Shown: piece after piece, positions 1 through 64,000 of the stretch
Numbering within the stretch: the stretch's first letter is position 1
How the letters are laid out: every line of letters begins with the position of its first letter
NCBI RefSeq assembly: GCF_900111455.1
Contig: NZ_FOIE01000010.1
Coordinates: 1-64,000 of the forward strand
From: Geodermatophilus poikilotrophus
GTDB lineage: Bacteria > Actinomycetota > Actinomycetes > Mycobacteriales > Geodermatophilaceae
Length of the DNA: 64,000 bases
Direction: 5' to 3'
The notes under the pieces: generated by a model
Database searches by the model: none
Told to the model about the DNA's origin: nothing
Seen by the model: only the letters and a program-made list of their open reading frames with translations
Translations under genes and position numbers: made by a program

Positions 1-98
1 GTAAGGCCCCCGCCCAGACCAGCGGGTTGATAGGCCGGAGGTGGAAGCACCGCGAGGTGTGGAGCTGACCGGTACTAACAGGCCGAGGGCTTGACCAC
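1..98 (+). rRNA. 23S ribosomal RNA, 3' end (partial)
   Basis: The first ~98 bases match the conserved 3' end of actinobacterial 23S rRNA, including the GGTACTAACAGGCCGAGGGC segment that closes domain VI and the terminal CTTGACCAC. The gene begins outside the window. A 5S rRNA gene follows about 125 bases downstream on the same strand, the usual 16S-23S-5S order. The exact 3' end is set by processing and is good to a few bases only. Confidence 0.93.
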
Positions 99-221
99 AC
101 GACCACAACGACCCCCACACCAGGTGTGCGGGGTGACGGTCGAAGAATCATGCGTAGCAAACAGCGTCCACTGTGCGGTTCTGAACGCACCAACCGGGAT
201 CCGGTCGGTCAGGTTCACAGT

Positions 222-340
222 GTTACGGCGGTCATGGCGAGAGGGAAACGCCCGGTCCCATTCCGAACCCGGAAGCTAAGCCTCTCAGCGCCGATGGTAC
301 TGCCCCGGGAACGGGGTGGGAGAGTAGGACACCGCCGGAC
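222..340 (+). rRNA. 5S ribosomal RNA
   Basis: About 119 bases with the classic 5S features: a 5' TTACGGCGGTCATGGCGA start, the CCCGGTCCCATTCCGAACCC loop region, AAGCTAAGCC, and a 3' end (ACACCGCCG) that pairs with the 5' GGCGGT to form helix I. It lies downstream of the 23S 3' end and upstream of a strong terminator, so it is the last gene of the rRNA operon. Ends are accurate to a few bases. Confidence 0.93.
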
Positions 341-350
341 AACCATTCCA

Positions 351-384
351 CGAAGGGCCCTCACCACTCGGTGAGGGCCCTTCG
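351..384 (+). terminator. rRNA operon terminator
   Basis: A perfect 15-bp inverted repeat (CGAAGGGCCCTCACC, loop ACTC, then its complement) ends at TTCGTG, about 10 bases after 5S. There is no long U tract, which is common in GC-rich actinobacteria. The 138 bases after it, up to 522, hold no recognisable feature. Confidence 0.88.
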
Positions 385-522
385 TGCACCCCCGACCAGA
401 AACCGGCCTCGCCCGTCCTCCTCGGCGGCCGGGCCGTCCTCGGATCGCCACGTGAGGTCAGGGCCGTAGCGCCATCGAGTTGCTCGGCCGCGTCAGTCCG
501 CAGCCGGCAGTCACCCGTCCTC

Positions 523-1371
523 GTGGCGAGCACGCTCCCGGACGCCGATGATGCTGAAGTGAGGCAGGGCGGGCGCCGGGACGACGACGTACCCGGGCGG
601 GCCCTGACCACGCGAGCGATCGTCATCGCGGCCGTGGTGGCACTCGTCTTCGGCGTCGCGGTGCTGACGGCGCTCCTGGTCTTCCTGGGCTCCGGCTCGA
701 GGTCGCAGACCGCTCGCCTGTCCGCCGTACGGACCGCCGGGACCATCGTCGTCGGGACGGGCGGCGTCTTCGCTCTCCTCCTGGCGGCCCGCCGGCAGCG
801 CTCGACCGAGCTCTCCTTGGCGCAGCAGGAGAGGGTCGCCAAGGCGGTCGCGTTCGACGCGGCGGAGAGAGGGGTCACGGAGCTGTACAGCAGCGCTGCC
901 GAGCAGCTCGGGAGCGACAAGGCCTCCGTCCGGCTTGCTGGGCTGTAGGCGCTGGAGCGGTTGGGTGAGGACCACCCACGACATCGGCAGGTCATCGTCG
1001 ACCTCGTCTGTGCCTACCTGCGCATGCCCTTCGAGGCGCGGGAGTCGACGACGGACGAGGGGAGTCGGCGGGCGACGCGGGAGGAACTGCACGTCCGCGT
1101 TGCGGCGCCCGCCGTCATCGAGGGGGAGGCGCGTTTCGACGACGTCCGCCTCCACGGTGAGGTGTCCTTCCACGGCGTGGTCGCTGCGTGCGTGCCGACC
1201 GGCAAGGAGCACGTGTGGCCCGCGGGGTGGCGATCGACAGCCAGCCCCACCACACCCCGACGGTTGACTCCCGAGCGCGCATCGCCGGACTCCACTGACG
1301 GACCACGGGTGCCCGGGTGGACGCAGCTGCGATCCCGCCTGCGCGAGCAGTGGGCGCTGGACCGTCAGTGA
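523..1371 (+). pseudogene. pentapeptide-repeat-type membrane protein, nonsense-interrupted
   Basis: One reading frame runs from the GTG at 523 to the TGA at 1369-1371 but is broken by TAG at 946-948. The upstream half has one membrane helix (about residues 31-55), an RRQRSTE segment and ..SDKASVRLAGL; the downstream half resumes with ALERLGEDHPRHRQ and ..VCAYLRMPF. In actinobacterial pentapeptide-repeat membrane proteins this junction reads VRLxGLYALERL, so TAC(Tyr) to TAG explains the stop. The repeat domain is also collapsed to a few degenerate units (EARFDDVRLHGEVSFHG), suggesting a further internal deletion. Two short proteins could be made from the pieces, but decay is the simpler reading. 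It follows the rRNA operon directly and overlaps the next remnant. Confidence 0.7.
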
Positions 1372-1661
1372 GGTCCCGCGCACGGACGGCTCGGCCTGCC
1401 ACCACCCAGCCGCTGGTGCACACCACCGTCGACCTCGGGCCGCGCGCGCCCGCCTGGTTGCCGCCGGTGGCGCCGGTGGCGTACGCACCCACCGTGCACC
1501 TCGCCGCCGGCACCCGGCCGCCCCGGCCGGTCGCCACGGGGCAGGACGCCGTCCGGCTCCCGCTGCCCGGCGGGTGGACGGCGACCGCGTGGCGTGCCGA
1601 GCTGCACCGGGTGACCAGCGCGCCGGCCGCCCGGACCGGGCCGGGGCAGGCGACGGCGTGA
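1317..1661 (+). pseudogene. 3' remnant of an unknown gene upstream of allB
   Basis: This open frame ends in a TGA that overlaps the allB start as GTGA, the arrangement of translationally coupled genes in this genome. Its C-terminal ~90 residues ([16 protein letters not shown].. onward) look protein-like, but the 5' part lies inside the tail of the pentapeptide pseudogene and has no credible start. I infer that it is the last part of a former purine-operon gene whose 5' end was lost. I do not recognise the family; no membrane segment or catalytic motif is visible. It could also be non-coding. Confidence 0.35.
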
Positions 1662-2971
1662 CGCTCGTGGTCCGCGCTCGCCGGGTGCTGCTCCCCGACG
1701 GCGGGCGGGCGGCCGCGGTGCACACCGCGGACGGCCGGATCACCGCGGTCACCGGCTTCGACGACGCGCCCGCCGGCGCGGTCACCCTCGCCGACGACGA
1801 GGTGCTGCTGCCGGGACTGGTCGACAGCCACGTGCACGTCAACGAGCCCGGGCGCACCGAGTGGGAGGGCTTCGCGACCGCGACCCGGGCGGCGGCGGCG
1901 GGCGGCGTCACCACCGTCGTGGACATGCCGCTGAACTCGATCCCGCCGACGACGAGCGTCGAGGCGCTGCACGTGAAGCGGCGGGCCGCCGAGGGGCAGG
2001 TCGCCGTCGACGTCGCCTTCTGGGGCGGAGTGGTCCCCGGCAACCTCGACCAGCTCCGGCCGCTGCACGACGCCGGCGTCGTCGGGTTCAAGTGCTTCCT
2101 GCTCGACTCGGGCGTTCCGGAGTTCCCACCGCTGGACGACGCCGACCTGCGCGCCGCGCTCACCGAGCTCGCCGGGGTGGACGCGCTGCTGATCGCCCAC
2201 GCAGAGGACGCCGACGTCATCGCCGCCGCGCCCCCGCCCGCGGGGGCCCGCTACCCGGCCTTCCTCGCCTCCCGGCCACCGGCCGCGGAGGAGACGGCGA
2301 TCGGCCGACTGGTGGCTGCCGCCCGCGACACCGGCGGGCGGGCGCACGTCGTCCACCTCGCCGACGCCGACGCGCTGCCCCTGCTGCGGAGGGCCCGGGT
2401 GGAGGGGGTGCGGGTCACCGTCGAGACCTGCCCGCACTACCTGACGTTCGCGGCGGAGGAGGTGCCGGACGGCGACACCGCGTTCAAGTGCTGCCCGCCG
2501 ATCCGGGAGTCCCGGCACCGGGAGGCGCTGTGGGCGGCGCTGGCCGACGGCGACGTCGACCTGGTGGTCAGCGACCACTCGCCGTGCACGCCCGAGCTCA
2601 AGCGGCTCGACGTCGGCGACTTCGGGCTGGCGTGGGGCGGGATCGCCTCGCTGCAGGTGGCGCTGCCGGCGGTGTGGACCGGGGCGCGGGCACGCGGACT
2701 GGACCTGTCGCAGGTCGCCCGCTGGATGTCGGCGGCCCCGGCGCGGCTGGCCGGGCTGCCGCAGAAGGGGGCGATCGCGGTCGGGCGGGACGCCGACCTG
2801 GTGGTGTTCGCGCCGGAGGAGCGGTGGCGGGTGGGGGAGCTGCTGCACCGGAACCCGGTCACGCCGTACGCGGGCCGGGAGCTGACCGGCGTCGTCCGCC
2901 GGACGTGGCTGCGCGGCGAGGAGACCGACGGGACCCCCCGCGGCCGCCTGCTCGGCCGGGGAGGCCGCTGA
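1658..2971 (+). CDS. allB: allantoinase
   Basis: Hydrolyses allantoin to allantoate in cytosolic purine/urate breakdown. The 437-residue amidohydrolase carries the metal-site series in order: HVH (H58, H60), GFKCFL with the lysine (about K145) that is carboxylated in this family, AHAED (H181), VVHLAD (H233) and SDHSPC (D306). The length is normal for AllB. The GTG at 1658 overlaps the preceding TGA as GTGA and gives the N-terminus [12 protein letters not shown] typical of the family; a further upstream start at 1574 would add a non-homologous arginine-rich stretch. Allantoicase follows 99 bases downstream and supplies the next pathway step. Dihydropyrimidinase/hydantoinase is the alternative, made less likely by that neighbour. 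Confidence 0.93.
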
Positions 2972-3070
2972 GGAAGGCGGTGACCCCTGCACGGTCCACG
3001 GACCCCGGCTGCCCTGCCCACCCGTGCCAGAGTGACCCCGCGCCACCCTGCGACCCCGGCGAGGAGCCCG

Positions 3071-4222
3071 ATGAGCGACCCCACCCGACTGCCCGACCTG
3101 GCCGGCCGCGCGCTCGGCGGGGCGGTGCTCGCGGCGAACGACGAGTCCTTCGCCGCGAAGGAGAACCTCGTGCTGCCGCACCCGCCGCAGGCGCTGCCCG
3201 GCTTCGGCCACCGCGGCAAGGAGTACGACGGCTGGGAGACCCGGCGCCGCCGCTCCCCGGGGTCGGACTGGGCGATCGTGCGGCTCGGCGTGCCGGGCGT
3301 CGTCGCGGCGGTCGTCGTCGACACCGCGCACTTCACCGGCAACCACCCGTCGCGAGCGTCGGTGGAGTGCACCGCCGTCGAGGGCCACCCCACCGTCGCC
3401 GAGCTGGAGCGCGCCGACTGGCAGCCGCTGGTGCCGCTGTCGGACCTCGCCGGGGACAGCGCCAACACCTTCCCGGTCGACTCGACCAGGCGGGTCACCC
3501 ACGTGCGGCTGACCATCTCCCCCGACGGCGGCGTGGCGCGGCTGCGGGTGCACGGCACCGCGGTGCCCGACCCGCGCCTGGTCGACGCCGGCCCGTTCGA
3601 CCTCGCCGCCCTGGAGAACGGCGGGCGGGTGACCGGCGTGAGCGACGAGTTCTACGGCCGCCCGGTGCAGCTGGTGTCCCCCGGTCCGGCCCGGTCGATG
3701 GGGGAGGGCTGGGAGACCCGGCGCCGGCGCGGCGAGGGCAACGACTGGGTGGAGCTCGCCCTGGCCTGCGAGGGCGTCGTCACCCTGGCCGAGCTGGACA
3801 CCTCCTGGTTTCTCGGCAACGCGCCCGGGTCGGCGTCCCTCACCGGCAGCGGCCCGGACGGCGAGGTCGTCGTCCTGCCCCGGACCCGGCTGCAGCCCGA
3901 CACCCGGCACCGCTTCGTCCTCGGCGGCGGGCCGGCGGTGGACCGGGTGCGGCTGGACGTCCTCCCCGACGGCGGCATGGCCCGGCTCCGGCTGTGGGGC
4001 CGGCCGACCGCCGCCGGCCGCGAGGCGCTGGGACGGCGCTGGTTCGACGCGCTGCCCGACGTCCAGGCGCTGGAGGTCTTGCAGTCGGCGGGGGTGGCGC
4101 CGGCCGAGGCCGGCCGGCTGGTCGGTGCCCGCCCGCTCGGCGCGGACCTGCCCCCGGCGGTGGCCCGGCTGGTCCTCGGCCGGGAGAGCGGAACGGTCCA
4201 GGGCGCGGGGGGACGTGGCTAG
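3071..4222 (+). CDS. alc: allantoicase
   Basis: Converts allantoate to ureidoglycolate plus urea, the step after AllB. The 383-residue protein shows the internal duplication typical of allantoicases: GWETRRRRSPGSDWA near residue 55 and GWETRRRRGEGNDWV near residue 214, each starting a jelly-roll half, and the paired SPDGGVARLRVHG and LPDGGMARLRLWG strands. ATG 3071 is preceded by GGCGAGGAG at good spacing and gives MSDPTRLPDLAGRAL; the in-frame start at 3032 has no ribosome site. It probably shares a transcript with allB. Its stop codon TAG overlaps the -10 element of the next gene. Confidence 0.93.
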   Translation: MSDPTRLPDLAGRALGGAVLAANDESFAAKENLVLPHPPQALPGFGHRGKEYDGWETRRRRSPGSDWAIVRLGVPGVVAAVVVDTAHFTGNHPSRASVECTAVEGHPTVAELERADWQPLVPLSDLAGDSANTFPVDSTRRVTHVRLTISPDGGVARLRVHGTAVPDPRLVDAGPFDLAALENGGRVTGVSDEFYGRPVQLVSPGPARSMGEGWETRRRRGEGNDWVELALACEGVVTLAELDTSWFLGNAPGSASLTGSGPDGEVVVLPRTRLQPDTRHRFVLGGGPAVDRVRLDVLPDGGMARLRLWGRPTAAGREALGRRWFDALPDVQALEVLQSAGVAPAEAGRLVGARPLGADLPPAVARLVLGRESGTVQGAGGRG

Positions 4223-4232
4223 GGTCGGCCGC

Positions 4233-4529
4233 GTGCCACCTCGCCGTCTCCCGGTGCTCGCCGTCGTCCCCGTCCTGGCCCTCGGCCTGAGCGCGTGCGG
4301 CTCGTCGATCGGGGAGGACGAGCTGGAGAGCCAGGTGGCCGGCACGCTGGAGTCCCGGTTCGGCGTGGCGGCCGGCGTCTCCTGCCCCGGCGACCTCGAG
4401 GCCGAGGTGGACGCGACCACCGAGTGCACCGCCACCGACATCGGCACCGGTGAGGAGGTCGTGCTGCGGATCACCGTGACCTCGGTCGAGGACGACACCG
4501 CCGAGTTCGACATCGCGCCGGTCGACTGA
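4233..4529 (+). CDS. DUF4333 lipoprotein
   Basis: A 98-residue secreted lipoprotein: basic VPPRRLPV, a hydrophobic stretch, then the lipobox LSAC about 18 residues in, followed by a ~75-residue domain with two cysteines (SCPGDLE.. and TECTA) that matches DUF4333, a family common in actinobacteria and of unknown function. GTG 4233 lies 7 bases after TAGGGT (4220-4225), so a leaderless mRNA is likely; an in-frame GTG at 4215 with GGGGGGA upstream is the alternative. The -10 begins inside the allantoicase stop codon, suggesting independent transcription from within the purine operon. No role in purine breakdown is implied. Confidence 0.82.
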   Translation: MPPRRLPVLAVVPVLALGLSACGSSIGEDELESQVAGTLESRFGVAAGVSCPGDLEAEVDATTECTATDIGTGEEVVLRITVTSVEDDTAEFDIAPVD

Positions 4530-4574
4530 GCCGCCGTTCCACCGCCGTCACCTGGGGTGGGCAGGATGCGGTGC

Positions 4575-5942
4575 GTGAGGACCACCGCTGATCTGCTGGT
4601 GCACGACGCCGAGCTGCTGGCCACCGTCGACGACGCCCGACGCGAGATCCCGGGCGGCTGGGTGGCGGTCACCGACGGGGTGGTGACCGGGGTGGGCGGC
4701 CCGGGCGACCCCGCACCGGCCGCCGTCCGGCGGGTCGACGCGCGCGGCTGCCTGGTGACGCCGGGGCTGGTGAACACCCACCACCACCTGTACCAGAACC
4801 TCACCCGTGCCTTCGCCCCCGCGCTGACCGGCGGCCTGTTCGAGTGGCTGGTCACCCTCTACCCGCTGTGGGCGCGGCTGGACGAGGAGGCCGCCTTCGT
4901 CAGCGCCTACGTCGGGCTCACCGAGCTGGCGCTGTCGGGCTGCACCACCTCGACGGACCACCTCTACGTGCACCCACGCGGCGGTGGCGACCTGGTCTCC
5001 GCGGAGATCGCCGCCGCCCGCGAGCTCGGCGTGCGCTTCTCCCCGACCCGGGGCTCGATGTCGCTGTCGGTGGAGGACGGCGGCCTGCCCCCGGTCTCCG
5101 TCGTGCAGGACGAGGACGACATCCTCGCCGACTCCGAGCGCCTGGTGGCCGCCCACCACGACCGCTCGCCGCACGCGATGACCCGCATCGCGCTCGCGCC
5201 CTGCTCGCCGTTCAGCGTCTCGCCGGCCCTCATGCGCCGCACCGCGGAGCTCGCCGAGGACCTCGACGTCCGGCTGCACACGCACCTGTGCGAGACGCGG
5301 GACGAGGACGCCTTCTGCCTGGCCACCTTCGGCCGCCGCCCGGTCGACCACCTCGCCGACGTCGGCTGGCTGTCCGACCGGGTGTGGCTGGCGCACGTGG
5401 TGTGGCCCTCGGCCGACGAGGTGGCCCGGCTGGGCGCGGCGCGGGTCGGTGCGGCGCACTGCCCGTCGTCCAACATGGTGCTGGGCAGCGGGCTGGCGCC
5501 GGTGGCCGAGCTGCGCGCGGCCGGGGCGCCGGTCGGGCTCGGCGTGGACGGGTCGTCGTCGGCGGACTCCGCGTCGCTGTGGTTGGAGGCCCGGACGGCG
5601 ATGCTGCAGGGCAAGCTGCGGCACGGCGCGGGCGCGATGTCGGCCCGCCACGCGCTGGAGATGGCCACCCGCGGCGGCGCGGCCTGCCTCGGGCGCACCG
5701 GTGGGATCGGCGAGCTGTCGGTGGGCGCGTGCGGGGACCTCGCCGTCTGGTCGCTGGAGGGCCCGGCCTTCGCCGGCGCGCTGTCGGACCCGGTGGAGGC
5801 GTGGCTGCGCTGCGGCCCGGTCGCCGCACGGCACACCGTGGTCGCCGGGCGGTTCGTGGTCGAGGACGGCGTCCCCGTGCACCCCGGGCTGGACGAGCAG
5901 CTCGCCGTCCACCGCCGGGTGTCGGCGCGCCTGCAGGCCTAG
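4575..5942 (+). CDS. 8-oxoguanine deaminase (TRZ/ATZ amidohydrolase)
   Basis: A ~455-residue metal-dependent amidohydrolase with THHHLYQN (metal HxH near residue 70), GCTTSTDHLY, HTHLCET (about H235), a third His in LAHVVWPS (about H275) and GVDGSSSADS (metal Asp near 325). The last two motifs and the overall length match the 8-oxoguanine deaminase branch of the guanine/cytosine deaminase superfamily. It would turn 8-oxoguanine into urate, feeding the allB-alc pathway next to it. Starts at 4557, 4566 and 4575 are all in frame; 4575 has AGGA eight bases upstream and gives VRTTADLLVHDAELL. Its TAG shares a CTAG with the stop of the convergent egtE. Guanine deaminase is the main alternative. Confidence 0.85.
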   Translation: MRTTADLLVHDAELLATVDDARREIPGGWVAVTDGVVTGVGGPGDPAPAAVRRVDARGCLVTPGLVNTHHHLYQNLTRAFAPALTGGLFEWLVTLYPLWARLDEEAAFVSAYVGLTELALSGCTTSTDHLYVHPRGGGDLVSAEIAAARELGVRFSPTRGSMSLSVEDGGLPPVSVVQDEDDILADSERLVAAHHDRSPHAMTRIALAPCSPFSVSPALMRRTAELAEDLDVRLHTHLCETRDEDAFCLATFGRRPVDHLADVGWLSDRVWLAHVVWPSADEVARLGAARVGAAHCPSSNMVLGSGLAPVAELRAAGAPVGLGVDGSSSADSASLWLEARTAMLQGKLRHGAGAMSARHALEMATRGGAACLGRTGGIGELSVGACGDLAVWSLEGPAFAGALSDPVEAWLRCGPVAARHTVVAGRFVVEDGVPVHPGLDEQLAVHRRVSARLQA

Positions 5943-7069
5943 AGGGCGGCGGCGAGGGCCTCGAGGTCGTCGACCGTGGCGTCCAGGTGCGGCGAGACGC
6001 GCAGCACCGGCCCGGTCATCTCGCCCGGCGCCCGCTGCGTCCCGATCGCGGTGGTGACGATGCCCTGCTCGGTCAGCAGCCGGGCCCGGGTGGTGACGAC
6101 GTCGACGCCGTCCGGCGGGTGCAGCGTCGTGGTGGCGGTCGGCTCGTCGAGCGGCTCGACCACCCGCCAGCCGGCGGCGCCGTCGAGCACCTCGCGGCCG
6201 ACTCGCCCGAGCGCGGCCAGCCGCTCGCGCACGCGGAGCGGCCCGACGGCGAGGTGCTCGCCGACGGCCAGCACCAGCCCCACCCGGCCGGCCACGTGCG
6301 CCTCCCCGGACTCGAAGGCGCGCAGCGGCGGGACGTCGTCCGGCGCGGTCAGCAGCGGCGTGAGCTCGGCGGCGACCGCGGGCCGGACGCACAGCACGCC
6401 CACCCCGCGCGGCCCGGCCAGCCACTTGCGGGACGTCGAGTAGACGACGTCGGCGCCGAGGTCGGTGTCGACGTGCCCCAGCGACTGGGCGGCGTCGAGC
6501 ACCAGCGGCACCCCCGCCTCCCGGCAGAGGACGGCGACCTCGGCGGCCGGCTGCACGGTGCCGCGGTGGCTGGCGATGTGCGTCAGGTGCACCGCGCGCG
6601 GCGGGTCGGTCGCCAGCAGCCGGGCCACGCCGTCGAGGTCGGCCCGCCCGAGGTCGTCCACCGGCAGCGCCTCGACCATCAGCCCCGCGGCGCGCAGCTG
6701 GGCGGCGTTCGGGGCGTACTCGCCGGGCAGGCAGGCCACCCGCGTCCCGGGCGGCAGCCGCCACCCGCCGAGCAGGGCGGCCAGCGCGGCCTGCGCGGAC
6801 TCGACGAACACGACGTCCGCGGCGGCCATCCCGACCAGCCCGCCGATCACCGACCGGCCCTGCTGCAGCAGGTCCTCGGCGGTCGCCTCGGCCACGTAGC
6901 CGCCCAACTCCGCCTCGTGCCGGGCGTGGTGGGCGACGGCTTCCAGCACCCGGTGGCTCTGCCGGCTGCACGCGGCGCTGTCCAGGTGCCGGCCCGCCGG
7001 ACGGGGCCGGGCCGAGCGCCACGCGGCGCCGAGGTCCTCGTGGACGAGGGCGGGATGGAGCGTCGTCAC
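5939..7069 (-). CDS. egtE: ergothioneine biosynthesis PLP lyase EgtE
   Basis: A class-V aminotransferase-fold enzyme of 376 residues. The N-terminal pattern LDSAACSRQS..HARHEAELGGYVAE, the THIASHRGTVQP segment and YSTSRKWLAGPRGVGVL with the PLP lysine (about K215) resemble mycobacterial EgtE, which cleaves hercynylcysteine sulfoxide to ergothioneine. The other egt genes lie upstream on the same strand, separated by a sigma/anti-sigma pair, supporting the call over a generic cysteine desulfurase-like protein. GTG 7069 is 6 bases after TAGCGT (7081-7076), a leaderless start, and a hairpin at 7090-7140 separates it from the anti-sigma gene. So egtE likely has its own promoter. Confidence 0.85.
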   Translation of the reverse strand: MTTLHPALVHEDLGAAWRSARPRPAGRHLDSAACSRQSHRVLEAVAHHARHEAELGGYVAEATAEDLLQQGRSVIGGLVGMAAADVVFVESAQAALAALLGGWRLPPGTRVACLPGEYAPNAAQLRAAGLMVEALPVDDLGRADLDGVARLLATDPPRAVHLTHIASHRGTVQPAAEVAVLCREAGVPLVLDAAQSLGHVDTDLGADVVYSTSRKWLAGPRGVGVLCVRPAVAAELTPLLTAPDDVPPLRAFESGEAHVAGRVGLVLAVGEHLAVGPLRVRERLAALGRVGREVLDGAAGWRVVEPLDEPTATTTLHPPDGVDVVTTRARLLTEQGIVTTAIGTQRAPGEMTGPVLRVSPHLDATVDDLEALAAAL

Positions 7070-7089
7070 GCCCCCACGCTAGAAGAAGA

Positions 7090-7140
7090 CCCTCCTGCTC
7101 CCCACCGCTCGCAGGCTCGCGGCGGGTCCCGGCAGGAGGG
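7090..7140. terminator. hairpin between anti-sigma gene and egtE
   Basis: Arms CCCTCCTGC and GCAGGAGGG enclose a second nested inverted repeat (CCCACCGC / GCGGCGGG) around the core CTCGCAGGCT. It lies right after the anti-sigma stop codon and just upstream of the egtE -10. It belongs to a hairpin family seen at several other gene ends in the window. Confidence 0.65.
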
Positions 7141-7143
7141 CCG

Positions 7144-7944
7144 TCAGGTCAACCGGCCGCGGGCGACCGAGACCCCGGAGTGCCGCGGGTCGCCGTCCAG
7201 CTGCTCCACCGAGACGTCGACGACCGGGAACTCGGTGAGGTCGACGCCGGGCGGGACCTCCAGGGTGACCTCGCCGCCACCTCGGACGATGCCGAGCGAG
7301 TACATGTCCTGGACCGCCTCGTCGATCAGCCAGACCTCGAGGAAGCCGTCGTCCGGGTCGGCGGCCGACAGGTCGAGCTCCAGCGCCCGGGAGCCGTCGT
7401 CCCGCTCCACCACCCGGGCCTCCCCCGAGGCGCCGCTGTCGCCGAGGGGGTCCAGTGCGGCGGCGGCCACGGCCAGCTCGTCGTCGCTCCCCGTGCCGAG
7501 GGCCACCGCGCCGGCGCCGATGCCGACGCCCACGACCAGGGACGCCGCGGCGGCGAGCAGCAGCCGGGAGCGGCGGGTCCGCAGCGGCACCACGGCTGCC
7601 GGGGCGGGCCCGGGTGCCGCAGCCGGCGGGGCAGGGGGGACGGCGGCCGGGGGAGCAGGCGGGACGGCGACCGCCGGAGGCGGAGCGGCAGCGGCGAGCG
7701 CCTCCGCGCGGGGCGCCGCGGTGACCCCGGTGGCGGCGGCGATCCCCGCCCAGACGTTCGGCGGCGGGAGCACGGCGGCGCCCGGCGCCGCCAGCTGGGG
7801 GACGGCGAGCAGCTCGACCCCGCGGCGCAGCGAGGCCAGCTCCTCGCGGCACTGCGCGCAGGACTCCAGGTGGGCGGCGTCGTCGGCGGGCAGCGGCTCG
7901 CGCAGCGCCGCCAGGGCCAGCTGCTCAGGCGTGCAGTGCCGCAC
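7144..7944 (-). CDS. anti-sigma factor, zinc-binding (RskA-like)
   Basis: A 266-residue single-pass membrane protein. The N-terminal zinc anti-sigma motif is H25-x3-C29-x2-C32 (HLESCAQC). A Pro/Ala-rich linker (about residues 85-120) leads to one membrane helix at 127-149, then an extracytoplasmic domain with the FLEVWLIDE.. pattern of the RskA C-terminal domain. The GTG start overlaps the end of the sigma gene by 20 bases, indicating coupling and strongly suggesting that it holds that sigma factor inactive until a signal, usually redox or envelope stress in this family. Placement inside the ergothioneine cluster suggests a redox link, which is inference. Confidence 0.88.
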   Translation of the reverse strand: MRHCTPEQLALAALREPLPADDAAHLESCAQCREELASLRRGVELLAVPQLAAPGAAVLPPPNVWAGIAAATGVTAAPRAEALAAAAPPPAVAVPPAPPAAVPPAPPAAAPGPAPAAVVPLRTRRSRLLLAAAASLVVGVGIGAGAVALGTGSDDELAVAAAALDPLGDSGASGEARVVERDDGSRALELDLSAADPDDGFLEVWLIDEAVQDMYSLGIVRGGGEVTLEVPPGVDLTEFPVVDVSVEQLDGDPRHSGVSVARGRLT

Positions 7945-8518
7945 CGTCCACCTCCAACCGTGACCTCAGGCGTTCGAGGGTGCGCCGGATGTGGGACTTC
8001 ACCGTGCCGAGGGGCAGGCCGGTGCGGTCGGCGATCTGGGTGTGCGTGAGGTCCTCGAAGAAGGCCAGCTCGATGATGCCCCGCTGCGGCTGGCCCAGTT
8101 GCTCCAGCTCGCCGAGTAGCAGCACCCGGTCGGCGACGGCGTTGTCGACCTGCGGGCCCGTGCTCTCCGGCGCCGAGCGGGCCTCGGTGATCGCGGCCTC
8201 GGCGGCGCGGCGCTGCCGGTCGCGGCGGGCCCAGGTGTCGGCGATCTTGTGCCGGCAGACGCCGACCAGCCAGGCCGGCAGCGGACCCTGTTCGGGGCGG
8301 TACCCGGTGCGGCCGGTCCAGGCCGAGACGAACACCTGCTGGGTGACGTCCTCGGCGTCCGGGCCCGGTCCGAAGGCGCGCACCGCCATCCCGTGGATCT
8401 GCCCGGCGAAGCGCTCGTAGGCCCAGGCCAACGCCTGCTCGTCACCGGCGGCGAACCGGCGACCGACCTCGGCGTCGTCGGGCACGGGATCCCGCATCCC
8501 TTCGACGTCCGAGGCCAC
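7925..8518 (-). CDS. ECF RNA polymerase sigma factor (SigK/SigL-like)
   Basis: A 197-residue ECF sigma factor. Region 2 carries GPDAEDVTQQVFVSAW and GPLPAWLVGVCRHKIAD; region 4 carries ELAFFEDLTHTQIADRTG and LPLGTVKSHIRR, the helix-turn-helix for -35 recognition. GTG 8518 is 7 bases downstream of TAGGGT (8531-8526), a leaderless start; an in-frame GTG at 8560 would add 14 residues, and ATG 8497 would shorten it. It partners the overlapping anti-sigma gene. The pair sits between egtD and egtE. Targets are not visible from sequence. Confidence 0.9.
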   Translation of the reverse strand: MASDVEGMRDPVPDDAEVGRRFAAGDEQALAWAYERFAGQIHGMAVRAFGPGPDAEDVTQQVFVSAWTGRTGYRPEQGPLPAWLVGVCRHKIADTWARRDRQRRAAEAAITEARSAPESTGPQVDNAVADRVLLLGELEQLGQPQRGIIELAFFEDLTHTQIADRTGLPLGTVKSHIRRTLERLRSRLEVDGAALHA

Positions 8519-8742
8519 CCGCCCGACCCTAGCCGTGCCGCGCTCCAGCAGCCCCGTCACCGCACCGGCTCCGGGACGGCCACGACGTCCTCGCGGGAGC
8601 GGGTCATGGGGGGTCCTCCGGTCGTCGGCCGGTCGTGCCTGGCACCCCTCCTTCCGGGGACGACGCCGCCCCGGATGCAGCGACCCGGCGTCACCGGCTG
8701 CTCGCCACCGCCTCGCGGGCGCTGCACGCGACGATCGTGGTG

Positions 8743-9711
8743 CTACACCGGGACCGAGAGCGAGACGCCGAAGTCGCCGTCGGGGTCGGTCCACCACCGC
8801 GTCATCCGCAGACCTGCCGCGTCCAGCTCGGCCTCGACCCGCTCGCGGCGGAACTTCGCCGACACCTCGGTGCGCATCTCCTCTCCGGCGGCGAACCGGA
8901 CGTCGAGGTCCAGTGCGGGGACGTGCACCACCTGGTCAGCCCGGGAGCGCAGCCGCATCTCGATCCACTCGTGCTCGGCGTCCCACACGGCGACGTGGTC
9001 GAAGGCCGCGGGGTCGAAGTCGGCGCCCAGCTCGCGGTCCAGCACGCGCAGCACGTTGCGGTTGAACTCCGCGGTGACCCCGGCGGCGTCGTCGTAGGCG
9101 CGCACCAGCCGGGCCGGGTCCTTGACCAGGTCGGTGCCGAGGAGGAAGGAGTCCCCGGGCTGCAGCGTGCCGGCCAGGTCGGCGAGGAACGCCGCCCGCG
9201 GCGCCGGTTCCAGGTTGCCGATGGTCGAGCCCAGGAAGGCCACCAGCCGTCGTCCCGACCGGGGCAGCTCGTCCAGGTGCCGGGTGAAGTCGCCGACGAC
9301 GGCGTCCACCGCCACGCCCGGGTACTCGGCGGTGATCGCCGCCCCGGCCGCCTGCAGCACCGACGGGTCGACGTCGCACGGCACGAAGCGGCGCAGCGTG
9401 CCGGCACCGCGCAGCGCGTCCAGCAGCAGCCGGGTCTTCTCCGACGTCCCGCTGCCCAGCTCGACCAGCACGTCGGAACCGGAGGCCGCGGCGATCGCGT
9501 CGGCGTGCGCGGCCAGCACGGCCCGTTCGGCGCGGGTCGGGTAGTACTCCGGCAGCCGGGTGATCTCGTCGAACAGCTCGCTGCCGCGCTCGTCGTAGAA
9601 CCACCGGGGCGGCAGCGTCTTCGGCGAGGCGGTCAACCCGGCCAGGGCGTCGGCGCGCAGCGCGGCAGCGGCGTCCTCGGGGGCGAGGTGGCTGGTCAGC
9701 GAGATGGACAC
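8743..9711 (-). CDS. egtD: L-histidine N(alpha)-methyltransferase EgtD
   Basis: Trimethylates histidine to hercynine with SAM. The 322-residue protein matches EgtD throughout: [20 protein letters not shown], the SAM-binding loop [40 protein letters not shown] and the C-terminal [11 protein letters not shown] 9711 follows egtC by 8 bases and gives VSISLTSHL, which is family-like; longer upstream extensions are in the egtC shadow frame. It is the fourth gene of the egtA-B-C-D run and probably the last in that transcript, with about 220 bases before the sigma gene. Confidence 0.95.
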
Positions 9712-9719
9712 GGGGTTCC

Positions 9720-10409
9720 TCAGCGGAGTGGGGTGAGCGTCAGGCCGTCCGGGGTGACCTCGACCAGGGAGTGGTCGGGGACGTCGGTCCACCGCGGGTC
9801 GTCGTCCCACGGCTCGCTGGCCAGCGCGGTGCCGTCGGGGGTGACCAGTGCCGACAGCGTGTCGCCCCAGGTGGTGGCCAGCAGGCGGGTGCCGTCGGCG
9901 GCGAGCAGGTTCAGCCGGGCGCCGGGGTCGGCCGCACCCACCTCGCGGACGACGTCGCCGAGTGCGTCGAGCCCCCGGTCGAACACCAGCGCGGCGAGCA
10001 GCGCGCTGTCGACGGTCGACTCGGCGTCGCGCACCGGGGGCAGCACCGCGCGGTCCACCCGGCCGTTGTGCGACAGCAGCCACCGGCCGTCGGTGAACGG
10101 CGCGACCGCGCTCTCCTCCAGCGGCATGCCGACGGTGGCCGAGCGGACGGCGGCCACCACGCACCCGGAGGAGAGCACCGGCGCCACCGAGGCGAACGAG
10201 GGGTCACCCCACAGCGGGCGCGCCGAGCGCCAGCGCGCCGGCCGCGCCCGGCCGGCGGCGAAGAAGCCCACGCCCCAGCCGTCGGCGTTGACCGTGCCGT
10301 ACCGCTGGCGGCGCGGCGCGTAGGACTGCACCAGCAGCGAGGACGGCGGTTCGAGCACCAGCGCGGCCAGGGTCCGGGGCCGGCCGAGCCAGGCGAGGTG
10401 GCGGCACAC
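9720..10409 (-). CDS. egtC: gamma-glutamyl hercynylcysteine sulfoxide hydrolase EgtC
   Basis: A class-II glutamine-amidotransferase-like (Ntn) hydrolase of 229 residues that removes the gamma-glutamyl group. Starting at GTG 10409 the protein begins M-C-R-H-L, so Cys2 becomes the catalytic N-terminal nucleophile after Met removal; this fixes the start. Also visible are [27 protein letters not shown] and LSHNGRVD, typical of the family. The start lies 2 bases after the egtB stop. Confidence 0.94.
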
Positions 10410-10411
10410 GG

Positions 10412-11734
10412 TCAGGCGGCCGTCCCGTCGACGGACCAGGCCAGCCGGAAGCCGCTGAACACCTGGCGGCGGATCGGGTGGTCCCAGTTGCGGAAGCTGG
10501 GCCGCAGGATCGACGCGCCGACCGCCCACGAGCCGCCGCGCAGCACCTTGTAGTCGCCGCCGAAGAACGGCGCGGAGTAGTCGGCGTAGAGCATCGGCCG
10601 GAAGCCGGGCCACGGGGTGAAGTCCGAGGAGGTCCACTCCCAGACGTCGCCCACCATCTGCTCGGCGCCGTAGGGGGAGGCGCCGGCGGGGTAGGCGCCC
10701 ACCGGGGCCGGGCGCAGCGCGTCGCCGCCGAGGTTGGCCAGCGCGGACGACGGCTCGGCCGGGCCCCACGGGAAGCGGCGCCGCCGCCGGGCGGCCGGGT
10801 CCCAGACGGCGGCCTTCTCCCACTCCACCTCGGTGGGCAGCCGCGCGCCGGCCGGGGCCGCGCCGGTCGCCCCGGCCCAGGTCGCGTAGGCCTCCGCCTC
10901 GAAGTACGTGACGTGCTGGACCGGTTCGTCGGGCGGGACGGTCTCGACGAGACCGAAGCGGGTGCGGGTGCCGTCTGCGCTCCAGAACTGCGGACGCTCC
11001 AGCCCGGCCTCGACCCGGTGCGCCCAGCCGCGCTCGGACCACCAGCGCCGGTCGCCGTACCCGCCGTCGGTGACGAACGCGGCGTACTCGGCGTTGGTCA
11101 CCGGCACCCGGCCGATGCGGAAGGACGGGACGTCGACGACGTGCGCCGGGCGCTCGTTGTCCAGGGAGAACGGCTCGTCGGCGGCGTCCACGCCCAGCAC
11201 GAACTCCCCGCCGGGCACGAGCACCGACGTGCCGGCGACCCCGGGCCGGCCCGGCGGCAGCGGCGTCCCGGCGCCGAGCAGCGGCGGCCCGGAGCGCAGG
11301 TCGAGCGCCTGCAGCATCGTCTCGTCGTGCTGCTGCTCGTGGCTGACGACCATCGCGAAGTCGAACGGGTCGCCGTCGTCGTCCCGGCCGAGCCGACCCA
11401 GCCGGTCGAGCACCCGGCCGCGCACCTCGCCGCAGAACGACCGCGCCGCCACCGGCGGCAGCAGCGGCAGCCGGGCGCGGACCGCGCGGGGGTGGGTGAA
11501 CGCGTCGTAGAGCGCCTCGACGTCGGCCGGCAGCAGCCCCTCGCGGCGGGCGTCGCCCCGGCGCAGCAGCCAGAGGTCCTCCTGCTGGCCGATGTGCGCG
11601 AGGTCCCAGACCAGCGGGCTCAGCAGCGGGGTGTGCTGGCGCAGCAGCTCGGGCTCGTCGTGGTCGGTGAGCCGCAGCGTGCGCTGCCGGGCGGCCTCCA
11701 GGTCGCGGGCGAGGGTCTCGGTCAGGTCGGTCAC
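10412..11734 (-). CDS. egtB: hercynine oxygenase EgtB
   Basis: A nonheme iron sulfoxide synthase that joins hercynine to gamma-glutamylcysteine. The 440 residues comprise an N-terminal DinB-like four-helix domain with the iron ligands ([11 protein letters not shown], then HEQQHDE, the HX3HXE motif) and a C-terminal FGE/formylglycine-type domain ([56 protein letters not shown]). GTG 11734 overlaps the egtA stop as GTGA, so translation is coupled. Confidence 0.95.
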
Positions 11735-12996
11735 CGGGGAGCTCCCGTGGCGGAGAGGAGGGCGGCGGTGGGGCCACCGGCCCGGGCGGTCTCGAGCAGG
11801 GCGTCGCCGGGGCAGCGGCCCCGGTCGACCAGGTCGGCGAGCGCCTCCACCTCCGGCCGCAGCGCGACGGGGACGGCGGCGCAGGCGGCGGCGAGGCAGG
11901 CGCGGGCCGCGGCGTGCAACGCGGGGTCGGCCAGGCCGAGGTGCGCGGCGCGGTCCCAGGCGCCCGCGACCGGCGCGGTGGCCGCCGCGGCGTGCCCGGC
12001 CGCGACCGGGTCGTCGAGCAGCACCGCCGTCACCGCGGCCAGCGCCGGCCACCACGGCTCGGGCGCGGCGTCCAGGTAGCGGATCTCCAGGTAGCCGCGC
12101 GGCCGCACCGGCGGGAACAGCGTGGTCAGGTGGTAGTCCAGGTCCGCCGTCGTGGGTGCCCGGCCGCCCAGCGGGACGTCGCCGGTGATCCAGTCGGCGA
12201 AGCCGACCCGCTCGCGCACCGGCACTGCACCGCCACCGTCCGGGTCGCGCACCAGCATCACCGGCGCGGCCAGCGCGTACGCGGCCCACTCGCCCGCCGG
12301 GTCGGCGCCACCCAGCAACGGCCCGCAGCGGGCCTGGTCGAGGTCGCTCCAGACCCGCTGTCGGTGCGACACCCAGCCGGCCGGCCGGCCGTCGGCGAGC
12401 GGGGAGCAGGCCGCGACGGCGACCAGGGTGGGCCCCAGCTGGTGGGCCAGGGACACCCGCTCGCTCCAGCCGGCGCACGGCCCGGCGTCCAGGTTGACCT
12501 GCAGCGCGGCGGTTCCGGCCATCATCGCCGTCCCGGCTGCGGCGCAGCCGACGGCGGCGAAGTGCTCCTCCATCGCGGCGTAGCGGGGGGCCGGGCAGAC
12601 GCGGGCGGGGGGCCGCAGGGGGTCGGCGCCCAGCGGGGCCACGGCCAGCCGCTCGGCGGCCAGTGCCGTGGCGAGCACGTCGCGGTCGGCCCGCAGCGCC
12701 GCCACCGCGGCCGCGACGTCGGGGTACGGCGGGCCGGACAGCTCCACCTGGCCGCCGGGCTCGAGGGTGACCCGGCTGCCGCCGGGCAGCGCGGGCAGTA
12801 CGCCGACCAGGTCGCGGATCCGCGGCCAGGGCACGCGCGACGCGGGCGCGGCGAGGTCGACCAGGTGCGCCTCCAGCTCCAGGCCGACCGGGCCGACGGA
12901 ACCGTGGCGCAGCGCCGTGCCGGCGACGTGTGCGGCGGCAGCCTCCCGGTCGAGGACGACCGTGCGTGCTGCGGTGATCGGGGCCACGAGCCCCAC
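11731..12996 (-). CDS. egtA: glutamate-cysteine ligase EgtA
   Basis: A GCS2-type ligase (421 residues) that makes gamma-glutamylcysteine for the EgtB reaction. Visible are [11 protein letters not shown] (ATP/metal-binding strand), [28 protein letters not shown] and the late [10 protein letters not shown], as in plant/actinobacterial GCS2 enzymes. GGAGGGGG sits immediately upstream of GTG 12996; GTG 12987 is an alternative start with better spacing. First gene of the minus-strand run egtABCD, divergent from the DUF309 gene across about 150 bases. Confidence 0.92.
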
Positions 12997-13148
12997 CCCC
13001 CTCCAGGTCCGGACCGGTCGACGTCGACCGCGGGTCGGTGCGGGGGCGGCCCGTCCTGCGGCCGTCCTCGGGGCACATCCTGCACGGGACCACCGACGGA
13101 ATGCACGACCCGGCGGCGCACAACTGGTGTTCGCGTCAGGATCGTCCG

Positions 13149-13622
13149 GTGGACGTCGACCGGGACCGGGATCCTGCAGGCCGGGCGCGCAACGCCCGGC
13201 CCCGCGACGCGCTGGGCCGGCCGCTGCCCCGCGGCGCCGTGGGGGAGGAGCGGGCGCCGGAGGGTGTCCTCCGGGCGCCGGACCAGGCGCTGGCGGAGGC
13301 GCAGCAGCTGCTGGTCACCGGGCGTCCGTTCCACGCCCACGAGGTGCTCGAGGACGCGTGGAAGCAGGCTCCCGACTCCGAGCGGCAGCTGTGGCGCGGG
13401 CTGGCCCAGCTCGCCGTCGGGCTGACCCACGTGGCGCGGGGCAACGACCGCGGTGCGGCCACGCTGCTCGAGCGGGGAGCGGGCAACATCGAGGGCTACG
13501 CCGACGCCCCACCGCACGGCATCGACGTCGCCGGTCTGGTCGCCTGGGCGCGGGAGCTGGCGGCCTCGCCCCCGTCGTCCCGCGACGCCGCAGCGCTCGC
13601 GCCGCGCCTGCGCGCCGGGTGA
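13149..13622 (+). CDS. DUF309 domain protein
   Basis: A 157-residue soluble protein. The N-terminus VDVDRDRDPAGRARNARPRD and then FHAHEVLEDAWK..ERQLWRGLAQLAVGLTHVARGN are the DUF309 signature, an all-helical fold of unknown function in which the HAHE/W..LAQLAVG positions are conserved. GTG 13149 has AGGA upstream and matches relatives; the ATG at 13101 would add 16 less conserved residues. Divergent from egtA. No catalytic assignment is possible. Confidence 0.8.
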   Translation: MDVDRDRDPAGRARNARPRDALGRPLPRGAVGEERAPEGVLRAPDQALAEAQQLLVTGRPFHAHEVLEDAWKQAPDSERQLWRGLAQLAVGLTHVARGNDRGAATLLERGAGNIEGYADAPPHGIDVAGLVAWARELAASPPSSRDAAALAPRLRAG

Positions 13623-13672
13623 TCCCGCCCGTCCCGCGTGCCGAGGCGACCGCGGCCGGGTAGGGGCCGGGG

Positions 13673-14455
13673 GTGACGAACGGACGCGCGGATGCCCTGC
13701 GAACGGGAGCGGTGCTGCTGGCGGCGGTCGCGCAGATCGCCGGCAGCCCGCTCGGCTCGGCGCTGGCCGGGCGCAGCGTGGGCGAGGTCAGCGACGCGAC
13801 CCGTACGCTGATCACCCCGGCCGGCTACGCCTTCTCGATCTGGGGACCGATCTTCGCCCTGGCGCTGGCCTGGGCGGTCTACCAGGCCCTCCCCGGGCAG
13901 CGGGACCGCGCGGTGCACCGGGCGACCGGCTGGCCGCTGGCCGCGGCGTTCGCCGGGAACGCCGTCTGGGAGCTGCTCTTCCCGCTGGTGGGCGACCGCG
14001 TGCCGGTCCTCCCCGCGGTGCTGCTCTTCGCCATCGTCGCCGCCGCCGCGACGGCCTGGGCGCGGCTGCAGGCGATGCCGCTCACCGGGCTGCCACGGCT
14101 GCTCCCCGCCGCGGTCACCGGTCTCCTGCTGGGCTGGGTGACGCTCGCCTCGGCGGTGCAGGTGGCCAGCGCCGGCGTCGCGCTCGGGGCGCCGGCCCAG
14201 GGGGCGGCGGCGCAGGTGTGGGCGGTCGTCGCGCTCGCGGCGGTGGCGGCCCTCGGGGCGGGGCTGGTGCTGGTCGCCCAGGTGGCGGCCGGACCGTTCG
14301 CGCTGGCCGTGGTCTGGGGCCTGGTCGCGGTCGCCGTGGACGGCCGACCGGGCGTGGTGACCGGTGCCGCCGTGGGCGCCGCCGTCGTCGTGACCGCGGC
14401 CCTGGCGGTCCGGGTGGCCGGACGGCGAGAGCGCGGCGCGCTGCTGGTCGGCTGA
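13673..14455 (+). CDS. TspO/MBR-like (tryptophan-rich sensory) membrane protein
   Basis: About 260 residues with seven or eight hydrophobic segments; TPAGYAFSIWGPIF in the first third is the TspO/MBR-type motif seen in larger eukaryote-like and actinobacterial relatives. It should sit in the cytoplasmic membrane. It stands alone 50 bases after DUF309. GTG 13673 gives a short basic N-terminus before the first helix. The ligand is unknown; TspO relatives bind porphyrins, but that is not shown here. Confidence 0.65.
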   Translation: MTNGRADALRTGAVLLAAVAQIAGSPLGSALAGRSVGEVSDATRTLITPAGYAFSIWGPIFALALAWAVYQALPGQRDRAVHRATGWPLAAAFAGNAVWELLFPLVGDRVPVLPAVLLFAIVAAAATAWARLQAMPLTGLPRLLPAAVTGLLLGWVTLASAVQVASAGVALGAPAQGAAAQVWAVVALAAVAALGAGLVLVAQVAAGPFALAVVWGLVAVAVDGRPGVVTGAAVGAAVVVTAALAVRVAGRRERGALLVG

Positions 14456-14534
14456 CCCCGTCCCGCCGGAGCGGCTCCGAACGGCCGGCGGCGCCGCTTC
14501 CCCCGTGGGGCGACCCGGAGCACACTGCCTGGGT

Positions 14535-14729
14535 GTGAGCGCCGCCCCCGCCGTCGACCGCGCCCGTGAGGTGCGGGTCCCCGGCGATCGGCAGCGGCTC
14601 GGCCCCGCCGGGCGGGCCGCGCCGGGGGCCGGTGGTGCCGACCCGGAGGGCGACTCGCCCCGGGGCGGCGGCCCGGGCATCGTGGTACCCGACACCTACC
14701 TGCGGACGACGGCCGTGCGGGCCGGTTGA
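14535..14729 (+). CDS. small hypothetical protein
   Basis: A 64-residue frame from GTG 14535 ending 11 bases before the SRPBCC gene. It is Pro/Gly/Arg-rich and likely disordered, with a more ordered-looking tail (GIVVPDTYLRTTAVRAG). No family is recognised. Its position just upstream of a good ribosome site may simply reflect codon-like bias in a GC-rich leader. Confidence 0.35.
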   Translation: MSAAPAVDRAREVRVPGDRQRLGPAGRAAPGAGGADPEGDSPRGGGPGIVVPDTYLRTTAVRAG

Positions 14730-14740
14730 GGGGGAGCGCC

Positions 14741-15181
14741 GTGAGGAGCTACGAGGCGGCCGCGCGGATCGACGTGAGCCCGGAGCAGGTGTGGGCGCTG
14801 CTGGTCGACGTGGGTAGCTGGCGGGACTGGGACTCCGGCGTCGACCGGGTGGACGGCCGGGTCGCGCTCGGCGAGAAGCTGACGCTCTACGCCACCATGA
14901 TCCGCACCCGCCCCTTCACGGTGACGGTCACCGAGATCCGCCCGCGCGAGGTCATGCGCTGGCGCGGCGGGCTGCCGCTGGGGCTGGCGGTCATCGAGCG
15001 CACCTACACCCTCGACGGCCAGGAGGACGGCAGCACGGTGCTCACCGTCCGCGAGGACCACTCCGGCCCGCTGGCGGGGTTGCTCGCCCGCTCGACGCCG
15101 GATCTGAACCCCTCGTTCCGCCACTTCTGCGAGGGGCTCAAGGCCCGCGCCGAGGGGCGCGCCTCCCGCCCCTCCGGCTGA
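14741..15181 (+). CDS. SRPBCC family protein (polyketide cyclase/START-like)
   Basis: A 146-residue START/SRPBCC fold: VRSYEAAARIDVSPEQVWALLVDVGSWRDWDS is the standard first strand-helix pair, followed by the central beta strands and a final long helix (FRHFCEGLKARAE). Members bind small hydrophobic ligands; the ligand is unknown. GAGGGGGAG before GTG 14741 fixes the start. Its stop lies 3 bases from the convergent membrane-protein stop. Confidence 0.82.
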   Translation: MRSYEAAARIDVSPEQVWALLVDVGSWRDWDSGVDRVDGRVALGEKLTLYATMIRTRPFTVTVTEIRPREVMRWRGGLPLGLAVIERTYTLDGQEDGSTVLTVREDHSGPLAGLLARSTPDLNPSFRHFCEGLKARAEGRASRPSG

Positions 15182-15184
15182 CCG

Positions 15185-15691
15185 TCAGCTCGTCAGGACG
15201 GCCAGCCCCCAGCACGCGACGGCAACGGCGACCAGGGTCGCGCCCATGCCGACGGCGGTCGCGACCGGACCGGGGGCCGGCGTGATCGACCGGCCGGTGC
15301 GGGGATCGGGCACCGGGACGCTGAGACGCAGCACGGCCACCAGCGACGGGATCCACAGCACCGCTCCTGCGGTGAGCACGACCCAGGCCGGCATGCCCAG
15401 GGCCGGCTCGCCGTCGACCAGGCCGACCACCCCGTTCCCGACGAGGAAGCCGCACAGCGCGCCCAGCAGGGTCGGAGCCGGGCGGGCCGCCGCGGACCAG
15501 CGGCTGCGCGGACGGCGGAACCCGGCGGCGTACTCCCGCGCCGGACCGAAGGCCTCGCGGGGGTCCTCGCCGGTGTCGGCGACGTGGCTCTCCACCTCGG
15601 CGACGATCTCGCCGATCCGCTCGGGCGGCACGTTCCCCGTCCGCAGGGCCTGCACCAGCTCGCGGCGGTAGGTGTCGGTGCCGGTGGTCAT
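15185..15691 (-). CDS. HAAS-type membrane protein cotranscribed with PadR
   Basis: 168 residues: a cytosolic N-terminal helical domain (TYRRELVQALRTGNVPPERIGEIVAEVESHVADTG, like the HAAS/DUF1700 domains that accompany PadR regulators) then three or four membrane helices. ATG 15691 overlaps the padR stop as ATGA, so the two are coupled. Such pairs usually act together in a small signalling or envelope module; the signal is unknown. Confidence 0.75.
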   Translation of the reverse strand: MTTGTDTYRRELVQALRTGNVPPERIGEIVAEVESHVADTGEDPREAFGPAREYAAGFRRPRSRWSAAARPAPTLLGALCGFLVGNGVVGLVDGEPALGMPAWVVLTAGAVLWIPSLVAVLRLSVPVPDPRTGRSITPAPGPVATAVGMGATLVAVAVACWGLAVLTS

Positions 15692-16032
15692 CGAGGACTC
15701 CCCACGGACGGGAGCAGGCCGGCGGCCCGCTCGGTGAACGTGTGCCAGGCGGCGGCGCGCTCAGCCAGGTGGGCGCGGCCGTGCGGGGTGACGGTGAAGA
15801 ACTTCCGGCCCGGCCCGCCCGCACCCTCGCGCCAGGACGACGTGACCAGCCCCTCCTGCTCGAGCCGGTTGAGGACCGGGTAGAGGGTGCCGCCCTTGAC
15901 CGCCCCCAGGCCGGCCGCCTGCAGGCGCTGGGCGATCGCGTAGCCGTAGGTCTCCTCCTCGGCGACGACCGCCAGCACCGTCAGCGGCAACGTCGCGCGC
16001 ATCCACTCGGCGGGCCAGGGTTCGAGCGACAC
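15688..16032 (-). CDS. PadR family transcriptional regulator
   Basis: A 114-residue winged-helix regulator: LTVLAVVAEEETYGYAIAQRLQAAG..GGTLYPVLNRLEQEGLV is the PadR DNA-binding core, followed by GPGRKFFTVTPHGRAHL (wing) and a dimerisation helix. GTG 16032 is 6 bases after TACCGT (16044-16039), so the mRNA is leaderless. A 38-bp near-palindrome covers the promoter, indicating autorepression. Couples to the membrane protein downstream. Confidence 0.9.
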   Translation of the reverse strand: MSLEPWPAEWMRATLPLTVLAVVAEEETYGYAIAQRLQAAGLGAVKGGTLYPVLNRLEQEGLVTSSWREGAGGPGRKFFTVTPHGRAHLAERAAAWHTFTERAAGLLPSVGSPR

Positions 16033-16034
16033 GA

Positions 16035-16072
16035 CTAGACGGTATCGCTGACTAGTCAGTGAGACAATCTAG
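16035..16072 (-). promoter_or_regulatory. padR promoter and palindromic operator
   Basis: On the minus strand TTGTCT (16067-16062), a 17-base spacer and TACCGT (16044-16039) form a promoter whose start would fall at the padR GTG. The spacer holds a perfect 12-bp palindrome CTGACTAGTCAG (16048-16059), nested in outer arms CTAGA/TCTAG with the same centre; 15 of 19 base pairs of the 38-bp dyad match. Repressor binding here would block polymerase. Confidence 0.75.
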
Positions 16073-16141
16073 CCGGGCTCGTGTGACCACTGTGACCGGA
16101 ACTACTGTCCGGCGCCCGACGGTGCCACCATGGGCGGTGCC

Positions 16142-17644
<1,503 letters not shown>

Positions 17645-17661
17645 GGTCCCCGCCGGGCCGG

Positions 17662-17847
17662 CTACGGCTGGTCGGTGTCCTCCCCGGCGGGTGCGGACTC
17701 CTCCGGCTCGAAGGTGTCGGCCTCGCCGAGCCCCATCCCGACGCCCGAGGAGTCGGTGGGGACCGACGGTCCGCCGTCCCGGTCCTGCTCCGGCGCCGAC
17801 GGACGGGTCTCGTCCACCGGCGGCCTGCCCTGCGGGTTCTCGGTCAT
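17662..17847 (-). CDS. small acidic hypothetical protein
   Basis: 61 residues, rich in Asp, Glu, Pro and Ser (MTENPQGRPPVDETRPS.. to ..GEDTDQP), with no hydrophobic core and probably disordered. GGAGAGGAG lies 7 bases before ATG 17847, a good ribosome site and the best evidence that it is real. It is convergent with the malic enzyme gene and divergent from the Fpg/Nei gene. No function can be assigned. Confidence 0.6.
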   Translation of the reverse strand: MTENPQGRPPVDETRPSAPEQDRDGGPSVPTDSSGVGMGLGEADTFEPEESAPAGEDTDQP

Positions 17848-17972
17848 GTCCCGGCTCCTCTCCTGCGGGGGCACCCGCCCCCACGGTGGTGCCGTCCATC
17901 GTGGGCGCAGACCCGGGTCGGTGCACCCGATCGGGCACGGCGCGACGGGGTCTTCCGCGGGATGATCGCGGG

Positions 17973-18827
17973 ATGCCCGAGTTGCCCGAGGTGGAAGCGC
18001 TGACCGCGTTCCTGCGTGAGCACGCGGTCGGCCACGTGGTGACCCGCGTCGACCTGGCCGCCGTCCAGGCGATCAAGACCTTCGACCCGCCGCTGTCGGC
18101 GCTCGGGGGGCTGGAGCTCACCGGCGTCGCCCGGCACGGCAAGTTCCTCGACCTCGACGTCTCCGGGCTGCACCTCGTCGTCCACCTGGCACGGGCCGGC
18201 TGGCTGCACTGGCGCACCGGGCTGCCGACCGCCCCGCCGAAGCCGGGCAAGGGGCCGCTCGCGGTCCGCGTCCACCTCGACGACGGCGACGGCTTCGACC
18301 TCACCGAGCAGGGCACCCGCAAGGGGCTGGCGGTCCACGTCGTCCGCTCGCCGGCCGAGGTGCCGGGCATCGCGCGGCTGGGGCCCGACGCCCTCGCCGT
18401 CGACCGGGACACCTTCGTCGCGCTGCTGGCCGGGCGCAGCGGGCAGCTCAAGGGCGCGCTCACCGACCAGACGCTGCTGGCCGGCATCGGCAACGCCTAC
18501 TCCGACGAGATCCTGCACGCCGCGCGGCTCTCGCCGTTCAAGATGGCCGACAAGCTCACCGACGACGAGGCCCTGCGCCTCTACGACGCGGTGCGGGCGA
18601 CCCTCACCGGGGCGCTCGAGCGCCAGGTCGGGCAGCAGGCGGCCACGATGAAGGGCGAGAAGCGCTCGGGGCTGCAGGTGCACGCCCGGACCGGTCTGCC
18701 GTGCCCGGTGTGCGGCGACACCGTCCGCGAGGTCAGCTTCGCCGACACCTCGCTGCAGTACTGCCCGACCTGTCAGACCGGCGGCAAGCCGCTGGCCGAC
18801 CGGCGGATGTCCAAGCTGCTGCGCTGA
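17973..18827 (+). CDS. Fpg/Nei family DNA glycosylase
   Basis: Excises oxidised bases and nicks the strand. The 284-residue protein starts MPELPEVEA, giving the catalytic Pro2 and Glu3 after Met removal, which fixes ATG 17973. It continues with RHGKFLDLDV, the helix-two-turn-helix LKGALTDQTLLAGIGNAYSDEIL, and a C-terminal zinc finger CPVC-x16-CPTC. Fpg and Nei1/2 cannot be separated by eye; the wide PF..LTDDEALRL insertion resembles actinobacterial Nei-like members. GATGAT six bases before the ATG suggests a leaderless start. Confidence 0.9.
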   Translation: MPELPEVEALTAFLREHAVGHVVTRVDLAAVQAIKTFDPPLSALGGLELTGVARHGKFLDLDVSGLHLVVHLARAGWLHWRTGLPTAPPKPGKGPLAVRVHLDDGDGFDLTEQGTRKGLAVHVVRSPAEVPGIARLGPDALAVDRDTFVALLAGRSGQLKGALTDQTLLAGIGNAYSDEILHAARLSPFKMADKLTDDEALRLYDAVRATLTGALERQVGQQAATMKGEKRSGLQVHARTGLPCPVCGDTVREVSFADTSLQYCPTCQTGGKPLADRRMSKLLR

Positions 18828-18831
18828 AGGG

Positions 18832-18884
18832 GGACCCCCTGCCCCCGCCACTCGCAGGCTCCGCGGCGGGACCCGGCGGGGGGC
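18832..18884. terminator. bidirectional hairpin between convergent genes
   Basis: A nested inverted repeat (CCCCCTGCCCCCGCC.. against ..GGCGGGACCCGGCGGGGGG) with the core CTCGCAGGCTC lies between the stop codons of the Fpg/Nei and metallo-hydrolase genes. It is a copy of the hairpin family also found at 7090, 25552, 32770, 43521 and 51159. Confidence 0.65.
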
Positions 18885-18887
18885 CGC

Positions 18888-20117
18888 TCAGTCGACGTGC
18901 TTGCGGGCGGTCAGCCAGGAGGCGGCCCGCGCGACGACGGAGCCGCCCGCTCCACCGTCGCCGGTCTCGGCCGGCTCGTCGGCGGGCGAGCCGACCGTCG
19001 ACCACCAGTCGGTCAGCGGCGGGGGCGCCAGCACGTCGACCCGCTGACCGGGCCGCGGCACCGCTACGCGCGCCTCCGAGCGCTCCGCCGCGGCGCACAG
19101 CCGCTGCACCGGCTCGGCCCAGCGGTGGAAGGCCAGGTTGAACGTCGCCCAGTGCACCGGCACCAGCAGCCCGCCGCCGAGATCGCCGTGGGCGCGGACG
19201 GCCTCCTCCGGCGTCATGTGGATGAGGGCCCAGGCGTCGTTGTAGGCGCCGATCGGCAGCAGCGTCAGGTCGAAGGGGCCCAGCAGCGCGCCGATCTGGG
19301 CGAACGCCGGCGTGTACCCGGTGTCGCCGCCGAAGAAGACCCGGTGCCGCGGCCCGGCGACCACCCACGACGCCCACAGCGTGGTGTCCCGGGTGAGGAA
19401 CCGGCCGGAGAAGTGCCGTGCCTCGGTGCAGGTGAGGGTCAGGCCGGCGACGTCCACCGCGCCGTCCCAGTCCAGCTCGACGACCCGCTCCTCCGGCACG
19501 CCCCAGCCGCGCAGGTGCGCACCCAGCCCCAGCGGGACGACGAACGGCGCGCTCTGCGAGCGCAGCAGCGCCCGCACCGTGGGCAGGTCGAGGTGGTCGT
19601 AGTGGTCGTGGGAGACGAGCACGGCGTCGACCTGCGGCAGGTCCTCCAGCGGCAGCGGCGCCGGGTGCAGCCGGGTCGGCCCCACCAGCGGCGACGGCGA
19701 CACCCGCTCGCCCCACACCGGGTCGACCAGCACCCGCCGGCCGTCGACCTCGAGCAGCGCGCTCGAGTGGCCGAACCAGGTCACCGCGAGCTCGGCGGCC
19801 TCCGCGGGCAGCTCCGGGCGGACCAGCGGGACCGGGCGCGCCGGCAGGCCGGTGTGCCGCTCCTCGTGCATCTGCCGCAGCAGGCCGCGCTGCGCGTTGG
19901 CCGGGGGCCGGGCCGGCGTGCTCAGCCGGTTGTGGAAGCGGCCCTCGGCGAACTGCGGGGAGCCGGCGGCGGAGGCCTGCACCTCCCGCTGGCCGGCGCC
20001 CAGGGCGGTGGGCAGGCCCCAGGCGGCGCGGGCGACCCACGCGACGGGTCCGGCGAGGGTGGCGGTGAGGGCGAGCGCGGTGCGGCGGGCGGCGGAGGAC
20101 GGCACGACCTCCAGCAT
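18888..20117 (-). CDS. metallo-beta-lactamase fold hydrolase (NAPE-PLD/UlaG-like)
   Basis: 409 residues: an N-terminal hydrophobic/basic leader (RRTALALTATLAGPVAWVARAAW) that may anchor it in the membrane, then the lactamase fold with WFGHSSALLEVDGRRVLVDPVW, the zinc motif SHDHYDHLD, ARHFSGR and FGGDTGYTPAF, and a late VPVHWATFNLAFH. This pattern matches YcbX/NAPE-PLD-like lipid or lactone hydrolases. The substrate is unknown. ATG 20117 chosen; internal GTGs just downstream are possible. Confidence 0.85.
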   Translation of the reverse strand: MLEVVPSSAARRTALALTATLAGPVAWVARAAWGLPTALGAGQREVQASAAGSPQFAEGRFHNRLSTPARPPANAQRGLLRQMHEERHTGLPARPVPLVRPELPAEAAELAVTWFGHSSALLEVDGRRVLVDPVWGERVSPSPLVGPTRLHPAPLPLEDLPQVDAVLVSHDHYDHLDLPTVRALLRSQSAPFVVPLGLGAHLRGWGVPEERVVELDWDGAVDVAGLTLTCTEARHFSGRFLTRDTTLWASWVVAGPRHRVFFGGDTGYTPAFAQIGALLGPFDLTLLPIGAYNDAWALIHMTPEEAVRAHGDLGGGLLVPVHWATFNLAFHRWAEPVQRLCAAAERSEARVAVPRPGQRVDVLAPPPLTDWWSTVGSPADEPAETGDGGAGGSVVARAASWLTARKHVD

Positions 20118-20180
20118 CCCAGCCGAGGACGGGCGGGGACGGCGCCCGGGCGGTTGCCGGGCGGGGTCCGGCGTCCGAGC

Positions 20181-20351
20181 ATGGCGCGCATGGCGGAGGA
20201 CGCGCGGCCGGCCGACCCGGTCGAGGACGGCGGCGACCCGGCGTGCTGGCTGCGGCGGGTGTGCCCGGCGTGCGGACGGCTCGCCGACGTCGACCCCCCG
20301 GTCCGCTGCGCCGCCTGCGGGGAGCTGCTGCCGGCCGACCAGGACGACTAG
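20181..20351 (+). CDS. small zinc-ribbon protein
   Basis: A 56-residue protein with CPACG..CAACG, i.e. C-x2-C then C-x2-C about 14 residues apart, a treble-clef or rubredoxin-like zinc ribbon, preceded by an acidic leader. ATG 20181 or 20190 could start it. Its TAG shares a CTAG with the stop of the convergent Rieske gene. No specific role is visible; small zinc ribbons often bind nucleic acid or partner proteins. Confidence 0.6.
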   Translation: MARMAEDARPADPVEDGGDPACWLRRVCPACGRLADVDPPVRCAACGELLPADQDD

Positions 20352-21661
20352 GCCGCGCGGCGGGTGGCCCGCGGCGCGGGCAGGACGAAGTCGCACAGCG
20401 CCCGGCGCAGCGCCACACCCATCCGATCGGCGCGCACGTGCAGCTCGTCGCGCCCCGCCAGCGGCAGCCCCTGCCCGGCCAGGTGGGCGACCAGCGCGAG
20501 GTCCTCGGCGAGCAGCCGGTGGGCGGACGCCACCTCGCGCTCGACGTCCGCGGGTGCGGGCAGCGGGTTGCCCGGGCCCGACGACAGCAGCAGCCGCGTG
20601 TAGACGCGGGTGGAGTCCGCGTCCTCCGGCTGGAGCAGGTGCTGGACGGTGGTGACCGCGCCGGAGTCGAGCGACTCCAGGCGCACCAGCAGCTGGAACG
20701 GCGCCCGGTACACGGAGGTCGCCCGGCGGCGCTGCCGCAGCGGCCGCTCGCCGGTGGCCACGCCCGGGTCCGTGACGGCGTCGAACCACTGCTCGTGCGC
20801 GCTGCGGAAGCCGCCCGGCTCGACCTCGACGTCGTGGGCGGCCACCTCCGGGTGGTCGGCCGCGCCGGTGCTGGCCGCGTGCAGGAACGGCAGGTGCGCG
20901 ACGTCCAGGAGGGCGTCGGCCAGCACACCCGCCGTCCCCGCCGAGCGCTGCGGCAGCAGCCAGCCGGTCACGAAGCGCCGGTCCCGGTCCTCGGGGACCT
21001 CCAGCGGCACGTCGCGCGGCTCGGCCGGCGCCAGCCACACGACCCCCAGGCGCTCGCGCACGCCGTGCGCCGGCGGGTCCACCTCCAGGCGGTCGGTGCG
21101 GCGCAGCGTCCAGGTGCGCCCGAGCAGCCGGACCTGCAGCCAACCGCCGGGCCGCAGCTCGCCGGAGAGCGCCACCGGGTGCCAGGCCGTCTCCAGCGCC
21201 GGGTCGAGGTTGCCGAGGACCGGCCCGTCCGGTGCCGGAGGCGGCGGGACCGGCTCGGCTCCGGTGCCGGCGGCCGGGCGCGGCGGGGGGACGGCGGTGC
21301 GCTCGGGGGCCAGCCACACCCAGCCGTGCCGCTCCTCGACCGCCCACGGCACGGGCAGGTCCGCTCGCGGGGGCGGGGTCCCGTCCGGGCCGAGGGAGGG
21401 GATCGTGAGGCAGCGGCCCTCGCCGTCGTACTGCCACCCGTGGTACGGGCAGGTCAGCCGGCCGTCGACCACGGTGGCCGCGCTGAGCGGCACCAGCCGG
21501 TGCGGGCAGCGGGCCGGGAAGGCGCTCACCTCGGCCCGCGGGCGCAGCCGGACCAGCACGTAGGCCCGGCCACCCGCGCCCACCGGCACCGGTTTCGTCC
21601 CGACCTCGGCAGCGCGCGCCACCGGGTACCAGCCCGTCGTCGTCCCCGCGGATGTGGTCAT
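20348..21661 (-). CDS. Rieske [2Fe-2S] oxygenase, alpha-subunit type
   Basis: 437 residues with an N-terminal Rieske domain (RCPHRLVPLS.. and TCPYHGWQYDGEG, the C-x-H/C-x2-H iron-sulfur ligands at about residues 52-75) and a C-terminal catalytic domain containing DVAHLPFLHAAS, the likely D-x2-H-x4-H mononuclear iron site. It resembles vanillate/phenylpropionate-type oxygenases. No reductase gene is nearby, so electrons must come from elsewhere. The substrate cannot be read from sequence. ATG 21661 is the first start of the conserved frame. Confidence 0.85.
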   Translation of the reverse strand: MTTSAGTTTGWYPVARAAEVGTKPVPVGAGGRAYVLVRLRPRAEVSAFPARCPHRLVPLSAATVVDGRLTCPYHGWQYDGEGRCLTIPSLGPDGTPPPRADLPVPWAVEERHGWVWLAPERTAVPPPRPAAGTGAEPVPPPPAPDGPVLGNLDPALETAWHPVALSGELRPGGWLQVRLLGRTWTLRRTDRLEVDPPAHGVRERLGVVWLAPAEPRDVPLEVPEDRDRRFVTGWLLPQRSAGTAGVLADALLDVAHLPFLHAASTGAADHPEVAAHDVEVEPGGFRSAHEQWFDAVTDPGVATGERPLRQRRRATSVYRAPFQLLVRLESLDSGAVTTVQHLLQPEDADSTRVYTRLLLSSGPGNPLPAPADVEREVASAHRLLAEDLALVAHLAGQGLPLAGRDELHVRADRMGVALRRALCDFVLPAPRATRRAA

Positions 21662-21779
21662 GACCCATTGCAGCGCCCCCGGGTTCCCGCCCGATTACGC
21701 CCGCTCGACGGTCAGGCGACACGGGTTGCGCACAACAAAAAGGTCACCGACGGCGCATTACGGACAGACTTGTCTCTAG

Positions 21780-21795
21780 AGTGACCGCGGTCACC
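21780..21795 (+). promoter_or_regulatory. CRP/GlxR-type palindrome upstream of the acetate permease operon
   Basis: A perfect 14-bp palindrome GTGACCGCGGTCAC (21781-21794) fits the CRP/GlxR consensus core GTGA-N6-TCAC. It lies 36 bases upstream of the DUF485 start, next to TAGAGT (21777-21782), a candidate -10. GlxR/CRP-type control of acetate genes is known in other actinobacteria; its use here is inferred. Confidence 0.5.
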
Positions 21796-21830
21796 GGCAG
21801 CAGGTGACCAGGACGACAGGGAGAGGCACC

Positions 21831-22232
21831 GTGACACCACCCGCTGAACGCAGGCTCCTGACGCCGGAGGAGTACCGCGAGGCCCAGGCCTCCCCGGAGT
21901 TCGTCGAACTGAAGCGGCGCTTCCGTCGCTTCGCCTTCCCGATGACCGTGGCCTTCCTGGCCTGGTACCTGCTCTACGTCCTGCTCTCGACCTACGCGCC
22001 GGACCTCATGGCCACGCCGGTGTTCGGCAACATCAACCTCGGCATCCTGCTGGGTCTGGGCCAGTTCGTCTCGACGTTCGTGATCACCCACGTCTACGTG
22101 GCGCACGCCAACAAGCGCACCGACCCGATCTCCGACGAGATGCGCGAGCGGCTGGAGCACCACGAGTACGCGCGCCCCGGTGGTGTCGGTGTCACCCGAG
22201 GCGCCGACGAGACCCGCGGAGGACGGCACTGA
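21831..22232 (+). CDS. DUF485 family membrane protein
   Basis: 133 residues with two membrane helices (FAFPMTVAFLAWYLLYVLLSTY and INLGILLGLGQFVSTFVITHVYV) and the DUF485 signature SPEFVELKRRFRRFAFP. DUF485 proteins are usually encoded just before ActP acetate symporters, as here: the TGA overlaps the actP ATG as TGATG. It is assumed to aid the transporter. GGGAGAGG precedes GTG 21831. Confidence 0.9.
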   Translation: MTPPAERRLLTPEEYREAQASPEFVELKRRFRRFAFPMTVAFLAWYLLYVLLSTYAPDLMATPVFGNINLGILLGLGQFVSTFVITHVYVAHANKRTDPISDEMRERLEHHEYARPGGVGVTRGADETRGGRH

Positions 22233-23893
22233 TGGTCCTCCTCGCTGCCCCCGCCGCTCCGGCGACGACCACCGTCGGGAACCCGGCGGTCAACATCTCG
22301 ATCTTCGGGGCCTTCGTCCTCGTCACGCTGGCCATCACCTTCAAGGCCAGCCGCAACAACAAGAGCGCGGCCGACTACTACGCCGCCGGCCGCAACATCA
22401 GCGGCACCCAGAACGGGCTGGCCATCGCGGGTGACTACCTGTCGGCCGCGTCGTTCCTCGGCATCGCCGGCGCCATCGCCATCTACGGCTACGACGGCTT
22501 CCTGTACTCCATCGGCTTCCTCGTCGCCTGGCTGGTCGCCCTCCTGCTCGTCGCCGAGCTCATGCGCAACACGGCGCGGTACACGATGGCCGACGTGCTG
22601 GCCTTCCGGATGCGCCAGCGGCCCGTCCGCACCGCGGCGGCGACCTCGACCCTCGTGGTCAGCCTCTTCTACCTGCTCGCCCAGATGGCCGGCGCCGGCG
22701 CGCTGGTCACCCTGCTGCTCGGCGTCACCGGGGAGCTGGCGCAGGCGGTCGTCGTGGTCCTCGTCGGTGCCCTGATGATGGTCTACGTGCTCGTCGGTGG
22801 CATGCGCGGCACGACCTACGTGCAGATCATCAAGGCGACGCTGCTCATCGCCGGCGCCGGCGTCATGACGGTCTGGGTGCTGGGCAAGTACGGCTTCAAC
22901 CTCTCCGCGCTGCTCGGCGGCGCGGTCGACACCTCGGCGACCCAGGCCACACCGCGCGACGTCCTGTCCCCGGGAGGCCAGTACGGCGCGACCAACATCT
23001 CGAGGCTGGACTTCATCTCGCTGGCGCTCGCGCTGGTGTTCGGGACCGCCGGCCTGCCGCACGTGCTGATGCGCTTCTACACCGTCCCCACTGCCAAGGA
23101 CGCCCGCCGCTCGGTGGTCTGGGCCATCTGGCTGATCGGCATCTTCTACCTGTTCAGCCTGGTGATCGGCTACGGCGCCGGTGCGCTGGTCGGCGCCGAC
23201 ACCATCCTGGCGGCGCCCGGTGCGGTCAACGCGGCAGCGCCGCTGCTGGCCTTCGAGCTCGGCGGCACGATCCTGCTCGGCGTCATCGCCGGCGTCGCGT
23301 TCGCGACGATCCTCGCGGTGGTCGCCGGCCTGACGATCACCGCGTCGGCGTCCTTCGCGCACGACATCTACGCCTCGGTCCTCAAGAAGGGGCAGGTGAA
23401 CCCGGAGGCCGAGGTCAAGGTGGCCCGGATCGCCGCGATCGTGATCGGCGCCGTCTCCATCGGGCTGGGGATCCTGGCGCTGCAGGCCGGGCTGAACATC
23501 GCCTTCCTGGTGGCCCTGGCGTTCGCCATCGCCGCCTCGGCGAACCTGCCGACGATCATCTACACCCTGTTCTGGCAACGGTTCACCACGCAGGGTGCGC
23601 TGTGGTCGATCTACGGCGGGCTGATCACCTGCGTGACTCTCATCCTGTTCTCGCCCGTGGTGTCCGGGGCGCCCGTCAACCCGGCGACCGGCAAGAGCCC
23701 GTCGTTGATCCAGGACGTCGACTTCTCCTGGTTCCCGCTGAACAACCCCGGCCTCGTGTCGATCCCGCTGTCGTTCTTCCTCGGCTGGCTCGGCACGAAG
23801 CTGTCCAAGGAGCAGCCCGACGAGCTCAAGAACGCCGAGCTCGAGGTGCGGGCGCTCACCGGGATCGGTGCGGAGAAGGCCGTCGCCCACTGA
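22232..23893 (+). CDS. actP: cation/acetate symporter, SSS family
   Basis: A 553-residue sodium:solute symporter with about 13 membrane helices. NKSAADYYAAGRNISGTQNGLAIAGDYLSAASFLGIAG is the ActP/MctC-type entry motif (positions 45-82), then LVGGMRGTTYVQIIKA and FGTAGLPHVLMRFYTV. Imports acetate, probably also propionate or pyruvate, with a cation. Coupled by a one-base overlap to DUF485. A probable terminator hairpin follows at 23931-23978. Confidence 0.92.
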   Translation: MVLLAAPAAPATTTVGNPAVNISIFGAFVLVTLAITFKASRNNKSAADYYAAGRNISGTQNGLAIAGDYLSAASFLGIAGAIAIYGYDGFLYSIGFLVAWLVALLLVAELMRNTARYTMADVLAFRMRQRPVRTAAATSTLVVSLFYLLAQMAGAGALVTLLLGVTGELAQAVVVVLVGALMMVYVLVGGMRGTTYVQIIKATLLIAGAGVMTVWVLGKYGFNLSALLGGAVDTSATQATPRDVLSPGGQYGATNISRLDFISLALALVFGTAGLPHVLMRFYTVPTAKDARRSVVWAIWLIGIFYLFSLVIGYGAGALVGADTILAAPGAVNAAAPLLAFELGGTILLGVIAGVAFATILAVVAGLTITASASFAHDIYASVLKKGQVNPEAEVKVARIAAIVIGAVSIGLGILALQAGLNIAFLVALAFAIAASANLPTIIYTLFWQRFTTQGALWSIYGGLITCVTLILFSPVVSGAPVNPATGKSPSLIQDVDFSWFPLNNPGLVSIPLSFFLGWLGTKLSKEQPDELKNAELEVRALTGIGAEKAVAH

Positions 23894-23930
23894 GGGAGTG
23901 CCCCCGTGCCCCTCGCCGCTCGGTGAAGGA

Positions 23931-23978
23931 CCCCGTCCTCCCCACCCCTCGCACGCTCGGGGCGGGATCAGGGACGGG
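23931..23978 (+). terminator. terminator hairpin after actP
   Basis: Inverted repeat with arms CCCCGTCC.. and ..GGGACGGGG and an inner CACCCCTCG/CGGGGCGGG pair around CACGCT, 40 bases after the actP stop. A divergent member of the window's hairpin family. Confidence 0.55.
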
Positions 23979-24080
23979 GCGGGCGGGGCCCGGCACGGGG
24001 GCCGGTTCCAGCACCTCGCCAGGCGCGCGTCCCCGTTCGCGGGGGCGCGCGCCTCGCGCGTTCCGGTGGGTGCTCCCGAC

Positions 24081-24166
24081 GATCAGCTGAGCTGACCGTC
24101 ACCGGTCCTGGCTCACGACGGGGGGTGAGCCAGGCCCGCAACGGTCAGCTGGGCTGATCACCGCGG
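24081..24166. repeat. long palindromic element, copy 1
   Basis: Outer arms GATCAGCTGAGCTGACCGT and ACGGTCAGCTGGGCTGATC pair at 17 of 19 positions; inner arms CCTGGCTCAC and GTGAGCCAGG are perfect. A related element lies at 59085-59172. It fills the roughly 290-base gap between actP and the small membrane protein; nothing else is seen in that gap apart from the actP terminator. Confidence 0.65.
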
Positions 24167-24181
24167 GCGGGCGCGGGAGGG

Positions 24182-24403
24182 TCAGGCGGCGGGTGCGGAC
24201 CCGGGTGCCAGGACGGTGTCGGCGGGCGCGACCGGAGCCGGGACGGCGACGTGGACGCGGCGGTGGCGGACGGCCCAGCGGGTGACCAGGCCGGTGAGGA
24301 CGACGAGCCCGGCGACCAGGTGCTGGCCGGGCGCGGAGACCGCGACGGCGAGGGCCGCGGCGTAGACCACCGTCAGCAGGACGGCGGGGACGGACAGGTG
24401 CAC
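24182..24403 (-). CDS. small two-helix membrane protein
   Basis: 73 residues with a hydrophobic hairpin: LSVPAVLLTVVYAAALAVAVSA and HLVAGLVVLTGLVTRWAV, then a basic stretch (RHRRVH) and a Pro/Ala tail. GGAGGA seven bases before GTG 24403 decides that start over longer frames. It follows the manganese catalase gene by about 100 bases on the same strand, but any functional link is unknown. Confidence 0.6.
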   Translation of the reverse strand: MHLSVPAVLLTVVYAAALAVAVSAPGQHLVAGLVVLTGLVTRWAVRHRRVHVAVPAPVAPADTVLAPGSAPAA

Positions 24404-24506
24404 GGTGCTCTCCTCCGGCGGGGGCGGCCCGCCGGCCGGCGGCCGGATCGAGTGGGAACCGGCCACCGGCGCGGCGACGGCGCGGGTGGAACAGGGGGTC
24501 AGGACC

Positions 24507-25367
24507 TCACTTGAGCATGTCCTTGGCCTTCTGCAGCAGCGACTGCCCCGGCATCTGCGGGGTGGAGAACAGCCGCGGGTCGCCGGGCGGGAGGATCGGG
24601 GCGTCCGCGGTCGCCTCGATCGGGCGGGCGCGGAACTCCGAGCGGCCGTCCACCGACGGACCCGACGCCCACCGGCCGGCCGAGGCCTCGGGGCCGTCGG
24701 AGGCGTCGACGAAGGTGTAGCCGAGGTCGCCGACCTCCTCCTCCAGCGGGAAGGCCTCGGGCACCGGGATGCCCTCGATCCCGTCGGACTTGAGCTCCTC
24801 GGTCGCGGCCAGCCACTGCTGCTGGTGCATGTGGTCGCGGGTGATCAGGAACCGCAGCATGTCCTTGACCCCGGGGTCGTCGGTCATGTTGTAGAGCCGC
24901 GAGACCTGCAGCCGGCCCTGCATCTCGGCGGTGGCGTTGTACATGAAGTCGGCCATCAGGTTGCCGCTGGCGGTCACGTACGCGCCGGTCCACGGGTTGC
25001 CCATGGCGTCCATGTAGGACGCGCCCTGGCCGTTGGCGATCAGGTGCTGGGGGTTGTGCTGCCCGTAGCCGGCGGCGGCCTCCTTGGTGCGGTCGGCCGC
25101 GTCCGGCTTGAGCGGCGCGTGGTCGAGCAGCCGGTCGATCATCGTCACGATCATCTCGACGTGCGCCAGCTCCTCGGTGCCGATGGCCAGGAGCATGTCC
25201 TTGTACTTGCCGGGCAGCCGGCAGTTCCAGCCCTGCAGCAGGTACTGCGTGGCGACCGTCATCTCGCCCCACTGGCCGCCGAGGATCTCCTGCATCTTCC
25301 GGGCGAAGTCCGGGTCGGGACCGTCGGGCTTGGCCTCGTACTGCAGGGCGTGGGTGTGGGTGAACAC
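24507..25367 (-). CDS. manganese catalase
   Basis: A 286-residue non-heme catalase of the ferritin-like fold. Dimanganese ligands are visible in GEMTVATQYLLQGW (Glu), GTEELAHVEMI (Glu, His), EMQGRLQVSRLYN (Glu) and ITRDHMHQQQW (His). The N-terminus VFTHTHALQYEAKPD is typical. AAGGGAGA precedes GTG 25367. Cytosolic peroxide removal; such genes are frequent in desiccation- and radiation-tolerant actinobacteria. No OxyR/PerR-type site is obvious upstream. Confidence 0.93.
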   Translation of the reverse strand: MFTHTHALQYEAKPDGPDPDFARKMQEILGGQWGEMTVATQYLLQGWNCRLPGKYKDMLLAIGTEELAHVEMIVTMIDRLLDHAPLKPDAADRTKEAAAGYGQHNPQHLIANGQGASYMDAMGNPWTGAYVTASGNLMADFMYNATAEMQGRLQVSRLYNMTDDPGVKDMLRFLITRDHMHQQQWLAATEELKSDGIEGIPVPEAFPLEEEVGDLGYTFVDASDGPEASAGRWASGPSVDGRSEFRARPIEATADAPILPPGDPRLFSTPQMPGQSLLQKAKDMLK

Positions 25368-25551
25368 GGTGTCTCCCTTGCGTCGTCGCGACCACCGCCG
25401 CTGCGGTGACACCAGGGATCTGCCCACGCCGGGTGGCCCGCCCGTGCCGAGCGCTGGCCCCCGCGTGCCAGGTTGGGTGGCCCGTCGGACGGCCCCGGCC
25501 GCGGGGCTCACGGGGACGCCCGCGGGCGGCGCGGGGGCCGGAGGCCGGACT

Positions 25552-25595
25552 GCCTGCAGGGTCCCCCCTGCGAGTGGCGGGGGCAGGAGGTCCGC
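25552..25595. terminator. truncated hairpin-family element
   Basis: CTGCAGGGTCCCCCCTGCGAGTGGCGGGGGCAGG is a copy, in reverse orientation, of the recurrent hairpin, lacking part of one arm. It lies directly after the kinase stop codon. Confidence 0.45.
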
Positions 25596-25597
25596 TG

Positions 25598-26344
25598 TCA
25601 GCGGTCGGGGAGCTGCACGGTCAGCCGCAGCGACTGCCCGTCGCCGTCCGCCACGATCCGGCCGCCGAGCTCGCCGGTCTGCCGCCGCACCGACCACAGG
25701 CCCAGGCCGGTGAGGTCGGGAGGGGGGGCCTCGGTGCGCAGGTGCCCGAGCAGCCGCTCCGGGCGGACGACGGCCTGCGTCAGCGCCAGGTCCACCCAGC
25801 CGGGGCGGCATCGGACGGACAGGCGGACCGCCGCACCGCCTCCGTGCCGGTGGGCGTTCTCCAGCAGGTTGGTCAGGATGCGCTGGACCCGGGCATCGGC
25901 GACGGCGACGTCCTCGGCGCCCGGACCGAGCTCGAGGGTCAGCTGGACGTCGGGCAGCCCGGAGGCGGCCACCGACGCGCGGACGACGTCGCCCAGCCGG
26001 CGCGTTCCGCGCCCCAGCGGCGCGGCTCCGCCCGTGGCGGCCGCCGTCCGCAGCATGGAGGCCAGGTGCGCGGTCTGCGCGCGGGCCAGCTCCAGCACCT
26101 CCCCGGGGTCCGGCGCCGGATCGGCGGACGGCCCGGCGGGCCGGTCCAGGGCCCCCAGCAGCGCCTCGAGCGAGGCGAGCGGCGAGCGCATGTCGTGGCA
26201 CAGCGCCCGCACCAGTGCCTCGTTGGGCTCCTGGGCCTCCCCGCCGTCCGGCCGCGCCGGCGCCCGGCGCCGCAGCAGGCGGCGCAGGGCCGGCAGCGGG
26301 CCGTGGGACTCGGGGGACGTCGGGGGGTTGGCGGCGAGGGTCAT
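25598..26344 (-). CDS. soluble sensor-less histidine kinase-like protein
   Basis: 248 residues with no membrane segment or recognisable sensor. HisKA-like H-box ALCHDMRSPLASLEALLG (about H49) is followed by an ATPase domain with the N-box RILTNLLENAHRHG and the G2-like TGLGLWSVRRQTGELGGRI. The G1 box (DxGxG) expected between them is missing; the corresponding stretch reads DLALTQAVVRPERLLG. It is divergent from a response regulator gene 59 bases away, its probable partner. GGAGG lies before ATG 26344. It may be an atypical kinase or an inactive scaffold. Confidence 0.75.
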   Translation of the reverse strand: MTLAANPPTSPESHGPLPALRRLLRRRAPARPDGGEAQEPNEALVRALCHDMRSPLASLEALLGALDRPAGPSADPAPDPGEVLELARAQTAHLASMLRTAAATGGAAPLGRGTRRLGDVVRASVAASGLPDVQLTLELGPGAEDVAVADARVQRILTNLLENAHRHGGGAAVRLSVRCRPGWVDLALTQAVVRPERLLGHLRTEAPPPDLTGLGLWSVRRQTGELGGRIVADGDGQSLRLTVQLPDR

Positions 26345-26403
26345 GGGCACCTCCGTGGTGCGTCCGGTCAGCCGCGCCGGTGCAGCTGTCCGTCTGGGGA
26401 GAG

Positions 26404-27093
26404 ATGGAGCAGAGCGACGCCGGTGCTGAGCGCCGCCGACCTGTCGACGTCGTGCTCGTCGACGACCACCCGCTGTTCAGCCGTGGTCTGGCCCTGTTGC
26501 TGCCGGGGGTGAGCGAGGGGCAGGTCCGCGTCGTGGCCACCACCGACGACGCCTCGGCAGCCGCGGCGATGGTGCGCCGGCACCATGCCGACGTCGCCGT
26601 CGTGGACCTGCACATGCCGCCGCCGGGCGGCACCCGGGCGATCGCGGCGATCCGCCGCGCGGACCCGACGGTGCGGGTGGTGGCGCTGTCCGGGCAGGCC
26701 GAGGAGGACGCCGTCCTGGAGGCCCTGCGGGCCGGGGCCGCGGCGTACCTGCCCAAGACCGCCGACCCCGAGCTGCTGGTGCGCCCGCTGCTGGCGGTGC
26801 TCGACGGCTGGTCGGTGGTCCCGGAGGACCTGCTGCGCCGGCTGCTCGAGGACTCCGCGCCCTCCGGGGAGCAGGGCCTCGCGGATCGGCTGACCGCCGA
26901 CGAGCGCCGGCTGTGGCGGCTGGTGGCCGACGGCACGAGCACGGTGGAGATCGCCACGACCCTGCACGTGTCCGAGCGGACGGCGAAGCGGCTGGTCGCC
27001 GCGCTGCTGCGCACGCTGGGCGTCGCCACCCGCGTCGAGGCCGCGGCGCTGGCCGGGCGGGTGCACCTGGGCAGCAACGGCAGGCAGGACTGA
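26404..27093 (+). CDS. response regulator, receiver plus LuxR-type HTH
   Basis: 229 residues. Receiver domain with the acidic pair in VVLVDDHPLF, phosphoacceptor Asp in VAVVDLHMPPPGG (about D66), ALSG and YLPK (conserved Thr/Ser and Lys), then a LuxR/FixJ-type HTH (LTADERRLWRLVADGTSTVEIATTLHVSERTAKRLV). GGGGAGAG precedes ATG 26404. Divergent from the kinase-like gene, so both could be driven from the shared 59-base promoter region. Targets unknown. Confidence 0.9.
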   Translation: MEQSDAGAERRRPVDVVLVDDHPLFSRGLALLLPGVSEGQVRVVATTDDASAAAAMVRRHHADVAVVDLHMPPPGGTRAIAAIRRADPTVRVVALSGQAEEDAVLEALRAGAAAYLPKTADPELLVRPLLAVLDGWSVVPEDLLRRLLEDSAPSGEQGLADRLTADERRLWRLVADGTSTVEIATTLHVSERTAKRLVAALLRTLGVATRVEAAALAGRVHLGSNGRQD

Positions 27094-27187
27094 GATCCGC
27101 ACCGGCGCAGGACCGCATCTCATCGCCCCCCGGCTACCCGCCACGGTGATCGACACTCGCGGTACCGGATCGGCTCCGGCCGACCGC

Positions 27188-28651
27188 CTACGGGGCCAGC
27201 GTCCCCGCCCACGTCCCCGACGAGGCCGCAGCGGTGAAGCCGGGCACCTCGGCGGCGGCCATGTCCACCGCGGCGTAACCCCCGCTGCCGGCGCCCACGC
27301 AGGCGACGACGGTGGCCAGCCCGGCCCGCCGTTGGAACACGCTCTGCCGCACCTGCCAGCCCACGACGGCGCGGCGCTGCAGCACCGCCTGCTCGCGCAC
27401 CAGCCAGCCGCTGCGCACGCTGAACGACCGGGGCCCGGCTCCGTGCCCGAGCGCGCGGAAGCGGCCGATGCCCATGGGCACGCCCAGGACGGTCAGGACG
27501 ACGCCGGCGACCGGCACCCACCACCAGCCGAGGACGGTCGCCGCCCAGGTCCCGGCCGCGGTGACCAGCAGCCCGGCGGCCAGGGCGCGCACCAGCCGCC
27601 GGCGCAGGGCCGCGGGCGGGTGGCCGGTCAGCGGACCGGGGTCCTCGACGAGCCGGCCCAGCAGCCGCACGGCCTCCGCGCGCGGTCCCAGCGGCAGCAG
27701 CTGACCGCGGCGGTGGGCCTGGCCGAGGCCGGTGACCAGGGCGTTCACCCGCGCGGCGCGCACCCAGCGCATGCCCAGCCCCTCGCTGAGCGTGCCACCG
27801 CGGATGCGGTCGACCTCCAGCTCGGTGTGCCGCCGGGTGAGCAGCCCGCGGACGGCGACCAGCGAGCCGCCGCGCCGCACCAGCCGGTAGCCCCAGTTGA
27901 CGACGGCCGCCCCGACCACCGCGGCCAGCGCCAGCAGCGGCACCGCGACCACCAGGCCGGCGACGAGCAGGTGCGGGGAGGGCTCGGGCCCGATGAGGTC
28001 CGGGACGACGGCGTCGGGCAGCTCCTGCACCAGCCGGAACAGCGTGCCGACCGCGGCCAGCGGGACGACGAGGTAGCTGCCGACCAGCGGCGCGTAGAGC
28101 AGCCAGCGCGGCCGGAAGCGGGAGAGCTCCTCCTCGACCGGCGCCTCGGGGGGCTGCTCGGCGTCCGGTGCCGGTGCCCCGGTGGGACGGCGGGCCAGCA
28201 GCCGGGTGCGGAGCCGGTCGCCCTCGGCCCGGGGGACGCCGTCGACGACGAGCTCCTCCTCGTTGGTCCCGACCGAGCCGGCGGCGGCGTCGATGCGGAC
28301 CCGCACCAGCCCGAGCAGCCGGTGCAGCGGTGGGGCCTCGACCTCCACGCCGCGGATGCGGTCGTTGGGCACGGTGCGCACCGAGCGGGCGAGCAGGCCG
28401 CGGGTGACCACCACCGCCGTCGGCCCGTCGGCGTAGCCGAACCGCCACCAGCTCAGCACCGCGCCGGCCAGCGAGAGGGCGGTGATGACCACCGCCATGA
28501 CGACGACCGTGAGCAGCCCGTCGCCGAGGCCGACCACCGCGGCGACCGGGATGAGCACCGGCACCAGCTGGCGGGCCTGCCGGAAGGTGGCGGTGTGCAC
28601 CAGCACGACGCGGGGTGACGTGCGCCGCGGCTGCGTGCCGGCGTCGATCAC
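27188..28651 (-). CDS. PH-domain membrane protein (YdbT-like, bPH_2 repeats)
   Basis: 487 residues with several membrane helices and three bacterial PH (bPH_2/DUF304) units, recognisable from the repeated pattern of a helix pair followed by VTRGLLARSVRTVPNDRIRGVEVEAPPLHRLLGL, VRGLLTRRHTELEVDRIRGG and VRSGWLVREQAVLQRR. This is the YdbT architecture; together with the smaller upstream gene it forms a ydbS-ydbT-like pair. In Bacillus these proteins give resistance to some antimicrobials; here the role is unknown. GTG 28651 overlaps the upstream stop as GTGA. Confidence 0.85.
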   Translation of the reverse strand: MIDAGTQPRRTSPRVVLVHTATFRQARQLVPVLIPVAAVVGLGDGLLTVVVMAVVITALSLAGAVLSWWRFGYADGPTAVVVTRGLLARSVRTVPNDRIRGVEVEAPPLHRLLGLVRVRIDAAAGSVGTNEEELVVDGVPRAEGDRLRTRLLARRPTGAPAPDAEQPPEAPVEEELSRFRPRWLLYAPLVGSYLVVPLAAVGTLFRLVQELPDAVVPDLIGPEPSPHLLVAGLVVAVPLLALAAVVGAAVVNWGYRLVRRGGSLVAVRGLLTRRHTELEVDRIRGGTLSEGLGMRWVRAARVNALVTGLGQAHRRGQLLPLGPRAEAVRLLGRLVEDPGPLTGHPPAALRRRLVRALAAGLLVTAAGTWAATVLGWWWVPVAGVVLTVLGVPMGIGRFRALGHGAGPRSFSVRSGWLVREQAVLQRRAVVGWQVRQSVFQRRAGLATVVACVGAGSGGYAAVDMAAAEVPGFTAAASSGTWAGTLAP

Positions 28652-29157
28652 GTCGCCTCGTCGCGGACCAGCTCGGCCCGCCGCGCCAGGTCGTCGGCGA
28701 CCCGCTGGGCCACGTCGGCCTCCAGGTGCAGCACCCGGACCGTGCCCTGCGAGGACGCGGTCAGCACCGCCACCGTGGCCAGCCCGAACAGCTGCTGCAG
28801 CACGCCCCGGGTGACGTCGACGGTCTGGATCCGCGAGATGGGCACGAGCGTCCAGGTGCGGGTCAGCCAGCCGGTGAGGGTGTAGACCGCCTCGCCGGTG
28901 ACCTCCCAGCGGTGCACGCGGTAGCGGACCCACGGCCGGATGCCGATCGTCACGGCGGCCTCCAGCACCGCGAACGCCACGAGCGCCCAGCGCAGGGGCG
29001 ACGGGAGTCCGCCCTCCGGGACGAAGACGAGGACGGCCGTGACCACGACGACCCAGAACAGCGCGCCGATCACGCCCTCGGTGACCCACAGGCCGATGGC
29101 CGAGCGGGACAGCGACCAGGCGGGGTCGCGGACGGGCGCGGGAGCGTCGGCGGTCAT
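28648..29157 (-). CDS. PH-domain membrane protein (YdbS-like, bPH_2)
   Basis: 169 residues: two membrane helices (LWVTEGVIGALFWVVVVTAVLVFV and LRWALVAFAVLEAAVTIGI) then one bPH_2 domain with WEVTGEAVYTLTGWLTRTWTLVP and ISRIQTVDVTRGVLQQLFGLA. First gene of the ydbS-ydbT-like operon. GGAGGATGAGG precedes ATG 29157; the in-frame upstream start at 29193 is less likely. Confidence 0.85.
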   Translation of the reverse strand: MTADAPAPVRDPAWSLSRSAIGLWVTEGVIGALFWVVVVTAVLVFVPEGGLPSPLRWALVAFAVLEAAVTIGIRPWVRYRVHRWEVTGEAVYTLTGWLTRTWTLVPISRIQTVDVTRGVLQQLFGLATVAVLTASSQGTVRVLHLEADVAQRVADDLARRAELVRDEAT

Positions 29158-29308
29158 CGTCCTCATCCTCCCAGCGTCCCGGGCCGTGATCATGTGTTCG
29201 TGCCGACCTCTCCGGCGCGTCCGCGCGTGTCCCCTGCCACGACCCCATGATCAGCGCGGTGGTGCGGGGAGCGCGGCCGCCTCCCGCGCCGGTGGCACGA
29301 TGGGGCGT

Positions 29309-29641
29309 GTGATGCCGCAGCAGGTCCCGACCGTGCCCGCCAGCGAGGTGCCCGAGGACGCCGTCGTCCTCGACGTCCGCGAGGACGACGAGTGGGTGGC
29401 CGGCCACATCGACGGCGCCACCCACATACCGATGGGCGAGGTCCCGGCCCGGCTGGACGACCTCCCCGAGGCCGACCCGCTCTACGTCACCTGCCGCGGC
29501 GGCGGGCGCTCGGCCCGCGTGGCCGCCTGGCTCAACGCCAACGGCTACGACGCGGTCAACGTGGGCGGCGGCATGGGCGAGTGGGAGGCCGCCGGCCGGC
29601 CGATGGTGAGCGAGACCGGCCAGCAGCCCTTCGTGCGCTGA
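29309..29641 (+). CDS. rhodanese-like domain protein
   Basis: A single-domain rhodanese of 110 residues: VLDVREDDEWVAGHIDGATHIPMGEVPARL and the active-site loop YVTCRGGGRSARVA with the catalytic Cys (C-R-G-G-G-R), then VNVGGGMGEWEAAGRPM. Cytosolic sulfur transfer. GTG 29309 is 7 bases after CACGAT, a possible leaderless start; ATG 29312 is immediately adjacent. The 3' end of this gene, including its stop codon, is copied in an 82-bp tandem repeat. Confidence 0.88.
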   Translation: MMPQQVPTVPASEVPEDAVVLDVREDDEWVAGHIDGATHIPMGEVPARLDDLPEADPLYVTCRGGGRSARVAAWLNANGYDAVNVGGGMGEWEAAGRPMVSETGQQPFVR

Positions 29642-29815
29642 CAGCCGGGGGAGCATCGCAGCGAGCTCTGCGAGCGAGGAGCGGACCCCGGCGCGGAAGC
29701 GCACCGGTGCGGTCGTGCGCTGACAGCCGCGGGAGTATCGCAGCGAGGCCTGCGAGCGAGGAGCTGACCCCGGCGGGGACGCGCACCGGTGCGGTCGTGC
29801 GCTGACAGCCGGGGG
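29632..29815 (+). repeat. 82-bp tandem repeat after the rhodanese gene
   Basis: Two full units starting at 29632 and 29714 and a partial third at 29796 (CGTGCGCTGACAGCCG). Each unit carries the dyad ATCGCAGCGAG..CTGCGAGCGAGGAG, a short interspersed hairpin seen in several actinobacteria. Unit 1 begins inside the rhodanese gene, so the stop codon context is duplicated. Confidence 0.8.
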
Positions 29816-29862
29816 AGCGGGGTGGGTCCGTCCGCGTCGACCGGACGGACCCACCCCGGGGC

Positions 29863-31479
<1,617 letters not shown>

Positions 31480-31540
31480 GGCCGGATCCTGCCAGTGACC
31501 GCGCTCACGATCCACAACGGCCTGGCCGGGACGGGCCAGG

Positions 31541-32749
31541 TCAGCGGGCCAGCACGACGGGCAGCTCGGCCAGGCCGCGGATGACGAACTCCGGGCGGCG
31601 CACCGGCTCCCCGCCGAGCTCCAGCCGCGACGTGCGCTCCAGCAGGGCGCCGAAGGACGCCTGCAGCTCGACCCTGGCCAGCGGGGCGCCGATGCAGAAG
31701 TGCACACCGGCCCCGAAGGTGGTGTGCGGGTTGTCGGTGCGGCCGACGTCGAGGGTGTCCGGAGCGGCGAACACCGCCGGGTCCCGGTTCGCGGCGCCGA
31801 GCAGCGCGGCGACCTTCTGCCCCTTCCGCACGGTGGTGCCGCCGAGGTCCACGTCGGCCGTCGCGGTCCGCTCGAACAGCTGCAGCGGCGAGTCGAACCG
31901 CATCAGCTCCTCGACCGCCGTGGGCAGCAGGCCGGGGTCCACGCGGAGCCGGTGCAGCTGGTCGGGGTGCTCGAGCAGCGCCAGCAGGCCGTTGCCGCTG
32001 ACGTTGACCGTCGCCTCGTGCCCGGCGTTGAGCAGCAGGACGCAGGTGGTCACCAGCTCGTCCTCGGTGAGCCGGTCGCCCTCGGTGTCGCGCACGGTGA
32101 CCAGGTGGGACAGCAGGTCCTCGCCCGGGGTGCGACGGCGCTCGGCGGCCAGCGCGCGCAGGTACGTGACGAACTGGTCCGCCGCACGCTCCGCGGCGTC
32201 CTCGACGGCCGCCGTCCGGCCGTACTCGTACATCTTCACGATCGCGTTGGACCACGGTCGCAACAGCGGCCGGTCGGCCTGCGGGACGCCGAGCAGCTCG
32301 GCGATGACGGCGACGGGCAGCTCGTCGGCCATCCCGGACAGGACGTCGACCGGCTCGGTCCCGCCGGAACGCTCCACCAGGCCGTCGACCAGCTCGGTGG
32401 CCAGCTGCTGCACCCACGGCCGGAGTCGCTCGACGTGCCCGCGGGCGAAGGCGGCGCTGACCAGCCGGCGCAGCCGAGTGTGGTCCGGCGGTTCCATCTC
32501 CAGCAGCGCGTTGCGGTGGACCAGGTTGAAGGACCGGAACCGCTCCGCCGGCTCCCGGTCCCGCCAGATCCGGCCCAGCCGCCGGTCGCGCAGGACGGCG
32601 TTGCTCTCGGCGTGGGTGAACGCCAGCCACAGGCCCAGCCCCTCGTGCCACTGCACCGGCGCCTGCGACCGGGCGCGCGCGAAGGCCGGGTAGGGGTCGG
32701 CGACGACGGCGGGGTCGGTGAGGTCGATCGGCGCGGCCGCGGGTGTCAC
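31541..32749 (-). CDS. cytochrome P450
   Basis: 402 residues, normal for a soluble bacterial P450. The I-helix LLLNAGHEATVN (oxygen activation A-G-H-E-A/T), K-helix EELMRF (ExxR), and heme loop TTFGAGVHFCIGAPLARVE with the Cys thiolate are all present. It resembles CYP families that take lipophilic substrates in actinobacteria. GTG 32749 is 8 bases after TACGCT (32763-32758). No ferredoxin gene is adjacent, so redox partners are encoded elsewhere. The substrate is unknown; the neighbouring acyl-CoA ligase hints at lipid or side-chain metabolism. Confidence 0.92.
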   Translation of the reverse strand: MTPAAAPIDLTDPAVVADPYPAFARARSQAPVQWHEGLGLWLAFTHAESNAVLRDRRLGRIWRDREPAERFRSFNLVHRNALLEMEPPDHTRLRRLVSAAFARGHVERLRPWVQQLATELVDGLVERSGGTEPVDVLSGMADELPVAVIAELLGVPQADRPLLRPWSNAIVKMYEYGRTAAVEDAAERAADQFVTYLRALAAERRRTPGEDLLSHLVTVRDTEGDRLTEDELVTTCVLLLNAGHEATVNVSGNGLLALLEHPDQLHRLRVDPGLLPTAVEELMRFDSPLQLFERTATADVDLGGTTVRKGQKVAALLGAANRDPAVFAAPDTLDVGRTDNPHTTFGAGVHFCIGAPLARVELQASFGALLERTSRLELGGEPVRRPEFVIRGLAELPVVLAR

Positions 32750-32769
32750 GCCGGAGCAGCGTAGAGACA

Positions 32770-32829
32770 GGACCACCTCGCGCCCCGCCACTCGCGAGCT
32801 CGCGGCGGGACCCTGCGAGGGGGCCGCCC
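32770..32829. repeat. hairpin-family element between divergent P450 and DUF5926 genes
   Basis: CGCCCCGCCACTCGCGAGCTCGCGGCGGGACCC within larger arms is a member of the recurrent hairpin family. Unusually it lies between two divergent promoters rather than at gene ends. Confidence 0.55.
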
Positions 32830-32830
32830 C

Positions 32831-32935
32831 GTCCCCCTCCCGCCTCGCGGGCTCGGCGGCGAGCCTCTGGACGGGGGCCACCTCGCCCCCCTCCCGCCTC
32901 GCAGGCTCGGCGCGAGCCTCTGGACGGGGGCCACT
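32831..32935. repeat. about 54-bp tandem duplication
   Basis: Two near-identical units, CCCCCTCCCGCCTCGCRGGC followed by TCGGCGGCGAGCCTCTGGACGGGGGCCAC (second copy one GC shorter), at about 32832-32882 and 32887-32935. The second unit ends where the DUF5926 -10 begins. Confidence 0.7.
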
Positions 32936-32947
32936 TACGCTCGGACC

Positions 32948-33883
32948 ATGGCCCGCTCCGCGACCCGCAAGCGTCCCGCTGCTCCTGCCGCAGAGGAGGG
33001 CGTCAACCCCAAGGCGCCGTGCCCGTGCGGCTCGGGCCGCCGCTACAAGCACTGCCACGGCTCGGGCTACGCCCCGCCGGTGGCCCGGCCGTTCGAGGGC
33101 TTGCCCGGCGAGCCGCACTGGGTGGCGCTGCGCGAGCTGGTCCCGGCGGCGACCGCGCCGCTGCGGACGGCGGACGGGCGCGACGTCACCCTGGCCAGCG
33201 TGCTGCCCGGCGGGGCTCCCGCCCTGGTGCGCGCCAACGGCGAGATCCTGCTCGGCGTCCAGCTGCAGGGCGCCTCAGACGACGTCAGCCGCGACCTCGG
33301 GACGGCGCTGGCCGCCGCCCTCGAGGCGCCCGCCGGCGCGCCGGTCGACCCGGGCCCGCTCGGGGGGTCAGGCTCGGCCGGGCCGCGGCTGCAGGAGCTG
33401 GTCGACCTCGGCGCACCGCTCGAGGTGACCGTGCACCCGGACTTCGGCTTCTGGTTGGAGGGTGTCGAGGCCGGGGCCGCGGCGCAGGCCGGGCTGGAGC
33501 AGGCCAACGCCGCGATCCTGCCCACCGAGCTGCTGCCCGGCCTCGGTGCCGCCTACTGGGTGCGGCCTGGGGCCGAGCGCGCCCACCTGCGCTGGGTGCG
33601 GCCCGAGCCGGAGGAGCGGCTGCTCGACGCGCTGGCCCGGCTGCGCGCCTCGGGCGAGATCCTGCTCGGCGAGGGCACCCGCTACGCCGGCGCCTTCCGG
33701 GCGCACGGCCTCCTCGTGCCGGTGTGGGACCTGCCCGCCGGGTCCCCGGCCGCCGACTGGACGGACGCCGCGACCGCGTTCCAGGCCCGGCTGGAGCAGG
33801 CGCTGGGGACCACCGACCCGCTGACCGCCGACGAGCGCCGCGCCCGGGCAGGCCTGCTGTCCCGGCAGGTCACCCTGCGCTGA
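32948..33883 (+). CDS. DUF5926 family protein with SEC-C motif
   Basis: 311 residues. A basic N-terminus then the SEC-C zinc-binding motif PCPCGSGRRYKHCHG (C-x-C-x8-C-x-H, residues about 25-38), followed by an actinobacteria-specific domain matching DUF5926. SEC-C motifs bind zinc and often contact nucleic acid or the ribosome. ATG 32948 is 6 bases after TACGCT (32936-32941), a leaderless start. Unknown function. Confidence 0.85.
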   Translation: MARSATRKRPAAPAAEEGVNPKAPCPCGSGRRYKHCHGSGYAPPVARPFEGLPGEPHWVALRELVPAATAPLRTADGRDVTLASVLPGGAPALVRANGEILLGVQLQGASDDVSRDLGTALAAALEAPAGAPVDPGPLGGSGSAGPRLQELVDLGAPLEVTVHPDFGFWLEGVEAGAAAQAGLEQANAAILPTELLPGLGAAYWVRPGAERAHLRWVRPEPEERLLDALARLRASGEILLGEGTRYAGAFRAHGLLVPVWDLPAGSPAADWTDAATAFQARLEQALGTTDPLTADERRARAGLLSRQVTLR

Positions 33884-34190
33884 GAGGACCCCTCCGCCCT
33901 CGGGGCGGAGCTGCGGACGAGGCCCGCGGTGAGCCCTCGGGCGGGGTCGGTACGGGCGGGGTCCGCGGCAACCCCAGGACGGAGCCGGCAGGCAGGCCGC
34001 ACCGGTGCACCGGCCCGGTGGACCACGTGCGTCCCCCGGGCGGGTGTCGCGCGGGACACCGCCCGGGTCGACGCGGGGTAGCGGTCGGTTCACCGTTCGC
34101 CCACGCGGCTCACCCGATGTGGCCCACTCCCGGGTGCTCGTTACGAGACCGTGACGCCGAGGTGGCGAACAGGGGTTGACGGCAGTGGGT
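33884..34190. other. non-coding region before the arabinose transporter operon
   Basis: About 390 bases up to 34272 without a convincing gene. It holds dyads (for example CCGCCCTCGGGGCGG just after the DUF5926 stop, a probable terminator, and CCCGGGCGGGTGTCGCGCGGGACACCGCCCGGG at 34035-34067). The promoter and operator of the transporter lie in the last 100 bases. Confidence 0.6.
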
Positions 34191-34206
34191 TGTTAACGCT
34201 CACACT
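34176..34206 (+). promoter_or_regulatory. promoter and LacI-type operator of the arabinose transporter
   Basis: A good -35 TTGACG (34176-34181) is followed 19 bases later by CACACT (34201-34206), a fair -10. Between and over the -10 lies TGTTAACGCTCACA (34191-34204), which differs at two positions from the perfect palindrome TGTTAGCGCTAACA upstream of the kinase gene. Likely bound by the LacI protein encoded at 38502. Confidence 0.7.
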
Positions 34207-34272
34207 TGTGCCGCTCGCCACGGGCGGGCCTGCGCCGGGTCGAGCGCGCAGCAGTCTCGAGGAGGAGATCAC

Positions 34273-35427
34273 GTGAGCAAGAGGCTCGGCTTCGCCGCCC
34301 TCAGCGCCGGCATGGCGCTGACCCTGGCGGCCTGTGGCGGCGAGGGTGCCGGTGGCAGCGGCGGTGCCGGTGGCGAGGGCGCCGCGGCGGAGGACCTGAC
34401 CATCGGCGTCTCGATGCCGACCCAGACCTCCGAGCGCTGGATCGCCGACGGCAACAACGTCAAGGAGCAGCTGGAGGCCGAGGGCTACACCGTCGACCTG
34501 CAGTACGCCAACGACGACATCCCCACCCAGTCGCAGCAGATCGACCAGATGATCACCGAGGGTGCCGACATCCTCGTCGTCGCGGCCATCGACGGCACCG
34601 CCCTCTCCGGCCAGCTGGAGAACGCGGCGTCCAACAACATCCCGGTGGTCTCCTACGACCGCCTCATCCGCGACAGCGAGAACGTCGACTTCTACGTCAC
34701 GTTCGACAACTTCGCCGTCGGCCAGGCGCAGGGCAACGCCCTGCTGCAGGGTCTGGGCCTGCGCAACGAGGACGGCTCGCCCGGCACCGCGACCGGCCCG
34801 TTCAACATCGAGCTGTTCGCCGGGTCGCTGGACGACAACAACGCGTTCTTCTTCTTCAACGGCGCGATGGACGTCCTGCAGCCGCTGATCGACGACGGCA
34901 CCCTGGTCGTCAAGTCGGGCCAGACGAGCATCGAGCAGGCCGCGATCCTGCGCTGGCAGCAGGAGACCGCCCAGCGGCGGATGGAGGACCTGCTGACCTC
35001 CGCCTACAACGACGGCTCGCGGGTCGACGGCGTCCTCTCGCCGTACGACGGCCTCTCCCGCGGCATCATCACCGCGCTGCAGAACGCCGGCTACGGCCCG
35101 ACGCTCGACGCCGCCAACCCGATGGCGGTCGTCACCGGTCAGGACGCCGAGATCGCCTCGGTCAAGCTGATCAACGACGGGGTCCAGAGCTCCACGATCT
35201 TCAAGGACACCCGTCTGCTGGCCGAGCAGGCCGTCGCCGCCGCGTCCGCCTTCGCCGAGGGCAACGAGCCGGAGGCCAACGACACCGAGACGTACGACAA
35301 CGGCGTCAAGGTCGTCCCGTCCTACCTGCTCCCGGTCGAGACGGTCTTCGCGGACGACATCCAGTCCGTGCTGATCGACTCCGGCTACTGGACGGCCGAC
35401 GAGGTCGCCAGCGGCCAGTCCGACTGA
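34273..35427 (+). CDS. chvE: ChvE-type sugar-binding lipoprotein
   Basis: The 384-residue substrate-binding protein of a monosaccharide ABC importer. Signal/lipobox MSKRLGFAALSAGMALTLAAC with the lipid Cys at 21, a Gly/Ser linker, then a periplasmic-binding-protein type 1 domain (TIGVSMPTQTSERWIADGNNVKEQLEAEGY, VAAIDGTALSGQLENAASNNIPVVSYDRLI). ChvE homologues bind arabinose, galactose or xylose; araA/B/D nearby point to arabinose. GAGGAGGAGA precedes GTG 34273. A strong hairpin follows the stop, likely keeping this transcript more abundant than the downstream genes. Confidence 0.92.
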   Translation: MSKRLGFAALSAGMALTLAACGGEGAGGSGGAGGEGAAAEDLTIGVSMPTQTSERWIADGNNVKEQLEAEGYTVDLQYANDDIPTQSQQIDQMITEGADILVVAAIDGTALSGQLENAASNNIPVVSYDRLIRDSENVDFYVTFDNFAVGQAQGNALLQGLGLRNEDGSPGTATGPFNIELFAGSLDDNNAFFFFNGAMDVLQPLIDDGTLVVKSGQTSIEQAAILRWQQETAQRRMEDLLTSAYNDGSRVDGVLSPYDGLSRGIITALQNAGYGPTLDAANPMAVVTGQDAEIASVKLINDGVQSSTIFKDTRLLAEQAVAAASAFAEGNEPEANDTETYDNGVKVVPSYLLPVETVFADDIQSVLIDSGYWTADEVASGQSD

Positions 35428-35442
35428 CCGACACCCCCTGAC

Positions 35443-35480
35443 CCGGCCGGGCCCGGCAGCACGCTGCCGGGCCCGGCCGG
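35443..35480 (+). terminator. perfect 18-bp hairpin after chvE (attenuator/stabiliser)
   Basis: CCGGCCGGGCCCGGCAGC and its exact complement are separated by two bases. It lies 15 bases after the chvE stop and about 120 bases before gguA. In sugar ABC operons such hairpins typically stop most transcripts or protect the binding-protein mRNA from 3' decay. Confidence 0.75.
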
Positions 35481-35603
35481 CACCACGCGGGACCTCGTCC
35501 CGCGCCCCTGGCCGACCCCGCCGGGGGAGCGCACACTCTCTCCACCATCCGCGGCGCGTCCCGTACCCAGCGACGGGCGCCGATGACAGGACGACGAGGT
35601 CCC

Positions 35604-37142
35604 ATGGACGACCACATCCTGGAGATGCGCGGCATCACCAAGACGTTCCCGGGGGTCAAGGCCCTGGAGGACGTCAACCTGGCGGTCCGCCGGGGCGAGA
35701 TCCACGCGATCTGCGGCGAGAACGGCGCCGGCAAGTCGACGCTGATGAAGGTCCTCTCCGGCGTCTACCCGGCCGGCAGCTACGACGGCGAGATCGTCTA
35801 CGACGGCCAGCCGGTCCGCTTCTCCGGAATCCGCGACAGCGAGCACGTGGGCATCGTGATCATCCACCAGGAGCTCGCGCTGGTGCCCTACCTGTCGATC
35901 GCGGAGAACATCTTCCTGGGCAGTGAGCGGCGCGGCCGCTTCGGGCTGATCGACTGGAACAAGGCCAACGCCGAGGCCGCCCGCCTGCTCGCCGAGGTGG
36001 GCCTGGAGGAGAACCCCGTCACCCCGGTCGGTCAGCTCGGCGTCGGCAAGCAGCAGCTGGTGGAGATCGCCAAGGCGCTGTCCAAGGACGTGCGGTTGCT
36101 CATCCTCGACGAGCCGACCGCCGCGCTCAACGACACCGACTCCGCGCACCTGCTGGACCTGATGCGGCGTCTCCGGGACCGCGGGATCACCTGCATCATG
36201 ATCTCGCACAAGCTCGGCGAGATCACCGCCGTCTCCGACAACGTCACGGTCATCCGCGACGGCAAGACGGTGGAGACGCTGAGCCTGCACGCCGGCGAGG
36301 TCACCCAGGAGCGGATCATCCGCGGGATGGTCGGCCGCGACCTGGAGAGCTACTACCCCGAGCGGGAGTCGCACCCAGGCGAGGAGGTGCTGCGGGTCGA
36401 GGACTGGACCGTGTGGCACCCGACCCAGGACCGCAAGGTCGTCGACGGGGCGAACTTCACCGTGCGGGCCGGGGAGGTCGTCGGGATCGCCGGCCTCATG
36501 GGCGCCGGGCGCACCGAACTGGCGATGAGCATCTTCGGGCGCGCCTACGGCCGCAACATCACCGGCCGGATGTTCGTGCACGGCAAGGAGGTCCGGCCCA
36601 GGAACGTCGCCGAGGCGATCGACGCAGGGATCGCCTACGCCACCGAGGACCGCAAGCACTACGGCCTCAACCTCATCGAGGACATCCGGCGCAACGTCTC
36701 CGCCGCCGCCCTGAGCAAGCTCTCCAGCAAGGGCTTCGTCAACGGCAACGAGGAGATCAAGGTCGCCGAGGGCTACCGCAAGAGCATGAACGTCAGGGCC
36801 CCGAGCGTCGCCTCCGTCGTCGGGAAGCTCTCGGGCGGCAACCAGCAGAAGGTCGTGCTGTCCAAGTGGCTGTACACCGACCCCGAGGTGCTCATCCTCG
36901 ACGAGCCCACCCGCGGCATCGACGTGGGTGCGAAGTACGAGATCTACACGATCATCAACCGGCTGGTCGCGGCCGGTAAGGCGGTGCTGGTCATCTCCTC
37001 CGAGCTGCCCGAGCTGCTGGGCATCTGCGACCGCGTCTACACCCTGTCCGCGGGCCGGATCACCGGTGAGGTGCCCGTCGGCCAGGCGACCCAGGAGAAC
37101 CTGATGGAGCTCATGACCAAGGAGAAGGAGCTCGCGGCATGA
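35604..37142 (+). CDS. gguA: sugar ABC transporter ATP-binding protein (two ABC domains)
   Basis: 512 residues with two fused ATPase domains, as in MglA/GguA. Domain 1: Walker [24 protein letters not shown] signature, Walker [12 protein letters not shown]. Domain 2 has a degenerate Walker A ([10 protein letters not shown]), the signature [15 protein letters not shown] and [19 protein letters not shown]. Energises uptake with GguB and ChvE. ATG 35604 has GAGG upstream; ATG 35583 is a weaker alternative. Confidence 0.92.
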
Positions 37143-38404
37143 CCAGGACCGTGCCCCCGTCGTCGGAGCCCGAGGCCCAGAGCTCGACGGCGCCGAAGGA
37201 CGTCGCGCCCGCCGTCGCCCTGCACACCGGGACCAGCGACGTCCGTGCGCTGCTGACGAGCAACCTGCGCCAGAGCGGCATCTACATCGCCTTCGTCGCG
37301 ATCATCGCGCTGTTCACCGTGCTCACCGACGGGACGCTGCTCTCCCCGGGCAACGTGACCAACATCGTCCTGCAGTACAGCTACATCCTGATCCTGGCCA
37401 TCGGCATGGTCATCGTGATCATCGCCGGGCACATCGACCTCTCGGTCGGATCGGTCGTGGCCCTCACCGGCGCGGTCTCCGCGGTGCTGGTCATCCGGCA
37501 GGGCATGCCGTGGTGGGCCGGCGTCCTGGCCGCCGTCGCGACCGGCCTCGCGATCGGCGCCTGGCAGGGCTTCTGGGTCGCCTACGTCGGCATCCCCGCG
37601 TTCATCGTGACCCTCGCCGGCATGCTGCTGTTCCGCGGTCTCACGCTGCAGGTCCTGGACAACATCTCGCTGTCGCCGTTCCCGCAGGAGTACAGCCGGA
37701 TCGCGAGCGGCTTCCTCAACGGCCTCCTCGGCGGCAACGGCTACGACGCGTTCACCCTGCTGATCGGCGGGATCGCGGTCGCCGGCTACGCGGTCAGCAA
37801 CTGGCGCACCCGCACGGCGCGGATCAGGTACGAGCAGCCGGTCGAGTCCTTCCCGCTCTTCGTCGCCAAGATCGTGCTCGTCGGCGCCGTCGTGATGGCC
37901 TTCGCCTGGCAGCTCGCGCACGCCCGCGGCCTGCCGATCGTGCTGATCATCCTGGCCGTGCTGATCATCACCTACGGCATCATCACCACCCGCACCGTCT
38001 TCGGGCGCCAGGTGTACGCGATCGGCGGCAACCTGGCGGCAGCCACGCTGTCGGGTGTCAAGGTCCGGGCGGTCAACTTCTGGATCTTCGTCAACATGGG
38101 CTTCCTGGCCGCGGTCGCCGGCGTCGTCTTCTCCTCGCGGTCCAACGGCGCCCAGCCCAGCGCCGGCAACATGTTCGAGCTCGACGCGATCGCCGCGGCG
38201 TTCATCGGCGGTGCGGCCGTCACCGGTGGTGTCGGCACGGTCGTCGGCGCCATGGTCGGCGGTCTGATCATGGCCGTCATGAGCAACGGCATGCAGCTCA
38301 TGGGTGTCGACCAGTCCATCCAGTCGGTGGTCAAGGGCCTGGTGCTGCTGCTGGCCGTGGCCTTCGACGTCTACAACAAGCGGCGCGCCGGCGCGTCCCG
38401 CTGA
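37139..38404 (+). CDS. gguB: sugar ABC transporter permease
   Basis: 421 residues with about ten membrane helices, of the BPD_transp_2 family ([80 protein letters not shown]). The long form matches GguB/XylH rather than RbsC. Its ATG overlaps the gguA TGA as ATGA. Confidence 0.92.
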
Positions 38405-38501
38405 CGCCCTGGGGGCGGCCCCGCGGAGCTGCCGCGGGGCCGCCCGGCAGGGCATCGACCGAGGCGGCCACGGGCCGGCTCCTCGACGGGGAGGGGTGAC
38501 G

Positions 38502-39548
38502 GTGGAGCCCGAGGGGCCGAGCCGAGCGCTGGTCATGTCGGACGTCGCAGCTCGGGCCGGCGTCTCCCACCAGACGGTGTCCCGGGTCATCAACGGGCAC
38601 CCCAACGTCGCGCCGCAGACCCGCGAGCGCGTCGAGCGGGCCATCCGCGAGCTGGGCTACCGGCCGAACACCGCCGCGCGGGCCCTGGTCACCGGCTCCA
38701 CGCGGACCATCGGGTTCGTCACGGTGAACATCAACCAGTACGGCCCGGCGCAGACCCTGGTCGGCCTGGAGCGGGCGGCGCGGGCAGCCGGGTACTCACT
38801 GAGCGTCACCGTGCTCGACGAGGCCACCGCCGACGCGATGCGCGACGCCGTCGACCGGTTCGTCGCCCAGTCGGTGGACGCCGTCCTGGCGCTGGCCACC
38901 TACGACGACGCCGTCGAGGCGCTGCACGCGGTGGACGCCCCGCTGCCCCTGGTCACGGTGCAGAGCGGCGGGGCGCTCGAGGAGCCCGCGGTCGGCGTCG
39001 ACCAGGGCGCCGGCGCGCGGCTGGCGACGCGGCACCTGCTCGACCTCGGTCACCGCACCGTCCACCACGTCACCGGCCCGGCCGACTCCGCGGAGGCCCG
39101 CGACCGGGTCGAGGGCTGGCGCGCCGAGCTGACCGCCGCGCGTGCGCCCGTCCCGGTGTGCCTGCACGGCGACTGGTCGCCGTCCTCGGGGTACGAGGCC
39201 GGCCGCCGGCTCGCCGCGCGCAGGCGCGCCGGTGAGGAGGTCACCGCGGTCTTCGTCGCCAACGACCAGATGGCCCTGGGCCTGCTCGCGGCGTTCCACG
39301 AGGAGGGGCTCGAGGCGCCGCGGGACGTCAGCGTCGTCGGCTTCGACGACCTGCCCGAGGCTCCCTACCTGACCCCGCCGCTGACGACGGTCCGGCAGGA
39401 CTTCGCCGAGCTCGGCCACCGTGCCGTGGAGCTCGTGCTGGCCCGGCTGGCCGGCCGCGAGCTGCGCCCGCAGCCGGTCACACCGGTCCTGCTCGTCCGC
39501 TCCAGCACCGGCCCCGTCCCGGCGGTGCGTACACCCGCGGGGGTGTGA
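38502..39548 (+). CDS. LacI family transcriptional regulator (arabinose operons)
   Basis: 348 residues. The LacI headpiece [41 protein letters not shown] is followed by a sugar-binding core ([11 protein letters not shown].., [50 protein letters not shown]). It sits between the transporter and the catabolic genes, each preceded by a TGTTAGCGCTAACA-like operator, so it likely represses both until arabinose or a derivative binds. GTG 38502 has GGGGAGG at 7 bases; GTG 38496 is also in frame. Confidence 0.9.
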
Positions 39549-39557
39549 CGCTGTCCT

Positions 39558-39571
39558 TGTTAGCGCTAACA
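39558..39571 (+). promoter_or_regulatory. LacI-type operator TGTTAGCGCTAACA
   Basis: A perfect 14-bp palindrome with the central CG of LacI-family operators, 10 bases after the regulator stop and 84 bases before the kinase start. A near copy lies at 34191-34204. Confidence 0.8.
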
Positions 39572-39654
39572 TCCCCGCGGCGACGCAGCCGTCCGGCCGT
39601 CGTCGGAGCCGCCGGGCGGAGGAGGACCATCCTGGAGCGAGAGGGCCGCGAGAG

Positions 39655-41319
39655 ATGACGACGGATGCCGGCGAGGCGATCACCGGAGGTCGCACGGCCC
39701 TGGGGATCGAGCTGGGATCGACCCGGATCAAGGCAGTGCTCATCGGCCCGGACCACGCTCCGCTCGCGGTCGGCAGCCACGACTGGGAGAACCAGTTCGT
39801 CGAGCGGCGGTGGACGTACTCGCTGGAGGCCGTGTGGGCGGGGGTGCAGCAGAGCTTCGCGGCTCTGGCGGACGACGTGCGGCAACGCCACGGGGTCGAG
39901 CTGTCGACGGTCGGCGCGCTCGGCGTGTCGGCGATGATGCACGGCTACCTGGCGTTCGGCGTCGACGGTGAGCTGCTCACGCCGTTCCGCACCTGGCGCA
40001 ACACGAACACGGGTCGATCAGCCGAGCGGCTCAGCGCGGAGTTCGGCGTCAACATCCCGCACCGGTGGAGCATCGCGCACCTCTACCAGGCGATCCTGGA
40101 CCGCGAGGACCACCTGGGCCGGCTCGACCACCTGACCACCCTGGCCGGCTACGTGCACTGGCAGCTCACCGGCGAGAGGGTCCTCGGCATCGGCGATGCC
40201 AGCGGCGTGTTCCCGATCGACGTCGGCACCGGCGGTTACTCCGCTCCGATGCTGGACCGGTTCGACCAGCTGGCTGCCGAGGCCGGGGTCGAGCTGACAC
40301 TCGCGGACCTGCTGCCCAGGATCGCGTCCGCCGGCCAGCCGGCCGGCGAGCTCACCGAGGCGGGCGCTGAGCTGCTCGACCCGACCGGGCGGCTGCGTCC
40401 CGGCATCCCGCTGTGCCCACCCGAGGGTGACGCGGGCACGGGGATGGTCGCCACCAACTCGGTCGCTCCGCGCACCGGCAACGTCTCGGCCGGGACGAGC
40501 ATCTTCGCCATGGTCGTGCTCGAGCGCGAACTCACCCGGGCGCACCGCGAACTGGACCTCGTGACCACGCCGGCCGGCGACCCGGTGGCGATGGTGCACT
40601 GCAACAACGGGGCCAGTGAGCTGAACGCCTGGGCCGGTCTGTTCACCGAGTTCGCCCGGGCGCTGGATCCCGAGGTGGACCCGTCGGCGGTCTTCGAGAT
40701 CCTGTTCTCCGCCGCGCTCGGTGGTGCCGGCGACGGCGGGGGGATGCTGGCCTACAACTACCTCTCCGGAGAGCCGATCACCGACCTCGAGGAGGGGCGG
40801 CCGCTGTTCGTGCGGTCGCCGGACAGCAGGTTCGACCTCGCCACCTTCATGCGGACGCACCTGTTCGCGTCCCTCGCCACGCTGCGGATCGGCATGGACG
40901 TCCTGCAGAAGGCCGAGGGCGTGCGGCTCGACCGGATGTTCGCGCACGGCGGCCTGTTCCGGACCAAGGGCGTGGCCCAACGCTTCCTGGCCGCCGCGAT
41001 CGACACCCCGGTGTCCGTGGGGGACGTCGCTGCCGAGGGCGGCGCCTGGGGGATCGCCGTCCTGGCTGCGTTCGCCACCCGCCGCTCGCCGGGGCAGGAC
41101 CTGGCCGACTACCTGGACACGACGGTCTTCACCGGCACCAGCCTGCAGACCGCTCAGCCCGAGCCGGCCGACGTCGCCGGCTTCGACGCGTTCATGCAGC
41201 GGTACGTCGCCGGGCTGCCGGTCGAGCGGGCCGCCGTGGACCACGTGGGGATCGGCCACCCGCGGATCGCCGACGCCGAGACCACGACCGCCGCCCGTCC
41301 CGAGGAGCAGCCGGCATGA
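39655..41319 (+). CDS. araB: FGGY-family carbohydrate kinase, probable L-ribulokinase
   Basis: 554 residues. FGGY fold: [16 protein letters not shown] (phosphate 1), [36 protein letters not shown] (adenosine-side Gly-Thr loop) and [25 protein letters not shown]. Usually labelled xylulokinase-like, but the operon with araD and araA makes phosphorylation of L-ribulose the likely reaction. ATG 39655 is preceded by AGGAGGACC further upstream and GCGAGAG close by. Overlaps araD by ATGA. Confidence 0.85.
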
Positions 41320-41996
41320 CCACCACCCAGCCCCGCACCGAGCGGGGTACCCATCGCGCGCAGCGGGAGCACGTCGCCGCCCTGCACGCCGAGCTGACCC
41401 GCAACCAGCTGGTCACCTGGACCTCCGGCAACGTCTCCGAGCGGGTGCCCGGCGAGGACCTGTTCGTCATCAAGGGCAGCGGCGTCCTCTACGACGAGCT
41501 GACGTGGGAGGGCATAACCGTCTGCGACCTCGACGGCAACGCCGTCGACGGGGTCAAGCGGCCCTCCAGCGACACCGACGCGCACGCCTACGTCTACCGG
41601 CACATGCCGCAGGTCAACGGGCAGGTGCACACGCACAGCCCGTACGCCACGGCCTGGGCAGCGCGGGCCGAGCCGGTCCCGTGCGTGCTCACCGCGATGG
41701 CCGACGAGTTCGGCGGACCCATCCCGATCGGCCCGTTCGCGCTCATCGGCGACGACTCGATCGGCCGCGGCATCGTCGAGACACTGCGCGACTCGCGCTC
41801 GCCCGCCGTCCTCATGCAGAACCACGGCGTCTTCACGATCGGCCCGTCGGCCAAGGCGGCGGTCAAGGCCGCGGTCATGACCGAGGACGTCGCCCGCACG
41901 GTGCACCTGTCCCGCCAGCTCGGCGAGCCCCTGCCCATCGCGCAGTCGGACATCGACTCGCTGTACGCCCGCTACCAGAACGTCTACGGACAGTGA
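41316..41996 (+). CDS. araD: L-ribulose-5-phosphate 4-epimerase
   Basis: 226-residue class-II aldolase fold. Visible: [63 protein letters not shown] with the zinc HTH, and [11 protein letters not shown] with the third His ligand. Makes xylulose-5-phosphate, which enters the pentose phosphate pathway. Coupled to araB (ATGA overlap). Confidence 0.93.
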
Positions 41997-42010
41997 GGAG
42001 AGGTCCCATC

Positions 42011-43519
42011 GTGGTCGCCGACCCCTTCGAGGGGCACGAGGTCTGGTTCCTGACCGGCAGCCAGGGGCTGTACGGCGAGGAGACCCTGCAGCAGGTCGCC
42101 GAGCAGTCGCAGCGGGTCGCCGCGGCGCTCGACGAGGCCGCCGAGGTGCCCGTCCGGGTGGTGTGGAAGCCGGTGCTCACCGACGCCGCCGCCATCCGGC
42201 GGGCCATGGGCGAGGCCAACGAGGACCCGGCCTGCGTCGGCGTCGTCACCTGGATGCACACCTTCTCGCCCGCGAAGATGTGGATCAGCGGGCTGGACGC
42301 GCTGCGCAAGCCGCTGCTGCACCTGCACACCCAGGCCGACGCCGCCCTGCCGTGGGCGACGATCGACATGGACTTCATGAACCTCAACCAGGCCGCGCAC
42401 GGCGACCGGGAGTACGGGTTCGTGCTGACCCGGCTGCGGATGCCGCGGACGACGGTCGCCGGCCACGTGTCCAACCCGCGGGTGCGCTCGCGGGTCGGCT
42501 CGTGGGCGCGGGCGGCCACGGCGGCGGCCGCGGCCCGGTCGCTGCGGCTGGCCCGCTTCGGGGACAACATGCGCGACGTCGCGGTGACCGAGGGGGACAA
42601 GGTCGAGGCCGAGATCCGCTTCGGCATGTCGGTGAACACCTGGGGCGTCAACGACCTCGTCGCCGTGGTGGACGCCGTGGACGACAAGGCCGTCGACGCC
42701 CTCGTCGAGGAGTACGGCGACCTGTACGAGTTCGCCGACGGCGCCCGCCCGGGCGGGCCGCAGCACGAGGCGGTGCGCTACCAGGCCCGCATCGAGGCGG
42801 CGCTGCGCAGCTTCCTGGAGGACGGCGGGTTCACGGCGTTCACCACGAACTTCGAGGACCTCGGCGGGCTGCGCCAGCTCCCCGGGCTCGCCGTCCAGCG
42901 GCTGATGGCCGACGGCTACGGCTTCGGTGGCGAGGGCGACTGGAAGACCGCGGCGCTGCTGCGCACCCTCAAGGTGGCCGCGGCCGGGCTGCCCGGAGGC
43001 ACCTCGTTCATGGAGGACTACACCTACGACCTCGCCGGGACGCCGAAGATCCTCGGTGCCCACATGCTGGAGGTCTGCCCCACCATCGCGGGCGACCGGC
43101 CGCGGGTGGAGGTGCACCCGCTTGCCATCGGCGGCCGCGAGGACCCGGCACGGCTGGTGTTCACCGCGGCGCCGGGCGAGGGCGTCGTCGTCGGCTGGTG
43201 CGACCTGGGCGACCGCTTCCGTTGGGTGGCCAACGAGGTCGACGTCGTGGAGCCCGACGAGCCGTTGCCCAACCTGCCGGTGGCCCGTGCGGTGTGGCAG
43301 CCGCGGCCGGACTTCGAGACGGCGACCGAGGGCTGGCTGACCGCGGGCGGGCCGCACCACACGGTGCTGTCGACCGCGGTCGGCGCCGACGAGCTCACCG
43401 ACCTGGCCGAGGTCTTCGCGACAGAGCTGGTGCTCATCGACGCCGACACCACGCGGCGTTCGCTGGCGAAGGAGCTGCGCTGGGGCGCGGCCTACCACCG
43501 CCTGGCCCAGGGGCTCTAG
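42011..43519 (+). CDS. araA: L-arabinose isomerase
   Basis: Converts L-arabinose to L-ribulose. 502 residues, the family length: [33 protein letters not shown], the metal-site Glu in [40 protein letters not shown] (both conserved Glu), [12 protein letters not shown] and metal His in [16 protein letters not shown] 42011 lies 14 bases after araD with GGAGAGG upstream. Last gene of the araBDA operon; two hairpins follow. Confidence 0.95.
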
Positions 43520-43520
43520 C

Positions 43521-43580
43521 GGGAGGACCCTCTGCCCCCGCCGCTCGCAGGCTCGTGGCGGGACCCTGCAGAAGGGCCGC
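43521..43580. terminator. hairpin-family element after araA
   Basis: GGACCCTCTGCCCCCGCCGCTCGCAGGCTCGTGGCGGGACCCTGCAG.. with arms CCCTCTGC/GCAGAAGGG and inner CCGCC/GGCGG, directly after the araA stop. It belongs to the recurrent family. Confidence 0.6.
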
Positions 43581-43591
43581 CGACCTGCGGG

Positions 43592-43631
43592 GAGTCGTGC
43601 TCTGCCCACCGTGGTGGGCAGAGCACGACTC
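43592..43631. terminator. perfect 19-bp bidirectional hairpin
   Basis: GAGTCGTGCTCTGCCCACC and its exact complement around GT, between the convergent araA and arcA genes. With the preceding element it gives a double terminator. Confidence 0.75.
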
Positions 43632-43666
43632 TGCACGGGTGGACCCCTGCGGTCCGTGAGGTCCGG

Positions 43667-44890
43667 TCAGAGCGGGTCGCGGCGGACGGGGCAGGACATG
43701 CACCTCGGCCCTCCGCGGCCGCTGCCGAGCTCGGAGCCGGAGATCCGCACGACCTCGATGCCGGCCGCCTCGAGCGCGGCGTTGGTGACGGTGTTGCGCT
43801 CGTAGGCCACCGCCAGCCGCGGGGCCAGCGCGAGGGTGTTGTTGCCGTCGTCCCACTGCTCGCGCTCGGCGGTCACCGGGTCCAGGCCGGTGTCGATCAC
43901 CCGCAGCCGGTCGATGCCCATCGCGGCGGCCGCGGCCTCGAGGAACGGCGCCGGGCCGCGGACGACGAGGTCGGTGGTGTCGTCGTCGTCCGGCGTCACA
44001 TCGGCGGTGACCGTCCAGGCCACCAGCGAGGAGGCGACGGCGGGGTACACGACCATGGCGTCGACGTCGACCATCGTGGCGATGGTGTCCAGGTGCATGG
44101 TCGCCCGCTGCTGGGCGATCGGGACGACGAGCACCGTGTGCGCCAGGCCGCGGGCGAACACCCGCCGGGCCAGCCGCTCCGCGCCGCCGGGCGTGGTCCG
44201 CTCGCCGACGCCGACCGCGACCACGCCGGGCGCCAGCAGCAGCACGTCACCGCCCTCGAGGTGCTCCAGCGAGGCGTCGTAGAGCTGCTCGGCGCCGGCG
44301 AAGCGCGGGTGGTGGGCGTAGACCGCGGCGGTGATCGTGCTCTCCCGGTGCCGCGCCGGCATCGCCAGCGAGGTCACCGCGACCTGGTCGCCCACCCACA
44401 CCGACGAGTCGCGGGTGAACAGCAGGTTGGGCAGCGGGGGGACGACGAAGTCGCCGCGGGCCATGAGCTCCCAGGACAGGCCGCGGGCGCCGGGCAGCTC
44501 GTCGTGTGCCACCCCGGCCACCAGCGCGCGGGCTAGGTCCTCGGGGGAGAGGTCGGCCAGGTGCGCGGCGGCGGTGCGCTTGAGCGTCGCGCCCAGCCGC
44601 GGGTCGTCGACGGCGGCCGTGATCAGTTCCGCGCGGGCTGCGGGGTCGGCGAGGACCTCGGCCAGCAGCCGGTCGAGGTACAGCACCTCCACGCCGCGGC
44701 TGCCGAGCTCGGCGGCGAAGGCGTCGTGCTCCTCCTGCGCCCGGCGCACCCACGGGACGCCGTCGAAGAGCAGCTGGTCGTTGTTGCGGGGCGTGAGCCG
44801 GCGCAGCTCGGCTCCCGGCCGGTGCAGCAGCACGGTCCGCAGCGGCCCGACCTCGCTGGTGGCGCCTCGGACGGCGGCGGGTGCGATCAT
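43667..44890 (-). CDS. arcA: arginine deiminase
   Basis: Hydrolyses arginine to citrulline and ammonia. 407 residues with the guanidino-modifying fold motifs: [52 protein letters not shown] (catalytic His), [11 protein letters not shown] and the C-terminal nucleophile Cys in [15 protein letters not shown] 44890 is 6 bases after CAGCCT, a possible leaderless start. No arcB/arcC/arcD neighbours are in the window, so it is a lone deiminase. Divergent from the SDR gene. Confidence 0.92.
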
Positions 44891-44983
44891 GCGCCGAGGC
44901 TGGCACACGAGGTGTCCCGGTCGCTGGATACGGTGCTCCGGCCGGGGGCCGACGACGTCCCCACGACGTCGAGGAGACAGCCC

Positions 44984-45751
44984 GTGCACCTGTTCGACCT
45001 CACCGGGAAGGTCGCCGTCGTCACCGGCGGCACCCGCGGCATCGGCCTGATGATGGCCCGCGGGCTGCTGCAGGCCGGCGCGTCGGTCTACATCAGCTCC
45101 CGCAAGGCCGAGGCCGGCGAGCAGGCCGTCGCGGAGCTGTCGCGGTTCGGCACGGTCGAGTCGATCCCGGCGGACGTCTCCACCGAGGCCGAGTGCCTCC
45201 GGTTGGCCGCGGAGGTGGGCCGCCGCGAGGAGCGGCTGCACGTGCTGGTCAACAACGCCGGCGCCACCTGGGGCGAGCCGTTCGGGACCTTCCCGGCCTC
45301 GGCCTGGGACAAGGTGCTCGACCTCAACCTCAAGGCGCCGTTCTTCCTCACCCGCGCCTTCCTGCCGCTGCTGGAGGCCGCGGGCACCGAGGACGACCCG
45401 GCCCGGGTGGTCAACGTCGGCAGCATCGACGGGCTGCACGCGCCGTCCCTGCCGACCTACTCCTACTCGGCGAGCAAGGCCGGCGTGCACCACCTCACCC
45501 GGGTCCTGGCCAAGGAACTGGGGCCGAAGCGGGTCACGGTGAACGCCGTCGCCCCGGGGCCGTTCGAGTCCAAGATGATGGCCGCCACCCTGGCCGCCCA
45601 CGGCGACGAGATCGCCGCGTCGTCCCCGCTCGGGCGGATCGGCCGGCCCGACGACATGGCCGGCGTCGTCGTGTACCTGGCCAGCCGGGCCGGTGCCTAC
45701 GTCACCGGCGCGGTCATCCCGGTGGACGGCGGCCGCGCCACCACCCTGTGA
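44984..45751 (+). CDS. SDR family oxidoreductase
   Basis: 255 residues, classical short-chain dehydrogenase: cofactor motif [12 protein letters not shown] (residues about 14-25), [11 protein letters not shown], catalytic Ser in [12 protein letters not shown], and Y-x3-K in [13 protein letters not shown] in ISSRKAE suggests NADP preference. GAGGAGA precedes GTG 44984. The substrate is unknown. Coupled by GTGA overlap to a hypothetical gene. Confidence 0.9.
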
Positions 45752-46362
45752 CGCGGGTGGCCCGGCGGCTGCGGTTCGACGGCTGGATCCTCGGGGCCGG
45801 CACCGCGTCGGGTACCCGCGTCGTCGTCGGGCACTGGCCCCGCTCGCCGCTGGGGCCGCTGTCCGACGTCATGGTGCAGCGACCGGACGGCGCCCGGCTG
45901 TTGCTGGCCCCCACCCGGGATGCCGCGGACTTCGTCGCCGCCACCTACGCCTTCGACGAGGTGCGGCTGGTGCCGGTGGTGGTGCAGCGGCCGGACCCGC
46001 GGACCTGGGCGGTGACGGCCGGCCCGCTGCGGCTGCGGGTCACGACCGGCCGCCGTCCGCCGCTGGGCCGGCTGCTGCGCGCCGTCCCGCCGCCGCTGGC
46101 CCGCACCCCGGTCTGGGTGGGCCTGCTGGACCGGCCGGCGCGGCTGCTGACCGGCCTGCGCACCACCGGCTCGGCCGGCAACGGCCGCACCGAGTGGTAC
46201 GGCGTGCAGGACCTGCACCTGGTCACCGCGCTCGACGCCAGCTGGGACGGCGAGCCGCTGGGCGCGCTGGCCCCGGTGCACCCGCCGGTCACCTTCGGGT
46301 TCGGCTCGGTGCCGCCGCGGCCGAGCCTGGCGCGGGTGACGACGACGGTGCAGCTGCCGTGA
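45748..46362 (+). CDS. conserved hypothetical protein
   Basis: 204 residues starting at the GTG that overlaps the SDR stop. The sequence is ordered-looking ([45 protein letters not shown]..) with a repeated strand pattern and no membrane helix or known catalytic motif. Coupling to the SDR suggests a shared pathway. Family not recognised. Confidence 0.65.
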
Positions 46363-46421
46363 GCGGCGTCCGAGCAGCCGTGCGGCTCGCAGTGGTGATC
46401 CGGTGATCGTCGCGGAACGGC

Positions 46422-48116
46422 TCAGTCGGGCAGCAGGACGCCCGGGTTGCAGACGTTCCGCGGGTCGAGCCGCTGCTTGACCGCGCGCAGCACCTCCACG
46501 CCCAGCGGGCCCACCTCGCGCTCCAGCCAGGGACGGTGGTCGGCCCCGACGGCGTGGTGGTGGGTCAGCGTGCCGCCTGCGGACAGCAGCGCGTCGGTCG
46601 CGGCGCGCTTGGCCGAGAGCCACTGCTGGATGGGCAGCGCGTCGTCCCGGTCGGCGAGCACGGTGACGTACAGTGAGGCGCCGGTCGCGTAGACGTGCGA
46701 GACGTGGCTCATCACCAGCGGCCGCTTCCCGCGCCGCCCCAGCGCCTCGCGCAGCGCCCCGCGGACGGCGTCGTGCACGGTGGGCAGCGCGGTCCAGGTG
46801 GCCGCGGTCTCCAGCGTCTCGACCAGCAGTCCGGCGTCCAGCAGGCTGTCGCGGGTGTAGGGCGCGGCGTAGCGGTGCCTGCGCCAGGCCTCTCCGACGC
46901 GCCGGCCCAGCCGCACGGCCCCGGCCCCGCGCAGCACGGAGGCCGCCGCCCGCCGCCGCGCGCGCACCGCCGCCGGCAGCCCCTCCCAGCCGACGACGAG
47001 CAGGCAGCCCGCAGCCCGCCGGCGCAGCCGCAGCGAGCCGCGGAGCAGCGACGCCCCCGCGCGGGAGCCGTCGAGCAGCTCGGCCCGGGTCTCGTCGGGG
47101 TCCGACAGCCGGACGACGTCCGGCAGCAGGTCGTGCCGGGCCATCCGCTGCAGCCCGGCCAGCCCCGCCTCCCATGACCGGAAGGACCAGCCCTCGTAGT
47201 GCCGCGTCCGCGGCTCGGGCCGCACCCGCAGCGTCAGCTCGGTGATGACGCCGAGCGCCCCCTCCGATCCCAGGGCCAGGCCGAGCAGGTCCGGGCCGGC
47301 CGCCGACGCCGGCGGCGACCCGAGCTCGAGCACCCCGGAGGGGGTGGCCAGCGTGAGCCCCGCGACCAGGTCGTCGAAGCGGCCGACGCCGGTGGACGCC
47401 TGGCCCGCCGAGCGGGTGGCCGCGTAGCCGCCCATGGTGGCGAACTCCCAGCTCTGCGGCAGGTGGCCGAGGCTCAGGCCGTGCCGCTCCAGGTGCTCCT
47501 CCAGCGTCGGACCGCGCACGCCCGGCCCGACGGTGACCAGGGACGACGCGACGTCGAGGGCGTGCACCGAGGTCATCCGGCCCAGGTCGACCGAGATCGA
47601 GGGCCGGTCGTCGGCGTCGACGCCCGACAGTCCGCCGACCACGCTCGTGCCGCCGCCGAAGGGGACCGCGACCACGCCGAGCTCGCTGCACAGCGCCAGC
47701 AGGGCGGCGGTCTCCGCGGTGCTGCCGGGCCGGACGACGGCGTCCGGGGCGTCGGAGGCGTCACCCTCCCGCCGACGCAGCAGGTCCAGGTAGCTCTTGC
47801 CGCCGGCGTGCCGCAGCCGCGCCTCCCGGTCGGTGCTCACGTGCTCCTCGCCGAGCAGCTCGGCCAGCCGCAGCCGGCCGTCCTCCGCCAGCCGGGAGGG
47901 CGCCAGCCGGATCTGCGTCACCGGCACCGGTGGGGTGCGCCGCGGGGTCCAGCCCAGCTCGCGGGACAGGTGCCGGCGGGCGGCCTTGGGCAGCACCTCG
48001 GCCAGGTCGGGGAAGGCGGACGCCTCGACCCCACCGGCGTCGCCGTCCTCCGCCCGGGTCCCCGTCGCGTCGCGGGGACCCCACCCCTGGATGGTCAGTT
48101 CCGGCTGCTCGGGCAC
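46422..48116 (-). CDS. FAD-binding oxidase, AGPS (alkyl-DHAP synthase)-like
   Basis: 564 residues. An FAD_binding_4 domain (PDAVVRPGSTAETAALLALCSELGVVAVPFGGGTSVVGG..HLPQSWEFATMGGYAATRSAGQAS) and an FAD-oxidase C domain with GTLTHHHAVGADHRPWL; the HHHxVG stretch is the AGPS-type active-site histidine motif. In eukaryotes AGPS forms ether lipids; bacterial relatives are often of unknown use. GTG 48116 is 6 bases after CAGACT (48128-48123); GTG 48122 is also in frame. No acyltransferase partner is nearby. Confidence 0.85.
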   Translation of the reverse strand: MPEQPELTIQGWGPRDATGTRAEDGDAGGVEASAFPDLAEVLPKAARRHLSRELGWTPRRTPPVPVTQIRLAPSRLAEDGRLRLAELLGEEHVSTDREARLRHAGGKSYLDLLRRREGDASDAPDAVVRPGSTAETAALLALCSELGVVAVPFGGGTSVVGGLSGVDADDRPSISVDLGRMTSVHALDVASSLVTVGPGVRGPTLEEHLERHGLSLGHLPQSWEFATMGGYAATRSAGQASTGVGRFDDLVAGLTLATPSGVLELGSPPASAAGPDLLGLALGSEGALGVITELTLRVRPEPRTRHYEGWSFRSWEAGLAGLQRMARHDLLPDVVRLSDPDETRAELLDGSRAGASLLRGSLRLRRRAAGCLLVVGWEGLPAAVRARRRAAASVLRGAGAVRLGRRVGEAWRRHRYAAPYTRDSLLDAGLLVETLETAATWTALPTVHDAVRGALREALGRRGKRPLVMSHVSHVYATGASLYVTVLADRDDALPIQQWLSAKRAATDALLSAGGTLTHHHAVGADHRPWLEREVGPLGVEVLRAVKQRLDPRNVCNPGVLLPD

Positions 48117-48239
48117 GGCCACAGTCTGCCGGTGCCCGGCCCCCGAGCCCTCGCGGAGCTGTCGGGCGGCGAGATCGCCGATCTCGCCCGGGTCCGCGCC
48201 CGCAACCGGGCCGGACCGCCGAACTCGCCCGGTCCTCCC

Positions 48240-48995
48240 TCAGCCCCCCTGGCGGGCGGCGTTGGCCTGGACGGCGGTGCTCACGTACTGCGCGAGGCCC
48301 GGGGCGACCTGCTCGTAGTGGGCGGTGAACCGCTCGTCCTCGACGTACATCCGGCCCAGGCCGGCGTGCATCTCGGGCGGGCAGTCGTAGAAGTTGCGGC
48401 TGATCTGCTGCCGGTGCTCCTCCGCGACGTCCATCGCCTGCTCGGAGTCCGCGGGGACGCCCGAGTGCAGGGCCTCGGCGAAGCGCCGCTCGACGTCCTC
48501 GCCCTCGGCCTTGACCCGGACCCAGTCCTCCTTGGTGTAGCTGCGGGTGCGCCGCTGGGACTGCGCCCACGCCTCCGTGTCCCCCCAGCGCTCCTCGGCC
48601 TCCGCCTCGTACTCCTCGGGCAGCCAGTCGCCGAACAGCTCGAACCGCTCCTCCGGGGTCAGCGAGATCCCCATGTGCCGTGCCTCCATCTCCTTCTCGA
48701 CGGCCGCGACCATGGCCCGCGTCCGCTCCATCCGGTCGAGCAGCAGCCGGTGCTGCCGGCGCAGGTGCTCGGCCGGGTCGGCGGCGGGGTCGTCGAGCAG
48801 GGTCGCGACCTCCTCGAGGGGGAACCCGAGCTCGCGGTAGACCAGCACCTGGTGCAACCGGTCGAGGTCCGACGGCGCGTACCGCCGGTACCCCGCCGCC
48901 GTCCGGCCGGACGGCGACAGCAGCCCGATCCGGTCGTAGTGGTGCAGCGTGCGCACCGTCACCCCGGCCAGCGCTGCGACCTGACCCACGTTCAC
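48240..48995 (-). CDS. MerR family regulator with TipAS-type ligand domain
   Basis: 251 residues: MerR HTH and coiled coil (VNVGQVAALAGVTVRTLHHYDRIGLLSPSGRTAAGYRRY..LHQVLVYRELGFPLEEVATLLDD) then a TipAS antibiotic-binding domain (RHMGISLTPEERFELFGDW.., CPPEMHAGLGRMYVEDERFTAHYEQVAPGLAQYVSTAV). Proteins of this type sense drugs or peptides and activate their own promoter. GGAGGAG precedes GTG 48995. The promoter has the 19-base MerR spacer. Confidence 0.92.
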   Translation of the reverse strand: MNVGQVAALAGVTVRTLHHYDRIGLLSPSGRTAAGYRRYAPSDLDRLHQVLVYRELGFPLEEVATLLDDPAADPAEHLRRQHRLLLDRMERTRAMVAAVEKEMEARHMGISLTPEERFELFGDWLPEEYEAEAEERWGDTEAWAQSQRRTRSYTKEDWVRVKAEGEDVERRFAEALHSGVPADSEQAMDVAEEHRQQISRNFYDCPPEMHAGLGRMYVEDERFTAHYEQVAPGLAQYVSTAVQANAARQGG

Positions 48996-49020
48996 CGGCT
49001 CCTCCTCCCTGACGGGGACG

Positions 49021-49051
49021 AGTGCACAGCCTGACGTGGCGTCAGGGTCAA
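49021..49051 (-). promoter_or_regulatory. MerR-type promoter with 19-base spacer and operator
   Basis: On the minus strand TTGACC (49051-49046), a 19-base spacer and TGCACT (49026-49021). The spacer carries the palindrome CCTGACG-TGG-CGTCAGG (49030-49046 on the plus strand). The long spacer and embedded dyad are the hallmark of promoters twisted open by MerR regulators. Confidence 0.75.
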
Positions 49052-49085
49052 GCTCGATGCCACCCGGGTGCGGCAGGGTGCCGGC

Positions 49086-49697
49086 ATGGACGAGAAGAGG
49101 GCCCTGCTCGAGTACCTGCGCGCCCGCCGGGCCGACCTGCTCACCAAGCTCGACGGCCTGGGGGAGTACGACGTCCGGCGGCCGATGACGCCCACCGGCA
49201 CCAACCTGCTCGGCCTGGTCAAGCACGTCTCGTACGTGCAGCTGGGCTACTTCGGTGAGGTGTTCGGCCGGCCGAGTGGGCGGTCCTACCCGTGGGACGA
49301 CGGGGGCGAGCAGGACGCCGACATGTGGGCGGCGCCGGAGGAGACCCGCGCCGACGTCCTCGAGATCTACGCGTTCTCCGCCGCGCACGCCGACGCGACG
49401 ATCGAGGAGCTGGCGCTCGACGCCACCGGCACGGTGCCCTGGTGGGGTGAGGAGCGCCGGCACCCGACCCTGCACACGGTGCTCGTGCACGTGGGCGTGG
49501 AGGTCGCCCGGCACGCCGGGCACGCCGACGTCCTCCGCGAGCTGATCGACGGGTCGGCCGGGGTGAGCTCTCCGGGGGACAACCTGCCCGAGCGCAGCGC
49601 GGCCGAGTGGGCGGCCTTCCGGGAGCGCATCGAGGACGCCGCGCGGCAGGCGGCCGGCCTCCCCACCCCGAGCGGTGCGCCGCCGGGAGATGGGTGA
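49086..49697 (+). CDS. DinB/DUF664 family protein
   Basis: 203 residues of the DinB four-helix fold: MDEKRALLEYLRARRADLLTKLDGLGEYDVRRPM, NLLGLVKHVSYVQLGYFGEVFG (first metal His), and HTVLVHVGVEVARHAGHADVLRELIDGS (two more His). These match DUF664 thiol S-transferase-like members. Substrate unknown. The end overlaps the upstream starts of the dehalogenase frame. Confidence 0.85.
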   Translation: MDEKRALLEYLRARRADLLTKLDGLGEYDVRRPMTPTGTNLLGLVKHVSYVQLGYFGEVFGRPSGRSYPWDDGGEQDADMWAAPEETRADVLEIYAFSAAHADATIEELALDATGTVPWWGEERRHPTLHTVLVHVGVEVARHAGHADVLRELIDGSAGVSSPGDNLPERSAAEWAAFRERIEDAARQAAGLPTPSGAPPGDG

Positions 49698-49707
49698 GGA
49701 TCGCAGC

Positions 49708-50610
49708 ATGGCCGCCGACGTCTCGCCCGACGACCCGTTCCCCCGCCAGCGCGTCCGGGTCGACCGCCGGGCCGACGGCAACCTGCAGATGGCCTACGTC
49801 GAGGCGGGGGAGGGCGACCCGATCGTCTTCCTGCACGGCAACCCCACGTCGTCCTACCTGTGGCGCAACGTCATCCCGCACGTGCAGCACCTCGGCCGCT
49901 GTCTCGCGCCGGACCTCATCGGCATGGGGGAGTCGGACAAGCTGCCCGACCCGACCCGCGGCAGCTACTCGTTCGCGGCCCACGCCGGTTTCCTGGAGCG
50001 GTTCCTCGAGGCGGTGGGCGCCACCGAGCGGGTCACCTTCGTGCTGCACGACTGGGGCTCCGCGCTGGGCTTCGACTGGGCACACCGCCACCCCGGTGCG
50101 GTCCGCGGCATCGCCTTCACCGAGGCGCTGGTCGTCCCGCTGACCTGGGCCGACTGGCCGGCCGCCGCGCGGGGCATCTTCCGCACCATGCGCGGACCGG
50201 ACGGTGAGGCCGCCGTGCTGGAGAAGAACGCGTTCGTCGAGCGGATCCTGCCGGCGTCGGTCGCCCGCGGCCTGAGCGCGGAGGCGCACGCCCGCTACCG
50301 CGAGCCCTTCACCGATCCGGCGCACCGCTGGCCCACGCTGGAGTGGCCTCGGCAGCTGCCGATCGAGAACGTGCCGCCGAAGGTCCGCGACGTCGTCGCC
50401 CGGTACGGCCAGTGGCTGCGCACCAGCGACGTCCCGAAGCTGTTCGTCAACGCCGACCCGGGCTCGATCCTGGTCGGCCGGCCGCGGGCGTTCGTGCGCA
50501 AGTGGACGGCGCTGACCGAGGTGACCGTGCCCGGTGCGCACTTCGTGCCCGAGGACTCGCCGCACGAGATCGGCCGGGCGCTGGCCGACTGGATCCCGAC
50601 CCTGCGCTGA
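49708..50610 (+). CDS. haloalkane dehalogenase (HLD-II type)
   Basis: 300-residue alpha/beta hydrolase that cleaves carbon-halogen bonds. Halide-stabilising Asn in FLHGNPTSSYLWRN and Trp in LHDWGSALGFDWA, nucleophile Asp in the same HDWG, catalytic acid Glu in IAFTEALVVP (the HLD-II position), and catalytic His in VPGAHFVPEDSPHEIG. ATG 49708 has AGGA seven bases upstream; ATG 49690 overlaps the DinB end. Likely cotranscribed with the DinB gene. Confidence 0.92.
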   Translation: MAADVSPDDPFPRQRVRVDRRADGNLQMAYVEAGEGDPIVFLHGNPTSSYLWRNVIPHVQHLGRCLAPDLIGMGESDKLPDPTRGSYSFAAHAGFLERFLEAVGATERVTFVLHDWGSALGFDWAHRHPGAVRGIAFTEALVVPLTWADWPAAARGIFRTMRGPDGEAAVLEKNAFVERILPASVARGLSAEAHARYREPFTDPAHRWPTLEWPRQLPIENVPPKVRDVVARYGQWLRTSDVPKLFVNADPGSILVGRPRAFVRKWTALTEVTVPGAHFVPEDSPHEIGRALADWIPTLR

Positions 50611-50633
50611 GCAACGTCGCCGGCGCACCACCG

Positions 50634-50692
50634 GTCCCCTCGGCCCCTCCAGGGCACCGCCCGAGCGTGCGAGGGGCGGGGAGGGGGTCTGC
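50634..50692. terminator. hairpin between convergent genes
   Basis: Arms CCCCTCGGCCCCTCC.. and ..GGGGCGGGGAGGGGG around ACCGCCCGAGCGTGCG, between the dehalogenase and DUF1905 stops. A diverged relative of the recurrent hairpin. Confidence 0.55.
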
Positions 50693-50694
50693 TC

Positions 50695-51141
50695 TCAGCG
50701 CGTCCTGCGGCCCGCGCGCAGAGCCTCGGCGGTCTTCTCGACGCGGGCGGCGCGGGTCTCGGGTCTCTTGGCGTCCTCGACCCAGCGCACCCACTCCTTG
50801 CGGTGCGAGGGGGCCAGGCCGTCGAAGAAGGCCCGCGCGCCGTCGTCCAGCGCCGCGGCGAGGTCCTCGGGAAGCGGGGTCTCCCGCGGCGCGGTGTCCA
50901 GCTCCACCCGGACGTCGACCTCCTGCCCGGCCTGCAGTCCGGCGGCCTCGCGGTGCTCGGCGGCCAGCGGGATCCAGAACGCCCCGCCCATCGGCGCGAC
51001 CGTCGTCCGGTAGCCGTACCCGCCGAGGGTGACGGTGACCGGCGGCCGCCTGCCCCCGCCGAGGGCCGCGACGACGTCGTCGGGCACCTGCAGCCCCGTC
51101 GCCGTCTTCCCGCTCTGCACGACCGTCGTCCGGAACTCCAC
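50695..51141 (-). CDS. DUF1905/YdeI-like protein
   Basis: 148 residues: a DUF1905 beta-barrel (FRTTVVQSGKTATGLQVPDDVVAALGGGRRPPVTVTLGGYGYRTTVAPMGGAFWIPLAAEHREAAG) and a YdeI/OmpD-associated tail (LAAALDDGARAFFDGLAPSHRKEWVRWVEDAKRPETRAARVEK). Function not established. GTG 51141 is the only reasonable start. Confidence 0.85.
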   Translation of the reverse strand: MEFRTTVVQSGKTATGLQVPDDVVAALGGGRRPPVTVTLGGYGYRTTVAPMGGAFWIPLAAEHREAAGLQAGQEVDVRVELDTAPRETPLPEDLAAALDDGARAFFDGLAPSHRKEWVRWVEDAKRPETRAARVEKTAEALRAGRRTR

Positions 51142-51158
51142 GTCAGGAGGATAGGCGC

Positions 51159-51213
51159 GGCCCCCTGCAGGGACCCGCCGCGAGCCCGCGAGCGGCGGGG
51201 GCAGGGGGTCCTC
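51159..51213. terminator. hairpin-family element after the ABC-2 permease
   Basis: CCCCCTGCAGGGACCCGCCGCGAGCCCGCGAGCGGCGGGGGCAGGGGG, reverse orientation of the family, arms CCCCCTGC/GCAGGGGG and inner CCGCCG/CGGCGG. It lies directly after the permease stop. Confidence 0.65.
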
Positions 51214-51216
51214 CCC

Positions 51217-52046
51217 CTAGTCGAGTGCTCGGCGGCGGAACCCGATGAGGCTGGTCACCCCGAAGACGACGAGGAAGCCGGCCAGCGCCACCGCGCACAG
51301 CCACAGCGGCAGGTGCGGCACACCCGGCGCCATCTGGGCGCGCAGCGCCTCGCTGACGTAGGTGAGCGGGTTGAGCGCGCAGACCACCTGGAACCAGCGC
51401 AGCGTGTCCAGCGCCTGCCACGGGAACTGGGTGGACCCGGTGAACAGCACCGGCGTCAGGACGACGGCGAAGACGATGTTGATCCGGTTGGGCTTCACGA
51501 ACGTGCCGAGCGTCATGCCCATCACCGCGCCAACCAGCGAACCCAGTACGAGGAACGCGGTCAGCGCCGGCAGGTCGCCCCACTCCACCGGCAGCGTGCC
51601 GAGCACCCACCAGCTGATCGGGAACATGACCGCCGCGGCGACCAGTGCCCGCAGCAGCGCGAACACGACCTTCTCGACGGCGACCAGCGCGGTGGGCAGC
51701 GGCGCGAGCAGCCGGTCCTCGATCTCCTTGGTGAAGGAGAAGTCGATGACCAGCGGGAAGGCGGTGTTCTGCAGCGCGGTGAGGAAGGCGGTCAGCGCGA
51801 TCACGCCGGGCAGCAGCACGTCGGAGTACTGGCTGGTGGCGAAGCCGAGCTCGACGAGGACCTTGCCGAAGACGAACAGCAGGAACACCGGCTGCAGCAC
51901 GACCTGCAGCAGGAAGGGCACCAGCTCGCGGCCGGTGACGAACACGTCGCGCCACAGCAGCGCGCGGAACGCCCGGCCGACGGCGGGCCGACCCGGCGCG
52001 GTGCCGCCGACCTCGACGACCAGCCCCGGTGCCGCCGTGTCCGTGC

Positions 52047-52050
<4 letters not shown>
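51217..52050 (-). CDS. ABC-2 type transporter permease
   Basis: 277 residues with six membrane helices, ABC2_membrane family (LLWRDVFVTGRELVPFLLQVVLQPVFLLFVFG, then LLAPLPTALVAVEKVVFALLRAL and a late NPLTYVSEALRAQM). Exports an unknown substrate with the ATPase encoded just upstream; drug or lipid export is the usual role. ATG overlaps the ATPase stop as ATGA. Confidence 0.9.
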
Positions 52051-53045
<995 letters not shown>

Positions 53046-53087
53046 CGGTGGCCATGCTGCCACCGCGACGAGCCGCGGCCGAATCGG

Positions 53088-53468
53088 TCACGCGGACAGC
53101 GCAGCAGCCGTCTCCAGCGTGGGGACGACGCCCTCGGTGCCGGGGTGCGACCGGTTGCTGAACTCCCGCATCCCCGCGTGCCAGCGCCGCATCGCCGCGC
53201 GGTGCGGGTCGGTGCGGACGAACGCGTGCACGGCCGCGTCGTCGTCCCACCAGGACACGGTGGTGAAGTGGCGGGCCAGCGGCTGGGCCCGCAGGTACAG
53301 GGAGCGGGCGCCCGGGGCGGCCATGGTCTGGGCCCTGATGGCCAGCGAGTCGCGGAAGAACGCCGGGATGTCGCGGAACCGGCGCAGGTGCAGGTGGGTG
53401 ACCATGACGACGCCCGGGCCGTCGCCGACGTCCTCGGCGGTCCACGGCAGGTCGGGGATGAGTGGCAC
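53088..53468 (-). CDS. ABM/DUF3291-like dimeric alpha-beta barrel protein
   Basis: 126 residues resembling antibiotic-biosynthesis-monooxygenase or spheroidene-monooxygenase-like folds (VVMVTHLHLRRFRDIPAFFRDSL.., HFTTVSWWDDDAAVHAFVRTDPHRAAMRRW). No heme-binding residue is certain. GAGGAGG precedes GTG 53468. Function unknown. Confidence 0.7.
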   Translation of the reverse strand: MPLIPDLPWTAEDVGDGPGVVMVTHLHLRRFRDIPAFFRDSLAIRAQTMAAPGARSLYLRAQPLARHFTTVSWWDDDAAVHAFVRTDPHRAAMRRWHAGMREFSNRSHPGTEGVVPTLETAAALSA

Positions 53469-53549
53469 GGCGACCTCCTCGGTTCCTCCCCCGTGGAGGG
53501 GGACGCTAGGCCGCCCTCCAGCGGGCGTGCAGTGGCCTAGTGCCCTCCC

Positions 53550-54149
53550 TCAGCCCGCGAGCGCGCGCACCGTCTCCACCGCCGCGACGACGGCGAAGAC
53601 GAGGAACAGCACCGCGGCCACCCGGCGGATCAGCGCCACCGGCAGCCGGTCGGCCAGCTTCGTGCCGAGGAAGACGGCCAGACCGGAGACGGTGAGCAGC
53701 GCGGCCCAGGCGCCGGCGAAGACCGACACCGGGTCGTCCAGGCGCGCGGCCAGCCCGGCGGTGGCCAGCTGGGAGAGGTCGCCCCACTCGGCGGCGAACA
53801 GCACGCCGAAGGAGATGGCGGCGACCTGGAGGAACGACCGGCCCTCCTTGCCCTCGGCCACGTCGGCGGCGTCCTCCGGCCCCTCCTGCGCGCTGCGCCA
53901 GAGCAGCACCGCACCGACCAGGAACAGCACCGCCACCACGCCGCTGACCAGCGCCTCGGGCAGCAGGGAGAGCAGGCTGCCCGCGGTGACCGCGATGGCG
54001 ACCTGCAGGCCGAACGCCGTCCCGACGCCGACGAACACCGGCAGCGGCGGGAAGCGGGTGGCCAGGACCAGGCTGGCGAACAGCGTCTTGTCCGGCAGTT
54101 CGACCGGCAGGACGAGCACGAAGGCGGTCAGCACGACCGTCAGGGACAC
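53550..54149 (-). CDS. GDT1/TMEM165 (UPF0016) family manganese/cation exporter
   Basis: 199 residues, six to seven membrane helices in two repeats, each with the family signature E-x-G/P-D-K/L-T/S: VELPDKTLFASLVLATRF and AAEWGDLSQLATAGLAARL. GDT1-type proteins move Mn2+ (or Ca2+) in exchange for protons. The yybP-ykoY-like RNA upstream supports manganese export. GTG 54149 chosen. It is alone in its transcript. Confidence 0.9.
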   Translation of the reverse strand: MSLTVVLTAFVLVLPVELPDKTLFASLVLATRFPPLPVFVGVGTAFGLQVAIAVTAGSLLSLLPEALVSGVVAVLFLVGAVLLWRSAQEGPEDAADVAEGKEGRSFLQVAAISFGVLFAAEWGDLSQLATAGLAARLDDPVSVFAGAWAALLTVSGLAVFLGTKLADRLPVALIRRVAAVLFLVFAVVAAVETVRALAG

Positions 54150-54227
54150 GGGGTTCTCACTTCCGTCAGGGCGCTGCCGGACGGATGGGGACAGCCTCCG
54201 ACCGGCAGCTGCCGGTGGGTGGCGACT

Positions 54228-54335
54228 GCGGTCGAAGGTCTCGCCCACCCACGGCCGAGCGTGGGCCCGCTGACCGGGCACCCGGAGGCGCCAGCGTGTC
54301 GACCAGCGGACGGGGGGCTACTCCCCTTCTCGGCC
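54228..54335 (-). promoter_or_regulatory. yybP-ykoY (manganese) riboswitch
   Basis: The minus strand reads AAGGGGAGTAGCCCCC (54328-54313), then ACACGCTGGCGCC, and GGGTGGGCGAGACCTTCGAC (54248-54229). GGGGAGTAG at the 5' side and GCGAGACCTT at the 3' side are the conserved ends of the yybP-ykoY aptamer. It precedes a GDT1-family gene, a standard target. The palindrome ACCGGCAGCTGCCGGT (54201-54216) between it and the start codon can serve as the expression platform. It accounts for most of the gap between the GDT1 and MFS genes. Confidence 0.88.
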
Positions 54336-54391
54336 GGAGAGCCTAGCCGAGCACGGCCGGGAAACCGGCTGCGGGCGGGGGTGACTCCCGC

Positions 54392-54419
54392 TACGGTCCG
54401 CGCCGTGCCCTTCCGTTGA
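54392..54419 (+). promoter_or_regulatory. leaderless-type promoter with a four-codon ORF before the MFS gene
   Basis: TACGGT (54392-54397) is 7 bases before GTG 54405, the same layout as leaderless genes here, but the frame reads V-P-F-R-stop (TGA 54417). That frame is the same as the MFS gene, which stays open after the stop. Confidence 0.55.
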
Positions 54420-54473
54420 CGCCCGGCCGGAACGCCCCTGCCGCCCGCCGCCCGGCCGCTCGCCCGCCTGGCG

Positions 54474-55577
54474 GTGGGCTGGACCGCGCTGTCGGAGTTG
54501 GTGCCGCTCTACCCGCTCTACGCGCTGCTGTTCCTCGACACCGGGCTCTCCGCTGCCGACGTCTCGCTGCTGTTCGCCGCCTGGTCGGTCACCGCGGTGC
54601 TCACCGAGGTGCCGGCCGGGGCGCTGGCCGACCGGTGGTCCCGCCGGGGTGTGCTGGTCCTGGCCGGTGTCCTGCAGGCGGCTGCCTTCGCGGTGTGGAC
54701 GGTGTCCCCGCAGTTCTCCGGCTTCCTCGCCGGCTTCGTCGTCTGGGGCGTGGCCGGCGCGCTGGTGTCCGGGGCGGTCGAGGCGTTGGTCCACGACGGC
54801 CTGGCCGAGGTGGGCGCCGAGGGCTGCTTCGCCCGGGTCAACGGCTGGATGACGTCGGCCGAGCTGCTCGTCCAGGTCCCGACGGCGGCCGCGGCCGCCG
54901 TGCTCTACGCACTCGGCGGCTACCCGCTGGTCGGCTGGGCCAGTGCCGCGGTCTGCCTCGCCTGGGCGGCGCTGGCCCTGCGGTTCCCCGAGCCGGCCCG
55001 GGAACCGGACGGCGAGTCGCTCCTCGGCACCCTGCGCAGCGGCGTGGCCGAGACCGTGCGCGTCCCCGCGCTGCGGCTCACCGTGCTCGCGGTCGCGCTG
55101 GTCGGGGCGGTGGACGCGGTGGAGGAGTACTTCCCGGTGCTCGCCGGCGACCGAGGGGTGCCGACGGTCGCCGTCCCGGTCGTCGTCCTGGGCATCACGC
55201 TGGCCGGGGCGCTCGGCGCCGCGCTGGGCGGCCGGGCCGACCGGCTGCCCGACCGCGCGCTGTCGGTGCTGCTGCTCCTCTCCGGCGTGCTGCTCGGGGC
55301 GGTGGCCGTCGTCCCCGGCCCGGCGGCGCTGGCCCTGGTGGCGGTCGCCTACGGGCTTTACCTGGCGGTGCTCGTGGTCGCCGAGGCGCGGTTGCAGGAG
55401 CGGATCGACAGCAGCCGGCGGGCGACGGTCACCTCGGTCGCCGGCCTGGTCACCGAGTTGGCCGCTCTGCTGGTGTTCGCCGCGTGGGCGCTGGGCGGCG
55501 TCGTCGCGGTGGCGGTGCTCGTGGTGGCCGTCGTCCCCGTGGTGGAGGCGGGCCTGCGCCGGCGGCCGGTCAGCTGA
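54474..55577 (+). CDS. MFS transporter
   Basis: 367 residues with about 11-12 membrane helices. The MFS loop motif is GALADRWSRRGVLVLAGVLQ (residues about 50), and the first half has EVPAGALAD. The substrate is unknown. The start is uncertain: GTG 54474 begins within what looks like helix 1, while the in-frame region back to 54420 also reads as coding (RPAGTPLPPAARPLARLAVGW) but has no conventional start before a TGA. Divergent from the riboswitch-controlled GDT1 gene. Confidence 0.8.
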   Translation: MGWTALSELVPLYPLYALLFLDTGLSAADVSLLFAAWSVTAVLTEVPAGALADRWSRRGVLVLAGVLQAAAFAVWTVSPQFSGFLAGFVVWGVAGALVSGAVEALVHDGLAEVGAEGCFARVNGWMTSAELLVQVPTAAAAAVLYALGGYPLVGWASAAVCLAWAALALRFPEPAREPDGESLLGTLRSGVAETVRVPALRLTVLAVALVGAVDAVEEYFPVLAGDRGVPTVAVPVVVLGITLAGALGAALGGRADRLPDRALSVLLLLSGVLLGAVAVVPGPAALALVAVAYGLYLAVLVVAEARLQERIDSSRRATVTSVAGLVTELAALLVFAAWALGGVVAVAVLVVAVVPVVEAGLRRRPVS

Positions 55578-56193
55578 CGCGGGCCGGGGCGCGGGGGAGG
55601 TCCACCGACACCCGGGGGAGCAGCACGTGCACGAGCGGGCCGATGGCCAGCGCGTACAGCACGGTGGCGACGCCCAGCGTGCCGCCGAGCAGCCAGCCGA
55701 CGGCGACGACCGCGACCTCGATCGAGGTGCGCACCAGCCGCACCGAGCGGCCGCTGCGGCGCACCAGGCCGGTCATCAGCCCGTCGCGCGGACCCGGGCC
55801 GAGGTGCACGCCGACGTAGGCGGCGGTGGCGACGGCGTTGAGCGCGATGCCGAGGCCGACGAGCACGGCCCGGACGGGGAGGGACGACGGCTCGGGCAGG
55901 ACGGCGAGCGCGGCGTCCAGCGCCAGGCCGATGACGACGACGTTGCTCACCGTGCCCAGCCCCGGCCGCTCGCGGAGCGGGACCCAGGCCAGGAGCACCA
56001 GCGCGCCGACGACCATCGTGACGACCCCGAGCGACCAGCCCAGCTGGCGGGCCAGGCCCTGGTGCAGCACGTCCCACGGCATGACGCCCAGGCCGGAGCG
56101 CACGAGCAGGGCCATCGACACCGCGTAGAGCACCAGGCCCGCGTAGAGCTGGACGAGGCGGCGGGCCGGCCGGGCGGTCAGGAACTGGTGCAT
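55570..56193 (-). CDS. yczE: YczE/YitT-like membrane protein
   Basis: 207 residues, five to six membrane helices: VQLYAGLVLYAVSMALLVRSGLGVMPWDVLHQGLA is the YczE/YyaS signature, then LGPGPRDGLMTGLVRRSGRSVRLVRTSIE. Divergent from a MocR-type regulator with a shared palindrome; YczE proteins are commonly paired with YczR-type MocR regulators. Transport role presumed, substrate unknown. ATG 56193 is 6 bases after GAGGAT. Confidence 0.85.
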   Translation of the reverse strand: MHQFLTARPARRLVQLYAGLVLYAVSMALLVRSGLGVMPWDVLHQGLARQLGWSLGVVTMVVGALVLLAWVPLRERPGLGTVSNVVVIGLALDAALAVLPEPSSLPVRAVLVGLGIALNAVATAAYVGVHLGPGPRDGLMTGLVRRSGRSVRLVRTSIEVAVVAVGWLLGGTLGVATVLYALAIGPLVHVLLPRVSVDLPRAPARVS

Positions 56194-56211
56194 GCCCCGA
56201 TCCTCCGCCAC

Positions 56212-56238
56212 GATTGGCCTGCAGACCACAGGCCAATC
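56212..56238. promoter_or_regulatory. operator between yczE and the MocR regulator
   Basis: A perfect inverted repeat, GATTGGCCTG, 7-base spacer, CAGGCCAATC, midway between the two divergent starts (19 bases from yczE, 13 from the regulator). The 17-base centre-to-centre spacing suits a dimeric GntR-type winged helix. Confidence 0.75.
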
Positions 56239-56251
56239 CGCGGGAGGTGGC

Positions 56252-57685
56252 ATGGAGACGACGTCCGCGCGCTCGCTGGCCGTGCTCGTCGGCGACCTCG
56301 CCACCGACCGGCCGCCGCGCTACGCGGCGCTGGCCGGGCGCATCCGCCGGCTCGTCGCCGACGGCCGGGTGCCCCTGGGCACGCGGCTGCCGGCGGAGCG
56401 GGAGCTGGCGACGGCGCTGGCGGTCAGCCGGGCCACGGTCACCGCCGCCTACACCCGGCTGCGCGAGGACGGGTGGGCCACCGCCCGCCAGGGTGCCGGG
56501 ACGTTCGCGGCCCTGCCCGCTGGGCCGCACCGCGGTGCGTGGGTGCCCGGGCCGGCGGACGACGGAGCCATCGACCTCGCCCACGCCGCACCCGGGGCAC
56601 CCGCCGCCGTCCCGGCCGCCCTGGCCGCGGCGCTCGAGGAGCTGCCCCGCTTCCTGGGTTCCCACGGCTACCACCCCGCCGGCCTGCCCGACCTGCGGGC
56701 CCGGATCGCCGCGCGCTACACCGCCCGCGGCCTGCCCACGACCCCCGAGCAGGTGCTGGTCACCAACGGCGCGCTGCACGGGGTGTCGATCGGGTTCTCC
56801 GCGCTGCTGCGGCGCGGGCAGCGCGTGCTGGTCGAGCAGCCGAGCTACCCCAACGCCCTGCAGGCTGCCCGGGCTCTCGGCGCCCGCGTCGTCCCCGTCG
56901 CGCTCGACCTCGACGAGCCCGCGGCCTGGCTGGACGCCGCCGAGCGTGCGCTGTCCTCCGTCCGGCCCGCGGCGGCCTACCTGATGCCGGACTTCCAGAA
57001 CCCGACCGGCGTCCTCCTCGACGCCTCCGGCAGGGAGCGACTGGCCCGGGCGCTGCGCCGCACCGGCACCCCGGCCGTGGTCGACGAGACGTTCGCCGAG
57101 CTCGGGCTGGACACGACGGCACCGCCGCCGCTGGCCGCCTTCGGCGCCGGCCACCTCTCCGTGGGGACGCTGAGCAAGGTGGCGTGGGGAGGTCTGCGGG
57201 TCGGGTGGGTACGCGCCGAGGCCGACGTCGTCCGCCGGCTGACCTCGGTGGCCGTCCGGACGTCGATGTCCGGGCCGGTCGTCGAGCAGCTCGCGGCCTG
57301 CGCGCTGTTGGACGGCCTCGACGAGTCGCTGACCGCCCTGCGCGAGCAGCTGCGCGAGCGTCGGTGGGTGCTGACCACCGAGCTGCGGCAGCGGTTGCCC
57401 GACTGGCGGGTGCCCACGCCGGCGGGCGGCCTGGTGCTGTGGTGCGGGCTGCCCTCGCCGCGTTCCCGTGCGGTGGTCGCGGCGGCCGAGCGGCTGGGGC
57501 TGCGGCTGGCTGCCGGCCCGCTGTTCGGCACCGGCCACGCCCTCGACGATCGGCTGCGGCTGCCCTACACGCAGCCGCCGCAGGTCCTGCGCCGCGGGGT
57601 GGTCCTGCTCGCGCGGGCCGACGCCGAGGCGACCGGGGCCCGACCGCCGGCGGACGCCGCCGACGGGCCGCAGCCGGTGGTCTGA
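56252..57685 (+). CDS. MocR family PLP-dependent regulator (YczR-like)
   Basis: 477 residues. N-terminal GntR winged helix (PPRYAALAGRIRRLVADGRVPLGTRLPAERELATALAVSRATVTAAYTRLREDGW), linker, then a class-I aminotransferase fold with PDFQNPTG, and the PLP lysine in SVGTLSKVAWGGLRVGW. GGGAGGTGG precedes ATG 56252. It probably represses yczE and itself through the shared operator. The effector is unknown; PLP or an aminated metabolite is typical. Confidence 0.92.
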   Translation: METTSARSLAVLVGDLATDRPPRYAALAGRIRRLVADGRVPLGTRLPAERELATALAVSRATVTAAYTRLREDGWATARQGAGTFAALPAGPHRGAWVPGPADDGAIDLAHAAPGAPAAVPAALAAALEELPRFLGSHGYHPAGLPDLRARIAARYTARGLPTTPEQVLVTNGALHGVSIGFSALLRRGQRVLVEQPSYPNALQAARALGARVVPVALDLDEPAAWLDAAERALSSVRPAAAYLMPDFQNPTGVLLDASGRERLARALRRTGTPAVVDETFAELGLDTTAPPPLAAFGAGHLSVGTLSKVAWGGLRVGWVRAEADVVRRLTSVAVRTSMSGPVVEQLAACALLDGLDESLTALREQLRERRWVLTTELRQRLPDWRVPTPAGGLVLWCGLPSPRSRAVVAAAERLGLRLAAGPLFGTGHALDDRLRLPYTQPPQVLRRGVVLLARADAEATGARPPADAADGPQPVV

Positions 57686-57691
57686 CCCGGC

Positions 57692-58546
57692 TCAGCCGGC
57701 GCCCCGGGCCGCGTGGGCCCGTCGCAGGTAGGCCGAGGGCGTCGTGCCGGTGACGGCCCGGAAGTCGCGGCTGAAGTGGGCCTGGTCGAACCAGCCCAGG
57801 GACGCCGCCAGGCCCGCCAGGTCGTCGACCCCGTCGGCGTCGATCGTCGCCGCGGCGTCCTGCAGGCGGTACCGGGAGAGCACCGCCTTGGGGCTCAGCC
57901 CGACGTAGCCCGCGAACAGCCGCTGCAGTGACCGGACGCTCATCGCACCCAGCGCCGCCACCTGCTCGACGCGGACCAGCGACCGGTCGGCGGCCATCCG
58001 CTCGAGCAGGGCGAGCAGCTCCTGGTACGCCGCGGGCGGGTCCGGAGCCAGTGGGGCGAGGGCCGCGTCGAGCACCGCCGCGCGGGCGCCGTCGTCCTCG
58101 ACGGCGAGCACCGCGTCGAGCAGCCGGGGGGCGTCGAGGCCGAGGGCGGAGCCCAGCGGCGTCGCCGTGGCCCGGCCGGGGAACCGGCCGCCGAGGGCGA
58201 CCCAGCCGCCCGGGCGGAACTCGGCCGCGGTCACCCGGCCGGTCCCGACGAGGTCGATGGTGAAGCGACGCGGCGTGACGCCGTGCACCAGGACGGCGGG
58301 CAGCGGGTGCCCGAACCGCGGCTCGGAGCCGGACTCCACCGACAGGTCCACGCCGGGGTGGCTGAGCACCTCGGAGCGGTGCGGCGGTCGGCCGGTCCGG
58401 TCCCACCGCACCGACCCGTACCGCTCCACGAACGGGGCCAACACCGGGGACACCGGGTCGTCACGGCGCAGACCCACCTCCCGGGCGGTCTCGGCCGGCC
58501 GCAGCAGGCCGCTCGCCGGACCTGTCGCGTTCGTCCAAGACGGCAC
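57692..58546 (-). CDS. AraC family transcriptional regulator
   Basis: 284 residues: an N-terminal DUF6597-like cupin-ish domain (HPGVDLSVESGSEPRFG.., VTAAEFRPGGWVALGG) and a C-terminal double HTH (VEQVAALGAMSVRSLQRLFAGYVGLSPKAVLSRYRLQDAA, LGWFDQAHFSRDFRAVTGTTPSAYLRR). GTG 58546 chosen; the divergent VOC gene starts 28 bases away, so the regulator may control it. Confidence 0.88.
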   Translation of the reverse strand: MPSWTNATGPASGLLRPAETAREVGLRRDDPVSPVLAPFVERYGSVRWDRTGRPPHRSEVLSHPGVDLSVESGSEPRFGHPLPAVLVHGVTPRRFTIDLVGTGRVTAAEFRPGGWVALGGRFPGRATATPLGSALGLDAPRLLDAVLAVEDDGARAAVLDAALAPLAPDPPAAYQELLALLERMAADRSLVRVEQVAALGAMSVRSLQRLFAGYVGLSPKAVLSRYRLQDAAATIDADGVDDLAGLAASLGWFDQAHFSRDFRAVTGTTPSAYLRRAHAARGAG

Positions 58547-58573
58547 GGCCGGAGCCCAGGCAGGCTCGGGGAC

Positions 58574-59053
58574 ATGGCGATCACGGACGGCCGTCCCGAC
58601 GGCTACACCACGCTGACCCCGTTCCTCGTCTGCTCGCCCGCGGCCGAGGCGATCCGCTTCTACGCCGACGTCTTCGGCGCCACCGTCGTCCAGCGGATGG
58701 ACGGCCCCAACGGCACGGTCGTGCACGCGGAGCTCGACCTCGGCCTCGGCCGGCTGCAGCTCGGCGATCCCAACGACGCCTACGGTCTGGTGGCCCCGAG
58801 CGGGCAGGAGGCGGACCGGGTGAGCAGCTCCACCTGCGTCTACGTCGCCGACGTCGACGCGGTGTTCGCCCGCGCCGTCGAGCGCGGCGCCACGGTGCGA
58901 GAGGAGCCGGCCACCTTCGTCACCGGCGACCGCTTCGCCTCCGTCTACGACCCGTTCGGCCACCGCTGGGCGGTCATGACGAAGGTCGAGGACGTCAGTC
59001 CCGGGGAGCAGGACCGGCGGCTGGCCGAGTGGGCGGCGTCAGGCGCGCAGTGA
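58574..59053 (+). CDS. VOC family (glyoxalase-fold) protein
   Basis: 159 residues with one full vicinal-oxygen-chelate unit pair: YTTLTPFLVCSPAAEAIRFYADVFGATVVQRMDGPNG, HAELDLGLGRLQLGD, TCVYVADVDAVFARAVERGA, FASVYDPFGHRWAVMT. The PhnB-like pattern suggests metal or small-molecule binding. ATG 58574 is 7 bases after CAGGCT. Divergent from the AraC regulator. Confidence 0.88.
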   Translation: MAITDGRPDGYTTLTPFLVCSPAAEAIRFYADVFGATVVQRMDGPNGTVVHAELDLGLGRLQLGDPNDAYGLVAPSGQEADRVSSSTCVYVADVDAVFARAVERGATVREEPATFVTGDRFASVYDPFGHRWAVMTKVEDVSPGEQDRRLAEWAASGAQ

Positions 59054-59084
59054 CGCTCCGCTCACCCGGTGCTCCTCGCCCGGT

Positions 59085-59172
59085 GATCAGCTGAGCTGAT
59101 CCCGTCGGGTCCTGGCTCACCACTGGTCGTGGGCCAGGACCCGCGACGGTGGTCCCAGCCGATCGTCGCGGG
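59085..59172. repeat. long palindromic element, copy 2
   Basis: GATCAGCTGAGCTGA.. through GGTCCTGGCTCAC.. GGGCCAGGACC..GATC, aligned over about 85 bases with the element at 24081-24166. It lies between the convergent VOC and GGDEF-LarB genes. Confidence 0.65.
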
Positions 59173-59185
59173 TACGGCGGAGCGG

Positions 59186-62002
59186 TCAGCGCCGCGTGCG
59201 GCGGGCGACGCGGGCGGCGAAGACGCCGGCGGCGTGGCCGTTGTCGATGTTGCTGACCACCACGCCGGGAGCCGCCGAGGTGAGCACCGTCAGCAGCGCG
59301 CCGAACCCGCCGAAGGAGCCCGGCTGCCCGGTCGAGGTGGGGACGGCGACGATCGGCACGTCGGTCAGCACACCGACCAGGCCGGGCAGCGAGGCGTCCA
59401 GCCCGGCGATGACGACCAGGCAGTCGACGTCCTGCGGCAGCGCGTCCCCGGGCAGCCCGGCGCGGAACCGGCTGCCCCCGACGTCGTCCACCCGGACCAC
59501 CGCGGTCCCCGTGACACGGGCGGCGAAGGCTGCCTCGGCGGCCACCGCGAGGTCGCCGCCGACCCCGCACAGCACGCCGATCCGGCCGGCGGGTTCGGGC
59601 AGCGGCCCGACCGCCGCGGCCATCGACGCCGCGTCGACCGTCGTGCAGGCGTCGTGCTCGGCGGCCAGCGCGACCAGCGTCTCGGCGGGCGCGCGGACGA
59701 CGACGGCGGGCCGGTCCGGGAACTGCCGGCGCGCCTCGCGGACCAGGGCGAGCACCTGCTCGGTGCTGCGGCCGGTGCCCCAGATGACGTCGGGCTCGCC
59801 AGGCGTCCCGGGGGCCGGCGCGGCCGGCGGGACCGCGGGCTCGACGGGTGGTGCGGCGGCCGGTGGAACCGGCGCCAGGGCCGGCTCGCCGGGGCTGCCG
59901 AGGCCCAGCGGCGGGTCGGCGGGCTCGACGAGGAGCGCGGCGAAGCCGCTGCTCACCGCGGTCGGGTCGGCCGGCGGGGGGACAGGCACGGCAGGGACCG
60001 CAGGAGCCGCCGCGGTCTCCCTCGGGGAGCGGGCGGCGGCCGTGTCGTCCCGGGGGGACCGGTCCGTCGCGGCCGGCCCGGGCAGCGTGTCCGGCGGGCT
60101 CCCGGCGGCCCGCGTCTGGGTCACCGCCGACAGCCGGACGACCCGGTCGCGGCCGGTGCGCTTGGCGTCGTAGAGGACGCCGTCGGCGGCGGCGAACAGC
60201 GTGCGCCGGTCGTCGCCGCGGGTGGCCGAGGCGATGCCGACGCTGATCGTCACCGGCACGGGGAGGCCCAGCGCGGCCCAGTCGGTCTCCGCCACCGCGC
60301 GGCGGCAGCGCTCCAGCGCGCGCTCGGCCTGCTCGGCCGTGGTGTCGGGCAGCAGGACGACGAACTCGTCGCCGGCCCACCGGCAGACCTCGTCGGTGTC
60401 GCGGCACCCGGCCACCAGGATCTCGGCGACCCGGCGCAGGACGTCGTCGCCGCCGGCGTGGCCGACGGCGTCGTTGACCTCCTTGAACCGGTCGACGTCC
60501 ACGACGGCCAGGGCGGGTGTCGTCCCGCTGCCCAGCAGCCCGTCGAGGGTCGCCTCGGCGTAGCGCCGGTTGGGCAGGTGGGTGAGCGGGTCCTCGTAGG
60601 CCTGCCGGCGCAGCTGCCCGGCGGCCCGCTCGGTCTCCAGCAGGCTCTTGCGCCGGCCGAACAGCTCCACCCAGCGGGTGCGCCGCTCGTCGACCCGGTC
60701 CAGCTCGTCGGCCAGGTAGGCCTGCAGGTACGGCAGTGCCCGGCCGGCGTCGTCCAGTTCGGCGTGCAGCGTGCACAGCTCGCGCAGCGCGGCCCGGCGC
60801 AGCCGCGGCAGGCCGTGCTCGGTGGCCGTGGCGAGCGCCTGGGCCAGCTGCTCGTCGGCGTCGCGGCCGTTCCCCTGCCGGCGCAGTGCGCGGCCCAGGG
60901 CGAGCAGCGCCGCGGCGTGCACCGCCCGGTCGCCGGCGGTGGTGGCGTGGACGGCGGCCCGCAACGGTCCCGCGGCGGCGGCGTGCTCGCCCAGGCCCAC
61001 CAGCGCCCAGCCGTGCACCACCTGCGCGGCCACGACCGCCTCGGCCGACTCCGGCGGCAGCAGGGTCAGCGCCTGCTCGGCCAGCGTGCGGGCCTCGGCG
61101 AAGTGCGGCTCGGCCGCGTCCGGGACGCCGTCGTCGAGCAGTGCCTCCCCGAACTCGGCGCACAGCTCCCCCAGGGAGCTGGCGGCGCGGGCGACCAGGA
61201 GGGCGGGGTCGCCGTCCTCCGGCCGCAGCGCCCCGGGGACCGCGGCGGCGGCCACCGCGGTCTCGTGCGCCCGCCGCTGGTAGTCCAGGGCCAGCGGCAT
61301 CAGCTCCAGGTCGGCGAGCACGCCCGCGAGGTCGGTCAGGGTCTGCACCAGCAGCGCGGAGGGCGGCATCGCGGGGCCGAGCAGGCTGGCCGCCTCCACG
61401 GCCTCGTCCATGGCGGCGTCGGTGCGGCGGGACAGCAGCTCGATCCGGGCGTGCCGGGCCAGACCGGCGGCGCGCTGCAGCTCGTCCGCGGTGGCGTCGA
61501 AGGCGGCCTTGGCCGAGCGCACCAGCGCGATGGCCAGCGCCGCGGAGGAGGCGCGCGGGTCGCCGTCCTCCGATGCGCCGGCGCCGTCGATCAGCTCGGC
61601 CACGCCCGCGTGCAGGTCCAGCGCGGGCTCGACGGCAGCGCCGGACGGAGGTTCCACCGGGTCGCCGACGAGGGTGAAGCCGGCCTGCCGCAACCGGCGG
61701 ACCAGCAGCTCGGCGCGCAGCGTGTCGGCCCAGGCCCGGCCCAGGTCGGTGGGACGGTCGGCGCCGCCGTCGCGCGGCGCGGGCGCCACGTAGGGGGAGT
61801 CGGTGCCGACGTCGGCCAGCAGCTCCTCGGCGTCGTCGAGCCGCCAGTTCGACAGGGCGGCGGTCACCCGGTGGTGCAGGGCTCCGGGAGGCACGAGCGC
61901 ACTGTGCACGCCGCTGTCAACGGAGTCGAGCACCGGCAGGGGGGCACGCCGGGAGCCCGGTGCACTCCCGTCCCAGCCGTCCCTCCCGGTCCGTGCCGTC
62001 AC
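59186..62002 (-). CDS. TPR-like / GGDEF diguanylate cyclase / LarB-domain fusion
   Basis: 938 residues. Residues about 40-460 are an all-helical, TPR-like region (repeated A-x-L..A-L-x3-G patterns). The GGDEF domain (about 468-620) has YEDPLTHLPNRRYAEATL, VDVDRFKEVNDAVGHAGGDDVL, RDTDEVCRWAGDEFVVLLP (inhibitory RxxD site and AGDEF active site) and ISVGIAS. A Pro/Ala linker follows, then a LarB/AIR-carboxylase-like domain from about 737 (DVIWGTGRSTEQVLALVREA.., GVGGDLAVAAEAAFAARVTG, VIAGLDASLPGLVGVLTDVPIVAVPTS, APGVVVSNIDNGHAAG). LarB proteins usually have Cys in SCAPG; here it is SAAPG (Ala910). GTG 62002 overlaps the upstream GGDEF stop as GTGA. Confidence 0.85.
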   Translation of the reverse strand: MTARTGRDGWDGSAPGSRRAPLPVLDSVDSGVHSALVPPGALHHRVTAALSNWRLDDAEELLADVGTDSPYVAPAPRDGGADRPTDLGRAWADTLRAELLVRRLRQAGFTLVGDPVEPPSGAAVEPALDLHAGVAELIDGAGASEDGDPRASSAALAIALVRSAKAAFDATADELQRAAGLARHARIELLSRRTDAAMDEAVEAASLLGPAMPPSALLVQTLTDLAGVLADLELMPLALDYQRRAHETAVAAAAVPGALRPEDGDPALLVARAASSLGELCAEFGEALLDDGVPDAAEPHFAEARTLAEQALTLLPPESAEAVVAAQVVHGWALVGLGEHAAAAGPLRAAVHATTAGDRAVHAAALLALGRALRRQGNGRDADEQLAQALATATEHGLPRLRRAALRELCTLHAELDDAGRALPYLQAYLADELDRVDERRTRWVELFGRRKSLLETERAAGQLRRQAYEDPLTHLPNRRYAEATLDGLLGSGTTPALAVVDVDRFKEVNDAVGHAGGDDVLRRVAEILVAGCRDTDEVCRWAGDEFVVLLPDTTAEQAERALERCRRAVAETDWAALGLPVPVTISVGIASATRGDDRRTLFAAADGVLYDAKRTGRDRVVRLSAVTQTRAAGSPPDTLPGPAATDRSPRDDTAAARSPRETAAAPAVPAVPVPPPADPTAVSSGFAALLVEPADPPLGLGSPGEPALAPVPPAAAPPVEPAVPPAAPAPGTPGEPDVIWGTGRSTEQVLALVREARRQFPDRPAVVVRAPAETLVALAAEHDACTTVDAASMAAAVGPLPEPAGRIGVLCGVGGDLAVAAEAAFAARVTGTAVVRVDDVGGSRFRAGLPGDALPQDVDCLVVIAGLDASLPGLVGVLTDVPIVAVPTSTGQPGSFGGFGALLTVLTSAAPGVVVSNIDNGHAAGVFAARVARRTRR

Positions 62003-63651
62003 GGTGCGTCGTCCCCGGCGCGGCCGCCGTGCGCGCGCACCCGGTTGCGTCCGCCGCGCTTGGCGGTGAACAGGTGCAGGTCGGCGGTGTCGAACAGCGA
62101 CCGCCAGCCCAGCGGCTCGTCGGCGGCCGCCGGGGCGGTGGCCACGCCGATGCTCACCGTCACCGGCTCGGGCAGTTGCAGGTCGCCCCAGTCGGCGCCG
62201 GCGACGGCGGCGCGCAGCCGGTCGACGGCGGTCAGCGCCTGGGCCTCGGTCGCCGTCGGGAGGACGACGAGGAACTCGTCGCCGGCCCACCGGTACACCT
62301 CGTCACCGGTGCGGCTGTGCTCGCGCAGCAGCTCGGCCACCCGGCGCAGCACCTCGTCGCCGTGCGAGTGGGACGTGTCGTCGTTGACCGCCTTGAACCG
62401 GTCGATGTCGACGACGGCCAGCGACACCGGCTCGACGCCCACGCGCATGCCGCCCAGCCGGCGCTCGGCGCTGCGCCGGTTGCCCAGCCCGGTGAGCGGG
62501 TCCTCCAGCGCGACCCGGCGCAGGTGTGCGGTCTGCCGCTCGGCCTCGCGCAGCCGGCTGCGCCGCACGAACATCTCCGCCCACAGCTCCCGGCCACGGG
62601 CGTGCGCGCGGCCGGTGTCGGCGCGGTAGGCCTCCAGCCAGTGCAGCGCCTCGGCGGGGCGGCCCATCGCCGCGGTGCCCTGGCCCAGCTCCAGCAGGCA
62701 CTGCCGGTAGCGCCGGCGGTCCCCGGCGGCGGCGAAGGCCCCGGCGGCGTCGACCAGCAGGTCGGTGGCCTCCGCGTCGTGCCCGCCGCCGGACCGGGTG
62801 CGGGCCAGCCGGGTCAGCAGCCGGGCGAGCACGAGGTCGGCGTAGCCGCGCAGCCAGGTGCCGCCGTCCCGGTGCACCCGCTTGTGCGCGCGGCGCATCG
62901 GGCCGATCGCGTCCTCGACCTCGCCGCAGCCGGCTACCGCCCACGCCTGGACGACGTCGAGCAGGTCCTGGTCGGCGGGCCCGGCCTCCCAGTCCAGGGC
63001 GCGGGCGGCCTCCGCGAGGTCCACCGCCGTCCCGGCCAGCTCGCGGGCGCGCTCGATCTGGCCGCGGCGGTGCAGCGTCTGCGCCAGCTCGGCGTGCTGC
63101 TGGGCGCACAGCTGCAGCAGCCGCCAGCGGTCGGCGACGCCCGGCAGCTCGTCCGCCACCCGGGAGCCCTGCAGCGCCTGCGCGACGGCGAGCTCCTCCA
63201 GGTCGAGGGCGGCCAGGGCGAGCGACAGCCACAGGTGGGCCTGGTGCAGGGCGCGGGAGGGGCCGTCGGCCGCCGCCGTCTCGGCCAGCAGGCCGGCGTC
63301 GATGGCCAGCACCATCGCCGCGTCGACGTGGTCGGCGGCCACCTCGACGACGGCCAGGTACGCCAGCGTCAGCGCGGTCTGCGCGCACGGCAGGCACCGG
63401 CCCAGGGCGTCGCGGGCCGCGGAGACACCGGCCGCCACGGCCTCGCGGTCGCCGTCGGCCAGGGCACGGCGGGCGGCCAGGGCGTGCCGCCAGGCGATCC
63501 AGCGCGGGTCGGTCGCGGCGTCCAGTGCCTCGGCCGCGCGGTCGTGTTCGGCGGCGAAGGCGGCGGGGTCGTCCCGGTCGCTGGCGGACAGCAGACCCCA
63601 GAGCGCATCGTCGAGGTCACCCTCGGTGAGGCGTTCAGAGCCGGGGGTCAC
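61999..63651 (-). CDS. TPR-like / GGDEF diguanylate cyclase
   Basis: 550 residues. A TPR-like helical N-terminus (residues about 20-370) then a GGDEF domain: LEDPLTGLGNRRSAERRL, VVDIDRFKAVNDDTSHSHGDEVL, RTGDEVYRWAGDEFLVVLP (I-site RTGD and AGDEF), VTVSIGVATA. Makes c-di-GMP if active. No membrane segment, so cytosolic. GGAGG precedes GTG 63651. First gene of a two-gene unit with the GGDEF-LarB fusion, divergent from pheA across 112 bases. Confidence 0.9.
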   Translation of the reverse strand: MTPGSERLTEGDLDDALWGLLSASDRDDPAAFAAEHDRAAEALDAATDPRWIAWRHALAARRALADGDREAVAAGVSAARDALGRCLPCAQTALTLAYLAVVEVAADHVDAAMVLAIDAGLLAETAAADGPSRALHQAHLWLSLALAALDLEELAVAQALQGSRVADELPGVADRWRLLQLCAQQHAELAQTLHRRGQIERARELAGTAVDLAEAARALDWEAGPADQDLLDVVQAWAVAGCGEVEDAIGPMRRAHKRVHRDGGTWLRGYADLVLARLLTRLARTRSGGGHDAEATDLLVDAAGAFAAAGDRRRYRQCLLELGQGTAAMGRPAEALHWLEAYRADTGRAHARGRELWAEMFVRRSRLREAERQTAHLRRVALEDPLTGLGNRRSAERRLGGMRVGVEPVSLAVVDIDRFKAVNDDTSHSHGDEVLRRVAELLREHSRTGDEVYRWAGDEFLVVLPTATEAQALTAVDRLRAAVAGADWGDLQLPEPVTVSIGVATAPAAADEPLGWRSLFDTADLHLFTAKRGGRNRVRAHGGRAGDDAP

Positions 63652-63763
63652 GCATCCTCCAACGACGGTGTCCGGCCGCTGCACGGCCACGGGTCGTGCG
63701 ACCAGCGGAGCAGCTCTCCCCGGTGTGGCACCCGCCCTCGCCCGGGCGCACTACCCTCGTCGG

Positions 63764-64000
63764 GTGCCTGGGACGCCTCCGACGCGGTACGCCTATCTGG
63801 GACCCGAGGGTACCTTCGCCGAAGCGGCCCTGATCAGCGCCGTTGCGCCGGGCGAGGGTTCCCGGATCCCCGCTCCGGGCGTGCCGGCGGCGCTGGCCGT
63901 CGTCCGTTCGGGGGACGCCGACGCCGCGCTGGTGCCACTGGAGAACTCCGTCGAGGGCTCCGTGCCGGCCACCATGGACGGCCTGGCCGAGGGCGACCCG
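63764..64000 (+). CDS. pheA: prephenate dehydratase (5' part)
   Basis: The first 79 residues are present: YAYLGPEGTFAEAAL, then VPAALAVVRSGDADAALVPLENSVEGSVPATMDGL, the conserved PDT N-lobe. Converts prephenate to phenylpyruvate in phenylalanine synthesis. GTG 63764 is 6 bases after TACCCT (63752-63757), a leaderless start. It runs off the right edge. Confidence 0.93.
   Translation, partial: MPGTPPTRYAYLGPEGTFAEAALISAVAPGEGSRIPAPGVPAALAVVRSGDADAALVPLENSVEGSVPATMDGLAEGDP

Follow-up and report, generated by a model that had tools for sequence, protein, structure and literature searches.

LarB is described in the available text of two reports as the carboxylase/hydrolase of nickel-pincer cofactor synthesis, with NaAD as its substrate (PMC11796402, PMC9283937). 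We compared this stand-alone enzyme and other described systems with a gene of Geodermatophilus poikilotrophus that lies in a 64,000-nt stretch of DNA (the window) and encodes a LarB-type domain fused C-terminally to a TPR-like region and a GGDEF domain; we call the fused domain LarB' and keep LarB for the stand-alone enzyme. LarB' resembles LarB in its whole-domain fold (Z 23-24, 32-34% identity in structural alignment), in keeping VPTS, D128, E134 and D231, and in a locus beside pheA held in common with larB-larC, but it is without the catalytic Cys and the D..R..R.G motif, has many pocket residues replaced, is not tied to LarE and shows a changed pattern of constraint. PurE, the class I AIR carboxylase/mutase, has the fold of the C-terminal half of LarB' (Z ~15), whereas LarB' possesses in addition the N-terminal subdomain seen in LarB and is closer to LarB in sequence. 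In PAICS, the two fused parts are enzymes that act in the same pathway. Like PAICS (6yb8, an octamer according to its title), the protein described here holds a PurE-fold domain within a fusion, but LarB' has lost its catalytic residue and its partner is a signalling enzyme. The AGDEF signature and RxxD inhibitory site are those of multidomain GGDEF diguanylate cyclases, whereas a C-terminal pseudoenzyme domain derived from LarB is something for which we found no description in the literature searched. A sequence-only reading of the window had known of no GGDEF-LarB system, and our search of the open-licence literature likewise found no description of a GGDEF-LarB, GGDEF-AIR carboxylase or GGDEF-pseudoenzyme protein, nor of the fusion in the available text of open-licence work on Geodermatophilaceae diguanylate cyclases. 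We have not seen a description of a diguanylate cyclase of several domains in which one module derives from an enzyme such as LarB.

The frame is open from a GTG at 62002 to a stop at 59186 on the minus strand, with a 4-nt overlap between its start and the upstream gene's stop codon. The sequence-only reading, which had proposed one uninterrupted 938-codon frame joining TPR-like, GGDEF and LarB-like parts, with AGDEF and an RxxD site, agrees with the open frame, with matches to Pfam GGDEF, Pfam AIRC and NCBIfam LarB, and with the presence of both motifs (the RxxD site as RDTD). The features are:

59186..62002, minus strand: TPR-GGDEF-LarB' gene, 938 codons, GTG start; in-frame fusion in 51/55 loci read
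60662..61882, minus strand: N-terminal helical TPR-like region, residues 41-447; TPR_MalT match, helices in the full-length model
60143..60601, minus strand: GGDEF domain, residues 468-620; Pfam E 9.7e-38
60392..60403, minus strand: RxxD inhibitory site RDTD, residues 534-537; found with the signature in 51/55 loci
60362..60376, minus strand: AGDEF signature, residues 543-547; AGDEF in 49 and AGDEY in 2 of 51 loci
59798..60130, minus strand: disordered Pro/Ala-rich linker, residues 625-735; pLDDT <50 for 618-736, dN/dS 0.54
59189..59800, minus strand: LarB' domain, residues 735-938; NCBIfam LarB E 2.6e-38, Z 24.3 to LarB 7mj0
59594..59791, minus strand: N-terminal subdomain of LarB', residues 738-803; the less divergent half, N/catalytic ratio 0.74 vs 3.96 in stand-alone LarB
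59201..59593, minus strand: PurE-like, formerly catalytic half of LarB', residues 804-934; relaxed
59273..59275, minus strand: codon of Ala910, at the catalytic Cys221 position by alignment
61999..63690, minus strand: upstream TPR-GGDEF paralogue without LarB', start uncertain; GGDEF E 1.1e-28
63785..64000, plus strand: start of pheA (prephenate dehydratase), divergent, the synteny anchor; Pfam PDT E 1.7e-14 for the part within the window

The profile search matches residues 301-428 to a MalT-like TPR model (E 5e-8, below the curated cut-off), and the full-length single-chain model, itself weak (pTM 0.47), ends the TPR-like region with a long helix ahead of GGDEF. RxxD and a G[GA]DEF-type signature were counted jointly as one pattern, the remaining 4/55 loci being cut or out of frame; with these motifs the GGDEF domain looks like that of an active cyclase subject to product inhibition. 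The linker of ~110 residues contains a short conserved stretch, GFAPLL...PPLGLG, and its F687, L690, L691 and P698 are invariant in 30/30 fused sequences.

The identity of the C-terminal domain is supported by profiles and by structure. Pfam AIRC matches residues 857-933 (E 2.7e-8) and NCBIfam LarB matches residues 735-934 (E 2.6e-38) with 131.8 bits, below the equivalog cut-off of 175, whereas the stand-alone LarB of the same genome scores 251.7 bits. The best Foldseek match of the AlphaFold model of LarB' (37 sequences; pLDDT 82.9, pTM 0.82) is LarB 7mj1_F (E 1.6e-14), and superposition on the solved LarB structures 7mj0, 7mj1 and 8soq gives Z 23-24 (best 24.3), with PurE next at ~15; both the N-terminal subdomain and the PurE-like half are present. 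The domain had been called LarB-like from its sequence, and the fold confirms this, with Z 24 and Ala at the Cys221 position.

Residue numbers of LarB such as C221 and D128 follow the alignment to L. plantarum LarB, the catalytic Cys of which we take to be Cys221; the title of a cited LarB paper names a cysteinyl intermediate. Residue 910 of the fused protein, an Ala within SAAPG, aligns with this Cys, as the sequence-only reading had it when it noted that VPTS and NIDNG are kept, which they are. Cys is found at this position in 28/28 stand-alone LarB (27 loci plus L. plantarum LarB) vs 0/55 fused domains, where Ala (39), Ser (7), Thr (4), Gly (4) and one other residue take its place. A shifted catalytic Cys as a general rule was considered and rejected, as no replacement Cys is shared throughout: residue 861, the single Cys invariant across 55/55 fused domains, also occurs in 14/28 stand-alone LarB, and Cys812 is present in 40/55.

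The 28 stand-alone LarB share 54 invariant positions, 24 of which persist in 50 or more of the 55 fused domains and 13 in at most 5, with 17 intermediate. Among individual residues, H158 is kept in 3 of the 55, R159 in 1 and Y204 and F234 in none; S127, found in 27/28 stand-alone sequences, has given way to Gly or Ala in 52/55; T126, (nearly) invariant in LarB, is replaced in all or nearly all; and the N-terminal D..R..R.G motif is found in 27/27 stand-alone loci vs 0/55. The former pocket residues are replaced by mixed residue types. K57 has become Arg in 55/55, and nearly all fused domains retain the pocket-type D128, E134, D/E180, D231 and VPTS; the retention of such ligand-site-type residues speaks against a pure scaffold, though they may be structural. 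Across the 55 fused domains 40 positions are invariant, including R745 and R755, of which the first occurs in none and the second in 3 of 28 stand-alone LarB. The diverged LarB' of one genome, G107, is without R745 and has deletions in its catalytic half. LarB' probably no longer carboxylates NaAD.

The fusion extends far beyond one genome. The LarB' query matches 26/26 genomes of the genus and 111/112 of Geodermatophilaceae, and a fused-type copy is present in 102/112 family genomes, 101 by matches (one of them, G097, counted from a 71-residue piece) and G107 by reading of its locus, which revealed the diverged copy. The fusion itself was checked at 55 loci, and GGDEF and LarB' share one frame at 51 of these; LarB' is out of the GGDEF frame through a frame change in the linker, either genuine or a sequencing error, at L059 and L076, and L078 and L090 (the latter two without GGDEF) are cut by contig ends. 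The frame change before LarB' at L059 and L076 is an observation against our best explanation. In named records, largely of the same species as the genome set and including Geodermatophilus, Blastococcus, Trujillonella and Klenkia, GGDEF is in frame at 30/30 fused-type loci. We reject a local frame error or a one-off fusion, given LarB' in 102/112 genomes and in frame at 51/55 loci; an apparent in-frame stop (one TGA) in some genomes of genus g8 and in G111 is the stop codon at the end of the domain. The single genome without a match, G080, is cut near a contig end after the linker begins. Nine genomes of genera g5-g7 (G066-G074) have no fused type, with stand-alone LarB matches only (7/9 read), and no match to the TPR-GGDEF part of the fused gene; their assemblies are fragmented (190-550 contigs, 74-98% complete).

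Farther afield, LarB-like matches occur in 104/298 genomes of the order. All 16 loci read outside the family, including the six loci whose open frames are longest among the order's matches, are stand-alone with Cys and have no TPR-GGDEF match, and the TPR-GGDEF part was found in 28 of 200 genomes of the order, all of them Geodermatophilaceae. Among the matches listed from 396 genomes of the phylum, LarB over the cut-off lies in open frames spanning 202-681 residues; a domain like LarB', without the Cys, scores below that cut-off, so distant fusions could escape this count.

The neighbourhood of the fused gene suggests where it came from. The TPR-GGDEF paralogue, a probable operon partner, adjoins the fused gene at 53/55 loci (the other 2 are cut by contig ends), and pheA is upstream at 53/55, in the order pheA, paralogue, fused gene. 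Downstream, larC follows at 26/55 fused loci (at 24 the distance is below 0.8 kb), where some tie to the old pathway is possible. Among the 27 stand-alone loci read, pheA is head-to-head at most 1 kb from the LarB domain at 9, all with larC at most 0.1 kb downstream, and is 3.5-4.4 kb away at two more. Fused domains are 45-57% identical to the pheA-linked LarBs and 37-48% identical to the two other stand-alone LarB types read in the family. In the tree they form one clade (support 100/100), which supports a single origin; midpoint rooting sets this clade outside all others, perhaps from its long branch, and the tree does not give its exact place, so the source of the domain is argued from synteny and identity. 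We infer that pheA and larB were separated by the arrival of TPR-GGDEF genes, one of which took on larB as its tail; a larB once beside pheA would in this way have turned into the C-terminal pseudoenzyme domain of a TPR diguanylate cyclase.

The profile search found no match to LarA, LarC or LarE over the cut-offs within the window, as the sequence-only reading had stated, and a full lar cluster sits on another contig of the same genome (C12):

285707-286480, contig C12: larE
287205-287813, contig C12: larA
288050-288646, contig C12: larB (stand-alone)
288697-289830, contig C12: larC

Co-occurrence was scored in 108 family genomes, four of the 112 being outside the set. Genomes with a second LarB besides the fused one have LarC in 61/61 and LarE over the cut-off in 60/61 (G107 included; 59/60 without it), the single exception, G100, having a LarE fragment. 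Where the fused LarB' is the only LarB (n=37), LarE over the cut-off is found in 0/37, LarC in 9/37 and LarA in 2/37, both incomplete assemblies, and 28/37 have no LarA, LarC or LarE at all. Fisher's test for LarE gives p 4.5e-26 with G107 outside the second-LarB group, a value that is descriptive since related genomes are not independent. LarB' does not track the nickel-pincer pathway.

Paired copies in the same genomes reveal how constraint has changed. Across 19 genomes that contain LarB' together with one type of stand-alone LarB, pairwise divergence averages 0.218 in the N half and 0.297 in the catalytic half of LarB', vs 0.296 and 0.075 in LarB; taken by genome pairs, the values are 0.218 and 0.296 vs 0.313 and 0.073. 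The N/catalytic ratio is 0.74 (95% 0.54-0.97, column bootstrap) in the fused domain and 3.96 (95% 2.59-6.37, column bootstrap) in the stand-alone enzyme. Invariant columns in the catalytic half number 97/131 in LarB and 39/131 in LarB', and in the N half 23/66 and 24/66. The catalytic half of LarB' is clearly relaxed, and its N half is only modestly tighter than that of LarB; the small size of this gain and the disorder of the linker speak against an assembly role. Among seven close sequences dN/dS is 0.18 for the N half of LarB' and 0.22 for its catalytic half, compared with 0.18 for GGDEF, 0.27 for TPR and 0.54 for the linker. The domain is retained, seemingly for something other than LarB chemistry. 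Because pocket residues are lost and the catalytic half is relaxed, sensing of NaAD by the old pocket becomes less plausible and an assembly or regulatory role is indicated.

Our best explanation, to which we assign a probability of about 0.56, is that LarB', a LarB homologue with the LarB fold that has lost the catalytic Cys, is conserved, is unlinked from its pathway and is under changed constraint, is a pseudoenzyme, descended from LarB, with a role in assembling or regulating a TPR diguanylate cyclase. GGDEF domains work as dimers. PurE-fold octamers are named in structure titles (3oow and the human PAICS fusion, 6yb8), and by analogy LarB' may assemble and modulate the cyclase, perhaps via its N-terminal subdomain. 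Retained as a protein module, the domain would serve to assemble the cyclase and would modulate it, probably by contacts of that subdomain, while the TPR region would take the input signal.

The main rival, which we consider possible although unlikely, is that LarB' is a ligand sensor that binds NaAD, NAD, AMP or a related nucleotide without turnover and switches GGDEF, so that c-di-GMP would follow NAD or energy status. A nucleotide sensor coupled to c-di-GMP signalling was the role suggested in the sequence-only reading. LarB structures have been solved with NAD and with AMP, according to their titles, and the retained acidic residues and VPTS, together with the positive charge preserved by Arg for K57 in 55/55, speak for such a sensor. 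Against it, all or nearly all fused domains lack S127, T126, H158, R159, Y204, F234, C221 and the N-terminal motif, the catalytic half is ~4x more diverged than in the stand-alone LarB of the same genomes, and the diverged G107 member is also without the Arg and has catalytic-half deletions. More speculative is the fuller proposal that a dead LarB, captured at its own locus, has become a nucleotide-responsive receiver through which c-di-GMP follows NAD-family or energy status. That LarB' is a passive passenger, the functionless leftover of a chance fusion, we regard as improbable: relaxation of the catalytic half and the frame change before LarB' at two loci speak for it, but the domain is kept in 102/112 genomes with dN/dS ~0.2 in both halves and 40 positions invariant in 55. 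It is slightly harder still to credit an enzyme of another kind, such as a Cys-independent nucleotide hydrolase, for which purifying selection (dN/dS), the acidic residues retained and Cys812 in 40/55 could be cited, since the catalytic half is variable and pocket residues are replaced by mixed types. Least credible of all is a continued part in nickel-pincer cofactor synthesis, for instance as a LarC partner, which would suit the downstream larC at 26/55 fused loci (24 within 0.8 kb) and the LarC of 9/37 genomes with LarB' as the only LarB, but is opposed by the 28/37 without LarA, LarC or LarE, by LarE over the cut-off in 0/37, by five of the nine LarC being weaker, as in decay (E 7e-93 to 5e-108 vs 1e-118 to 1e-134 for full-length LarC elsewhere), and by three of the nine LarC-bearing genomes being incomplete assemblies (70-80%).

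The fusion is a well-supported example of an enzyme for cofactor synthesis that has become part of a signalling protein; a related locus can still be read in other genomes, and the stand-alone copies paired with LarB' within single genomes act as the control. It also carries a warning for annotation: a LarB or AIRC label on the fused protein does not imply nickel-pincer synthesis. In the available text of one report, the c-di-GMP-binding anti-sigma factor RsiG, in its twin-motif form, is present in 16/16 Geodermatophilaceae species (PMC8325347), and the fusion opens the control of c-di-GMP in this family to testing.

The GGDEF domain of the fused protein is joined to LarB', its C-terminal LarB-fold domain, by a segment that carries a short conserved stretch:

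59798-60130, minus strand: linker, predicted to be disordered, containing GFAPLL...DPPLGLG

Residues F687, L690, L691 and P698 of the linker are unchanged in all 30 fused-type sequences compared, and this stretch could be a binding motif. At two fused loci (L059 and L076) GGDEF and LarB' lie in different frames, with the frame change in the linker; this may be either a real split or a sequence error. The fused LarB' of genome G107 (locus L201) is diverged, with deletions in its catalytic half and a well-kept N-terminal half, and a LarC match lies ~0.1 kb downstream of it.

Using the upstream TPR-GGDEF paralogue as query, we obtained 31 matches in G107 and 30 in genome G080, the majority covering the GGDEF part only, indicating that GGDEF proteins are numerous in these bacteria.

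The tree and the loci (L002; L116-L118, L173-L188) distinguish two types of stand-alone LarB in Geodermatophilaceae. One belongs to a larE-larA-larB-larC cluster, the arrangement in the genome that the window comes from; the other adjoins larE, and larC has stayed behind next to the fused gene, with G056 as an example. Five genomes, G036 (L190), G038 (L191), G027, G040 and G043, have LarC without LarE or a second LarB. Their LarC proteins match the LarC model far more weakly, and these weak, lone copies look like a nickel-pincer pathway in decay.
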